DNA of 41,544 nt from Parabacteroides sp. (GTDB lineage: Bacteria > Bacteroidota > Bacteroidia > Bacteroidales > Tannerellaceae): assembly GCA_017937385.1 (NCBI GenBank), contig JAGBDR010000070.1, positions 1 through 41,544 on the forward strand. The letters run 5' to 3'. Below, piece after piece: positions 1 to 41,544 of the stretch; position 1 is the first letter of the stretch, and every line of letters starts with the position of its first letter. The notes under the pieces were generated by a model. The model ran no database searches. It was not told the origin of the DNA and worked only from the letters and a program-made list of their open reading frames with translations. Made by a program: the position numbers and the translations under genes.

Positions 1-36
1 TGTTCGCCTGTCGCAGGGTAATTGCCGTTGTTCCAT

Positions 37-64
37 GTAGAGACGCACAGCCGTGCGTCTCTAC
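37..64. repeat. Dispersed palindromic repeat, intact copy
   Basis: Two perfect 12-base arms (GTAGAGACGCAC and its complement) surround a 4-base loop. A second, partly decayed copy lies at 10862-10889. Sequence outside the arms is also loosely complementary (gccgtt on the left, aacggc on the right), so the full hairpin may be longer. It lies about 60 bases beyond the stop of the minus-strand DUF6383 gene and could end its transcript, but no T-run follows. I see no coding sequence in the rest of 1-122. Confidence 0.8.
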
Positions 65-122
65 GGTACGGGGAACGGCACGCGGCCAAACATTTTAGAA
101 TTATTTGATTATAAATTCATGC

Positions 123-3100
123 TTATTTTACGATAGCCTTCACTGCTTCTTCGCCTTCGACTGCTACTACGACTACACCCTGAGGAGCAGCGATTACAGC
201 ATTGTCAGAAGCCAGAACCGTGTTAGCAACTACCTGACCGAGGATGTTAGAGATAACAACCTTCTTACCGGCTGCACCAGCGATTGTTACCTGACCTTCA
301 CCGGCGATAACCGTTACTTCAGATGTAGCGATTGTTTCGTTATCTGTCGGTTGTTCTTCAAACTTTTCGTCCATATTGAAGATGTCGGCATCTTCGATCT
401 TGTCTACAACAACTACGACACCGTTCATCCATTTCAACCAGCCTTCACCATCTTTTTCAACCTTGTCGATACCCGGCAATCTCTTGTAGTTGGCAGTTTC
501 GATACGGAATGAGCCTGCTGCCTGATCGTCATAACGGAAGGCGAACTTAGCTTGGTTGTAGCCATCGTTACCAACGATGATCTTCTTGTTGTCGGAAGCG
601 ATGATCAAAGTATCCTTGATGTGAGTAGCCTGAACGAATCCTAAACGATAGTAGTTTTCGCTGTTGATATACGGATTGCCTACTTTGTGTTTGTTAGCCT
701 TATCCCACTTGATAGCTGTGTCAACCAAGTTAACCAGATAACGGCCTTCTACCCAACCGTCAACATCTTTCAGGTGTTCGTCTTTGCAATCTGCGCCTAC
801 ACCGTGTACCGGGCAATACTTGCCAGCCGGAGTCACCTTCGGACCTACAACCAGCATATACTGCGGACGATATGTATTGTAACGTACATACGCTGTGTCA
901 GCTACCATGCCCGAAGCAATCTGCGGGAACTGAGCGATATTTTCCATACCCAAGAAGTGCTTGTCTTCAAACAGAACAGACTTTTCATTGTCGTTTCTGA
1001 AGATAGAGATTGTATCCAACGGATTGACAACGCGACGATACATCGGCTTGTTTGTTTCTTCGATTACAAACAGGTCGTTTTCGATACGGTTGAACAGGTT
1101 CGTTACATTCAGAAGACCATCCTGCGTGTCACCTGCATATACTTTCTGCTGGTTAGCACAGTCATCAAAACTTGTCTGATACAGAGGAGTCGTCGTTCCA
1201 TCGACTTCTTCATCCAATTTCCACGGTTCAACCAAACGCAGATTCAACTTTTCTGCCTTTTGACGCAGAGCGTAGAAATATTCTTTTTCGTTTTCTTTAA
1301 CAGCTTCACCTACTTTCTTTGCAAAGAATGTCTTGCTGGCTGTATTGTAGAACAACTTTTCGTTATACTGATTTACGAATGAATAAGTTACAACTTTCAA
1401 CGTATCTTCAATATAATCCTGGATTTCATCTTCTGCATTCCAGAAGTACAGTTTGTTGACAACATAGATACTGTCGGAACGTTTAGCTTTATCCTGGTAA
1501 GCCGCATTTTCATATTCTTTCTTCTCAGCATTGTGAGCTACAGCAGTCCAAATGGAAGCATCGCTATCGTCAGCAGACAAGCTGATTGCATGACCTTCAG
1601 AATGTTCTTCTGTGAACCAAGCGTTTCCACCGAATACCTTAGAGTAGAATGCGATATGGAATTTCTTGTTCAGCAAATCAACAGTGCTACCCAAACGATC
1701 GTAACCGTCAGCCTCTGTTGTTTCAACCGGTTTGATTTCAAACTTCTTTCCTCCTAAAGAGTAGATATGATCATCTTTCGTACCAGATTCATACAATGCT
1801 GTACCTGCAATCGTATACGTTGCATTCTGATTTTCACGGTTTGTGAAAATATAAGTATTAGCAACTTCGTCATAAGTCAAAGCCCACTGGCTTTCCAAGA
1901 TGTTGTTTACAGATGAAACGAATTCTGATTTTACACAAGCCTCGTTTTCTACGATACCCAGAACTTTCCCATCCTTCAAGTTCTTCACTGTAAAGAATTT
2001 CGGAGCCAAAACTTTCTTCCAGTCAGCCAAGTTGTCGCCACCTAATTTGATTTGGATTGGCTTCAGAACGATTGGAGACTGTTCGTAATTGTAAGTCGGT
2101 TCAACAGCCAAATAAGCCTCATTTCTGAAGTCAAGACGTCCGATTTGGCCTTTGTATTTATTATTATGGTCAAAAACATTAATCCCTACAATTTCTGTTA
2201 CAGCTGTAACACTTTCCTTTTCATTATAGTTGAATTGGAACTTGCCATAATATTTCTGTTCACCCGATTTCAAGATATCTCTTTTCAAAACATCTTCACT
2301 AACTTCTGTGAAAGCATAAGCACGCTGCCATGAACCTTCAGCCAAATCAGCCAATGCTACAACATACTTGCCATTACCGTTCTTTACATAAAATTCAGAC
2401 TGAGTTGTTGCAGCCACAAACTTCTTGTTATTGCTATCCCATGCCATCGGAGTCAAATGACCAGTGAAATAGTTGTCTTTCAAAGTAACATTCCAAGCTG
2501 TTTCTGGTTCATTCAATCCCTTGATTGTTACAGAGAAACCGTTTTCTTCGTAATAGTTCAATTGGTTAGCAGTCAAAACTCTATTCTGGGACTCTACAAA
2601 TGCGAAAAGAGAAGCATCTTTCAAGTCTGAAACCAAAGAAAACTTACCATCTTTGTAAGATACATACTTGCCAGAAAGAGTTTTCAACAAATAACCATTA
2701 TCAGTTTCTTCAACCGTAAAGTCATTATCAGTAACTTCATTTTCATCTGCAATATAAAAATCTTCACCACCAAAATTGTAAGTGAAAGAGAAAGTTCCTT
2801 TGTTTTGAGGATCTTCTTTTGCAACAAAAAGAGATGTATAGCTGTCGCCTACATTAAATTTATAAGTTTTACCATCAATAAGACCAGCTTTAAACCATTC
2901 CCATTCAGATGGAGTTTCCAAATTGGTGGCATCAGCGTCAAAAGCGATTACAAGTTTAGTATTATCATTAGTTAAGATATCTTTTTGAGAATCCATATAC
3001 ACTTTACTCAGTTGTGTATAAGCCTCCTCACCGACTTCAACTCCCTTTTCATTAATACTAAATGCAGCTGATTTACCAATCTTCAATATTTCACCTTCAA

Positions 3101-3374
3101 AATTCACTAACTGATAAGTGCCTTTTTCTGTCTTTACAACTTTCCAATAAGACTTACCAAGAGCTTGAGCAAGAGAACCATCAGCACCAATCAAATAACG
3201 AGGAATTTGAAGAGTAGCCCACGCCTTGCTGTCAGCGTCTTGTTTAGCCACTGCGCTAATTGTGTAATACTTTCCGTCACCAGCCACCTTAGACAATTGT
3301 TCTGCCCAAGCTGAGGAAAGCAATCCACCGGCCAGTAAGAACCCGGCCATCAGAGTAGAAAACTTTTTGTTCAT
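123..3374 (-). CDS. Large secreted DUF6383-type surface protein
   Basis: A secreted protein of 1083 residues. It starts with a signal peptide (MNKKFSTLMAGFLLAGG, then SSAWA before the likely cleavage site). The long middle part is rich in K, D, N, Y and F, with many short beta-like segments. The last 75 residues form a small domain containing GKKVVISNILGQVV and a run of valines, which resembles the DUF6383 C-terminal domain of Parabacteroides secreted proteins. It also looks like the terminal sorting or secretion domains of other Bacteroidetes surface proteins. I chose the ATG at 3374 because the signal peptide begins there; an in-frame ATG lies 13 codons upstream. No enzyme motif is visible. 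Two Cys and several His near residue 890 (KYCPVHGVGADCKDEH) could bind a metal. Function is unknown; a cell-surface role is inferred. Confidence 0.85.
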   Translation of the reverse strand: MNKKFSTLMAGFLLAGGLLSSAWAEQLSKVAGDGKYYTISAVAKQDADSKAWATLQIPRYLIGADGSLAQALGKSYWKVVKTEKGTYQLVNFEGEILKIGKSAAFSINEKGVEVGEEAYTQLSKVYMDSQKDILTNDNTKLVIAFDADATNLETPSEWEWFKAGLIDGKTYKFNVGDSYTSLFVAKEDPQNKGTFSFTYNFGGEDFYIADENEVTDNDFTVEETDNGYLLKTLSGKYVSYKDGKFSLVSDLKDASLFAFVESQNRVLTANQLNYYEENGFSVTIKGLNEPETAWNVTLKDNYFTGHLTPMAWDSNNKKFVAATTQSEFYVKNGNGKYVVALADLAEGSWQRAYAFTEVSEDVLKRDILKSGEQKYYGKFQFNYNEKESVTAVTEIVGINVFDHNNKYKGQIGRLDFRNEAYLAVEPTYNYEQSPIVLKPIQIKLGGDNLADWKKVLAPKFFTVKNLKDGKVLGIVENEACVKSEFVSSVNNILESQWALTYDEVANTYIFTNRENQNATYTIAGTALYESGTKDDHIYSLGGKKFEIKPVETTEADGYDRLGSTVDLLNKKFHIAFYSKVFGGNAWFTEEHSEGHAISLSADDSDASIWTAVAHNAEKKEYENAAYQDKAKRSDSIYVVNKLYFWNAEDEIQDYIEDTLKVVTYSFVNQYNEKLFYNTASKTFFAKKVGEAVKENEKEYFYALRQKAEKLNLRLVEPWKLDEEVDGTTTPLYQTSFDDCANQQKVYAGDTQDGLLNVTNLFNRIENDLFVIEETNKPMYRRVVNPLDTISIFRNDNEKSVLFEDKHFLGMENIAQFPQIASGMVADTAYVRYNTYRPQYMLVVGPKVTPAGKYCPVHGVGADCKDEHLKDVDGWVEGRYLVNLVDTAIKWDKANKHKVGNPYINSENYYRLGFVQATHIKDTLIIASDNKKIIVGNDGYNQAKFAFRYDDQAAGSFRIETANYKRLPGIDKVEKDGEGWLKWMNGVVVVVDKIEDADIFNMDEKFEEQPTDNETIATSEVTVIAGEGQVTIAGAAGKKVVISNILGQVVANTVLASDNAVIAAPQGVVVVAVEGEEAVKAIVK

Positions 3375-3478
3375 AATCAATAAATAATTAATTGTTAATA
3401 AAATAGTGTACAAAAAAACTCAACAATTAATTTTACGAAGGGGAATGACAACCTCCGCGAATGATTATGAACGAGCAT

Positions 3479-3559
3479 AAAAAAAACGCGAACTGTTATC
3501 TATTATCCAATTAGAGGCTCTGGTAAGCCCGTAGAAAAATAATAGAACAACAGCCCGCG
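3479..3559 (-). terminator. Rho-independent terminator of the candidate small RNA
   Basis: On the minus strand CGCG plus CTGTTGTTCTATTAT pairs, with a bulge, with ATAATAGATAACAG plus CGCG. The loop holds a smaller GGCT/AGCC hairpin. Eight T residues follow directly (3479-3486). The stem is unusually long for a terminator, so it may also be part of the functional RNA. Confidence 0.65.
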
Positions 3560-3744
3560 CTTTATACGATATAATACACTCCACCCTTAGTGGATAAACT
3601 ATAACGTAATCGGCGCAAGCATTTACTGTCCATTATTCCTTTCTACTCAAAAATTTACCAGATTTCTAATTGGGAATAATCTTCGTAAAATGCTTACAAT
3701 ATGTAATTGATCCCGCACACTGTAGACCGCTATCTACTACAGAA
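3479..3744 (-). ncRNA. Candidate structured small RNA, possibly 6S-like
   Basis: This is a self-contained minus-strand unit of about 266 nt. It has a TAnnTTTG box at 3751-3758, a 5' hairpin (CTGTAG/CTACAG, 3720-3742) and a long imperfect stem. In that stem AAGCATTT (3688-3695) pairs with AAATGCTT (3617-3624) and ATTATTCC (3673-3680) pairs with GGAATAAT (3632-3639), leaving a symmetric 7x7 internal loop. A small hairpin TCCAC/GTGGA follows (3580-3594), then a terminator hairpin with eight T. No convincing ORF lies inside. A long stem with an open central bubble is typical of 6S RNA. A Bacteroidales-specific RNA family is the other obvious candidate. It could also be an attenuator leader of the DUF6383 gene, which starts 105 bases after the T-run and has no clean promoter of its own. 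Confidence 0.55.
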
Positions 3745-3750
3745 TCGTTG

Positions 3751-3758
3751 CAAAGGTA
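3751..3758 (-). promoter_or_regulatory. -7 promoter box TACCTTTG for the candidate small RNA
   Basis: The minus strand reads TACCTTTG, matching the Bacteroidetes -7 consensus TAnnTTTG. It places a start of transcription near 3744, just before the first hairpin. I see no clean -33 TTTG at the usual spacing. Confidence 0.5.
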
Positions 3759-3837
3759 AATAGGTTTTCCGAATCAACAAGAAAAAACACTCATAATTTT
3801 CCAAAATATAGGGGTTGAAGGACAAAACAATAGCATT

Positions 3838-3884
3838 TAGGCAACATATTCCCCCTATCTGAGGATAAGAGGGTTGAATGCCTA
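3838..3884 (-). terminator. Hairpin downstream of the plug-domain gene
   Basis: TAGGCA pairs with TGCCTA, enclosing a second stem of CCCTCTTATC against GATAGGGGG with a CTCA loop. It begins 26 bases after the stop codon of the gene at 3910-6237. The following minus-strand sequence is only moderately T-rich, so termination is inferred. Confidence 0.45.
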
Positions 3885-3909
3885 CGACGGGATATCCTTT
3901 CCGGATTCA

Positions 3910-6237
3910 CTATTTAACCTCAAACGGCCGGCAAAAGGAGACGACTTTTTTGTCTTTTGTGATGACATCGACCAACAAGACGTAGTGTCCAGGCAGGACG
4001 GGAGCACGAAGCGGTTCATACACCCTATTTGAGGACCGGTATAAACCCAAGGGATAAACGGTTGATCGGGCTGACGGTTCTGACGGATCTATCGGTTGCA
4101 GGCCCGATCCTCGCAACGTCTGTAACAACAAAACACCACCTTGTGCGTTGTAAGGGATACAACGTGTATCCGATGGTTTAAGTATCTCAATGGATTTAAA
4201 TCCTCCGGCGGGTTGGTCCAAAATGTAATTGATATCACCGAACGCAATTTCGCCATCTACCACAACGGTCAGCTTGCTATTCATCACGCCACCTCCAAGC
4301 CGCATATCTCGCGTGCTACGCCAAAAGACACCCAATTCTCCACCCGACGAAGAAGAGGTATGAGAGAGGTTTGCAACCCGCTCCTTATCTTCATTGCTGA
4401 ACCTCCTTCGTTTCTCGCGTGCACCTAACTCACCGATTCCTCCTCCTTCGGAAGTGGCTCGTACAACAATGGTCGGGAATCGGCTCAATACGGAATAGAG
4501 GCTCAATCCCGCCCGTTTCTGCAATTCGATTTCTCCTATGAAATTGATCGGTGTCCGGCTCAGTTTCCGTATATCGACCGGTTTGCGGGCCTGTACCGTC
4601 ACACTGTCAAGATGATACACTTTGTCTTGGTTTTCATCTATGCTGTAACGAATAGAGGAACCGGTTTGCGAGATATCCGGCAGTAAACGGGTTTGCCGGA
4701 ATAGCGGATAGGGAATTCCGGATTCCGGATAGGCAGCCGTATCCAGAGTAAACATACAATTCTTTGGTTTCCCCTTGCTGTCCCGGGCGGAAAGGATAAA
4801 ACGCGTACCGCTCGCATAATCGTCGACCGGAAAGATGAAATGTCCTTTTTCATCTGTTGTTCCCGAATAATACATTTGGTCATCGGCGTTTTGCGCCTCA
4901 ATAACCGTCCCCGCCGGTAAGGGGCAGTTTTCTTTTTCCCACGCCGTGCCGGAAAGGAGCATCACATCTTCTGCAAAATAAGTATGAGGCATTCCTTCTT
5001 TTATCAATTCTTCTATGGAGAAAAGGGCAAAGCGGGCCGTGAACAGCCAGTTGTTTATTTCCGCCATTTGATTCTCCCAATCCTGGCTGTCCATCAGTGG
5101 AAAACGAACGGGTGACAAAAGTTCGTTACCAAACCCAAAAGCGGGATAAGCCTGTGACGCCATCAAATCATATCGGGGAACCACCCGGGTAAAAACGACG
5201 CTACTGTCCGGCAAGCGGTTTTCAAGATTCAACGGTGCTTCCGGTGCATAAACCGGTTGTGGCAACCGGCAGGCGATATCGAAAGGAGGTTCGGTCGGTG
5301 GCAACCACACGCTACGCCCATTCAACAAACGGGCGTCCTTGTCTGTCAAGAAAAGCGTATAACTCCCTGCGGGATATTCGGTCAAATCGACCCTAACTGA
5401 GGTTTGCCCCGCCTGAAGAGGGATCTCCTTTAAACCGGTCTCGGCATGATAGAAAAACAGATGCAAGGCCTGTTCTTCAGATGAGAAAATCCGGCAGGCA
5501 AGGCGTTTCCTATTCAAAACGACCTGTAAAGCTGTCCCTGAGGCAACTGCCTCTACCGGAAAACGGAAAAAGCGACCGTCATATTCGACCAGCAACTGAT
5601 AGGGTTTTCCACCCGTCGGCTGAAACACAAATTTGCCTAACCCATTATCAGAAACCGCTATCTGATGTATCACCGTGTCCTGATTAGCCGCAAGGAGCTT
5701 TACTTGTGTGGGAACGACCGGGAAACCGTCGTCGTCGGTCAGATGGAAAACCAGGTTTTGGCGAAACCCCTCCAGCAAACTTCCGCTTTCCGGATAAATA
5801 TGCGCATGGACTTCACGCACCACGGCATTCTTTTGCGGATGGACAGTTCCCAACAGAAAGGGAACAACAGTCTGGCTTTCCGAGGCATAGTTTTGCATCA
5901 ACCGCGTATATGCTCTCAGATAACACACATGGGATTCCCATTCCAACTGGGTAGGTATCTCCGTACAGAAAACACCATCCTCGCGACAAGCCACCTTTTG
6001 CCGAAGCAACAGGGAATCCCGATCGTCCATACATTCAATATAGACATACCGGCTATAAGGATTTGACTGACCGTTTCCACTTGCCATCACTTGCCCTTTT
6101 ACCCGCAGCGTATCGCCCGGCACACAGCTTTCTTTCTCCGTCGCCAGAAAAACACGTTCGGTCTGCAACGTCTGTCCCCAAAGCGGAAACAGGCAGCACA
6201 GGCAGAGTTGCATGATCAAAAATTTATATGAGTTCAT
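3910..6237 (-). CDS. Secreted MG-type domain protein with orphan TonB plug domain
   Basis: A 775-residue exported protein with signal peptide (FLIMQLCLCCLFPLWGQ). The N-terminal part (residues about 25-130, PGDTLRVKGQV) looks like the macroglobulin MG2 domain of alpha-2-macroglobulin-like proteins. The middle has more beta-rich repeats, including a carboxypeptidase-regulatory-like segment (GTVIEAQNADDQ, DEKGHFIF). Residues about 560-700 resemble a TonB-receptor plug (IELQKRAGLSLYSVLSRFPTI, later VVVDGEIAFGD and GGVLLLQT). No 22-strand barrel follows, so it is not a transporter. Such proteins are common but uncharacterised in Bacteroidales; an outer-membrane or periplasmic adaptor role is inferred. 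I chose the ATG at 6237; a TTG five codons upstream would overlap the preceding gene. Confidence 0.75.
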   Translation of the reverse strand: MNSYKFLIMQLCLCCLFPLWGQTLQTERVFLATEKESCVPGDTLRVKGQVMASGNGQSNPYSRYVYIECMDDRDSLLLRQKVACREDGVFCTEIPTQLEWESHVCYLRAYTRLMQNYASESQTVVPFLLGTVHPQKNAVVREVHAHIYPESGSLLEGFRQNLVFHLTDDDGFPVVPTQVKLLAANQDTVIHQIAVSDNGLGKFVFQPTGGKPYQLLVEYDGRFFRFPVEAVASGTALQVVLNRKRLACRIFSSEEQALHLFFYHAETGLKEIPLQAGQTSVRVDLTEYPAGSYTLFLTDKDARLLNGRSVWLPPTEPPFDIACRLPQPVYAPEAPLNLENRLPDSSVVFTRVVPRYDLMASQAYPAFGFGNELLSPVRFPLMDSQDWENQMAEINNWLFTARFALFSIEELIKEGMPHTYFAEDVMLLSGTAWEKENCPLPAGTVIEAQNADDQMYYSGTTDEKGHFIFPVDDYASGTRFILSARDSKGKPKNCMFTLDTAAYPESGIPYPLFRQTRLLPDISQTGSSIRYSIDENQDKVYHLDSVTVQARKPVDIRKLSRTPINFIGEIELQKRAGLSLYSVLSRFPTIVVRATSEGGGIGELGAREKRRRFSNEDKERVANLSHTSSSSGGELGVFWRSTRDMRLGGGVMNSKLTVVVDGEIAFGDINYILDQPAGGFKSIEILKPSDTRCIPYNAQGGVLLLQTLRGSGLQPIDPSEPSARSTVYPLGLYRSSNRVYEPLRAPVLPGHYVLLVDVITKDKKVVSFCRPFEVK

Positions 6238-6244
6238 TTTGTGT

Positions 6245-6679
6245 TTAGCCAAATATTATACGTATAACTACGATTCTAACCAAAACTGGCATAGTTCCCG
6301 TCCATGGAGCTGAAGCATCATCCATTATATTTACTTGCAAATCCCAAAAACCCTGATCCTTATAGCGTTTGTATATATGATCCATGAAATTTTCCTGACT
6401 AATTGTTAAATACAAATGGTTGCCATTTATCTCACATGAAGATACAATCCCATTTTGGATTTCAATTCGTTCATAACTGCCTATTTCTATATGAGCATCA
6501 ACTATAACTTCAGGGTCATTCATATTATAACTTACAGCTCCCCAAAAGCTCGTTGGGACATTTGAGTTTTCACTACTAAGGATGCTAATATTAGTATTTT
6601 CTCCTCCAATGTTTTTCGCTGAGATACCTGAAGTTGTAATCCATAACAACAAAACTGAAAGTAATTTTAATCGCTTCAT
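6245..6679 (-). CDS. Small secreted protein of unknown function
   Basis: A 144-residue protein with a clear signal peptide (MKRLKLLSVLLLWITTSGISA) and a predicted beta-rich mature part (VIVDAHIEIGSYERIEI, NHLYLTISQ). It ends 7 bases before the start of the plug-domain gene, so the two form an operon and probably act together in the cell envelope. The ATG at 6697 would add six residues before the signal peptide. Its base composition is more AT-rich than the gene downstream. I do not recognise a family with confidence; it resembles small Bacteroides DUF3244-like secreted proteins only in layout. Confidence 0.7.
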   Translation of the reverse strand: MKRLKLLSVLLLWITTSGISAKNIGGENTNISILSSENSNVPTSFWGAVSYNMNDPEVIVDAHIEIGSYERIEIQNGIVSSCEINGNHLYLTISQENFMDHIYKRYKDQGFWDLQVNIMDDASAPWTGTMPVLVRIVVIRIIFG

Positions 6680-6898
6680 ATAAGTGTATTTTATCATACC
6701 ACAATATTAATACCTTCTTTTTAAATACACATACTATCTATCATAAAAATGCAATTTATTAAGGTATAAAATAACCTATTCATTTGATGTTAAATTCCGA
6801 ATGATACTGAATTAACAAATTTTTCATGTGTGCATTTACAAAACAATACACCATTAGAGTTTTTCCTTAATACTATATGCTGATCTCAAGATATTCCA

Positions 6899-6906
6899 TA
6901 CCTTTG
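6899..6906 (+). promoter_or_regulatory. -7 box of the first antitoxin copy
   Basis: TACCTTTG matches TAnnTTTG and lies 30 bases before the start codon at 6937. The leader between box and gene is almost identical to that of the second copy. Confidence 0.55.
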
Positions 6907-6936
6907 TCCGCATAACATAACAAAAACCATAAGAAT

Positions 6937-7170
6937 ATGGATTCAATCGCAATCAAGAAAGTAAAGCTATTCCTTCCGGAAGTGGATATGGATGTGCTGA
7001 AAAAGTTGGCGCAGCAATACGGTTGGAGTATCGGCAAGAAGAAATCAGGTATTCAAAGAGGGTTGGACGATATCAAGGCTGGACGGGTTTACAAAGCCAA
7101 AGACATGGATGATTTAAAACGGCACTTATTAGCTAAGATCCAAAGATATTCCATACCTTTGCCCACATAA
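6937..7170 (+). CDS. Orphan antitoxin paralogue, first copy
   Basis: A 77-residue protein whose first 50 residues are nearly identical to the antitoxin at 7192-7392 (MDSIAIKKVKLFLPEVDMD). The tail after GRVYKAK is different (DMDDLKRHLLAK). Its last eight residues (RYSIPLPT) are encoded by the promoter leader of the second copy, so the natural C-terminus has probably been lost. No toxin gene follows it directly. In this type of antitoxin the N-terminal part usually binds DNA and the C-terminal part wraps the toxin. This copy may therefore still bind the shared operator without neutralising the neighbouring toxin. It could also be a non-functional relic. Confidence 0.75.
   Translation: MDSIAIKKVKLFLPEVDMDVLKKLAQQYGWSIGKKKSGIQRGLDDIKAGRVYKAKDMDDLKRHLLAKIQRYSIPLPT
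7154..7161 (+). promoter_or_regulatory. -7 box of the second antitoxin copy
   Basis: TACCTTTG lies 30 bases before the start codon at 7192. It also lies inside the last codons of the first antitoxin copy. Confidence 0.55.
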
Positions 7171-7191
7171 CATAACAAAAACCATAAAAAT

Positions 7192-7392
7192 ATGGATTCA
7201 ATCGCAATCAAGAAAGTAGAACTGTTCCTTCCGGAAGTGGATATGGAGGTGCTGAAGAAGTTGGCGCAGCAATACGGTTGGAGTATCGGCAAGAAGAAAT
7301 CGGGCATTCAAAGAGGGTTGGACGATATCAAGGCTGGACGGGTACATAAAGCTAAAAATGCCGAAGATATGTTCAAACAGATATTAGGATGA
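7192..7392 (+). CDS. Antitoxin of a YafQ-type toxin-antitoxin pair
   Basis: A 66-residue protein that overlaps the toxin start by four bases (ATGA at 7389-7392), the usual sign of translational coupling in type II systems. The C-terminal part (GRVHKAKNAEDMFKQILG) looks like the toxin-binding tail of RelB/DinJ-like antitoxins. The N-terminal part is not a DNA-binding fold I can name. It is expected to bind and block the toxin and to repress its own promoter. It is one of two tandem copies in the window, and the only one directly linked to a toxin. Confidence 0.85.
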   Translation: MDSIAIKKVELFLPEVDMEVLKKLAQQYGWSIGKKKSGIQRGLDDIKAGRVHKAKNAEDMFKQILG

Positions 7393-7664
7393 GATACGAA
7401 CTGGAATATGCCAACAGTTTTAAGAAAGACCTTAAAACCTGTAAGAAAAGAGGCTACAACTTAGCTCTACTACAAGAAGTCATCGAAATACTGCAAGAAA
7501 CCGGAACCTTGCCCGAACGTTATCGGGCGCACAAGCTCAGCGGGACTTTTGAAGGGCTATGGGAATGCCATATCAAAGGCGACTGGCTCTTGATATGGCA
7601 ACAAAACGATATGGAACTTATCTTGATTATGACCGATACCGGCACTCATGCCGACCTGTTCTGA
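7389..7664 (+). CDS. YafQ-family mRNA interferase toxin
   Basis: A 91-residue RelE/YafQ-type toxin that should cut mRNA in the ribosome A site. All residues important in E. coli YafQ have counterparts here: H48 (YRAHKLSG), H61 and D65-W66 (ECHIKGDW), and H87 near the end (GTHADLF). The basic N-terminal segment (FKKDLKTCKKRG) fits ribosome binding. Length and motif spacing are normal, so the toxin is probably active and needs its antitoxin. The gene converges with folE, only 10 bases separating the two stop codons. Confidence 0.93.
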   Translation: MRYELEYANSFKKDLKTCKKRGYNLALLQEVIEILQETGTLPERYRAHKLSGTFEGLWECHIKGDWLLIWQQNDMELILIMTDTGTHADLF

Positions 7665-7674
7665 AAACAGGGCT

Positions 7675-8268
7675 TTACCGGTTGTGTTTGATCAGATTCA
7701 TAAATTCTTCGCGCGTCTTGGCTTGCTGGAAGAATCCGGTGAAGTCGGAAGTCGTGGTCAGGGAGTTCTGTTTCTCGACACCGCGCATCTGCATACACAT
7801 GTGTTGCGCCTCGATCACGACCATCACGCCTAACGGGTCGAGTGTTTCCTGGATGCAATCTTTGATCTGCATGGTCAGACGTTCCTGGATCTGAAGACGG
7901 CGGGCGAAGATATCCACGACACGGGGGATCTTGCTCAACCCCGTGATATACTTTTTAGGGATATAGGCGACATGGGCCTTTCCGAAGAAAGGCAACATGT
8001 GATGCTCACAAAGAGAAAAGAAATCGATATCCTTTACAATCACCATCTGTTTGTAGTCTTCTTCCTTGAACATGGCGCTGCGAAGCACGGCAGCCGGATC
8101 TTCCCGGTATCCCTTGGTCAGGAACTGCATCGCTTTGGCAACACGTTCAGGCGTTTTCAATAGGCCTTCGCGGTCTACATCTTCGCCAAGCAGATCGATA
8201 ATGCTTTTATAATGGCCGGCCAGCTCTTCACGGGCCAGCAAAGTCTTCTCGTTTACTTCTTCACTCAT
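7675..8268 (-). CDS. folE: GTP cyclohydrolase I
   Basis: A 197-residue enzyme that converts GTP to 7,8-dihydroneopterin triphosphate, the first step of folate synthesis and a source for queuosine precursors. Zinc ligands are visible as Cys and His in [15 protein letters not shown] and the second Cys in [11 protein letters not shown]. The substrate-binding GLSKIPR and the C-terminal [11 protein letters not shown] are typical. Length is normal for the bacterial enzyme. Its ATG lies one base after the stop codon of the SPOR gene, so it is the last gene of the DUF1599-doxX-tpiA-SPOR-folE operon. Confidence 0.98.
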
Positions 8269-8269
8269 T

Positions 8270-8761
8270 TCAATTCAATGGGATTTTGACTTCTTCCTTT
8301 ACAATGTACATTTCTTTCTTATAGGCCGGGAACGCATCCATCAGAAGACGTTGCATGTGATAGGCCTCTTCATGTGAACGGAAATCACCGATACGCAGGC
8401 GCCAGAACGGAGCATTGTAGGTCACGTATGTCGGGACATCAGGAAACAGTTCTTTGATCTCCTTTTCCTTCCGGAAAGCTTCATCTTTGGATTTGCGCTG
8501 GTTATTACCGGAAAACACCTGTGTGCGATAGCCTTGTATTTTCAGAAAGGCCATGTCGTCAATCCTTTCCACTCCCTCACCATACAGGCGTTTGCCAAGC
8601 CTGTCACGAAGGGCATCCGGCTGACGCACCGTCACGGTTCCTTTTCCGGGGACACGCTCCTGCAAGGCGTCGATGATGTCTTCCGGCTGTCTTCCTCCGT
8701 CCGTCTGGGCCGACAAGACAGAGGAGACAAGCAACATACATAAGGACAAGATGTACTTCAT
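8270..8761 (-). CDS. Exported SPOR-domain protein
   Basis: A 163-residue protein with signal peptide ([16 protein letters not shown]). The C-terminal SPOR domain spans residues about 80-155 ([12 protein letters not shown], later [14 protein letters not shown]). SPOR domains bind peptidoglycan lacking stem peptides, often at division sites, so a periplasmic wall-binding role is expected. I chose the ATG at 8761 because it opens the signal peptide; another lies four codons upstream. It sits 19 bases after tpiA and one base before folE, fully within the operon. Confidence 0.9.
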
Positions 8762-8780
8762 ATCAATTGACAATTGTCAA

Positions 8781-9539
8781 TTAATTAAACGCTTCGATAA
8801 TAGGCATGAACTTTTCGACAGCCAAAGATGCACCGCCGATCAGACCACCGTCTACGTTCGGTTTGGCAAACAGTTCCTTCGCATTGCCTGCATTACAGCT
8901 ACCACCGTAAAGGATCGTGCAGTTGTCGGCAATTTCCTGACCGTATTGGGCAGCCAGAGTAGCCCGGATATGTGCGTGGATTTCTTCAGCCTGGTCAGCC
9001 GTTGCAGTCTTGCCTGTGCCGATAGCCCAAACCGGTTCGTAAGCCAGAATGATCTTAGCGAAGTCTTCAGCAGACAAGCCGAACAAAGAACCCTTGATCT
9101 GAGCGTCTACCACTTCGAAATGCTTGCCGGCTTCTCTTTCTTCCAGCACTTCACCGATACAGAAGATCGGAGTCAGACCGTTAGCCAGAGCCAATTCAAC
9201 CTTTGTTTTCAGGATTTCCGGAGTTTCGTGATAGTAAGCACGTCTTTCAGAGTGGCCCAAGATCACATATTTCGCACCCGTAGAAGCAACCATAGCGGCA
9301 GAGACTTCACCTGTGAAAGCACCCTTTTCCTTGTCTGCGCAGTTTTCAGCAGCCACACCGATCTTGTCCGTGTCGATAGCAGCGGCCACGCTTGCCAGGT
9401 GAGTAAACGGAGTACCGATGATCACATCGCAGTTGGGAGTTTTACCTTTAAGAGCTTCGTCCAAGCCCTTTGCCAAAGCAAGACCTTCAGGAAGGGTTGT
9501 GTTCATCTTCCAGTTTCCTGCAACAATATTCTTTCTCAT
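8781..9539 (-). CDS. tpiA: Triosephosphate isomerase
   Basis: A 252-residue cytoplasmic glycolytic enzyme interconverting dihydroxyacetone phosphate and glyceraldehyde 3-phosphate. Visible active-site elements are Asn and Lys in GNWKMN near the N-terminus, the catalytic His in ILGHSERR, the catalytic Glu in [14 protein letters not shown] with the following flexible loop, and the phosphate-binding [10 protein letters not shown]. Length is normal. It lies in the middle of the operon, 32 bases after the DoxX gene. Confidence 0.99.
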
Positions 9540-9571
9540 GACTTAATTAATTAAATATGTAATACAAATAG

Positions 9572-10846
9572 TTATTTCTTTTCTTTCCGCTTGCGTCTGA
9601 AACGCAGCCAGTCATACAGCCAAACGAGCAGCAAAGGTACGGCAAAAGTCGATAGGTTGGTTGCCAGGACGCCACCTTCTTTGTTTTTAACTTTGCTTTC
9701 AAGCAAACGGCGGTTCATGACTTCCTTCACATGCTCTTCCGAAGGGATGTCGTTATAGTGCCACTTGCCCAGTATCGTGCCACCTTTCAGCAGCACCAGG
9801 CCGGGGTTGGAACGGATAATCGTCTTGAGCAGCACCTCGTCTGCCATCCGGAAAGGATACTCGGCTCCGGTATTGTCGCTCCAGGCATCGATCGCCTCCG
9901 GCGAAGAACCCGTCACGCAATAGAACGGGATCGTATGTTCGAGCGCGTAATCATACACACCGTTGATCTCATCCATCCGCCTGTCGTCCGCCTCTTCCAG
10001 CTTCGGAGCGACAAGCAGCAAGACAGGGCCGGGATTTCCGATGATCTCTTCCGTCACATCCTCGCCCTCTCCATCATACAGATTGAAAGCCGCAACAGGT
10101 GGCTGATACCCCTTCTTGACCAGTTCGGTCTTCGACTCCACAAACGTCCAGCTACTGTCGTTGGCCGGATAATCCTCCAACGAGAACTCTTTCTTCACGC
10201 CGTCTTTTTCATACACGAACGTGTACTTGTATTCGTCCTGCGGGGCCCCTTCGGGTATCTCCATCAACTGCGGTATGTTCGCCCCGACCTTATACGGGCG
10301 GAAGTCGATGACAGGCAAATGGTTGTAATTATAATAGGCAAAGCCGACACCGAACAGATAAGCATACAACGCGACAAACCAATACGCCCGAAAAGTAAAG
10401 CACTGGAACATACGTTGGTTATGAATAAACACCGTAACCGCGGCAACCGAAAGCACGACATTCTTGAAGAACGTCTCCCAATTGGAGATCACCAGCGCAT
10501 CCCCGAAGCAACCGCAATCTGACACGGGATCGAAAAGAGCCAGATACAACGTAAGCGGCGTCATAAACGCCATAAACACCAAGACAAGGAAAGAGACATA
10601 CCGCCTGTACACGCCTAACAGCATACAGGCACCGAGCGCAAACTCGATGGCCGAAAGATTGAAAGAGAGCAACCCCGTGAAAGACAGTAACCCGTCCAGC
10701 CCGAAAGAAGCCAGATACTCACCGATCTTGATCGCCCCTCCTACCGGATCGACCGCCTTGACAAAACCGGAAAAGACGAACACGATCCCGATCAAAAAAC
10801 GGCACGCTTCTACCCATATTTTAACAACGGTATTTTTATTTTTCAT
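9572..10846 (-). CDS. DoxX-family membrane protein with thioredoxin-like C-terminal part
   Basis: A 424-residue protein. The first 150 residues hold four transmembrane helices of the DoxX type (FLIGIVFVFSGFVKAVDPVGG, FALGACMLLGVY). One to two further helices follow near residue 165. Residues about 270-380 look like a thioredoxin-like fold without a CxxC pair (NPGLVLLKGGTILGKWHYND). A last helix ends in a basic tail (RRKRKEKK). Known homologues sit beside tpiA in Bacteroides, and the layout matches the BT_3928-type family. Function is unknown; an envelope redox or quinone-related role is inferred from the fold. The ATG at 10846 overlaps the end of the DUF1599 gene by 11 bases. An earlier in-frame ATG at 10873 lies inside the palindromic repeat and is less likely. 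Confidence 0.85.
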   Translation of the reverse strand: MKNKNTVVKIWVEACRFLIGIVFVFSGFVKAVDPVGGAIKIGEYLASFGLDGLLSFTGLLSFNLSAIEFALGACMLLGVYRRYVSFLVLVFMAFMTPLTLYLALFDPVSDCGCFGDALVISNWETFFKNVVLSVAAVTVFIHNQRMFQCFTFRAYWFVALYAYLFGVGFAYYNYNHLPVIDFRPYKVGANIPQLMEIPEGAPQDEYKYTFVYEKDGVKKEFSLEDYPANDSSWTFVESKTELVKKGYQPPVAAFNLYDGEGEDVTEEIIGNPGPVLLLVAPKLEEADDRRMDEINGVYDYALEHTIPFYCVTGSSPEAIDAWSDNTGAEYPFRMADEVLLKTIIRSNPGLVLLKGGTILGKWHYNDIPSEEHVKEVMNRRLLESKVKNKEGGVLATNLSTFAVPLLLVWLYDWLRFRRKRKEKK

Positions 10847-11429
10847 CAGCGGCTTCCCAGGATACGGACGCACAGCCGTGCGTCTCTACATTATATTCTT
10901 CTAATTTGATCAGGCCAAATAGGGCATAATTGATCATGTCCATATAGTTGGCATCAATGCCTTCGGACACGAGCGTCTTGCCTCCGTGGCTCTCGATCTG
11001 TTTCGTACGATAGATTTTCATCAGGATCAGATCTGTATACGAACTGATACGCATCCCGCGCCAAGCCTCGCCGTAATCATGGTTCTTGGCGTACATCAGT
11101 TCTTTGGTCTCCGTGATGTAGCGGTCATACAAGGCAAGCGCCTCTTCATTGCTGATATCGGTCGTGTCGGCAAATCCTTTTGCCAATTGGATCAAGCCGA
11201 TCACCCCGTAGTTCACAATCGCGACAAATTCCGGGCGGATTCCTTCGCCTACCATGCTCACGCCTTTGATCTCAAGGCTGCGGATCCGGTTTGCCTTGAT
11301 AAAGATCTGATCGGTCAGCGACTGCGGACGCATGATCCGCCACGAGGGACCGTAATCTTTCAATTTCTTTTCAAACAGTTCCCGACATTGGGATATTACC
11401 TTCTCGAATTGTTCCTTCGTATCAGCCAT
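10836..11429 (-). CDS. DUF1599 protein with repeat-derived C-terminus
   Basis: A 197-residue protein made of two related halves. The first has KKLKDYGPSWRIMRPQSLTDQIFIK and the second AKNHDYGEAWRGMRISSYTDLILMK, each followed by INYxxxGLIxL. This is the duplicated DUF1599 domain, of unknown function and probably cytoplasmic. After LFGLIKLEEYN the reading frame enters a dispersed palindromic repeat, which encodes VETHGCASV, and then runs on to a stop inside the start of the DoxX gene. The natural stop was presumably near EEYN. It is the first gene of the operon, with a consensus promoter 25 bases upstream. Confidence 0.92.
   Translation of the reverse strand: MADTKEQFEKVISQCRELFEKKLKDYGPSWRIMRPQSLTDQIFIKANRIRSLEIKGVSMVGEGIRPEFVAIVNYGVIGLIQLAKGFADTTDISNEEALALYDRYITETKELMYAKNHDYGEAWRGMRISSYTDLILMKIYRTKQIESHGGKTLVSEGIDANYMDMINYALFGLIKLEEYNVETHGCASVSWEAADEK
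10862..10889. repeat. Dispersed palindromic repeat, decayed copy inside a gene end
   Basis: The right arm GTGCGTCTCTAC and the loop match the copy at 37-64 exactly. The left arm has three mismatches (ATACGGACGCAC). The copy lies in the 3' end of the DUF1599 coding region and just upstream of the DoxX start. Confidence 0.85.
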
Positions 11430-11453
11430 ACTTCATTGTCACTTAGATTGGCG

Positions 11454-11484
11454 CAAAGTTACGAATAACAGGGGAAAAAACAAA
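11454..11484 (-). promoter_or_regulatory. Full Bacteroidetes promoter of the DUF1599-folE operon
   Basis: The minus strand has TTTG (11481-11484), then 19 bases, then TAACTTTG (11454-11461). This matches TTTG-N19-TAnnTTTG. It is the best promoter in the window and lies 24 bases before the DUF1599 start codon. Confidence 0.8.
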
Positions 11485-11506
11485 TTGCCCGTCGGGATCC
11501 CCCCTC

Positions 11507-13438
11507 CTATTCCACTTCCTTCATCAACCGATTGTATTCCGCTTCGTCGCGGCACATCTTGTCGTACCAGTTCTTTTTCAGGACCAGGGTGGTGATGCCT
11601 AAGATCAGGAGGCTGGTCAGGAGCGGCATTCCTTCGCGGATGACGATATACATCGGGATGACGGTGAGGCACATCTGCCAGACGATGCCGACGGCGACGT
11701 TCACCATGTCGCGCTTGAAATGCGTGTTGGCCGTCACTTGCGGATAACGGGCGACCACCTTGTCGTGTACCGGTTTCCAGAAACCCCACGGGCGCACGGT
11801 GATGTAGAAACGCTCCAGCGTCGCGTCATCGACCGGAGGCGCCATGTAGGTCCCGGCCACACATCCGGCAAGCGAAATGGCAAACAATAGCGGGAAATAG
11901 AACAACGGCAGCAACGGCGCACAACCGGCATACTCGCCCACGCGCTCCACGAAATGGCCGTCGACCATCGTATAGCTGTCGAAAATGAACGGGCAGACCA
12001 TCGAAGCGGCAATCCCCGTGATCATCCCCCAGAAATAGCCGTTGCCGTTGAACCGCCACCAATGCCATTTCAACAGGTTGGCTGCGATATAGCCTCCCCA
12101 CAAGGCGGAGGTAATCCATTGGAGAACCGAGTTGACGCTCTCCACGAAGAAACCGATCACGACGCTCAGCACCACCACGGCAATCGTCACGACATGGCTC
12201 GCACGGATCATCGTCCGGTTGCTGGCCGACGGATTGATATATTTCTTGTAGATGTCATTCACGATATAGGCCGGCGCTGCATTGGCCGTCGAGGCAAACG
12301 TAGACATGAAAGCCGCCAGCAGCCCCGCCAACAGCAAGCCGCAGACCCCGACCGGCACAAACTGGTTGATGGCGTTAGGCAAAATCAACTCGAAGTCGAT
12401 CGCCCCCGTTTGGGTCGTCAGGTCCAACTGGTCGAAAAACGCCAACGCCAGGACCGTGAACCCCATGATCATCAAATAGCGCGGCACCAACAGGATCACC
12501 GGGACCGACCCGCTCATCAACGCCGCCTCCTTCCCGCTCCGGCAGGAAAGGATCTTCTGCATATCGTAGTTGGGAGCCGGGCCCGCCATGCTGTTGAACA
12601 CTCCTTTGAACAGCATCATCATGATGAAGATACCGAACAGCCCGTACTGGTCGGCCGCGATCTTGTCGTTGACACTTGCAAGCATTCCCGTCCAATCCAT
12701 ATCGAGCGTCCACGACGGCATCAGGCTTGTCCAGCCTTCCGGCACGATCGCCGCCAGCGTTTCGGGGCTGACCTTCATCATGGCAATGACGGCGATGATG
12801 ATACCCGCCACCGTCATGATGGCAAACTGCACCACGTCGGTCCAGACGATACTGAGCATACCGCCCAGCATCACATAGAAAGTGGCAATCGCCGTAAAGA
12901 ATATCCCGTAGGCATGCGGCACATATTCCGCCGGGATGTCAAACGGCACGTAGGCCGAAACCACATTCCACGGGAAAAAGATCTCCATGAACTTACCCAC
13001 GCCGATAAATCCGTAACTCAGAAAACCCAAGACACCGATAAGCGCATATATGACAACGATCGTATGCGACAACCTCGCCCCCCGGTCTTTCCCGAAGCGC
13101 GTCTGTATCCACTCCGCACCGGTCAGCACGTTGGACCGCCGGAGCCAGACCGACAAATAGGCCATCAGGAATATCTGGTTGAACACAGGCCACAGCCACG
13201 GGACCCATGCGCTCTTGACGCCATAGATGAAAGCGAGCGTCACCATCCACATCGTCCCGGAAATATCGAATTGCCCGGAAGCATTGGACAGCCCCAACAT
13301 ATAGAACGGCAACGTCTTCCCGCCCAAAAAGTAAGCATCCATATTCTTGGAAGCCCGTTTTTTCAACACAAGCCCGATCACAACCATCGCCAGCAAATAG
13401 AGCGCGATGATCAAGATGTCTATCATTTGTAGTTTCAT
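11507..13438 (-). CDS. Sodium:solute symporter, likely for mannose-type disaccharides
   Basis: A 643-residue inner-membrane protein with about 13-14 transmembrane helices of the SSS family. Family features are the N-terminal GGKTLPFYMLGLSNASGQFDISGT region, the RFG motif (WIQTRFGKDRGAR) and STFASTANAAPAYIVNDIYKKY in the middle. An extra C-terminal pair of helices follows an amphipathic stretch. It lies downstream of a GH130 phosphorylase. In B. fragilis the corresponding phosphorylase is encoded beside a sodium-driven sugar transporter, so uptake of mannobiose- or mannosylglucose-type sugars is inferred. The gene is GC-rich like the GH130 gene, but an MNT/HEPN pair now separates the two. Confidence 0.9.
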   Translation of the reverse strand: MKLQMIDILIIALYLLAMVVIGLVLKKRASKNMDAYFLGGKTLPFYMLGLSNASGQFDISGTMWMVTLAFIYGVKSAWVPWLWPVFNQIFLMAYLSVWLRRSNVLTGAEWIQTRFGKDRGARLSHTIVVIYALIGVLGFLSYGFIGVGKFMEIFFPWNVVSAYVPFDIPAEYVPHAYGIFFTAIATFYVMLGGMLSIVWTDVVQFAIMTVAGIIIAVIAMMKVSPETLAAIVPEGWTSLMPSWTLDMDWTGMLASVNDKIAADQYGLFGIFIMMMLFKGVFNSMAGPAPNYDMQKILSCRSGKEAALMSGSVPVILLVPRYLMIMGFTVLALAFFDQLDLTTQTGAIDFELILPNAINQFVPVGVCGLLLAGLLAAFMSTFASTANAAPAYIVNDIYKKYINPSASNRTMIRASHVVTIAVVVLSVVIGFFVESVNSVLQWITSALWGGYIAANLLKWHWWRFNGNGYFWGMITGIAASMVCPFIFDSYTMVDGHFVERVGEYAGCAPLLPLFYFPLLFAISLAGCVAGTYMAPPVDDATLERFYITVRPWGFWKPVHDKVVARYPQVTANTHFKRDMVNVAVGIVWQMCLTVIPMYIVIREGMPLLTSLLILGITTLVLKKNWYDKMCRDEAEYNRLMKEVE

Positions 13439-13480
13439 GGTAATATCGACTTTAAGTTTAAATCCTTATTTTTCTTTGAA

Positions 13481-13891
13481 TCACTTATTTTTATCAATCA
13501 ATTTATGAACCTCCTCAATAAAAGATTCCGCACGAGGGAGAAGATAATCGACCAAAGCAGCATCGCAATAGGCGAAATCCTCATAATCGCCACTATGTCT
13601 TTTCTCGAAAAGATTACTGAACGTTGTTCCATGTTCTAAACCAAGTAGCCCGGTACGAACAAAATGAAACGAGAGCATGGTCTTTACCCCATTGTGAGTT
13701 GAAGCCTCGATACCTTTTGCTATAAGTAGTGCTGAAGCAGCATAGAAACAGGCATAATAAAGACGGTTAATGGCTGCATTATAATAGTTCCCGTTACGCA
13801 TATAGTTTGCTTCTTCCAATGTGCTACGAGCACGTTCAAGACGATAGCCAACCAAAGCAGCACGATGTTCCGGAGACAGTTCCTGTTTCAT
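13481..13891 (-). CDS. HEPN-domain protein of an MNT/HEPN pair
   Basis: A 136-residue all-helical HEPN protein. Recognisable parts are NGNYYNAAINRLYYACFYAASALLIAKG, HNGVKTMLSFHFVRTG and FEKRHSGDYEDF. HEPN partners of minimal nucleotidyltransferases often act as RNase toxins. The canonical R-x4-6-H catalytic motif is not obvious here: the closest is R followed by H after seven residues (RTGLLGLEH). It may therefore be non-catalytic, or use other residues. It overlaps the nucleotidyltransferase stop by four bases (ATGA at 13888-13891), so the pair is coupled. Confidence 0.9.
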   Translation of the reverse strand: MKQELSPEHRAALVGYRLERARSTLEEANYMRNGNYYNAAINRLYYACFYAASALLIAKGIEASTHNGVKTMLSFHFVRTGLLGLEHGTTFSNLFEKRHSGDYEDFAYCDAALVDYLLPRAESFIEEVHKLIDKNK

Positions 13892-14202
13892 AATACAATA
13901 CCTTCATTCATTACGTTTATAGAAAAAGGAGTTTGGAACGGACGGCTTTCCCAAAGTTTGCGAAGGATGATCATCGGACTGATTATTATACCTGTTTTGA
14001 CCTCCAATTCATATAGCGGACGGATGATTTCCTGTTCACGCTCAGGAGTAAGTTGGGGTTCTTCAAGCAGGATAAGCAAATCTATATCACTGTCCGAACG
14101 CGCATCCCCACGTGCTTCCGAACCATATAGAATCGTCTTTGCACTGGGGGCGACACGTTTTATTATCTGGCTGATTGTTGCAACAATATCTGTTCTTCTC
14201 AT
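13888..14202 (-). CDS. Minimal nucleotidyltransferase (MntA-like antitoxin)
   Basis: A 104-residue MNT protein. The polymerase-beta-type active site GSx10DxD is intact: GSEARGDARSDSDIDLLI. In characterised MntA/HepT pairs this protein neutralises the HEPN toxin by adding AMP to it. A third acidic residue could be supplied by YELEVKTGIIIS. The gene comes first, has its own TAnnTTTG box, and overlaps the HEPN gene. The pair sits between the GH130 and symporter genes and is less GC-rich than either, which suggests insertion. Confidence 0.9.
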   Translation of the reverse strand: MRRTDIVATISQIIKRVAPSAKTILYGSEARGDARSDSDIDLLILLEEPQLTPEREQEIIRPLYELEVKTGIIISPMIILRKLWESRPFQTPFSINVMNEGIVL

Positions 14203-14236
14203 GATTGTAATATGCCTTATACGAATTACTATGCCA

Positions 14237-14244
14237 CAAAGATA
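14237..14244 (-). promoter_or_regulatory. -7 box TATCTTTG of the MNT/HEPN pair
   Basis: The minus strand reads TATCTTTG 34 bases before the MNT start codon. The pair therefore probably has its own promoter, which may also drive the symporter gene downstream. Confidence 0.55.
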
Positions 14245-14321
14245 GGATATATTTATGATTTATAGCCCATAAAATAAATCCGTCTCATCCGCGCCATCCG
14301 CGTCCAATCCCTCTTTCCGCC

Positions 14322-15500
14322 TTACCACCCGCCAACCTCAGCCTCGTTTTTCTCGATCAGCTCCTGGATTCGGGCGACTGAGGCGGCGGAACGGAAGCCG
14401 TCGGTAGGCGTGTTCATGCAGTAATCGACCAAGATGTCGACGGTCGAGACCGCCACGTGCATCCGCGTGTCGCTGGAAGCATAATAGATGAACACCTTGC
14501 CGTCCTCATCGGCGATCCAGCCGTTGGAGAAGAGGACGTTCGACACGTCACCGACCCGCTCTTCCCCCATCGGGGCCATGAAGTAGCCTCCGGGCTGGGC
14601 GATGACCTGCGTAGGGTCGTCGAGGGCAGTCATGTAGAGGTAGAGCACGTAGCGCAATCCGGCCGCGCACCCCCGGACCCCGTGAGCGAGGTGCAGCCAG
14701 CCTTGCGGCGTCTTGATCGGATGCGGCCCCTCCCCGTTTTTCACCTCCTTGACAGTATGATAATGGCGGCGGTCGATGATCTGCTCGTCGTGCACCTCAG
14801 CATGCGCCATGTCGTCGACCAGCGCCCAGCCGATGCCTCCGCCGTTGCCTGCCTCGATAAACCCATCCTGCGGACGAGTGTAGAGAGCATACTTGCCATC
14901 GACAAACTCCGGATGCATCACAACGTTGCGTTGCTGGCTCTTCGACACCAAGTCGGGCAGGCGTTCCCAGTTGACCAAATCCTTGGTACGCACGATCCCC
15001 GCCTTGGCGACAGCCGCCGACAGGTCGCCCGGCCGTGCCTCCGGGTCGTGCCGTTCGCTACAGAAGATGCCATACACCCACCCGTCCTCATGGGCCGTCA
15101 GGCGCATGTCATAGACGTTCGTTTCCTCCGGGTCGATGTCGGGCAGGCAGACCGGCCGTTTCCAAAAACGGAAATTGTCCACCCCATTCGGGCTTTCGGC
15201 AATGGCGAAAAAGGACTTGCGGTCACGTCCCTCCACGCGGACCATCAACAGGTACTTGCCGTTCCATTTGATCGCCCCCGCATTCATGCAGGCATTGACC
15301 CCGATGCGCTCCAGGCAATAGGGGTTGGTCGCCGGATTCAAGTCGTAGCGCCATTCAAGCGGCACATGCGCAGCCGTAACCACCGGGTTCTTATAACGTG
15401 TGAAAGCACAGCCGGGGACGTCCACCGGGACGTTCACCTCGGAAAGGAGTATTTCATGTTGCTCCTGCAACATCTTGATCGTATCTGAGAAACTTTCCAT
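14322..15500 (-). CDS. GH130 4-O-beta-D-mannosyl-D-glucose phosphorylase
   Basis: A 392-residue cytoplasmic enzyme of family GH130, expected to phosphorolyse mannosyl-glucose to mannose 1-phosphate and glucose. Family features include NPYCLERIGVNACMNAGAIKWNGKYLLMVRVEGRDRKSFFA, with the general-acid Asp in PDIDPEETNVYDMRLT, then RNVVMHPEFVDGKYALYTRP and the phosphate-binding region around HYHTVKEVKNGEGPHPIKT. Length matches the mannosylglucose phosphorylases of B. fragilis and Ruminococcus. The epimerase that makes its substrate from mannobiose is not in the window. The gene is GC-rich and lies 30 bases after the HU-like gene. Confidence 0.92.
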   Translation of the reverse strand: MESFSDTIKMLQEQHEILLSEVNVPVDVPGCAFTRYKNPVVTAAHVPLEWRYDLNPATNPYCLERIGVNACMNAGAIKWNGKYLLMVRVEGRDRKSFFAIAESPNGVDNFRFWKRPVCLPDIDPEETNVYDMRLTAHEDGWVYGIFCSERHDPEARPGDLSAAVAKAGIVRTKDLVNWERLPDLVSKSQQRNVVMHPEFVDGKYALYTRPQDGFIEAGNGGGIGWALVDDMAHAEVHDEQIIDRRHYHTVKEVKNGEGPHPIKTPQGWLHLAHGVRGCAAGLRYVLYLYMTALDDPTQVIAQPGGYFMAPMGEERVGDVSNVLFSNGWIADEDGKVFIYYASSDTRMHVAVSTVDILVDYCMNTPTDGFRSAASVARIQELIEKNEAEVGGW

Positions 15501-15530
15501 TATCCTAATGTTCTTTAAAATTGTTCTATA

Positions 15531-15980
15531 CTACAATTCGCCGGGGCGGTCTTCCTCTCCGCCGGGCGTCGTGTCCTTCGCATCGGCCGGAAGTTCGATC
15601 CATTCCAGGTCGTCGCTATCGACCAAGGCACGGCTGTAAGTACCGCTCGACAGCTTTTCCCGTTCGGGGATAAACTCCACCCGGACCGCCTTCACCTGCT
15701 TGCCGAAGTCGAAATCCTTCAGGTCTTTCACGCCCGTCGTACTGAGGGTATAGCGGAAATAGCCCAGCCCCTTGATATGGACGCTCTTTCCCTGCGACAT
15801 ACGGGTATGGATCACGCCGGCAATGTCACCCAAGACCGCCTGGACATCGGAATTACTTACTGTGGAAATCTTAGCCAAATCTTTGGCAATCGTTTCCGTC
15901 TCGACCGGTTTGCCCTGCACGACGGCACGGGGGTAATAGACCTGCTGCTTTTTGTTAAATGATTTCTTGTAAAAAGGCAT
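15531..15980 (-). CDS. HU-like DNA-binding protein
   Basis: A 149-residue protein with an HU/IHF-type fold in residues 1-125. It starts with MPFYKKSFNKKQQVYYPRAV and contains GDIAGVIHTRMSQGKSVHIKGLGYFRYTLS, which corresponds to the HU dimer core and arm region. The acidic C-terminal tail (DDLEWIELPADAKD, GGEEDRPGEL) is typical of the long Bacteroidetes HU-like proteins. It probably binds DNA as a dimer in the nucleoid. Three 17-bp palindromes spaced exactly 22 bases apart lie 40-100 bases upstream of its start codon and may control it. Confidence 0.88.
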   Translation of the reverse strand: MPFYKKSFNKKQQVYYPRAVVQGKPVETETIAKDLAKISTVSNSDVQAVLGDIAGVIHTRMSQGKSVHIKGLGYFRYTLSTTGVKDLKDFDFGKQVKAVRVEFIPEREKLSSGTYSRALVDSDDLEWIELPADAKDTTPGGEEDRPGEL

Positions 15981-16019
15981 ACCTTCTAATGTTTATAAGT
16001 TAATAAATATGTTAATTTC

Positions 16020-16080
16020 TCGATACGGCGTATTGACGCGCTCAATATGGCATATTGACGTCCTCAATACGCCGTATTGA
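16020..16080. repeat. Array of three 17-bp palindromes with 22-bp period
   Basis: The units are at 16020-16036 (TCGATACGGCGTATTGA), 16042-16058 (TCAATATGGCATATTGA) and 16064-16080 (TCAATACGCCGTATTGA). Each is a palindrome of 8-base arms around one base; the first has one mismatch. Five-base spacers give an exact 22-base period, about two turns of DNA. The array lies between the sulfotransferase stop and the HU-like gene start, both on the minus strand. No T-run follows, so an operator or protein-binding array is more likely than a terminator. Confidence 0.9.
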
Positions 16081-16103
16081 GAATGACAGTTCAGAATCAT
16101 GAT

Positions 16104-17900
16104 TTAGAGACCTTCCGGATAAAGGGAGATGCGGTTGGCACGGTGGAAAGTTCCACCTTTAATTTCTAACTCAAAAACGACTTCTTCCGTTTTCGGATCT
16201 ATTTCGACAATACGGGCACCATACGTTCCGTCAGATAATAAATTATTCATTCCCGGACAGAATAAACGATGATCTGTTTCTCCCAAATATTGTACACCAG
16301 ATATGGCATATGCAAAACAATCCGTACGTTCTCTTCCATATTGAAATACTTGACGTATTGTTTTATTCTTTTCATCAATTTCGTATTCAACAATACGGCT
16401 ATATTGACCAGATGCATTAGTCAATTGGGGTACATAGTTACGGCAATATCCGTTATCGAAAGCCAAAACATGTCCATTAGGCATTGCTACTGGACAATGT
16501 ACTCCCCAACACCATTCGAAATCCGGATGAGATTTTTTCCCGTTCAATACATCCAGATCTGTGATAGGTTGATTGTTCTTATCTAAAGGAGTGAGTAAAT
16601 ACTGTTTATATGAATCTTTCCAATCATTATGTGGTGCTATGATCCATTTTAATTGACCTTCACGAGTATATTTGAACACACCTTGCCAACGTCCTGTAGC
16701 TAATAAGTCATCACCTATTTCCGTAAGGCCGTTATTATGCAACCAGTTTGCTTCATTTTGGCCAAAATAAGCGTAAAGCGGCAGATCTTTGTCTACACGT
16801 AATATACGAGTTTGATCTAAAATAGATGTAAAATCCCAGACTTTAGTAATAGTAGAAGTTTCAGGATTAATTTCTATTGCATGGTCAAAAATACGGGTAG
16901 TTTCATTATCTGAAAGTTTGGCATTGTTATTAGTTACAATAGCTATAATATTTCCGTTTTTATCTTCGAATACTTCATGATGGAAACTATATCCCCATGC
17001 TTTCAGATCCCATATATTAATGACATTTCCTAATAAATCCAATTCAACAAGCCGATGGAAGTTTGCGTCTCCCGTAATGAAATTCCCGTTTTTCATTCGA
17101 TGCAAGCCACATTGCGCACCAATATGGTCGATTTCTGATTTTTCTAATAATAAGATCCAACGAATTTCACCGTCAGCATCTACCATATAAGGAACCGACG
17201 TATCGGTTTCACCTTCTCCCGGGCTGTTTACAAGGTTCAATCCCGGTTCCATTTTATCGACTTTGGCTGTTATGACATTGAATGAGTTGAAACCGCGTGT
17301 CTCTATGGCTACAGTTTTCACTTCCACTGTCGTTGTTGCACGTGGATTGCCTGATTTATCTGTAAATGTCAATTCTATTTTGTTTATGTAGTCAGCATAC
17401 AGACCTAATATGTCTATAAGTTGTGTAGTTTCGTGTGTGTAATTGAAAAGATGTTCCAAAGCCGGAGTTTTGCAACCCTCTTTGGGTATAATGGATGCAT
17501 GGATACGACCGCCACAGGGTAAAGACAAACGAATTCGAGCAGTCAGAGGATTAAATCCGGATGGATTTACTTTGACATTGTTTATGAAACTATCCATGGA
17601 AGTTCCTAAAGTAGGTATTTCAATACTGGTTTGATTGATTAATGTAAGTTTGGTGTTCCAATGTTCAATATCTGTTTCGACAGATAAAACCTCGTTTTCT
17701 GGGATAGTTAATGTATCGGTTTCGAATTCGAAAATATAAAAACCAGTTTTTTGCTTGATTTTTTTTAATAAACTGTCATCTTCTTTTAACTGTGCGAATT
17801 TATTGTATTCTTTGTTTGTATCTATAGGAGAGTCATCCTCATTACAAGCTGTTACAAGTAAAAAAGTGATGAATAAGTAGAATAAATATTTTCGAATCAT
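16104..17900 (-). CDS. Aryl-sulfate sulfotransferase lipoprotein (ASST)
   Basis: A 598-residue periplasmic lipoprotein (lipobox LLVTAC, Cys19) of the PAPS-independent sulfotransferase family, which moves sulfate between phenolic esters and phenols. The six-bladed propeller appears as repeated G-E/N-I-W/K-V-W segments. Counterparts of the E. coli AssT active site are H307/H308 (YSFHHEVF), H388 (NWLHNNGL), R404 (TGRWQGVF) and H468 (WGVHCPVAMPNGHVLAFDNG), the likely sulfate-accepting His. Family members in Enterobacteria rely on a DsbA-like partner; none is seen here. It is the last gene of the operon with SusD, SusC and a small lipoprotein. This suggests that the sulfated or acceptor substrate enters through SusCD. 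AT-richer than the genes downstream. Confidence 0.92.
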   Translation of the reverse strand: MIRKYLFYLFITFLLVTACNEDDSPIDTNKEYNKFAQLKEDDSLLKKIKQKTGFYIFEFETDTLTIPENEVLSVETDIEHWNTKLTLINQTSIEIPTLGTSMDSFINNVKVNPSGFNPLTARIRLSLPCGGRIHASIIPKEGCKTPALEHLFNYTHETTQLIDILGLYADYINKIELTFTDKSGNPRATTTVEVKTVAIETRGFNSFNVITAKVDKMEPGLNLVNSPGEGETDTSVPYMVDADGEIRWILLLEKSEIDHIGAQCGLHRMKNGNFITGDANFHRLVELDLLGNVINIWDLKAWGYSFHHEVFEDKNGNIIAIVTNNNAKLSDNETTRIFDHAIEINPETSTITKVWDFTSILDQTRILRVDKDLPLYAYFGQNEANWLHNNGLTEIGDDLLATGRWQGVFKYTREGQLKWIIAPHNDWKDSYKQYLLTPLDKNNQPITDLDVLNGKKSHPDFEWCWGVHCPVAMPNGHVLAFDNGYCRNYVPQLTNASGQYSRIVEYEIDEKNKTIRQVFQYGRERTDCFAYAISGVQYLGETDHRLFCPGMNNLLSDGTYGARIVEIDPKTEEVVFELEIKGGTFHRANRISLYPEGL

Positions 17901-17983
17901 TTTATGGTATGCATTTGCTGATATGAGGCAGACAACTTATCTGCCTCATATCAAAGTTTACTAATTAGATTATTCAATTTGTA

Positions 17984-19660
17984 TTATTGCCATTCTGGTT
18001 TTTGCTCCAATTCCGTATTTGTAAATACTTCATCTTGCGGAATAGGCAAATAGATATGTTTCTTTTCCATGTGACTATAATTCTGTCCATCAACCGGACC
18101 GACGATCTGGCCATCGGCAGAAACTGTGATTTGATCTGTTTTACGTTCCAGTAACAGTGCTTTTAGCTTATCAAAATCATACCAACGGATCAAGTCAAAC
18201 CAACGAAGGTTTTCACCTGCAAATTCTAACATTTTCTGATTACGTAATTCATCCCATGCAGCATTTGTATCGCTGATCTGTTTCTCAGGAAGACCGGCGC
18301 GAACACGAATACGATTGATATCCGCCATGGCACTAACCACATCTCCGGTTTGTAAACATGCTTCTGCATGCAAAAATAGAACTTCTGCAAAACGCATAAT
18401 ACGATAGTTGTTGATACGTGCATCAACATTGCTATACATTGAACATCCTGTTGGAACCCACCAGCAAGAGAATTTTTTCATAATGAAACGACCTTCTGCA
18501 CCTTCAATTGTTGGATAAGCTGGTTTTCCTTTGGTATTCCAAGATTTGTTATTTGCTGTAGCTGTATACATTTCATCGAATGTCACGCCATTGTACCAAG
18601 TTTCATCTTCTTTGACATCGTTGTAGTCTGAATATTTGAAATAAGCAGTTGTGTATAAACGCTTATCCCATTTAGAATCAGATCCTGTCGGACGAGGTTC
18701 TGCAATAAACTGTTTTATCAACCATGGAGAAGGTTGCATTTTGTACCAGCCACCGTTTGACGGTAATACAGGGCCAAAATAATGTGCAATATCGGATCCC
18801 ATGAATGCATTACTTCCAGTTGCATCTTCCCAAGTTCCGTCTTTTCCATAATTATCGTAATTAATTTCCCATACGGATTCTTCGTTGAATTCATGATCGG
18901 ACATGAAATTCCAAGCATAATCGCCTACCAAGTCATAACGTCCCATGATACTTTCAAATTCTGTCTTGGCCTTTGCATATTCACCTTGCCATATATAGGC
19001 TTTCCCTAAGAAAGCAATAGCTGCGCCACGATCTACACGGCCAGCCTCACTTGCCGGACGTGATTCGGGTAAACATTCTTTTGCTTTTTGAAAATCGGCA
19101 ACAACTTGTGCTAATACATCTTCATAAGAAGAATAATTCCGTGACTCAGGATCTACATCTTGTGGCAAAGTACGAATAACTCCAACACCATAGTTTTTTG
19201 CTATCTGGAAATATTGGAAACCACGTAAAAAGTAAGCTTCTCCTTGCCATTGTTTCTTTTTGGTTTCATCCATAGGAACTTGTTCAGAGTAGTAGATGAA
19301 AGAATTGGCCAATTGGATACCCTTGTACATATATTGCCAAATATTGACAGATGTTTCAGGCGTATTAGTGAAACTCTGTACAGTCCATGCAAAATCTTCT
19401 TCTCCACGTGTCGGGAACAAATCGTCTGAACGCATTTGCCAATGCAAAGTACCTTTAAAACCACCGTAATAACCACTGGTTTCTGCACGAAGCGGATTAT
19501 AACAAGCCGCCAAACCTTTTAAAGCGTTTTCTTCACTTATCCAAAAAGTTGCAGGGGTTTGTTCATTGGGATTAACTTCTTCCAAAAAACTTTCGCTACA
19601 GGAAGACATTAATAGCGGGGCAAAAGCCAACGCACATAAATATTTTTTTATTGATTTCAT
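17984..19660 (-). CDS. SusD-like outer-membrane nutrient-binding lipoprotein
   Basis: A 558-residue lipoprotein (lipobox LMSSC, Cys21) of the RagB/SusD family. Typical features are the N-terminal SFLEEVNPNEQTPATFW, TPR-like helices (GEAYFLRGFQYFQIAKNYG, GKAYIWQGEYAKAKTEFESI), RFAEVLFLHAEACLQTGD, INRIRVRAGL and the ending EFAGENLRWFDLIRWY with HIYLPIPQDEVFTN. It should form the lid over the SusC channel and bind substrate at the cell surface. It follows the SusC gene with a 19-base gap. The ligand is not predictable from sequence; the sulfotransferase partner suggests a phenolic or sulfated compound. Confidence 0.96.
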   Translation of the reverse strand: MKSIKKYLCALAFAPLLMSSCSESFLEEVNPNEQTPATFWISEENALKGLAACYNPLRAETSGYYGGFKGTLHWQMRSDDLFPTRGEEDFAWTVQSFTNTPETSVNIWQYMYKGIQLANSFIYYSEQVPMDETKKKQWQGEAYFLRGFQYFQIAKNYGVGVIRTLPQDVDPESRNYSSYEDVLAQVVADFQKAKECLPESRPASEAGRVDRGAAIAFLGKAYIWQGEYAKAKTEFESIMGRYDLVGDYAWNFMSDHEFNEESVWEINYDNYGKDGTWEDATGSNAFMGSDIAHYFGPVLPSNGGWYKMQPSPWLIKQFIAEPRPTGSDSKWDKRLYTTAYFKYSDYNDVKEDETWYNGVTFDEMYTATANNKSWNTKGKPAYPTIEGAEGRFIMKKFSCWWVPTGCSMYSNVDARINNYRIMRFAEVLFLHAEACLQTGDVVSAMADINRIRVRAGLPEKQISDTNAAWDELRNQKMLEFAGENLRWFDLIRWYDFDKLKALLLERKTDQITVSADGQIVGPVDGQNYSHMEKKHIYLPIPQDEVFTNTELEQKPEWQ

Positions 19661-19679
19661 ATACTATACAATTTTATTA

Positions 19680-22600
19680 TTAGAAATTGACTTGTAAACC
19701 GAATGTAATGGTACGTGCAGAAGGATAACGTCCAGCATCGCACCCGCGAGTCATCACGCCAGTACCAACCGTTGCTCCATCACCACCGTTAGCACCTAAA
19801 TCAGGAGTAAAACCTGTATATTTTGTTATTGTAAACAGGTTCTCCATAGCCGTGTAAATACGAACATTAGATAAGTGAGCCACCGAAGTCCAATTATCAG
19901 GTAATGTATAACCCAATTCTAATGTTTTCAGACGGAAGAAACTACCATTTTCCAGATAGCGATCCGAATAAGCGATTCGCTGGTTGTCATTGTCCGCACC
20001 CATTGCAGGAATCGGGTATTTTCCGTTCGGATTACTTGTACTCCAAGTGTCAGACAAGAAAGAGAACTGATTTACTACACCTTCTGCTTTTACAGCGTAC
20101 CAAGGAAGTGCGTTGTAAATCTTTCCTCCGAAATTTCCATCAAAGAATAAATTCAAATCAAAACCTTTATATTGGGCTGCCATGTTTAAACCGAGTGTTA
20201 CATCGGGGAACGGGTTACCACAATATTGACGGTCATTTTCATCAATTTTTCCATTTCCGTCATAGTCGATATATTTTATATGTCCCGGTTTAGCATCCGG
20301 TTGAATCATATTCCCATTTCCATCAACGTATGCTTTAATTTCCTCTTCACTGCGGAAGATACCATCCGTCTGGATAAGATAGAATGAACCGATAGGTTTA
20401 CCAACTTTTGCAAAAGTAATATTTCCTCCTGCATTAGGGTTGAAACCTGCAAATTCCTGTTTGGTAGGAGTAGTAATTTCCTTTAAGTTATTTTTTAGAA
20501 TAGTTGCATTTAGCCCGACCGAATAATAGAAATCACCAACAGTATTACGATGTTTTAAGGATAATTCCAAACCCTTATTTTCAACTGTTGCAGCGTTCAT
20601 AGTAGGTGTACTTCCCAAACCAAAGCTCTGAGGCTGGTTAATACCCAACAACATTCCTTCAGTTTTTTGAATAAAATAATCTGCACTGAGACTTAATTTA
20701 TTATTTAATACAGCAACATCAAGACCAATATTCGTTGTTTTTGTTTTTTCCCATGTTACATTGGAAGGAGAAACCCAATTATAACCAGGGATTGCACCTA
20801 ACCACCAACTAGAACCTTGTACACTATTTAGCCCATTTGTAACGATACTTTGTGTCGCATAGTTTCTAATACCATTCAAATTACCTAAAACACCATAACT
20901 GGCACGAACTTTCAATTCATTGACTGTTTGCTTAGCATTCTCAAAGAAATCTTCGTTCATTACGTTCCAACCGATAGAAGCAGAAGGGAAGTTTCCCCAT
21001 CTGTGACCCTCTGCAAATTTAGATGAACCATCACGACGGATAGATACAGTAGCCATATAGCGATTGTCGAAAGAATACATTGCACGGGCAAACATAGAAA
21101 TTAATGAATTTGCTGATGCAGATCCACTAGTACCTTGTGTTGTAGGGTCTCCAGCATTGATTACAAACAAACCGTCAGGCATATCATCACGACTTACTCC
21201 AAAAGAACGATCTTCATAACGTTGAGATGAGTATCCTAATAAAGCTGATACTACATGTTTGCCGAAAGTATTATCGTAATGTAAGGTATTTTCAATCATC
21301 CATTGGTTACCCCAAGAAGTTCCTTCTGATAACTTATTAATTGGATTTTGTGAATTACTACTGAATATATAAGGAACTGTCAAGTTGTAGTTTCGACGAG
21401 TAGTTTTATCAATACCTACATTAAATTTATATTTTAATCCTTTCAAGAAAAGATCGACTTCTGCATATCCATTTAACATTAAGTCTACGCCTTTTCTCTG
21501 ATAATCATGTGCTTCTACCCATCCGACGACATTATCTCCACCTTTAGACCATTCAGGCGCATACCCCCAACGTCCTAAAGAAGCATTATTGTCATATACA
21601 TCCCACTGAGGAACAGCAATTGCTAATTGAGAATAACTAAGATCGTCATAATCTTTATTCCACAATTTTAATAAGACGGTAGAACCTAGACGCACATGGT
21701 TATTAAATAAAGAAAATGTATTTTTCGCACGGATATTCCAAGATTCGTAACCTGTTGTTTTTACGATACCTTTTTGATTAGTATAATTACCAGAAAGGTT
21801 GTAGGTCGATGTTTTATTCCCTCCCGAAATGTTTAAACCGACCTTGCTAATCATCGCTGTGCGGAATAATTCATCTTGCCAGTTAGTTCCAGCTCCAGAC
21901 CAATTTAATAAAGCAGGATCACTACAATAATTGGTGGCCTTACAAAAGTCCCGGAACTGATCACCATTCATAACGTCTAATTTATTTTCGACGCTTTGAA
22001 TACCTGTATAAGCATTCAATTCTATGCGAGTAGGTGTATCTAAGTGACCTCCCTTTGTTGTAATCAATACAACACCATTAGCCGCACGGGAGCCGTAAAT
22101 TGCAGCAGCAGATGCATCTTTTAAAACTTCAATATTTTGAATGTCAGAAGGGTCTACAGTATTGATATCTCCATAAACACCATCAATTACATATAAAGGA
22201 GTTGTTGAACTTAGAGAGCTCACACCACGAATATTGATGTTCATTGATTCACCAGGCTGTCCGGTCATTCCAGAAACAGATACACCGGCAATACGCCCTT
22301 GTAATGCTGAACTTGCACTACGAGCCACATTCGCTTGCAAATCTTTAGCAGATACGGAAGCTACAGCTCCTGTCAAATCACTCTTCTTCACCGTACCGTA
22401 ACCGATTACGACAACCTCATCCAGTAATTCACCGTCAGCCATTGTAATATTAATTACATTCTTGTTACCGACCGTGATAGAAGATTGTTGCATGCCAACA
22501 TACGAAAATTCCAGTATTTGTCCAGGATTGACACTGATGGTATAATTTCCATCAATATCAGTTGTGGTACCGATTGTAGTTCCTTTGATAACGACTGTTG

Positions 22601-22721
22601 CTCCGATGACTGGATTGTTCTCCGAGTCTTTCACCGTACCTTTTACGGTCATGGCCTGCTGTGCCCAACTGGATACTGCAAAGGCCCCAAGTAATAGAGA
22701 AAAAGCTAGTTTTCTGTTCAT
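19680..22721 (-). CDS. SusC-like TonB-dependent outer-membrane transporter
   Basis: A 1013-residue SusC/RagA-family protein. It has a signal peptide (LAFSLLLGAFAVSSWA), a carboxypeptidase-like domain (residues 24-95, GTVKDSENNPVIGATVVIKG), the TonB box region (LLDEVVVIGYG), a plug (SSALQGRIAGVSVSG, NINIRGVSS, YVIDGVYGD, AAIYGSRAANGVVLITTKGG) and a beta-barrel ending in the C-terminal Phe (TFGLQVNF). It imports substrate with energy from TonB. There is no N-terminal signalling domain, so control by an anti-sigma factor is unlikely. It starts 35 bases after a 48-residue lipoprotein gene and precedes SusD and the sulfotransferase. Confidence 0.97.
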   Translation of the reverse strand: MNRKLAFSLLLGAFAVSSWAQQAMTVKGTVKDSENNPVIGATVVIKGTTIGTTTDIDGNYTISVNPGQILEFSYVGMQQSSITVGNKNVINITMADGELLDEVVVIGYGTVKKSDLTGAVASVSAKDLQANVARSASSALQGRIAGVSVSGMTGQPGESMNINIRGVSSLSSTTPLYVIDGVYGDINTVDPSDIQNIEVLKDASAAAIYGSRAANGVVLITTKGGHLDTPTRIELNAYTGIQSVENKLDVMNGDQFRDFCKATNYCSDPALLNWSGAGTNWQDELFRTAMISKVGLNISGGNKTSTYNLSGNYTNQKGIVKTTGYESWNIRAKNTFSLFNNHVRLGSTVLLKLWNKDYDDLSYSQLAIAVPQWDVYDNNASLGRWGYAPEWSKGGDNVVGWVEAHDYQRKGVDLMLNGYAEVDLFLKGLKYKFNVGIDKTTRRNYNLTVPYIFSSNSQNPINKLSEGTSWGNQWMIENTLHYDNTFGKHVVSALLGYSSQRYEDRSFGVSRDDMPDGLFVINAGDPTTQGTSGSASANSLISMFARAMYSFDNRYMATVSIRRDGSSKFAEGHRWGNFPSASIGWNVMNEDFFENAKQTVNELKVRASYGVLGNLNGIRNYATQSIVTNGLNSVQGSSWWLGAIPGYNWVSPSNVTWEKTKTTNIGLDVAVLNNKLSLSADYFIQKTEGMLLGINQPQSFGLGSTPTMNAATVENKGLELSLKHRNTVGDFYYSVGLNATILKNNLKEITTPTKQEFAGFNPNAGGNITFAKVGKPIGSFYLIQTDGIFRSEEEIKAYVDGNGNMIQPDAKPGHIKYIDYDGNGKIDENDRQYCGNPFPDVTLGLNMAAQYKGFDLNLFFDGNFGGKIYNALPWYAVKAEGVVNQFSFLSDTWSTSNPNGKYPIPAMGADNDNQRIAYSDRYLENGSFFRLKTLELGYTLPDNWTSVAHLSNVRIYTAMENLFTITKYTGFTPDLGANGGDGATVGTGVMTRGCDAGRYPSARTITFGLQVNF

Positions 22722-22756
22722 AATTGTTATGATTTGAATAATAAATAAAAATCAAA

Positions 22757-22903
22757 TTAGTGAAGTACGACATCAGTATTTGCGACAGCTTTTGTCGCAA
22801 GAGAACCACCAGCATGCTGGTCAACGATTTCGCTGTCTGCACAAGATCCGAGTAGGAAAAGGCCAGCGAACAATCCTAAGGTTAAATTCCGATGTGTTTT
22901 CAT
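22757..22903 (-). CDS. 48-residue lipoprotein at the head of the SusCD operon
   Basis: A short gene found by reading the sequence between the SusC start and its promoter. The product begins MKTHRNLTLGLFAGLFLLG, then SC with lipobox LLGSC (Cys21), and has a mature part of only about 28 residues (ADSEIVDQHAGGSLATKAVA and a short tail). The signal sequence is complete: basic N-terminus, hydrophobic core, acceptable lipobox. The acidic residues just after the Cys fit the surface-export signal of Bacteroidetes lipoproteins. It lies 35 bases before SusC and after the only likely promoter, so it is the first gene of the operon. It might be an accessory lipoprotein of the SusCD complex, or a leader that sets SusC translation. 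Function unknown. Confidence 0.7.
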   Translation of the reverse strand: MKTHRNLTLGLFAGLFLLGSCADSEIVDQHAGGSLATKAVANTDVVLH

Positions 22904-22935
22904 GACAAAAATGTATTAATGTTAATCTTCGTTTG

Positions 22936-22943
22936 CAAAAATA
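22936..22943 (-). promoter_or_regulatory. -7 box TATTTTTG of the sulfotransferase-SusCD operon
   Basis: The minus strand reads TATTTTTG, fitting TAnnTTTG, 32 bases before the small lipoprotein start. The -33 region is poor, which fits a promoter that needs an activator bound just upstream. Confidence 0.5.
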
Positions 22944-22972
22944 GGGAAAGGGAAATCGCAAGGAGTGTCTTA

Positions 22973-23001
22973 TTCGGTCAATTTATAGCTCGTTTCGGTC
23001 A
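22973..23001. promoter_or_regulatory. Proximal pair of TTCGGTCA motifs
   Basis: TTCGGTCA occurs at 22973-22980 and 22994-23001, 21 bases apart, each followed by an A/T-rich triplet. Measured from a transcription start near 22929, they lie at about -44 to -51 and -65 to -72. These are typical positions for an activator that contacts RNA polymerase. Confidence 0.6.
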
Positions 23002-23180
23002 AATTTAATCCCATAAAAGGAAAAAGCTTAAATACTGAATACAAAAATTAAGGATTCACGCCTATTTTAGAGCAAATTTAACGAATATGAACGCCTCAAA
23101 TGTGAATAAAACTTACACATCCTGAAAGCGGTCTTATTCAAGCAACTCTCAATCTTACAACAAATTAACATCAAAAGCAG

Positions 23181-23221
23181 TGCTCTATTCGGTCATTTTC
23201 GACTGCTCTATTCGGTCATTT
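23181..23221. promoter_or_regulatory. Distal pair of TTCGGTCA motifs in an 18-bp direct repeat
   Basis: TGCTCTATTCGGTCATTT occurs at 23181-23198 and again, identical, at 23204-23221, a 23-base period. It contains the same TTCGGTCA core as the proximal pair about 200 bases away. The pair overlaps the broken end of the hipA fragment. Confidence 0.7.
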
Positions 23222-23340
23222 GGCAGGAAATAGGGAAAACTTCGTCTTGTAAAGGCAATATCATACGAATCATACCCGGCATCATTTTCTGTCAGAATAC
23301 CTGCCAATAGGTCTTTGTAAAAGATGTGGGCTTGTCTCAT
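23185..23340 (-). pseudogene. Truncated hipA (N-terminal subdomain only)
   Basis: The frame starts with ATG at 23340, overlapping the HipB-like stop by four bases (ATGA), as in intact hipBA operons. The product begins MRQAHIFYKDLLAGILTEND and continues AGYDSYDIAF, which resembles the first subdomain of HipA-type kinases (short strands ending in a YDIAY-like motif). It stops after 51 residues, inside the TTCGGTCA repeats. No kinase core follows anywhere downstream, so the toxin is lost. The end point probably marks a recombination or insertion junction. Confidence 0.65.
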
Positions 23341-23549
23341 CGATTACTGTTTTTTTGAGTGGCGACCATTTCATAATTGAAAAAGTCAAGAAGCTGGTTC
23401 ACCTTATCGAGACGCAATGTTTCCTTTCCTTGTTCAAGGTCTCGTACAAAGCGCAATCCTACTCCCGACTTCAACGAAAGTTCCTCTTGCGTCAGATTAT
23501 ATTGCTTTCGCAACATTTTGACCGTAGCAGAAAGATTATTCATAAACAT
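23337..23549 (-). CDS. HipB-like helix-turn-helix regulator
   Basis: A 70-residue XRE-family protein with a helix-turn-helix in residues 16-60 (LRKQYNLTQEELSLKSGVGLRFVRDLEQGK). The closing LRLDKVNQLLDFFNYEMV is typical of HipB antitoxins. It is coupled by a 4-base overlap to a truncated hipA. Two inverted-repeat operators surround its -7 box, so it should still repress its own promoter. A start at 23543 (MNNLS) is equally possible. With its toxin broken, it may be a relic or a free regulator. Confidence 0.85.
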   Translation of the reverse strand: MFMNNLSATVKMLRKQYNLTQEELSLKSGVGLRFVRDLEQGKETLRLDKVNQLLDFFNYEMVATQKNSNR

Positions 23550-23554
23550 TCAAC

Positions 23555-23617
23555 ATTATACCTTTTCGGGTACAAAGGTAATGCAAATATTTAATATTAT
23601 ACCATAAGGGGTATAAT
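23555..23617. promoter_or_regulatory. Two HipB-type operators
   Basis: At 23596-23617 there is a perfect inverted repeat, ATTATACC - six bases - GGTATAAT. At 23555-23574 the left half ATTATACC recurs with a six-base gap and a shorter right half GGTA. The sites are 41 bases apart and bracket the TACCTTTG box. E. coli HipB sites have a similar plan, TATCC and GGATA around a spacer. Confidence 0.75.
23573..23580 (-). promoter_or_regulatory. -7 box TACCTTTG of the HipB-like gene
   Basis: The minus strand reads TACCTTTG, 23 bases before the start codon. It lies between the two operators, so a bound repressor would block it. Confidence 0.6.
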
Positions 23618-23671
23618 TAATGTTACCCTGGCGGATTTTCCCCGTTATTAGGATATGCCATAGGAAAAAAC

Positions 23672-23679
23672 TACATTTG
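23672..23679 (+). promoter_or_regulatory. -7 box TACATTTG of the DUF3791 gene
   Basis: TACATTTG lies 29 bases before the start codon at 23709 on the plus strand, divergent from the HipB-like promoter. Confidence 0.5.
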
Positions 23680-23708
23680 TATTCACAAATCTTTAAGAGG
23701 TATCATCT

Positions 23709-23942
23709 ATGACAAAGCGTTTAAAGGAAACAGAATTTGTTATTTTCTGTATTGAAAATGTCGCAAAGAAACTGAATAAAAGCGGAGCAGAAGTTTATCA
23801 GGAGTTGAAGCGCTTGGATGCGATAGAGGGACTTTTGTATGCTTCATACGAAACACTGCACACACAAAGCAAAGATTATATCGTGGACGAAGTGATACGA
23901 ACCATGAACGAATGGAAAGGGCAAGCCCCAAAGATGAACTGA
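23709..23942 (+). CDS. DUF3791 protein
   Basis: A 77-residue helical protein. FCIENVAKKLNKSGAEVYQELKR and ETLHTQSKDYIVDEV match the DUF3791 pattern. Genes of this family often stand beside a DUF3990 gene in small toxin-antitoxin-like cassettes. No partner is present here: the next gene is on the other strand. It is therefore probably an orphan left from such a cassette. It has its own -7 box. Confidence 0.8.
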   Translation: MTKRLKETEFVIFCIENVAKKLNKSGAEVYQELKRLDAIEGLLYASYETLHTQSKDYIVDEVIRTMNEWKGQAPKMN

Positions 23943-23998
23943 TCTTGGAAATAGAAAGAAAACAATGTGATTAGCCTCTTTCACTTAAAAAGAAAGTA

Positions 23999-25462
23999 TC
24001 ATTTCATATCAAACTTTTCAACCGGTATTTTATTATATAGGTTTTGTATGGCCGTTGCGTCGAACAAGGCCGGACTGGAGGAAAGCTCCGGGATATTGTA
24101 TGATTTAAATGTATAATCATAATGCTCCGGGTCTTTTTGGGGCAATACGAAAGGTTTTCCCGTTTTCCCGTCGGGAGAGAGGTAAGCGAAGTAGGGTTTG
24201 CCATACTGCCCGTCACCCCGCTTACTGGCAAAGACGAACCAACGGCTGTTTGACGACCAGCTATGATAAGTATCCGACCGGTCGGAATTTACGGCAGGCA
24301 AAGAATCGATCCGGCCGGTTTGCAAATCCAGCAGCTGCAAGTCTGTTTCCCGGTGCCAGATGGGGAAAGTCCCGTAACCGGCTACTGAATAAAGCAAGTA
24401 ACGGCCATCGGGAGAGGCTTTCGGGAAGCAAACGGAAGCATGGTGTTCTGCGGCATTCCAGAGGGTGTCGATCCGGTTGCCCCATTCTCCTTTTTCGGCA
24501 TCGAAAGCGATGCGGCAAAGGGAATATTGAAGTTGGTGAAGGCTGTCCGGCAGTTCCACGGCCGGAGCGGCACAATAATAGATCCAATTCCCATCGGCCG
24601 AGAAAGTGGGGAAAGTTTCAAATACCTCTTTCCGGGCCGTTTGGGGCGAGACAACCATTTTGTTATTGTCAAAATCGGCTATGGCCAGGTCGGAAGCGGT
24701 GTCATACACTTCCAAGCGTTTGTTGCCCAAAGCGTGATAAGCCGGAATGATGATATTGGAAGAAAACACGCCATAGCGCCCCGATGGATGAAAATCCCCA
24801 TATACGGCACCGGAAACCATCTGATCGTTTTTCAGCGATAGTTTGCGCAATACGCCGTTGCGGTTGAGGATTGTGCCCCCCTGTTTCCCACGCAAATGGA
24901 ACAGCGACAGGTTGCCGTCCTGTTTCCCGTAGATGTGGCAGTTCATGCAGTTGCCCTCGACCAAGTTGTTGTCGGCAATCACTCTTTCGTCAAAAGTTTC
25001 GAGGTTGCGTTCGCACAGCCGGATGGTATTCCAGACCTCATACCCCGGTTCTATCAGGCGGTAACTGAGGAAACCGTCCAATTTGTCGGGGACGACCTTC
25101 CAGGTGAATGCCGGGTATTGCAGCCATTTGCCTTCCACTTCGGCCCTGACCGTAACGGTCAGTGTCCGGCCTTTTTCCGTTTCCAGCAAGTTCTTCCATT
25201 TGCGGATCGGAAAACAGATTTTGGAATCACCCCTGACGCTCAGGCTCTCCTGTTGTCCGCTGACGGTAACCTGCAAGGCGGATGCCTCGTTGCGAAGCAG
25301 GAAGTTCAAAGGGGCAATGTTATATGGGATGGTCACGTCTGCGTAATCTGGATAGATGGGAGCCGGTTCGTCCACCTCCGTCACCTGTTCGGGATGGGAA
25401 CCACATGCCGTACAGATCAGTAATACGGCCAATCGGATCAGTTGCTTTATACGATGAATCAT
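23999..25462 (-). CDS. Lipoprotein with TolB/PD40-type propeller and one CxxCH motif
   Basis: A 487-residue lipoprotein (lipobox LICTAC, Cys20). After an N-terminal beta domain, a single CxxCH motif occurs at residues 172-176 (EGNCMNCHIYGK), the covalent haem-attachment signature of c-type cytochromes. The second half has PD40/WD-like repeats (DFHPSGRYGVFSS, TFSADGNWIYYC, KASPDGRYLLYS, WSSNSRWFVFASKR). I chose the ATG at 25462, preceded by AAAGGA, rather than one 10 codons upstream that overlaps the DUF6057 gene. It follows DUF6057 with a 13-base gap. Haem binding is possible but not shown; function unknown. Confidence 0.85.
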   Translation of the reverse strand: MIHRIKQLIRLAVLLICTACGSHPEQVTEVDEPAPIYPDYADVTIPYNIAPLNFLLRNEASALQVTVSGQQESLSVRGDSKICFPIRKWKNLLETEKGRTLTVTVRAEVEGKWLQYPAFTWKVVPDKLDGFLSYRLIEPGYEVWNTIRLCERNLETFDERVIADNNLVEGNCMNCHIYGKQDGNLSLFHLRGKQGGTILNRNGVLRKLSLKNDQMVSGAVYGDFHPSGRYGVFSSNIIIPAYHALGNKRLEVYDTASDLAIADFDNNKMVVSPQTARKEVFETFPTFSADGNWIYYCAAPAVELPDSLHQLQYSLCRIAFDAEKGEWGNRIDTLWNAAEHHASVCFPKASPDGRYLLYSVAGYGTFPIWHRETDLQLLDLQTGRIDSLPAVNSDRSDTYHSWSSNSRWFVFASKRGDGQYGKPYFAYLSPDGKTGKPFVLPQKDPEHYDYTFKSYNIPELSSSPALFDATAIQNLYNKIPVEKFDMK

Positions 25463-25475
25463 CTTTTGTCCTTTT

Positions 25476-27053
25476 TTATTGATTTTGTGCAAAATGATAA
25501 TAGAACCAGTACGTTTTCCCGAATCTGCCGGCTAATGCCTTCGGATCTCCTTTCGATTGCTGATGCAGGCGGGTATATGCTTTAAAATCCTGTACGACGG
25601 CAGGATCGACAATGGTTTCCTGTATTTCTTTACCGGAGGCATGACGACGGACAAGGTCGATCATCAAGGCTTCGGCATATAACCGTTTGGGCGTTTCTCC
25701 CGGCCGGAGCGGATAGTCTTCGATGAAAGCCGGCAGGTTTTTGGCCAACAGATGCAGGCAAAGCAGGTAATCGCGTGCCATTCCGTTAGCGGGGTTGCTT
25801 GCGAGCAGGAGCCGGAGCGACTTGACGATGTCGGTAGTCGAGGTACGTATCGTATCCGACTGGGGGATAAAGGCCCTTTTCTCCCTTAATTCCTGTCTGA
25901 CGGAACCGCTTTCCTTTCCCGGAATTCTCTCTTTTGCCCATTGGCTGTAGAATTTTGTTTTCAAAAGGATGCGCAAATATTTCATGGCGGCGGCTTCATC
26001 CCCGTTGATCAGGTTGATTTCTGCCAACCGTTTCACCATGCGGCTGCCGGTGTGGTTGGGAGAGAAGATCATGCCCAGCAAGGTCGCGTGTTCAGCCATC
26101 GTCATATCTCCTAAATGGAACCATACTTCGCCGGCGAACAGGGAAGAAAGATAGGAGGAACCGGAATGGATCGGGATGAACAACCCTTCCACGCCCGGTT
26201 GATAACGGTCCATCAACTTATCAGGCAGTTTGTTTTCAACGGCATTTGCCAAATTGTAATAATAACTGCAAGCACTTATGTGTTCATCGGGGAATGACAA
26301 TTCACGGACTTTGTCCCAATTCCCGGCTGCCGCTTCAATGTCCAATCCGATCAGGCGTTCATACAAAGGGTTGGGAGCATCCCACCAGGCGGTTGCCGGA
26401 TATTGGTAGGCTTGTTTATAAGTAAGCAGGTAGTTCCTGCTGCCTATTCCGGGTAAAGCCAAAGCCACGACAGCAGTCAGGCCGGCCCACAAAATTTCCT
26501 TTCTGCGTATCAAAGAAGAGACCAACAGGAAAAACAGAAAGATAAACATGCCATAGCCGAACAACCCATATCCCAAAACCATCCCGGCAAAACCGGCCCC
26601 GATACGAAGATATCTGTTTTTTATGGAAAGATAGAGCAGGCACAAGACTCCGCCACCGGCTACAGACAGGGTGGAAGACAAAGGATAAAGTACCCCGCAA
26701 GACCGCATGGCTTCCCACCCCATCACAATGAAAGCCGGAATGAGGGACAGCCAACTGTTTATCCATTTCCGAAACAGCGTATAATAGATCAGCCCGACTA
26801 CGAGCAGAAGAGCGCTCATCAAGAGAGAAGCGGTTTCCGGAGTCCGCAAGAATTGTGTCAAGTAATCCCCGACCCAACAAGATAGCACAGCGGGTTTATC
26901 CAAATAGGCGAACAAGGCCTCCGGGACATATAGAAAAAGCGAGGTTTGCTCTTTGTGGAGCAAATGATACGGACAAACGAGAAAGTAAAAGCAAAAACAT
27001 GCGATACTTGCCGGTATAAAGGCTAACCAACCGTATTTGTGTTCTCTTTTCAT
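25476..27053 (-). CDS. DUF6057-type membrane protein
   Basis: A 525-residue protein. The first 215 residues contain about six or seven transmembrane helices (FIPASIACFCFYFLVCPY, LLMSALLLVVGLIYYTLF, GYGLFGYGMFIFLFFLLVSSL). The rest is soluble and helical, with TPR-like units (NGDEAAAMKYLRILLKTKFYSQWA), and ends HFAQNQ. This fits DUF6057, an uncharacterised Bacteroidales family. A -7 box lies 32 bases upstream. The pairing with the CxxCH propeller lipoprotein points to a joint envelope function. Confidence 0.8.
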   Translation of the reverse strand: MKREHKYGWLAFIPASIACFCFYFLVCPYHLLHKEQTSLFLYVPEALFAYLDKPAVLSCWVGDYLTQFLRTPETASLLMSALLLVVGLIYYTLFRKWINSWLSLIPAFIVMGWEAMRSCGVLYPLSSTLSVAGGGVLCLLYLSIKNRYLRIGAGFAGMVLGYGLFGYGMFIFLFFLLVSSLIRRKEILWAGLTAVVALALPGIGSRNYLLTYKQAYQYPATAWWDAPNPLYERLIGLDIEAAAGNWDKVRELSFPDEHISACSYYYNLANAVENKLPDKLMDRYQPGVEGLFIPIHSGSSYLSSLFAGEVWFHLGDMTMAEHATLLGMIFSPNHTGSRMVKRLAEINLINGDEAAAMKYLRILLKTKFYSQWAKERIPGKESGSVRQELREKRAFIPQSDTIRTSTTDIVKSLRLLLASNPANGMARDYLLCLHLLAKNLPAFIEDYPLRPGETPKRLYAEALMIDLVRRHASGKEIQETIVDPAVVQDFKAYTRLHQQSKGDPKALAGRFGKTYWFYYHFAQNQ

Positions 27054-27084
27054 GGAGGCTGCATTTTATATAGTTTCTGTCGGG

Positions 27085-27092
27085 CAAAAGTA
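27085..27092 (-). promoter_or_regulatory. -7 box TACTTTTG of the DUF6057 operon
   Basis: The minus strand reads TACTTTTG 32 bases before the DUF6057 start. Upstream, CCAAAAAA and TTTTTTGG form an inverted repeat at about 27153-27177 that may end the AraC transcript or serve as an operator. Confidence 0.5.
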
Positions 27093-27186
27093 GCTAAAAA
27101 ATTTTATGTTCCATGATTTTACCAAGGTAACCGCGTCCTCACTCCAAAAAAGTGACATTTATGCCAATTTTTTGGAATAGGCTGTC

Positions 27187-28062
27187 CTAAACAATCATCA
27201 ACATCCGGCGGTAGTTCTCGCGATATTCCTGCGGGGTGACGCCTTTGTATTTCTTGAATACTTTGTAGAAATAGGACTGGCTGACAAAACCGCAGCGGGA
27301 GGCGATGTCCATGATAGAGTCTCTGTTGTCGCTGTTGAGCTCGCGGATAACGCTGTTGATGCGGTATTCTTGCAGGAAGTCCGTAAAATTGCGGTTCGTG
27401 TTCTTTTTGAGAAAACGGGAAAACGTGGAGAGGCTCATGCCCATATATTGGGCCGCCTCGTTGATGGTGATCGGTTCGGACAACCTCTTACTGATGAAGT
27501 CGAGTATCTTTTTCATCTGGTAGTCCGCCTCCGTGTATTGGGGAGACACGTTTTTCGATAAGACACGTGTGTTTTCCGACAACGAAAGTTCATGCAGCAG
27601 GATAAAGAATTTCATGACCGAATAGAATCCTTTTTCCGCAGAGATCATCCGCATGATGGGAAGCACGCGGTTAATATCGGCCGGTTCGAACGCCAAGCCG
27701 TGTTGTGCCTTTGCCAGCATTTTCATGATCGACTCGAACTGGCTCTTTTGGGCAATCGGGTTGGAGAACAGAGAGGGATGAAACTGGATGGTGATTTCGT
27801 GGATGTTGCTGGAATGGCAATTGCCGTTCAGCCAAGCGTGTTTCAGTTCTGTGTTAGTAATCAGCACAAGGTCTTTTTCGCCGATAAGTTCTTCCGAATT
27901 TCCCATAATACGTTGGGCACCGTTTGCGTTTTCCACGAAATTAAGTTCCCAGACGTCATGCGTATGTACCGGAAATGTGAACGACGATTTGGTCCGTTCA
28001 AACAATATAAAACTGTCTTTATTAGATAAAGGAGATTTTTCCCTGAAAATTTCTGTTATCAT
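27187..28062 (-). CDS. AraC-family transcriptional regulator
   Basis: A 291-residue regulator. The N-terminal cupin-like sensor includes FTFPVHTHDVWELNFVENA. The C-terminal part has two helix-turn-helix units (ITINEAAQYMGMSLSTFSRFLKK and SIMDIASRCGFVSQSYFYKVFKKYKGVTPQEYR). Such proteins usually sense a small ligand and activate nearby transport or catabolic genes. I chose the ATG at 28062, which is preceded by AAGAGGGAAACG; an upstream in-frame ATG would add 13 residues. Its target may be the DUF6057 operon next to it or the SusCD operon further away; the sequence does not decide. Confidence 0.92.
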   Translation of the reverse strand: MITEIFREKSPLSNKDSFILFERTKSSFTFPVHTHDVWELNFVENANGAQRIMGNSEELIGEKDLVLITNTELKHAWLNGNCHSSNIHEITIQFHPSLFSNPIAQKSQFESIMKMLAKAQHGLAFEPADINRVLPIMRMISAEKGFYSVMKFFILLHELSLSENTRVLSKNVSPQYTEADYQMKKILDFISKRLSEPITINEAAQYMGMSLSTFSRFLKKNTNRNFTDFLQEYRINSVIRELNSDNRDSIMDIASRCGFVSQSYFYKVFKKYKGVTPQEYRENYRRMLMIV

Positions 28063-28160
28063 CGTTTCCCTCTTATTCAACGAATCGGATACATCCAACA
28101 AGCCATCCCGTGCACAACAGGCAATTCGCTCTCATCCTTACCGACTTTCAAGCCTACAGC

Positions 28161-29399
28161 CTAAGAACAGCGAAGCGAACGGCCCAGTTTCAGAATCGTA
28201 GTCTTTGTGATGCCGTTCAATTCACAAAGTTTTGAGACAGTCGTACCGTATTTGGCGGCAATGCCTCCCAAGGTGTCGCCCGATTTCACCCGATGGTAAA
28301 CCGGAGTAACCGCCTCTTGCTGACCGGCATCGGCCTCCTGACTGACCGAAGCGACAGCCGCAGCATCAGCCGCCACCGTAGTCTTTACGCCTGTAGAAGC
28401 TGTCGGTTTCAGTTTTTCGGCTTTAACAGAGGTAACCGCGCCGGCACTGCAACGGATGGACTGCCCGATCCGCAAGATAGATGTGCTTTTCAAACCGTTC
28501 AGACGGCACAATTCATTCACACTGGTTCCATAAATCCGGGCAATCTTACCCAACGTGTCGCCCGATTTCACCCGGTGATAAACCATCCGGTCGGAAGAAG
28601 AAGTATAGATATTGCTTTTACGCCCGTTGATCTTTATGTTACGGAAAACATACGTATCCTGATGGGGAACACCATTTTCGAAGTCTATGATCTCAGCCGG
28701 ATTAATCGCCTGTCCCAAGAAACGGGTTTCAAAATGGAGATGGGAACCGGTAGAGCGCCCTGTATTACCACCTAATCCGATTGTTTCGCCGGCATGCACG
28801 ATCTGGTTCTCGTTGACCAGGATCTTAGACAAATGTCCGTAGACCGTTTCCAATCCGTTCGGATGGCGGAGCACGACGTAATAACCATATCCACGACGTT
28901 CGAAAGCCTTGATACGCACTTTGCCACTAAAAGCGGCCCGGATCGTATCGCCCTTCAGCACCTTCAAGTCTATTCCTTTATGCATACGACGGCGACGGGG
29001 GCCATATTTGGAGGTAATTCTTGCGATAGAATCAATCACAATGGGATAGACAAAAGAGGAACAGTCTATTGCAAATGAATCCGGAAAGTTGACTTTCACG
29101 GTTCCCCGAAACGGATCGACCCATTGGTTCTCCCAATGGGAACCATACAATTCATCCGCCGGAAACATCAGGTCTTCTTTTTCCATCATTTCGATCTCAT
29201 TCAGAGTGGCCAGCTCTTTCAACTCCATGTTTTTCCGGATATTGACACGGTCTGCCATCAATTCGGAAACCCGTTTGTCCATTTTCTTGATATATACGAT
29301 CTGTGTCGGAGTATCTTTGTCTTCTTCTTGCGCTTTTGCCTCAAAGGATGATACCAAAATAGTGGCACAACAAATAAATAATAATGTTCGTATTTTCAT
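28161..29399 (-). CDS. M23 metallopeptidase with two LysM domains
   Basis: A 412-residue exported cell-wall enzyme with signal peptide (TLLFICCATILVSSFEAKA). The LytM/M23 domain (about residues 120-235) shows the zinc-site motifs RRRMHKGIDLKV and GSHLHFE, so it should be an active endopeptidase. Two C-terminal LysM domains are nearly identical (YHRVKSGDTLGKIARIYG and YHRVKSGDTLGGIAAKYG) and bind peptidoglycan. They are joined by an Ala/Val/Thr-rich linker. It probably trims peptidoglycan or serves as an activator of amidases. The ATG at 29399 opens the signal peptide. A CATGAT/ATCATG hairpin lies about 30 bases upstream. Confidence 0.93.
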   Translation of the reverse strand: MKIRTLLFICCATILVSSFEAKAQEEDKDTPTQIVYIKKMDKRVSELMADRVNIRKNMELKELATLNEIEMMEKEDLMFPADELYGSHWENQWVDPFRGTVKVNFPDSFAIDCSSFVYPIVIDSIARITSKYGPRRRRMHKGIDLKVLKGDTIRAAFSGKVRIKAFERRGYGYYVVLRHPNGLETVYGHLSKILVNENQIVHAGETIGLGGNTGRSTGSHLHFETRFLGQAINPAEIIDFENGVPHQDTYVFRNIKINGRKSNIYTSSSDRMVYHRVKSGDTLGKIARIYGTSVNELCRLNGLKSTSILRIGQSIRCSAGAVTSVKAEKLKPTASTGVKTTVAADAAAVASVSQEADAGQQEAVTPVYHRVKSGDTLGGIAAKYGTTVSKLCELNGITKTTILKLGRSLRCS

Positions 29400-29608
29400 T
29401 ATGTTCATCGCTTTCAATAGTCATACATGATGAAAAATCATGATATAGAATATGTTATTTTACCGTTATTCCGTCAAAGTTCGTGATTTTGGATAAGCCG
29501 GCAAAATTCAATTATAAAAAAAATCTGTAATGAAACAATCAAAAATCAAAATACAATTTTACACCTTTTGATTTACAAACAGTTACGCAAAACATGTTTT
29601 ACAACATA

Positions 29609-31705
29609 TTAGCTAATCATTCCCCAATTTATCTTCTTGGCAAAGAGTATTTTCAGGCGTTCGTTCAATATCCGGTTAGGTTCGGACAACAAATCGGGGT
29701 CTTCGTTCAAAACATCCTGTGCGATATCACGTGCATACTGAAGAATTTGCCCGTCGGCTGCCAGGTTGGCTATCTTAAGGTCTATCCCCTCCCCGCTCTG
29801 GCGCGTCCCTTCGAGGTCTCCATGACCGCGCAGGCGTAAATCGGCTTCGGCGATCTCGAAGCCGTTATTGCTGTTCACCATTATTTCCAGCCGTTTGCGA
29901 GTCTCGTTGCTCAGCTTATAGGACGAGACGAGCACACAATAGGATTGTTCCGCTCCACGTCCTACCCGGCCGCGAAGCTGATGCAATTGGGAAAGGCCGA
30001 AACGCTCGGCGCTTTCGATGACCATCACGGAGGCGTTCGGCACGTTCACGCCCACTTCTATCACGGTCGTTGCCATCAAGATCTGTGCCTCACCGGAAAT
30101 GAACTTCTGCATTTCCGCCTCTTTGTCGGCCGCTTTCATCTTTCCGTGGACCATGCACACCTTGTATTCCGGGAAAACCTCCTTGAATGTCTCAAAACCC
30201 TCTTCCAGATTCTTATAGTCCAGCTTCTCACTGCCTTCGATCAGCGGATAAACGACATAGACCTGCCGCCCTTGCCCGATCTCTTTGCGGAGGAAGTCAT
30301 AAAGTTGTGCTTTCTTATTATCATAACGGTGTACGGTCTGGATCGGCTTACGTCCGGGCGGCAACTCGTCGATCACCGAGACATCCAAGTCACCATACAA
30401 AGTCATGGCAAGCGTGCGGGGAATCGGTGTGGCGGTCATCACTAAGACATGCGGGACGGTTGAATTCTTCGTCCACAAACGGGAACGCTGTTCCACCCCG
30501 AAGCGATGCTGTTCATCTATAATAGCCAAGCCGAGAGAGGAAAAGACGACCGTCTCTTCAATCAACGCATGCGTCCCGATCACGATCTGGATCTCACCGC
30601 TTGCGATCGCCGGCAAGATCTTGTTCCGCTCCTTCTTCTTTGTCGAACCGGTTAGCAAGGCCACTTTTATATCCATATCTTTCAGAAATCCCATGACTGT
30701 CGCATAATGTTGGGTCGCCAGAATCTCCGTCGGCGCCATCATGCAAGCCTGGCAATGGTTATCGACCGCCAACAGCATGGATAGCAAAGCCACCAAGGTC
30801 TTCCCGCTTCCCACATCCCCTTGCAGAAGGCGGTTCATCTGCCGTCCGCTTCCCATATCGGCCCGAATCTCCCGGACCACCCGTTTCTGCGCGTTCGTCA
30901 GTTCAAAGGGCAGATAATCTTTATAAAACGTATTGAAACACTCTCCAACGGAAGGAAAAACAATTCCTCTCAACTTCAGCTTGCGCAGGTTGGAAGTACG
31001 GAGAATATTCAGCTGGATGAAAAACAACTCGTCAAATTTCAGGCGTAACTGCGCTTTCCGCAATTTATCGACCGATTCGGGAAAATGCACATTCCGTATC
31101 GCCTCCGGAAACGGCATCATGTGAATACGGTTCAAGACGCCCGGAGGAAGTGTTTCCGGCAATGTCCAGTTCAAACCGCTCAACAGCGTGTACTGCAAAT
31201 TCTGGACCGCCCGCGAGTTGAGAAACGACTTCTTCATCTTCTCGGACGTATTATAGAAAGGCGTCAGCCCGTTAGCCACCTTATCCGCCTGGTCCAACGC
31301 ATCAATATCCGGATGAGGGATGTTATAGATATGCCCGAACTCGGTCGGTTTACCAAACACAATATAATCGACTCCGGGCTTGATTTTGTCCAGCACATAG
31401 TTAATCCCTTTGAACCAGACCAAGTCGATCGTGCCTGTCCCGTCCGTGAATTTCCCGATCAACCGCTTCGTACGCCCTTCGCCCACCGTATCGAAAAACA
31501 GGATACGCCCTTTCATCTGGATGTAAGGCATATTCCCGGTCACCTCCGCCACCTTGTAGAAACGACTCCGGTCAACGTATTTATACGGAAAGTAGAACAG
31601 CAAGTCCTCATAGGAAGAAATGCCGGCTTCCTTCTGCAATACCTCCGCCTTTTTCGGGCCCACGCCCGGCAGATACATGATGGAACGTTTGTCAAGATCA
31701 AGCAT
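29609..31705 (-). CDS. recG: ATP-dependent DNA helicase RecG
   Basis: A 698-residue helicase that remodels stalled replication forks and Holliday junctions. The N-terminal wedge/OB part (PYIQMKGRILFFDT) is followed by helicase motifs: Q motif region LTNAQKRVVREI, Walker A GDVGSGKT, DEQH box IIDEQHRFG, motif III VMTATPIPRT, and motif VI QLRGRVGRG. The C-terminal TRQSGEGIDLKIANL is typical of RecG. Length is normal. It starts 12 bases after the stop of the AAA/DUF4143 gene. Confidence 0.98.
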   Translation of the reverse strand: MLDLDKRSIMYLPGVGPKKAEVLQKEAGISSYEDLLFYFPYKYVDRSRFYKVAEVTGNMPYIQMKGRILFFDTVGEGRTKRLIGKFTDGTGTIDLVWFKGINYVLDKIKPGVDYIVFGKPTEFGHIYNIPHPDIDALDQADKVANGLTPFYNTSEKMKKSFLNSRAVQNLQYTLLSGLNWTLPETLPPGVLNRIHMMPFPEAIRNVHFPESVDKLRKAQLRLKFDELFFIQLNILRTSNLRKLKLRGIVFPSVGECFNTFYKDYLPFELTNAQKRVVREIRADMGSGRQMNRLLQGDVGSGKTLVALLSMLLAVDNHCQACMMAPTEILATQHYATVMGFLKDMDIKVALLTGSTKKKERNKILPAIASGEIQIVIGTHALIEETVVFSSLGLAIIDEQHRFGVEQRSRLWTKNSTVPHVLVMTATPIPRTLAMTLYGDLDVSVIDELPPGRKPIQTVHRYDNKKAQLYDFLRKEIGQGRQVYVVYPLIEGSEKLDYKNLEEGFETFKEVFPEYKVCMVHGKMKAADKEAEMQKFISGEAQILMATTVIEVGVNVPNASVMVIESAERFGLSQLHQLRGRVGRGAEQSYCVLVSSYKLSNETRKRLEIMVNSNNGFEIAEADLRLRGHGDLEGTRQSGEGIDLKIANLAADGQILQYARDIAQDVLNEDPDLLSEPNRILNERLKILFAKKINWGMIS

Positions 31706-31717
31706 ATACCTTACAAA

Positions 31718-33175
31718 TTATAGACCTAAATGCTGTTGCTTTTTTTCAAATGTATTTTGCCCTACCATATAAGCATAAATAGCAGCCGGAATAAACAATA
31801 GGCGGGCTTTCCCCTGCTGCCGGTCTCCACTCTTGGAAATGCTGGTCACAATAGCTTCCGGCAAATCATTATTATCCAGGAACTCCAATAAAGAACGTAA
31901 ATCTCCCGGATGTTCATAATAATGATTGCTCCATTTGATCTCTACAGCCCAGTTCGGCTTCTGAGTCGCAGCATGAATCCCGACAAGATCCACTTCGCCT
32001 TGTTTCCTCCCATTCTTCCAATTTGCATAATAAACTTGGGCATTACTACGTTGAATCCACTGGGCAAATATAGTTGTTTCAACCATATTTCCCATCTCTT
32101 CATCTGTACTTTGAAGAGGTTGGAACAAAGCGCACCGCAAAGATGGATTCGTCAGATAAATCTTGAACGAGGTTGCCCGTTGAAACCGTTTCGCATTCTC
32201 ATTCGTCTTATGGATTACCCGAATCAAAAATGCAGCTTCCAAATATTCAATGTATTTCCGGATCGTTTCTTTCTTCACGCCCGATTCTTTAGACAAATTT
32301 TCATACGAAAATTCATTGCCTGAATGATAAGCTATCACGGTAAACAAGGTGTTAAGTTCTTGTACATCCGTAATTCCATACAAACTCGGCAAATCTCTCA
32401 ACAAGACTTTGTCTATGATGTCATGCCGGATATATTGCCCAGGATTAGATTGAATCTGTTCTGAAAAAACGACCTCCGGATAGCCGCCATAGTTTATATA
32501 ATTCAAAAACAGTTCATTCAAGCGATTCATGTCAATCGCTGAATATGAAGCTATCTGCGATCCTTTCCATTCAATCTTTGCAGGAACAATCAACGAACTG
32601 TAATTTTTCAAATGAATGAATTCATTAAAAGTCAGGGGAGGCAACATAAAATCGGTAAAACGTCCCGCCCCGCTTTCCATGCTCTTCTTCTTCAAGGCGG
32701 CAGCGGCAGATCCAGAAGCGACGAACTTACAATTCCGATAGGTATCAACAAGCGATTTCAAATGAATCTCCCAGTCTTTCAAATATTGTATTTCATCAAA
32801 AAAAACGTAAAAGGTCTCCTTGCTACCCGTTTTTACGACAGCTTCCTTTGCCAATAAAAAAAGCATTTCTAAAGAAATCCGATTATAGATAGGTGTTTCA
32901 ACTGAAACATAAATGATCTGTTGAGGACTCACGCCATCTTCGATCAATTTCTGAATCGAATGATAAATCAGAACGGTTTTACCCACACGGCGCGGTCCCA
33001 TTAAAATCACAGATCGCCGAAGGCCCGTTTCTTTAACTAAAGGATAAAACAAATCAATGTATAATCGGGAAGGCATCTTTTGATAATCAGAATCAATACA
33101 CCCAACGGTCCACCACGGATTATCAATATTCATCCGGTCTTTTATCTGTTGTCTCAAAAGCTCTGTCAGTTCCAT
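31718..33175 (-). CDS. AAA/DUF4143 ATPase, first copy
   Basis: A 485-residue ATPase of the AAA_14 plus DUF4143 kind. Walker A is GPRRVGKT (60-67), Walker B is FYVFFDEIQ (Asp127-Glu128), and a sensor GSAAAALKK follows. The C-terminal part has a PD-(D/E)xK-like pattern (EVDLVGIH, then WAVEIKWSN), as in nuclease folds. These proteins are abundant in gut anaerobes and of unknown role. Unusually for this phylum it has a strong Shine-Dalgarno sequence (AAAGGAGGTACAAG). Dyad-symmetric AAAATAAG elements lie upstream. It shares only family-level similarity with the ATPase at 39799-41196. Confidence 0.9.
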   Translation of the reverse strand: MELTELLRQQIKDRMNIDNPWWTVGCIDSDYQKMPSRLYIDLFYPLVKETGLRRSVILMGPRRVGKTVLIYHSIQKLIEDGVSPQQIIYVSVETPIYNRISLEMLFLLAKEAVVKTGSKETFYVFFDEIQYLKDWEIHLKSLVDTYRNCKFVASGSAAAALKKKSMESGAGRFTDFMLPPLTFNEFIHLKNYSSLIVPAKIEWKGSQIASYSAIDMNRLNELFLNYINYGGYPEVVFSEQIQSNPGQYIRHDIIDKVLLRDLPSLYGITDVQELNTLFTVIAYHSGNEFSYENLSKESGVKKETIRKYIEYLEAAFLIRVIHKTNENAKRFQRATSFKIYLTNPSLRCALFQPLQSTDEEMGNMVETTIFAQWIQRSNAQVYYANWKNGRKQGEVDLVGIHAATQKPNWAVEIKWSNHYYEHPGDLRSLLEFLDNNDLPEAIVTSISKSGDRQQGKARLLFIPAAIYAYMVGQNTFEKKQQHLGL

Positions 33176-33195
33176 CTTGTACCTCCTTTACGGGA

Positions 33196-33203
33196 CAAAG
33201 ATA
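33196..33203 (-). promoter_or_regulatory. -7 box TATCTTTG of the first AAA/DUF4143 gene
   Basis: The minus strand reads TATCTTTG, 20 bases before the start codon. The AAAATAAG dyad at 33236-33265 lies at about -47 to -76 from the expected transcription start. Confidence 0.6.
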
Positions 33204-33235
33204 AACAATATTTCCCTACATCCTACGCTTTACGC

Positions 33236-33265
33236 AAAATAAGATGATTCATCTATGCTTATTTT
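33236..33265. promoter_or_regulatory. Proximal AAAATAAG dyad
   Basis: AAAATAAG (33236-33243) and its complement CTTATTTT (33258-33265) are separated by 14 bases. A single further CTTATTTT stands at 33340-33347. With the distal palindrome this makes five half-sites in under 190 bases. Confidence 0.6.
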
Positions 33266-33391
33266 GACATTTTAGACTTCCAAAGGCCCGATTACTGCAT
33301 AATAAATAAAAAAGTTCCACAGAAAGACATGCCAACATTCTTATTTTACGCATACAACCACATGAAAATCAAACGACTAAACAAGAGCCAC

Positions 33392-33421
33392 AAAATAAGC
33401 ATGCTGAAACATGCTTATTTT
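33392..33421. promoter_or_regulatory. Distal perfect palindrome with 12-base arms
   Basis: AAAATAAGCATG, a six-base loop CTGAAA, then CATGCTTATTTT. The right arm contains the ispD stop codon. It has no T-run on either side, so an operator is more likely than a terminator, although it could do both. Confidence 0.75.
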
Positions 33422-34110
33422 GCAATCAACGCTTCCGCCACCAACAGATCAAACGGCGTCGTAATCTTGATATTCTCCCGATTTCCGGGAACCGTCTTGA
33501 CCGGATGCCCCAAAGATTCTACAGCCGAAGCATCGTCGGTAAAAAGTTCCGAATAGGGCTGCTCATACGCTTCCAACAGCAAATCATACTCAAAAACCTG
33601 CGGGGTCTGCACCGCCTGATAACGCGAACGGTCTACCGGATGGCTCGACTCGCCGGAAAACTCGCGGAGAGAATCGACCACCGGCACAACCGGAATAGCA
33701 GCTCCCGACATTTCCGCTTCGGCAAAACACTGCCCAATCACTTCCGGAGCGACAAAAGGCCGCACTCCGTCATGCACCGCCACCAGAACCTTTTCATCCT
33801 TTCCTACCTCATTTCCAATTTCTTCCGAAAGAAAATGTAATCCGTTCCGAACAGAATGGAAACGCGTCTCACCTCCGCTTGTAATCCGGTGCGGGACTCG
33901 ACAACCGATCTCCCGGCACAGCATTTTCCAATAAGGCTGATGGTCTTCCGGCAGTACTAAAATCAAACCGGCTGACGCATCCCAGCGATGAAAGGCCTCC
34001 AACGTATGCATCAGGACAGGTTTCCCCGCCATCGGGATAAACTGTTTCGGCAAGTCGCCTCCCATACGCAACCCGCGGCCTCCGGCAACTATCAGGACAT
34101 ACTTCTTCAT
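33415..34110 (-). CDS. ispD: 2-C-methyl-D-erythritol 4-phosphate cytidylyltransferase
   Basis: A 231-residue enzyme of the non-mevalonate isoprenoid pathway that joins CTP and methylerythritol phosphate. The nucleotide-binding N-terminus is VAGGRGLRMGGDLPKQF. Further family motifs are VAVHDGVRPF, YQAVQTPQVFEYDLL, FTDDASAVE and GNRENIKITTPFDL. I chose the ATG at 34110, which has a strong ribosome site (CTGGAGGA) and overlaps the xseB stop by four bases (ATGA). The frame is open 21 codons further upstream but that part belongs to xseB. Cytoplasmic, essential. Confidence 0.97.
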   Translation of the reverse strand: MKKYVLIVAGGRGLRMGGDLPKQFIPMAGKPVLMHTLEAFHRWDASAGLILVLPEDHQPYWKMLCREIGCRVPHRITSGGETRFHSVRNGLHFLSEEIGNEVGKDEKVLVAVHDGVRPFVAPEVIGQCFAEAEMSGAAIPVVPVVDSLREFSGESSHPVDRSRYQAVQTPQVFEYDLLLEAYEQPYSELFTDDASAVESLGHPVKTVPGNRENIKITTPFDLLVAEALIAK

Positions 34111-34298
34111 TCCTCCAGTTCCTCCAACACTTTCTTGACCTCTTCGTCTGCCTTGTACAATTTCTCCTTGCACAATTTGATCAACCGGGTCGCCTCCTTT
34201 ACCTTTTCAGAAAGAATATCAACATCCAGATCGCCATTCTCAATATCGGCGACGATCTTACGGAGTTTCTCTACTGCTTCATTGTATGTTTCTGCCAT
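34107..34298 (-). CDS. xseB: Exodeoxyribonuclease VII small subunit
   Basis: A 63-residue helical protein (EAVEKLRKIVADIENGDLDVDILSEKVKEA) of normal length and pattern for XseB. It binds the large subunit XseA, encoded 16 bases upstream, to form the single-strand-specific exonuclease VII. It is translationally coupled to ispD by a 4-base overlap. Confidence 0.96.
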   Translation of the reverse strand: MAETYNEAVEKLRKIVADIENGDLDVDILSEKVKEATRLIKLCKEKLYKADEEVKKVLEELEE

Positions 34299-34314
34299 GA
34301 TAGGATTTTGGAAT

Positions 34315-35667
34315 TTATGATTTTTGATTTATTTGTTTCAATATCGTCGAACGGACTTCCCCATCCGCAAACCGAGTCACCAACTCATCGCCCACGACCA
34401 GTCCGGCGGCTTGCTTGACAATTTTACCGTCTTTCAGTGTCAGGCTGTAGCCTCGTTTCAAGACATAGGCGGGCGAAGCCATTTTGATGAATTGTTCGGT
34501 CAATTGGATAAAGCGGGTTCGTTCGGCCAAGCTATTCGTCGCACGGTTTGCTAAACGCACTTGCATCGCTTCCAGATTCGATGCCCATCGGTTTAGAAAT
34601 GCATGGGCATCCGTTGGTAATTGGATGCCTATCCGTTGGAGCGCGGCACGGCTCCGCTCGATCCGGTTTACGGCCAAAGCGGGAAGACGACTGCCTAACA
34701 ATTGCAGGAAGTTCTTTTGCTTGGACAAGATGTCGGTTGCCATCCGGCAGACCGCCTGTTGCAAGTCGTTCACTTCACCGGCAGCCTTGTCCATCTGCCC
34801 GATCAGGAACTCGGCCACGGCTGTCGGGGTTTTCATTCGCGTATGGGCAACCAGATCCAGGATCGTATCATCGCGTTCGTGCCCGATACCGGTTATGATC
34901 GGGAGCGGGAATTGTGCACAATTGGCCGCCAACAGATAGGAATCGAAACTATTCAGGTCCGAAGTCGCGCCACCGCCCCGAATAATCACAACCACATCGA
35001 AACAGTCGGCATAGCGGTACACGCAGTCCAGCGCCGCAATCACAGACGCTTCCGTCCGTTCGCCCTGCATAAGGGCCGGAAACAGTTTCGTGTAGAAAGG
35101 ATAGCCCGCCTTGTTGTTTGCCAACTGGTTCAGGAAGTCTTCGTATCCGGCAGCCGTCGGCGAGGTGATCACAGCGATCCGCTTCGGCAGTGTCGGAAAG
35201 GGCAACTCCTTATTCAGCGTGAAGACACCCTCTTCTTTCAATTGCCGGATGATTTCCAGCCGCTTCCGGATCATATCGCCCAACGTATAGGCAGGATCGA
35301 TATCCAGCACAGTCAGGCTGTAACCATAAAGCTCGTGGAACTCGACCGACACTTTCACCAGCACTTTCAAGCCGGAAGCAAACAACTGGCCGGTTTCCAT
35401 CTCAAAATAGGGTTTCAGCATCCGGAACGTCTTTGCCCAGATCGAGCCACGCGCCTTTGCCACCAGCTGGCCGGTTATCGCGTTCTTCTCGACAAACTCC
35501 AGATAGCAATGCCCGGACGCGGCATTCGTACGTACGTCGCTCATCTCGGCGCGTACCCAACACGTCTCCGGGAATGCGTTCAAGACGGCGCCTTTCACCC
35601 GGTTATTCAGCTCCAGCAAAGAGAGCTCCTGCCGCTCCTGAGCCCGATTATTTGGTCCGTATTCCAT
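34315..35667 (-). CDS. xseA: Exodeoxyribonuclease VII large subunit
   Basis: A 450-residue catalytic subunit of exonuclease VII. The N-terminal OB-fold (LSLLELNNRVKGAV, CWVRAEMSDVRTNAASGHCYLEF) binds single-stranded DNA. The nuclease core shows KRIAVITSPTAAGYEDFLNQL, VVIIRGGGATSDLNSFD, PIITGIGHERDDTILDLVAH and MKTPTAVAEFLI. A coiled coil follows, and the closing YVLKRGYSLTLKDGKIV is typical. The ATG at 35667 overlaps the end of the subtilase gene by 20 bases; an upstream start would lie deeper inside that gene. Confidence 0.97.
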   Translation of the reverse strand: MEYGPNNRAQERQELSLLELNNRVKGAVLNAFPETCWVRAEMSDVRTNAASGHCYLEFVEKNAITGQLVAKARGSIWAKTFRMLKPYFEMETGQLFASGLKVLVKVSVEFHELYGYSLTVLDIDPAYTLGDMIRKRLEIIRQLKEEGVFTLNKELPFPTLPKRIAVITSPTAAGYEDFLNQLANNKAGYPFYTKLFPALMQGERTEASVIAALDCVYRYADCFDVVVIIRGGGATSDLNSFDSYLLAANCAQFPLPIITGIGHERDDTILDLVAHTRMKTPTAVAEFLIGQMDKAAGEVNDLQQAVCRMATDILSKQKNFLQLLGSRLPALAVNRIERSRAALQRIGIQLPTDAHAFLNRWASNLEAMQVRLANRATNSLAERTRFIQLTEQFIKMASPAYVLKRGYSLTLKDGKIVKQAAGLVVGDELVTRFADGEVRSTILKQINQKS

Positions 35668-37018
35668 GGTTCCGTTCCTTTTTATAGGCTTTATAAAAAT
35701 CGGGGATGCCGTATCCCAACCCCGCATCCGGATGTCCAGACAGGCTGGACGTGCGATGCAACAGGTCGATCAACGCCCGGTTATCCAACCAAGGCAGCGC
35801 TTGCCAAAGACAGACACCCATTCCGGCGAGAATAGGCGTGGCAAAAGAGGTTCCGTTCGCATACCGGATATTTCCTTCCGGTCCTATCACACAACTGTTC
35901 GTGCCCAACGCCACGGCATCCGGTTTCACCCGTCCGTCAGCCGTAAAACCGACGGAGCTGAAACCGCTTTTCTTCTTTTCTTCATCAATCGCGCCGACCG
36001 TAAAGATCCCGGCGGCATCAGCCGGAAACGTGATCTTTTCCCAATAGCCGTTTCCCTCATTGCCGGCGCTGCAAAAGACGAGCAGCCCTTTCCCGGCAGC
36101 CAAATCCGCCGTCCGGCTGATCAGGGCGGTCTTACCGTTCAAGGCAACCTGGTCGTATGACAGTTCCTCCGCGTCAAAAGCGAAATAGCCAAGCGACGAA
36201 GAGATCACGTCCACACCGGCACTGTCCGCATATTCGACCGCGGCTGTCCAATAATCTTCCTCAACGGGATATTCGGAATCGCTGTCCTCACTCTTAAGCA
36301 AGAGGTAAGAAGCTTTCGGCGCAGTCCCGACCATCACGCCCGGAATATCGGCAGCCAGGCAGGAAAGCACCTTCGTCCCGTGATCGTCTCCGGCAAACAC
36401 GCTCTTACCGGGAAAGACGACGTTATGCGTGCCCAACAAGCGGAGCGAATCGAAAGCCGACATCCGGTCCGCGTTCATAAAACCGGCATCGATCACAGCG
36501 ACCCGCATTCCTTCGCCCCGGAAACCGGCTTTATGCAATTTTACGCCGTTCAACATCTTGATCTGTTTGTGGGCATATCCATATTCATTGCGCAAAGGCT
36601 TGTCTTCCGACACGTAGCGGGCCGCATCCTTTTCCTCAGCCGGGACCCGCAAATTCCCTTTCCAGATCCACTTGACCGAATCGACAATGGCCAACTGCCG
36701 CAACTGCCCGACCACCGCGCTGTCGGGACTTTCCACCACGACAGTCGCAAACCACTTGCTCTGCACAACCGGCGTCGCGCCTGTTTCAGACAGCATCCTG
36801 ATATACGAGCGGGAGATGGGAAAATCGGTTTCCGTCACGGCAATGCCTTGCCGAGTTCTCCGCGCGATCGCCTCTTTGGAGAGAAACGCTTCGGGGTTCT
36901 CAACCCGGTAACCGTCATTTCCCTTGTCTTTCAAATAGACACGAAAACGATAATTCTCCCCGCCCCACAGCCAGGCAGGAAGACAACAAAGAAACAGTAT
37001 GAAGAAATATCTTGACAT
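35648..37018 (-). CDS. Secreted subtilisin-like serine protease (S8 family)
   Basis: A 456-residue exported protease with signal peptide (YFFILFLCCLPAWLWG). After an I9-like pro-region (YRFRVYLKDKG) the catalytic triad is visible: Asp in VAVIDAGF, His in DDHGTKV and Ser in NGTSFATP. The oxyanion Asn is in CSAGNEGN. Expected location is periplasm or surface, since no lipobox or sorting domain is seen. The ATG at 37018 has a GAGGAAG ribosome site. It heads the subtilase-xseA-xseB-ispD operon, an odd mixture of functions joined only by overlapping genes. Confidence 0.94.
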   Translation of the reverse strand: MSRYFFILFLCCLPAWLWGGENYRFRVYLKDKGNDGYRVENPEAFLSKEAIARRTRQGIAVTETDFPISRSYIRMLSETGATPVVQSKWFATVVVESPDSAVVGQLRQLAIVDSVKWIWKGNLRVPAEEKDAARYVSEDKPLRNEYGYAHKQIKMLNGVKLHKAGFRGEGMRVAVIDAGFMNADRMSAFDSLRLLGTHNVVFPGKSVFAGDDHGTKVLSCLAADIPGVMVGTAPKASYLLLKSEDSDSEYPVEEDYWTAAVEYADSAGVDVISSSLGYFAFDAEELSYDQVALNGKTALISRTADLAAGKGLLVFCSAGNEGNGYWEKITFPADAAGIFTVGAIDEEKKKSGFSSVGFTADGRVKPDAVALGTNSCVIGPEGNIRYANGTSFATPILAGMGVCLWQALPWLDNRALIDLLHRTSSLSGHPDAGLGYGIPDFYKAYKKERNHGIRTK

Positions 37019-37038
37019 GGGAACTTCCTCTTTTTCCG

Positions 37039-37046
37039 CAAAAGTA
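37039..37046 (-). promoter_or_regulatory. -7 box TACTTTTG of the subtilase-ispD operon
   Basis: The minus strand reads TACTTTTG, 20 bases before the subtilase start and directly after the Lrp terminator. Confidence 0.6.
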
Positions 37047-37063
37047 TAAATTGTATGGCACAT

Positions 37064-37095
37064 AAAAAAGCCCGGCAACTCATTCGAGGCCGGGC
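37064..37095 (-). terminator. Rho-independent terminator of the Lrp gene
   Basis: On the minus strand GCCCGGC (37089-37095) pairs perfectly with GCCGGGC (37070-37076), with a 12-base loop and six T after it (37064-37069). It starts 19 bases after the Lrp stop codon. Confidence 0.9.
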
Positions 37096-37114
37096 CTATA
37101 CATTATATATAAGC

Positions 37115-37582
37115 TCATTCGAAAATATCGCAAATAGGAATTTCCCGTTTCACACTCTGGCGCAAAGAGATAAGCGTTTCCGTGGCAGTCACACCCGGGA
37201 TCTCCTGTATCTGTGCGTTCAACAGTTCCATCAGATGTTCATTGTCGCGTGCGTACAGCTTGATCAGCATCGTATACGGCCCGGTCGTGAAATGACATTC
37301 GACCACTTCCGGAATCTTCTCGAATTCGGGAACCACATCCTTGTACATCGAGCCGCGCTCCAGTTTCACACCGATATACGTGCAGGTGTTATAACCCAAA
37401 ATCTTCGGATTAATATGATAGCCTGACCCAACGATCACATTCATATCAATCATGCGTTGTACCCTTTGATGAATGGCAGCGCGCGAAACGCCACATTCCT
37501 CGGCCACATCCTTGAAAGGAATCCTGGCATTCTTTGAAATAATGTTCAATATCTGCCGGTCCAGTTTGTCTATCTTTTCCAT
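37115..37582 (-). CDS. Lrp/AsnC-family transcriptional regulator
   Basis: A 155-residue regulator. The N-terminal helix-turn-helix is LDRQILNIISKNARIPFKDVAEECGVSRAAIHQRVQRM. The C-terminal RAM domain (VECHFTTGPYTMLIKLYARDNEHL, IPGVTATETLISL) forms oligomers and senses amino acids. It stands alone between a terminator on one side and its own -7 box on the other. The target is unknown. Confidence 0.95.
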   Translation of the reverse strand: MEKIDKLDRQILNIISKNARIPFKDVAEECGVSRAAIHQRVQRMIDMNVIVGSGYHINPKILGYNTCTYIGVKLERGSMYKDVVPEFEKIPEVVECHFTTGPYTMLIKLYARDNEHLMELLNAQIQEIPGVTATETLISLRQSVKREIPICDIFE

Positions 37583-37621
37583 TGTTTGCTTACTTTACTT
37601 TCCTTATTTAGATTTGTGTAT

Positions 37622-37629
37622 CAAAAGTA
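37622..37629 (-). promoter_or_regulatory. -7 box TACTTTTG of the Lrp gene
   Basis: The minus strand reads TACTTTTG in a very AT-rich stretch, 39 bases before the start codon. Confidence 0.5.
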
Positions 37630-37684
37630 TATAATTAATTTTAATACTATATCATTATGAAAGAAAAAAGTATAAAATAAATAA

Positions 37685-37728
37685 TAAAAGCGGGCGAAAG
37701 GATGCTATTTAACATATTTCGTCCGCTT
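37685..37728 (-). terminator. Terminator of the FKBP operon
   Basis: On the minus strand AAGCGGACGAAA (37717-37728) pairs with TTTCGCCCGCTT (37688-37699) with one mismatch, followed by TTATTATT. It lies 28 bases after the FKBP lipoprotein stop codon. Confidence 0.75.
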
Positions 37729-37755
37729 GTTACCGTATAAAACGATAGTTTCCTA

Positions 37756-38463
37756 TTACTTATCTTTTACAATTTCCAGCAATTCGATTTCGAATTTCAA
37801 CGTGCTGTTCGGTTTGATATCGCCACCGGCACCACGTTCGCCATAAGCCAACTCAGAAGGAATCCAAACGATATATTTGGAACCTACCGGCATCAACTGC
37901 AACACTTCTGTCCAACCTTTGATTACCTGGCCGACACCGAATTCAGCCGGTTCGCCACGTTCAACAGAGCTGTCAAACACGGTTCCGTTCAACAAAGTAC
38001 CTGTATAGTGAACTTTCACCTTATCATCGGCAGTCGGCTTTTCGCCTGTACCTTCCGTTACGACCTGATACTGCAAACCGCTTTCAGTCGTGATCACGTC
38101 TTTCTTTGTTTTGTTTTCAGCCAAGAACTTTTCGCCTTCCTCTTTCGTCTTCTTCGCATCTCTTGCCGAAGCTTCCATGAAGTAAGTCTGGATATAAGCC
38201 TGGGCAGCCTGCGGCGTCATCTTCATGGCAGAAGAATCACCCTTGATACCCTGGATAAAGCCGGCGATCAGATCGTCCACATTGGCAGGATCACCCGGTA
38301 AAGTTTTCAAATTATCCTTGTAACCTGCACCTGTACTGAGACCGATGGCGTAGCTTACACTATCAGCGGCCGTCTTCAAAGATGCACTCTTGTGTGAACC
38401 TCCACATGAGGTAAGGCCCATAGCTACAATCGCTGTAGCAACCAATACACTAACTTTTTTCAT
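37756..38463 (-). CDS. FKBP-type prolyl isomerase lipoprotein
   Basis: A 235-residue periplasmic peptidyl-prolyl cis-trans isomerase anchored as a lipoprotein (lipobox GLTSC, Cys20). Residues about 30-130 form the helical FKBP N-terminal dimerisation domain (VSYAIGLSTGAGYKDNL). The catalytic FKBP domain follows (VKVHYTGTLLNGTVFDSSVERGEPAEFGVGQVIKGWTE, later YGERGAGGDIKPNSTLKFEIELL). It probably assists folding of exported proteins. It lies 15 bases after a related cytoplasmic copy, an evident duplication. Confidence 0.96.
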   Translation of the reverse strand: MKKVSVLVATAIVAMGLTSCGGSHKSASLKTAADSVSYAIGLSTGAGYKDNLKTLPGDPANVDDLIAGFIQGIKGDSSAMKMTPQAAQAYIQTYFMEASARDAKKTKEEGEKFLAENKTKKDVITTESGLQYQVVTEGTGEKPTADDKVKVHYTGTLLNGTVFDSSVERGEPAEFGVGQVIKGWTEVLQLMPVGSKYIVWIPSELAYGERGAGGDIKPNSTLKFEIELLEIVKDK

Positions 38464-38478
38464 TTTCTCTCTATTCTA

Positions 38479-39066
38479 TTATTTTACTATATCCAACAAT
38501 TCGACGTCGAAAACCAATGCGCTGTTCGGTTCGATCGCATCACCCGCGCCATGTTCGCCATAAGCAAGGTTCGAGGGAATGAAAAGACGCCATTTAGAAC
38601 CTACCGGCATCAGTTGCAACGCTTCCACCCATCCCGGTATCACCTGCGACACCCCGAACACGGCCGGTTCACCGCGCTGCACGGAACTGTCGAACACGGT
38701 CCCGTTGATCAAGGTACCGTGATAATGGCATTTCACCTTGTCGGAAGCGGTCGGTTTGGCACCTTCACCTTGCTTCAACACCTGATACTGCAAACCGCTG
38801 GGTAAGGTCACGACTCCGGCTTTTCCCTTATTGATGTTCAGAAATTCCTCTCCGGCTTTCTTGTTAAGCTCCAGTCTTTCTTTCTGAAGATTCATGAAGT
38901 AATCGTTAATAACCTGTTTTGCTTCATCGTAACTGATTTCCGGCTGTGCTTCGCTCAACACATCTTTCAATCCCTTTACAAAATCCTCAACCTGAAGATT
39001 ATGAATGCCCGAGTTCTGGAAATTATTCCCGATACTTAAGCCAAGTGCGTAACTAATCTTATCCAT
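38479..39066 (-). CDS. FKBP-type prolyl isomerase without signal peptide
   Basis: A 195-residue homologue of the lipoprotein encoded next to it, with the same helical N-terminal domain (ISYALGLSIGNNFQNSG) and FKBP domain (VKCHYHGTLINGTVFDSSVQRGEPAVFGVSQVIPGWVE, AYGEHGAGDAIEPNS). It lacks a signal sequence and is probably cytoplasmic. I chose the ATG at 39066, after a purine-rich AAAGAAAAAGA; five upstream codons are less likely. It comes first in the two-gene operon. Confidence 0.95.
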   Translation of the reverse strand: MDKISYALGLSIGNNFQNSGIHNLQVEDFVKGLKDVLSEAQPEISYDEAKQVINDYFMNLQKERLELNKKAGEEFLNINKGKAGVVTLPSGLQYQVLKQGEGAKPTASDKVKCHYHGTLINGTVFDSSVQRGEPAVFGVSQVIPGWVEALQLMPVGSKWRLFIPSNLAYGEHGAGDAIEPNSALVFDVELLDIVK

Positions 39067-39095
39067 TCTTTTTCTTTTCAACTAATTATGAGCCA

Positions 39096-39103
39096 CAAAA
39101 GTA
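39096..39103 (-). promoter_or_regulatory. -7 box TACTTTTG of the FKBP operon
   Basis: The minus strand reads TACTTTTG, 29 bases before the start codon at 39066. Two TTTG elements lie 15 and 22 bases upstream; the second is close to the normal -33 spacing. It is divergent from the sigma factor promoter. Confidence 0.6.
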
Positions 39104-39146
39104 ATGCTTTTAACCACACAAACAGCAAACAGCAACACTTTTTTAT

Positions 39147-39154
39147 TACATTTG
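39147..39154 (+). promoter_or_regulatory. -7 box TACATTTG of the sigma factor gene
   Basis: TACATTTG ends only 8 bases before the ATG at 39163, so transcription would start at or next to the start codon. Confidence 0.5.
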
Positions 39155-39162
39155 CATCACTT

Positions 39163-39735
39163 ATGAGAGAACAGCTGACAGATACAAGATTATTTTCCAC
39201 ACTCTTTGAGCAATACAAAGAGCCTTTTATCCTATTTGCCCATTCCTACATACGCGACAGGGCGGCGGCCGAAGACATTTACGTAGAGGCCATGATGCAG
39301 TATTGGGAGAAACGGTACGAACTTTCGTCCGATACAAATATCCCCGCCTATATCCTTACTTCTATCAAAAACAGGTCCTTAAACCACCTCCGCCATTTGC
39401 AGGTAAGGGCTGAAGCGGAAGAGCAGATGCTTAACCACAGCACCCGGGAATTGAACTTCCGCATCTCATCGCTGGAATCGTGCGACCCGTCGGAGCTTTT
39501 CGCCACCGAGATGCGCGAGATCATCCGGAAAACATTAGACGAACTGCCCGAACAGACCCGTACCATTTTCTACAAAAGCCGTTACGAAAACAAGACAAAC
39601 AACGAAATCGCCGAAGAATTGGGCGTAAACATCAAAACCGTCGAATACCACATTTCCAAGACCTTGAAAATCCTCCGCACACGCCTGAAAGACTATTTGC
39701 CGCTACTGGTCTTCCTTTTCGACCGTAGCTTATAG
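39163..39735 (+). CDS. ECF-type RNA polymerase sigma factor
   Basis: A 190-residue sigma-70-family factor. The region 2 segment is LFEQYKEPFILFAHSYIRDRAAAEDIYVEAMMQYWEK. Region 4 is LDELPEQTRTIFYKSRYENKTNNEIAEELGVNIKTVEYHISKTLKIL. I chose the ATG at 39163; an ATG 25 codons upstream would place the TACATTTG box inside the coding region and adds residues unlike the family. No anti-sigma factor or SusC gene follows, unlike most Bacteroidetes ECF loci. Its targets are therefore unknown. Confidence 0.92.
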   Translation: MREQLTDTRLFSTLFEQYKEPFILFAHSYIRDRAAAEDIYVEAMMQYWEKRYELSSDTNIPAYILTSIKNRSLNHLRHLQVRAEAEEQMLNHSTRELNFRISSLESCDPSELFATEMREIIRKTLDELPEQTRTIFYKSRYENKTNNEIAEELGVNIKTVEYHISKTLKILRTRLKDYLPLLVFLFDRSL

Positions 39736-39798
39736 GGTATACAGCCGTTGTTCCGGTTCTTTCTACGAATGATATTTCACTTGGTATTTTTGTGGTAT

Positions 39799-41196
39799 TC
39801 AACTGATATCCATCGTCAATAAACTCCAATCGACCTCCGGAATGATCACGTCTGCAAGTTTGTCCTCAATCAGAAATCCCATATAAAGCGGGAGGGTAAG
39901 TATATTTCCCTCACGCCCTACATTATATCGGCCTAACTTGATGCCGCTCTTGACGTGATATATATCTTTGTTTTTAAGAACTGTAGTCATACTTTTCGCC
40001 TTGCCGGTCTTTGCCTTGACTTCAAGTATGACACATTCACCTTTGAACCGCACCAAGAAGTCTAGTTCAAGACCACTATCCTTGTGAAAATAGTATAACC
40101 TTTGCCCGGACTTACATAGAAAATCAGCCATAAGATTCTCAAAGATAGCTCCCTTGTATCCCAAAAGATTTCCCTTCAAAATATCCGCTTGGGTACCATA
40201 GTCGAGCATCGCCACGAGGATGCCGATATCGGTGGTATAGACCTTAAAGCAGTCTTTGATGGCATTACCTTCCAACGGCAGTTCCGTAATCTGGGTGTTA
40301 TAGCATCGACGAACTATTCCGGCATCCTCCAGCCACTGGATACTGCCGATGTATTGCGAAGCCCTTCCTCCTTTCCGAACGATGGAATACTGGAATTTCT
40401 TGTTCTCCTTAGCCAATTGTTTCGGAATGGATTCAAAACATTCGCGGATATGGGATTTGTCTGCATCATCCGCATATTTGACCATATCCTCTTCGTATCC
40501 GGCAATAAGATTACGCTGTACGTTATATATGAGTTCGATATTCTTGGTTTCCAGAAAGCAATTCACCACTTCCGGCAAACCTCCGACAATGACATATCTG
40601 TACAGCAATTCCATCATTGCCTTATGAATCCCGTCGGGTACAACCTTTTCGTTCTCAAAACAGGACTTAACAGAATCGATGACCGCATCACTGACTCCGT
40701 TTGCCCATAGAAATTCCTCAAAATCCAATGGATACATATCAATCACGGTTTCATACCCTACGGGAACTGAATCCTGTCCCGTTTCCTCTTTCTTTTTCTT
40801 GCTTTGCCCGTAGCCTTTCACACCTAAAAGAGAGCCGGTCGCAATGACATCGAAACGACCGTCTATATGGAATGACTTCAAGGCTGTCCTTGCCTCCTTG
40901 CATTCCTGAATCTCGTCCAGAATAATACAGGTGTTTCCGTTGATGAAACGGCTGCCTTGAATCAAAGCCGAAAGATTGAGAACAATGGTATCCACATCCA
41001 TATTGCCAGTGAAAGCGGATTTCTTGTCAGGCTCAAGAATGAAGTTCAGATAGACCACACTCTCATAGTTCTCCCTTGCGAATTTCCGGACAATGTATGT
41101 CTTTCCGCATTGGCGGATACCTTTTATTACAAGAGGTTTTCTTCCCTCTGACTTCTTCCAGTCGACCAAATATGTTTCTATTTTCCTTTTAAGCAT
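39799..41196 (-). CDS. AAA/DUF4143 ATPase, second copy
   Basis: A 465-residue AAA_14 plus DUF4143 protein. Walker A is GIRQCGKT (26-33), Walker B is CIILDEIQE (Asp94-Glu95), and the sensor-type GSLLGVKG follows. The C-terminal PD-(D/E)xK pattern is clear: GLELDFLVRF then CVILEVKAKTGK. It may be a nuclease or DNA-binding ATPase; the family is not understood. It is divergent from any other gene and is preceded by three direct repeats at 32- and 33-base spacing. Confidence 0.9.
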   Translation of the reverse strand: MLKRKIETYLVDWKKSEGRKPLVIKGIRQCGKTYIVRKFARENYESVVYLNFILEPDKKSAFTGNMDVDTIVLNLSALIQGSRFINGNTCIILDEIQECKEARTALKSFHIDGRFDVIATGSLLGVKGYGQSKKKKEETGQDSVPVGYETVIDMYPLDFEEFLWANGVSDAVIDSVKSCFENEKVVPDGIHKAMMELLYRYVIVGGLPEVVNCFLETKNIELIYNVQRNLIAGYEEDMVKYADDADKSHIRECFESIPKQLAKENKKFQYSIVRKGGRASQYIGSIQWLEDAGIVRRCYNTQITELPLEGNAIKDCFKVYTTDIGILVAMLDYGTQADILKGNLLGYKGAIFENLMADFLCKSGQRLYYFHKDSGLELDFLVRFKGECVILEVKAKTGKAKSMTTVLKNKDIYHVKSGIKLGRYNVGREGNILTLPLYMGFLIEDKLADVIIPEVDWSLLTMDIS

Positions 41197-41220
41197 CGCG
41201 CAATCTTATTCTTCCAACGG

Positions 41221-41228
41221 CAAAATTA
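41221..41228 (-). promoter_or_regulatory. -7 box TAATTTTG of the second AAA/DUF4143 gene
   Basis: The minus strand reads TAATTTTG, 24 bases before the start codon. It abuts the first of three direct repeats, which would cover the upstream promoter region. Confidence 0.45.
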
Positions 41229-41310
41229 CATTTTTTCAAGCGAATAAAATGAAGTTGAAACATTTTTTCAAACGAAAGACATCCGATATACTACACTTTT
41301 TCAAGTGAAT
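41228..41310. repeat. Three direct repeats upstream of the second AAA/DUF4143 gene
   Basis: ACATTTTTTCAAGCGAAT (41228-41245), ACATTTTTTCAAACGAAA (41260-41277) and ACACTTTTTCAAGTGAAT (41293-41310) share the pattern ACAYTTTTTCAARYGAA. They are 32 and 33 bases apart, about three DNA turns. Similar spacing is used by cooperative repressors. Confidence 0.75.
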
Positions 41311-41346
41311 CAAAATACAGATTGTATCAGATTGAAAAAGTAGACA

Positions 41347-41430
41347 CTAAAAAAATGTCCAAAAAGACAGGACTGTTAATAAAGCAAGATAGTTTATTAT
41401 AAAACTGAAGTTTCGCACCCCTGTATCCAT
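41347..41430 (-). CDS. Possible 27-residue hydrophobic peptide
   Basis: A short frame encodes a peptide beginning MDTGVRNFSFIINYLALLTV and ending LSFWTFF, which would form one membrane helix. A TACATTTG box ends 15 bases upstream of the ATG. At its 3' end GTCC/GGAC forms a weak hairpin followed by seven T that run into the stop codon. Layout and size recall type I toxins or leader peptides. In 41197-41544 I otherwise see only the direct repeats and an inverted repeat AACCAGGATA/TATCCTGGTT (41459-41468, 41517-41526). Weak evidence: the frame is short and could be chance. Confidence 0.25.
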   Translation of the reverse strand: MDTGVRNFSFIINYLALLTVLSFWTFF

Positions 41431-41445
41431 CTCTCTTATCCGTAT

Positions 41446-41453
41446 CAAATGTA
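41446..41453 (-). promoter_or_regulatory. -7 box TACATTTG upstream of the short peptide frame
   Basis: The minus strand reads TACATTTG, with a TTTG 17 bases further upstream, close to the -33 spacing. It could start a leader of about 240 bases for the AAA/DUF4143 gene or a short separate RNA. Confidence 0.4.
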
Positions 41454-41544
41454 AAGAGAACCAGGATATTCAAAAAAGTTTAAAAGTCATTTTTTCAATC
41501 GTTTCGTACCTGTGCGTATCCTGGTTGATATCCATTCCACAGAA

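What the first reader, a model, noticed from the sequence alone, without database searches (positions are those of the whole stretch)
3479..3758. Undescribed or 6S-like structured RNA with its own promoter and terminator
A TAnnTTTG box, a 5' hairpin, a long stem broken by a symmetric 7x7 bubble, a small hairpin and a terminator with eight T lie in order on the minus strand with no ORF. The bubble-in-stem design is that of 6S RNA, which traps RNA polymerase. The alternative is a long attenuator leader of the DUF6383 gene.
Basis: partly seen in the sequence, partly recalled or inferred. Interest (0 to 1): 0.75.

Follow-up and report, generated by a model that had tools for sequence, protein, structure and literature searches.

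The report
New tag-locked leader RNA of Bacteroidota
Upstream of a surface-protein gene in a Parabacteroides genome lies one copy of an RNA that no catalogue searched here contains, found in many genomes of the phylum and often in several copies, in which two hairpins are predicted to lock together through copy-specific matching sequences and probably decide whether the gene behind is transcribed.

Summary
It is one copy of an RNA family without an Rfam match. Covariance models built here match 34 of 38 genomes of the genus, 79 of 295 of the order and 33 of 395 of the phylum.

Bubble and apical loop of the long stem (P2) are complementary to bubble and apical loop of the terminator hairpin (P4) through three helices, which vary strongly between copies yet match within each (59.3 against 37.0 +- 0.6 permuted), also outside the order.

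The terminator's 5' arm also pairs with the P2/P3 strand, giving an antiterminator with moderate covariation support. A codirectional ORF follows within 250 nt in 75 of 104 elements, often for exported proteins or ECF sigma factors; here 9 of 9 BLASTN copies precede DUF6383 genes.

Best reading: a new class of attenuator-type leader RNA. 6S is not supported. Expression, termination and signal are untested.

The parts
3751..3758 (-). Bacteroides-type promoter box TACCTTTG (TAnnTTTG); an upstream TTG lies in 3769-3780
   Evidence: sequence. TAnnTTTG occurs within 120 nt upstream of P2 in 51 of 58 members of alignment A3, against 4.9 on average (13 at most) in 200 shuffles. Start of transcription not mapped.
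3709..3746 (-). P1, 5' hairpin
   Evidence: fold; moderately variable between copies, mean pairwise distance 0.15-0.20
3688..3695 (-). P2 outer stem, 5' strand (pairs with 3617-3624)
   Evidence: helix 1: 95.3% of cells paired, 5 of 6 pairs with changes on both sides
3681..3687 (-). conserved internal loop of P2, 5' side (TACGAAG), opposite 3625-3631
   Evidence: sequence and alignment A1
3673..3680 (-). P2 inner stem, 5' strand (pairs with 3632-3639)
   Evidence: helix 2: 98.2% paired, 6 of 8 pairs with changes on both sides
3665..3672 (-). tag X1 (CAATTAGA), complementary to X1' 3508-3515
   Evidence: 8 of 8 pairs here; 67 of 75 non-redundant copies pair 7 or 8 of 8, register free by 2
3655..3661 (-). 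K, P2 apical loop (CTGGTAA), complementary to K' 3520-3526
   Evidence: K within-copy 20.1, between-copy 13.2; covarying alleles
3640..3646 (-). tag X3 (GTAGAAA), complementary to X3' 3531-3537
   Evidence: 68 of 75 non-redundant copies pair 7 or 8 of 8, register free by 2
3632..3639 (-). P2 inner stem, 3' strand
3617..3624 (-). P2 outer stem, 3' strand
3613..3620 (-). 5' strand of the antiterminator (extended P3, GCTTGCGC), pairs with 3553-3560
   Evidence: 94.7% of cells paired against 90.8 +- 0.6 shuffled; 30 cells with two-sided changes against 5.4; 3 of 8 pairs with two-sided changes (reached by 61 of 500 shuffles)
3567..3612 (-). P3 hairpin, variable in length between copies
   Evidence: fold; alignment A1
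3539..3560 (-). P4 (terminator), 5' arm; 3553-3560 is shared with the antiterminator
   Evidence: helices 3-5: 92.6-97.5% paired, 18 of 20 pairs with changes on both sides
3531..3537 (-). X3', strand of the P4 bubble
3516..3530 (-). apical hairpin of P4 with K' (TTACCAG, 3520-3526)
3508..3515 (-). X1', strand of the P4 bubble
3487..3507 (-). P4 (terminator), 3' arm
3479..3486 (-). U tract of eight
   Evidence: 6 or more T in 8 nt at the 3' end in 56 of 58 A3 members
3454..3459 (-). D, downstream segment complementary to the P4 3' arm (CGCGGA with TTCGCG)
   Evidence: 70 Parabacteroides copies, 16.4 against 14.9 +- 0.27 permuted; 104 elements, 16.2 against 14.1 +- 0.23
123..3374 (-). gene behind the element: protein with an N-terminal MNKKFSTL signal-like stretch and C-terminal DUF6383, start codon ATG at 3374

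Best explanation
A new class of structured leader RNA that acts as a transcription attenuator. Transcription starts just upstream of P1. P2 folds first. P3 then forms, and the 3' arm of P4 decides the outcome. If P3 extends (GCUUGCGC with GCGCGGGC), the 5' arm of the terminator is held, P4 cannot close and the gene is read; the freed 3' arm can then pair with segment D before the start codon. If P4 closes, transcription stops at the U tract. In that state P2 and P4 are predicted to lie side by side, locked by X1:X1', X3:X3' and the K:K' kissing loop, which should favour termination. Shown by comparison of sequences: the complementarity or covariation of these helices, the conflict between extended P3 and P4, the promoter box, the U tract and the position in front of genes. 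Inferred: that the RNA is made, that termination occurs and is regulated, that the stems and the docking helices coexist in one molecule, that docking favours termination, and that there is a signal. Elements without a gene behind them would release only the terminated RNA.
For: Promoter box 51 of 58 and U tract 56 of 58. P2 and P4 stems: 29 of 37 pairs with two-sided changes, covariation 0.403 against 0.230 shuffled and at most 0.125 slid. Docking helices. Antiterminator sharing the terminator arm; at two of its positions the three strands change together in 3 of 43 sequences each (G-C-G to A-U-A). D element. Context: 9 of 9 BLASTN copies in this genome precede DUF6383 genes; start codon 90-99 nt behind in 21 of 23 loci; a codirectional ORF of 120 aa or more within 250 nt in 75 of 104 against 30 of 104 in the divergent direction; exported-like products 54 of 94 against 56 of 178 neighbours, p = 5e-5; ECF sigma factors, a FecR, TonB plug and BspA-type LRR proteins among 19 downstream proteins examined. 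Tandem copies before one gene, as in L020 and L026.
Against: No expression data. The terminator is complete in nearly all copies, as in an independent sRNA gene. 29 of 104 elements lack a codirectional ORF of 120 aa or more within 250 nt, and a copy in three genomes of one genus lies between what look like ispF and mnmA (named by eye) with no shared gene behind it. Rapid variation of the docking helices is not needed for a plain attenuator. The antiterminator rests on 3 of 8 pairs with two-sided changes, a number that 61 of 500 shuffles reach, and further pair types do not exceed shuffles. 11 of 20 DUF6383 loci above cut-off in this genome show no element (the upstream region of one, on C107, is cut by the contig start).
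Confidence: 0.6

Rival explanations
1. An independent trans-acting small RNA family: promoter, body and terminator form a complete gene; the genes behind have their own promoters and the position is incidental or reflects co-inheritance.
For: Complete terminator in nearly all copies; tandem copies and copies without a gene behind; multicopy sRNA families are known in Bacteroides (FopS, PMC11697453, passages seen).
Against: Start codon 90-99 nt behind the element in 21 of 23 Parabacteroides loci (the others 82 and 162); codirectional gene 75 of 104 against 30 of 104; a downstream segment whose sequence follows the terminator arm; an antiterminator.
Confidence: 0.22
2. A metabolite or second-messenger riboswitch (a special case of the best explanation): P2 with its conserved internal loop is the ligand-binding part and the attenuator described above is its output.
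For: P2 stem strands, internal loop included, are nearly invariant between copies of one genome (0.00-0.06 distance) while tags vary; surface and ECF sigma genes and several copies per genome resemble a second-messenger regulon (inference).
Against: No ligand, no common pathway among the genes; docking tags are unusual for riboswitches.
Confidence: 0.3
3. 6S-like RNA that traps RNA polymerase.
For: Long stem with a symmetric bubble, own promoter box and terminator.
Against: No match to any 6S family; bubble strands complementary to a second bubble; multicopy in front of genes; Bacteroidales-1 (recalled as 6S) is a separate single-copy locus.
Confidence: 0.02
4. Guide RNA with bipartite guides on both sides of a bubble, as in IS110 bridge RNA or H/ACA RNA (both recalled), the tags pairing with DNA or RNA targets.
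For: Two stem-loops with variable strands on both sides of their bubbles; one contiguous X1-A-X3 match in a coding region that looks like thrA (the reversed control pattern gave none).
Against: Tags are satisfied within the molecule in most copies; by my estimate about 0.2 such matches are expected by chance; the single IS110-type transposase hit of the genome is on contig C4, which holds none of the 17 sites.
Confidence: 0.03
5. A repeated DNA element (MITE or REP-like) whose inverted repeats look like RNA stems.
For: Multicopy, palindromic parts, several hits near contig ends.
Against: Element and gene point the same way in 23 of 23 leader loci; compensatory changes with G-U pairs; phylum-wide divergence; no hits in phages, plasmids or viral contigs at the sensitivity used.
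Confidence: 0.03

Closest known systems
Transcription-attenuating leader RNAs (riboswitch and T-box type, as a kind; recalled)
   Same: 5' leader, mutually exclusive antiterminator and intrinsic terminator, several copies per genome, tandem copies
   Different: no Rfam relative found; the first hairpin is predicted to dock on the terminator hairpin through two bubble-to-bubble helices and a kissing loop whose sequence is private to each copy
6S RNA, 6S-Flavo (RF01685), Bacteroidales-1 (RF01693)
   Same: bubble-in-stem with own promoter and terminator
   Different: no score against these models at E 10; multicopy; two bubbles that match each other; Bacteroidales-1 is a separate locus here
FopS/GibS paralogous sRNAs of Bacteroides (PMC11697453, abstract, outline and passages seen)
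   Same: multicopy RNA family in Bacteroidales with sigma-ABfr-type promoters
   Different: FopS share a 41-nt motif at the RbpB footprint and a seed, and are intergenic (9), antisense (4) or 3'-UTR-derived (1); the present family has variable tags, a hairpin at the 5' end, and mostly sits before genes
ROOL, GOLLD and OLE ornate RNAs (PMC12286853, search listing and start of abstract seen)
   Same: bacterial RNAs with elaborate tertiary structure; the paper uses the term kissing loop
   Different: described there as large and homo-oligomeric; no Rfam match to them found here
IS110 bridge RNA (recalled)
   Same: two stem-loops, each with variable strands on both sides of a bubble
   Different: here the two bubbles are complementary to each other and no recombinase gene was found linked

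Membership tests
6S RNA | match to a 6S covariance model | tested here: not met
   (evalue mode to E 10 for the window element; 20 loci at E 0.1)
6S RNA | central bubble stays open as promoter mimic | tested here: inconclusive
   bubble strands match a second bubble copy by copy, which speaks against an open bubble; no probing
6S RNA | binds RNA polymerase holoenzyme and templates pRNA | not testable with these tools
   needs biochemistry
Transcription attenuator leader | located between promoter and a codirectional gene | tested here: met
   75 of 104 against 30 of 104 divergent; 9 of 9 BLASTN copies here; 29 of 104 do not meet it
Transcription attenuator leader | intrinsic terminator with U tract | tested here: met
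   P4 covariation, U tract 56 of 58; sequence evidence only
Transcription attenuator leader | mutually exclusive antiterminator, conserved | tested here: met
   extended P3; support moderate (3 of 8 pairs with two-sided changes, two of five measures not above shuffles)
Transcription attenuator leader | regulated readthrough | not testable with these tools
   no transcriptome held
Riboswitch | direct ligand binding | not testable with these tools
   no ligand known
Known Rfam family (any of 4227) | gathering-score match | tested here: not met
   (whole window): 0; only twister-P3 at 20.4 bits, below its 39.9 gathering score; no element match in 20 loci
FopS/GibS | shared 41-nt motif bound by RbpB in the 5' portion | tested here: inconclusive
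   no FopS sequence was at hand; in this family the 5' portion is a hairpin of variable sequence
IS110 bridge RNA | linked IS110 recombinase | tested here: not met
   own genome only: one PF02371 hit, on contig C4, where none of the 17 sites lies

The most novel reading that the evidence does not exclude
The copy-specific tags are addresses. P2 and P4 of the same locus recognise each other by a private 20-odd-nucleotide code in a natural RNA double-crossover, so that the terminated leader released from one locus can act in trans only on nascent leaders of that same locus (or pair only with itself), giving each surface-protein or sigma-factor gene its own RNA feedback channel within one shared architecture.
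Probability: 0.12. Interest if true: 0.95.

Novelty: categorically new. Interest (0 to 1): 0.85.

Why it matters
It appears to be a widespread regulatory RNA class in one of the dominant gut and environmental bacterial phyla, with several to many sites in genomes such as this one (17) and P. gordonii (21), placed before surface proteins, ECF sigma factors and TonB-dependent receptor genes among others, and without a match in Rfam 15. Its predicted fold, two hairpins locked by matching bubbles and a kissing loop with private sequences, is an architecture I know of in designed RNA but in no natural leader. If the attenuator reading holds, it opens the question of how Bacteroidota switch individual surface genes to direct test. 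The attenuator principle is familiar; the RNA class and the docking are what is new.

Tried and rejected
Branch migration of a four-way junction (P2-3' with P4-5' and P2-5' with P4-3' through the AU-rich inner stems) as the switch: not supported, pairing is no better than in row-permuted controls (0.568 against 0.582; 0.429 against 0.444). Rejected as a mechanism.

6S: rejected. Twister-P3 similarity (20.4 bits, E 0.17): chance level. Phase-variable promoter: in the 23 loci with an MNK-type gene the element points the same way as the gene; no inverted copy was seen. Mobile element: no hits in viral contigs for one exact 22-base motif or in plasmids and phages by blastn; these test close relatives only.

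Trans target of the window copy's tags: one contiguous match in a coding region that looks like thrA, about what I would expect by chance for any gap; other tags were not tried. Tag uniqueness (0 of 240 pairs within 2 of 15 differences among 51 copies of five genomes) is expected of random tags and is not by itself evidence of selection; the faster divergence of tags than of P1, P3 and stems is the real observation, and neutral compensatory drift is not excluded.

Limits of my counts. Per-genome match numbers (up to 46) can include antisense echoes of the same sites, as seen for this genome (34 matches, of which 17 distinct sites at E <= 1e-5 and 2 weaker ones). In the tag test 87 of 93 extracted elements could be parsed; 83 of those were anchored and 75 kept after removing near-identical tags. 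In one search the counts of 7 or 8 pairs allow the register to shift by up to 2, for copies and controls alike; in the fixed register X3 pairs in only 40-54 of 75 per position. Self is the best partner (ties allowed) for X1 in 47, K in 47 and X3 in 62 of 87, and strictly best in the chain test in 10 of 26 and 20 of 32 rows, partly because alleles are shared. L084 holds four tandem copies of which two break the tag pairing (L084_588, L084_257). The chain test takes any three collinear helices, so in some rows the antiterminator helix stands in for X1 or X3. A1 uses 43 of the 48 sequences selected; five with long or short P3 were left out by hand. The 20 loci from outside the order are from 20 of the 30 such genomes with a match. 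One search leaves out three DUF6383 leaders of G018; of 16 new loci of family f60 only 12 whole ones were used. The 104-105 elements are not independent (about 20 come from G018). Permutation tests break relatedness and are not exact probabilities. The signal-peptide test is a home-made hydrophobicity rule. Alignment A3 was fitted to the P2/P4 structure, so leans towards it; the P3 and tag tests were not fitted.

Literature: ten searches of an open-licence library without preprints; not finding the class there is weak evidence that it is unpublished. Fremin and Bhatt 2021 (PMC8040213, passages seen) reports 3161 candidate structured RNAs that I could not compare.

Full report
OBSERVATION. The window lies in a 3.73-Mb genome (G000). 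The 289-nt strand folds at -93.5 kcal/mol against -65.4 +- 4.7 for 200 dinucleotide shuffles. No Rfam family reaches its gathering score anywhere in the window, and in permissive mode only a chance-level twister-P3 match appears.

IT IS A MULTICOPY FAMILY. BLASTN finds nine long matches (the window copy included) at 79-100% identity in the genome, eight over most of the query and one over its first 221 bases. A Pfam search finds 20 DUF6383 domains over the cut-off, and by coordinates each of the nine copies lies directly before one of these genes. For the other 11 the upstream stretches were fetched and the model finds nothing better than E 0.32 in them; one of these stretches (C107) is cut by the contig start. 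BLASTN among relatives hits 23 of 59 genomes, own included, all of one genus, some with short matches only. In 23 loci an MNK-type protein gene follows the element, the start codon 90-99 nt behind it in 21 and 82 and 162 nt in the other two. Two covariance models were built here: R1 from 43 sequences and R2 from 58. R1 matches 34 of 38 genomes of the genus at E <= 0.001 and 79 of 295 genomes, 57 of 183 genera, of the order. R2 at E <= 1e-5 matches 33 of 395 genomes sampled from the phylum, 30 of them outside the order, and 91 of 121 genomes of one other family, f60. The larger searches used stricter filters and scored few candidates per genome, so they are lower bounds. In this genome R2 marks 17 distinct sites at E <= 1e-5, nine of them the DUF6383 leaders. 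G018 is Parabacteroides gordonii DSM 23371 and G026 Parabacteroides sp. An277, judged by equal contig lengths; that G015 is P. distasonis ATCC 8503 rests on my recollection of its genome size.

THE FOLD. P2 and P4 stems are well supported on alignment A3: 96.1% of cells paired, 29 of 37 pairs with two-sided changes, covariation score 0.403 against 0.230 shuffled and at most 0.125 when slid (the alignment was fitted to this structure). The unexpected part is what lies inside. The two strands of the P2 bubble (X1, X3) and its apical loop (K) are complementary to the two strands of the P4 bubble (X1', X3') and its loop (K'), copy by copy. Over 87 copies the summed complementarity is 59.3 within copies against 37.0 +- 0.58 for 2000 permutations, maximum 39.4. 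In 75 non-redundant copies X1 pairs 7 or 8 of 8 in 67 and X3 in 68, against 639 and 527 of 5550 between copies, register free by 2 in both. A test without preset registers, which looks for three collinear helices, gives the same in 26 sequences of other families of the order (60.8 against 47.8 +- 1.07) and 32 of Parabacteroides (60.6 against 45.8 +- 0.94), in 20 from outside the order (62.3 against 45.4 +- 1.62), 12 from family f60 (62.4 against 46.7 +- 2.3) and 10 non-DUF6383 copies of this genome, two of them weak matches (62.4 against 44.5 +- 2.4). K has a few covarying alleles, for example CGCCAA/TTGGCG, CGGCAA/TTGCCG, CTGGTAA/TTACCAG, CTCGAC/GTCGAG, CTACCAAA/TTTGGTAG. Two hairpins whose bubbles pair with one another and whose loops kiss form two consecutive four-way junctions, a double-crossover. 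That the stems and the inter-hairpin helices exist together in one molecule is a model; what is shown is that each is conserved or complementary.

TAGS VARY FASTER THAN THE REST. Within three genomes (9, 12 and 12 copies) the mean pairwise distance between leader copies is 0.39-0.61 for X1, X3, X1' and X3', 0.15-0.20 for P1, 0.23-0.36 for P3, 0.00-0.08 for the P2 stem strands and the P4 5' arm and 0.19-0.28 for the P4 3' arm. Among 51 copies compared in five genomes no two of one genome share tags (0 of 240 pairs), while 3 of 144 pairs between two species do. This may be compensatory drift in helices free of sequence constraint, or selection for private codes.

A SWITCH. The 5' arm of the terminator (GCGCGGGC) also pairs with GCUUGCGC at the end of P2, extending P3. 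On A3, which was not fitted to this helix, 94.7% of cells pair against 90.8 +- 0.6 shuffled, with 30 two-sided cells against 5.4 (both 0 of 500 shuffles); the number of pairs with two-sided changes (3 of 8) is reached by 61 of 500 shuffles and further pair types do not exceed shuffles. At two positions the three strands change together in 3 of 43 sequences each (G-C-G to A-U-A). Extended P3 and P4 cannot coexist, and extended P3 also takes two bases from the outer P2 stem: the layout of an attenuator. Beyond the U tract a segment D, by eye often in the loop of a small hairpin before the start codon, is complementary to the P4 3' arm: 16.2 against 14.1 +- 0.23 over 104 elements, p <= 1e-4, and 16.4 against 14.9 +- 0.27 over 70 Parabacteroides copies, with visible covariation (GTTCCC/GGGAAC, AGTCCC/GGGACT, CAACTCC/GGAGTTG, TAAACCCA/TGGGTTTG, TGCCTG/CAGGCA). 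D can only pair in readthrough transcripts when P4 is at least partly open. An alternative switch by branch migration through the inner stems was tested and not supported.

CONTEXT. Among 104 elements from the genus, order and phylum, a codirectional ATG ORF of 120 aa or more starts within 250 nt in 75, against 30 in the divergent direction. In a looser count (ORF of 70 aa or more) 94 of 105 have one, median distance 52 nt; 54 of 94 products look exported against 56 of 178 neighbouring genes (p = 5e-5; home-made rule, elements not independent). Of 19 downstream proteins that I picked, Pfam confirms six ECF sigma factors (two of them behind weak matches of this genome, E 2e-4 and 5e-4), a FecR, two TonB plug proteins, two BspA-type LRR proteins, one of them with DUF6383, and a GLUG-repeat protein; four have no match and the rest other or weak ones. 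Some elements are tandem (L020, L026, L084, L064) and some have no gene behind them, notably one in three genomes of one genus between genes that look like ispF and mnmA (named by eye). The promoter box is found in 51 of 58 A3 members (4.9 expected) and a U tract in 56 of 58.

INTERPRETATION. The simplest account is a leader RNA that decides between termination at P4 and readthrough by extended P3, with docking of P2 on P4 stabilising the terminator. The direction of the docking effect, the signal and any protein partner are inferred or unknown. The independent-sRNA reading stays open because the terminator is complete and some copies lack a gene. 6S is not supported. No expression data were available, so nothing here shows that the RNA is made.

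COMPARISON. Multicopy FopS sRNAs of Bacteroides (PMC11697453: abstract, outline and passages seen) differ in described anatomy and location; their sequences were not at hand. In Flavobacterium psychrophilum structured 5' elements without Rfam hits and conserved sRNAs are reported (PMC9723704, passages seen); whether any is this class could not be checked. Ryan et al. 2020 (PMC7366714, passages seen) report long 5' UTRs and a 6S RNA in B. thetaiotaomicron, but no such family in the passages seen. I therefore call the class new with respect to Rfam 15 and the library searched, not with respect to all literature.

Noticed in passing
window 6937-7664 (+): Two near-identical short ORFs in tandem (77 and 66 aa, no Pfam match), followed by a YafQ-type toxin (PF15738, E 2.6e-32): a toxin-antitoxin locus whose presumed antitoxin gene is duplicated.
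   Followed up: partly
window 37-64: Perfect 12-base inverted repeat GTAGAGACGCAC/GTGCGTCTCTAC beyond the 3' end of the DUF6383 gene; looks like a dispersed palindrome or terminator.
   Followed up: no
L070 and L072 (G008, contig ends): Two copies of the element are interrupted at the same place, inside the terminator's apical hairpin after GGCGATA, by the same foreign sequence (ATATACACTAATCG...); possibly a site-specific insertion.
   Followed up: no
L150, L151, L153 (three genomes of one genus): A copy between genes that look like ispF and mnmA, with the same tags in all three and no shared gene behind it; a natural free-standing version.
   Followed up: partly
L084 (G002): Four tandem elements before one gene; two of them (L084_257, L084_588) have lost the tag pairing.
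   Followed up: partly
G000:C3:57065-57080 (L271): The window copy's X1 and X3 tags occur side by side (one base apart) in a coding region that looks like thrA; about chance expectation by my estimate.
   Followed up: partly
L188 (G015): A BspA-type LRR protein with a C-terminal DUF6383 behind the element links the surface-protein families.
   Followed up: no
L218, L222, L227: Elements outside the order followed within about 40 nt by short ORFs (144, 96 and 95 aa); those of L222 and L227 look alike by eye (SELSAF, SLKNG). No Pfam search made.
   Followed up: no
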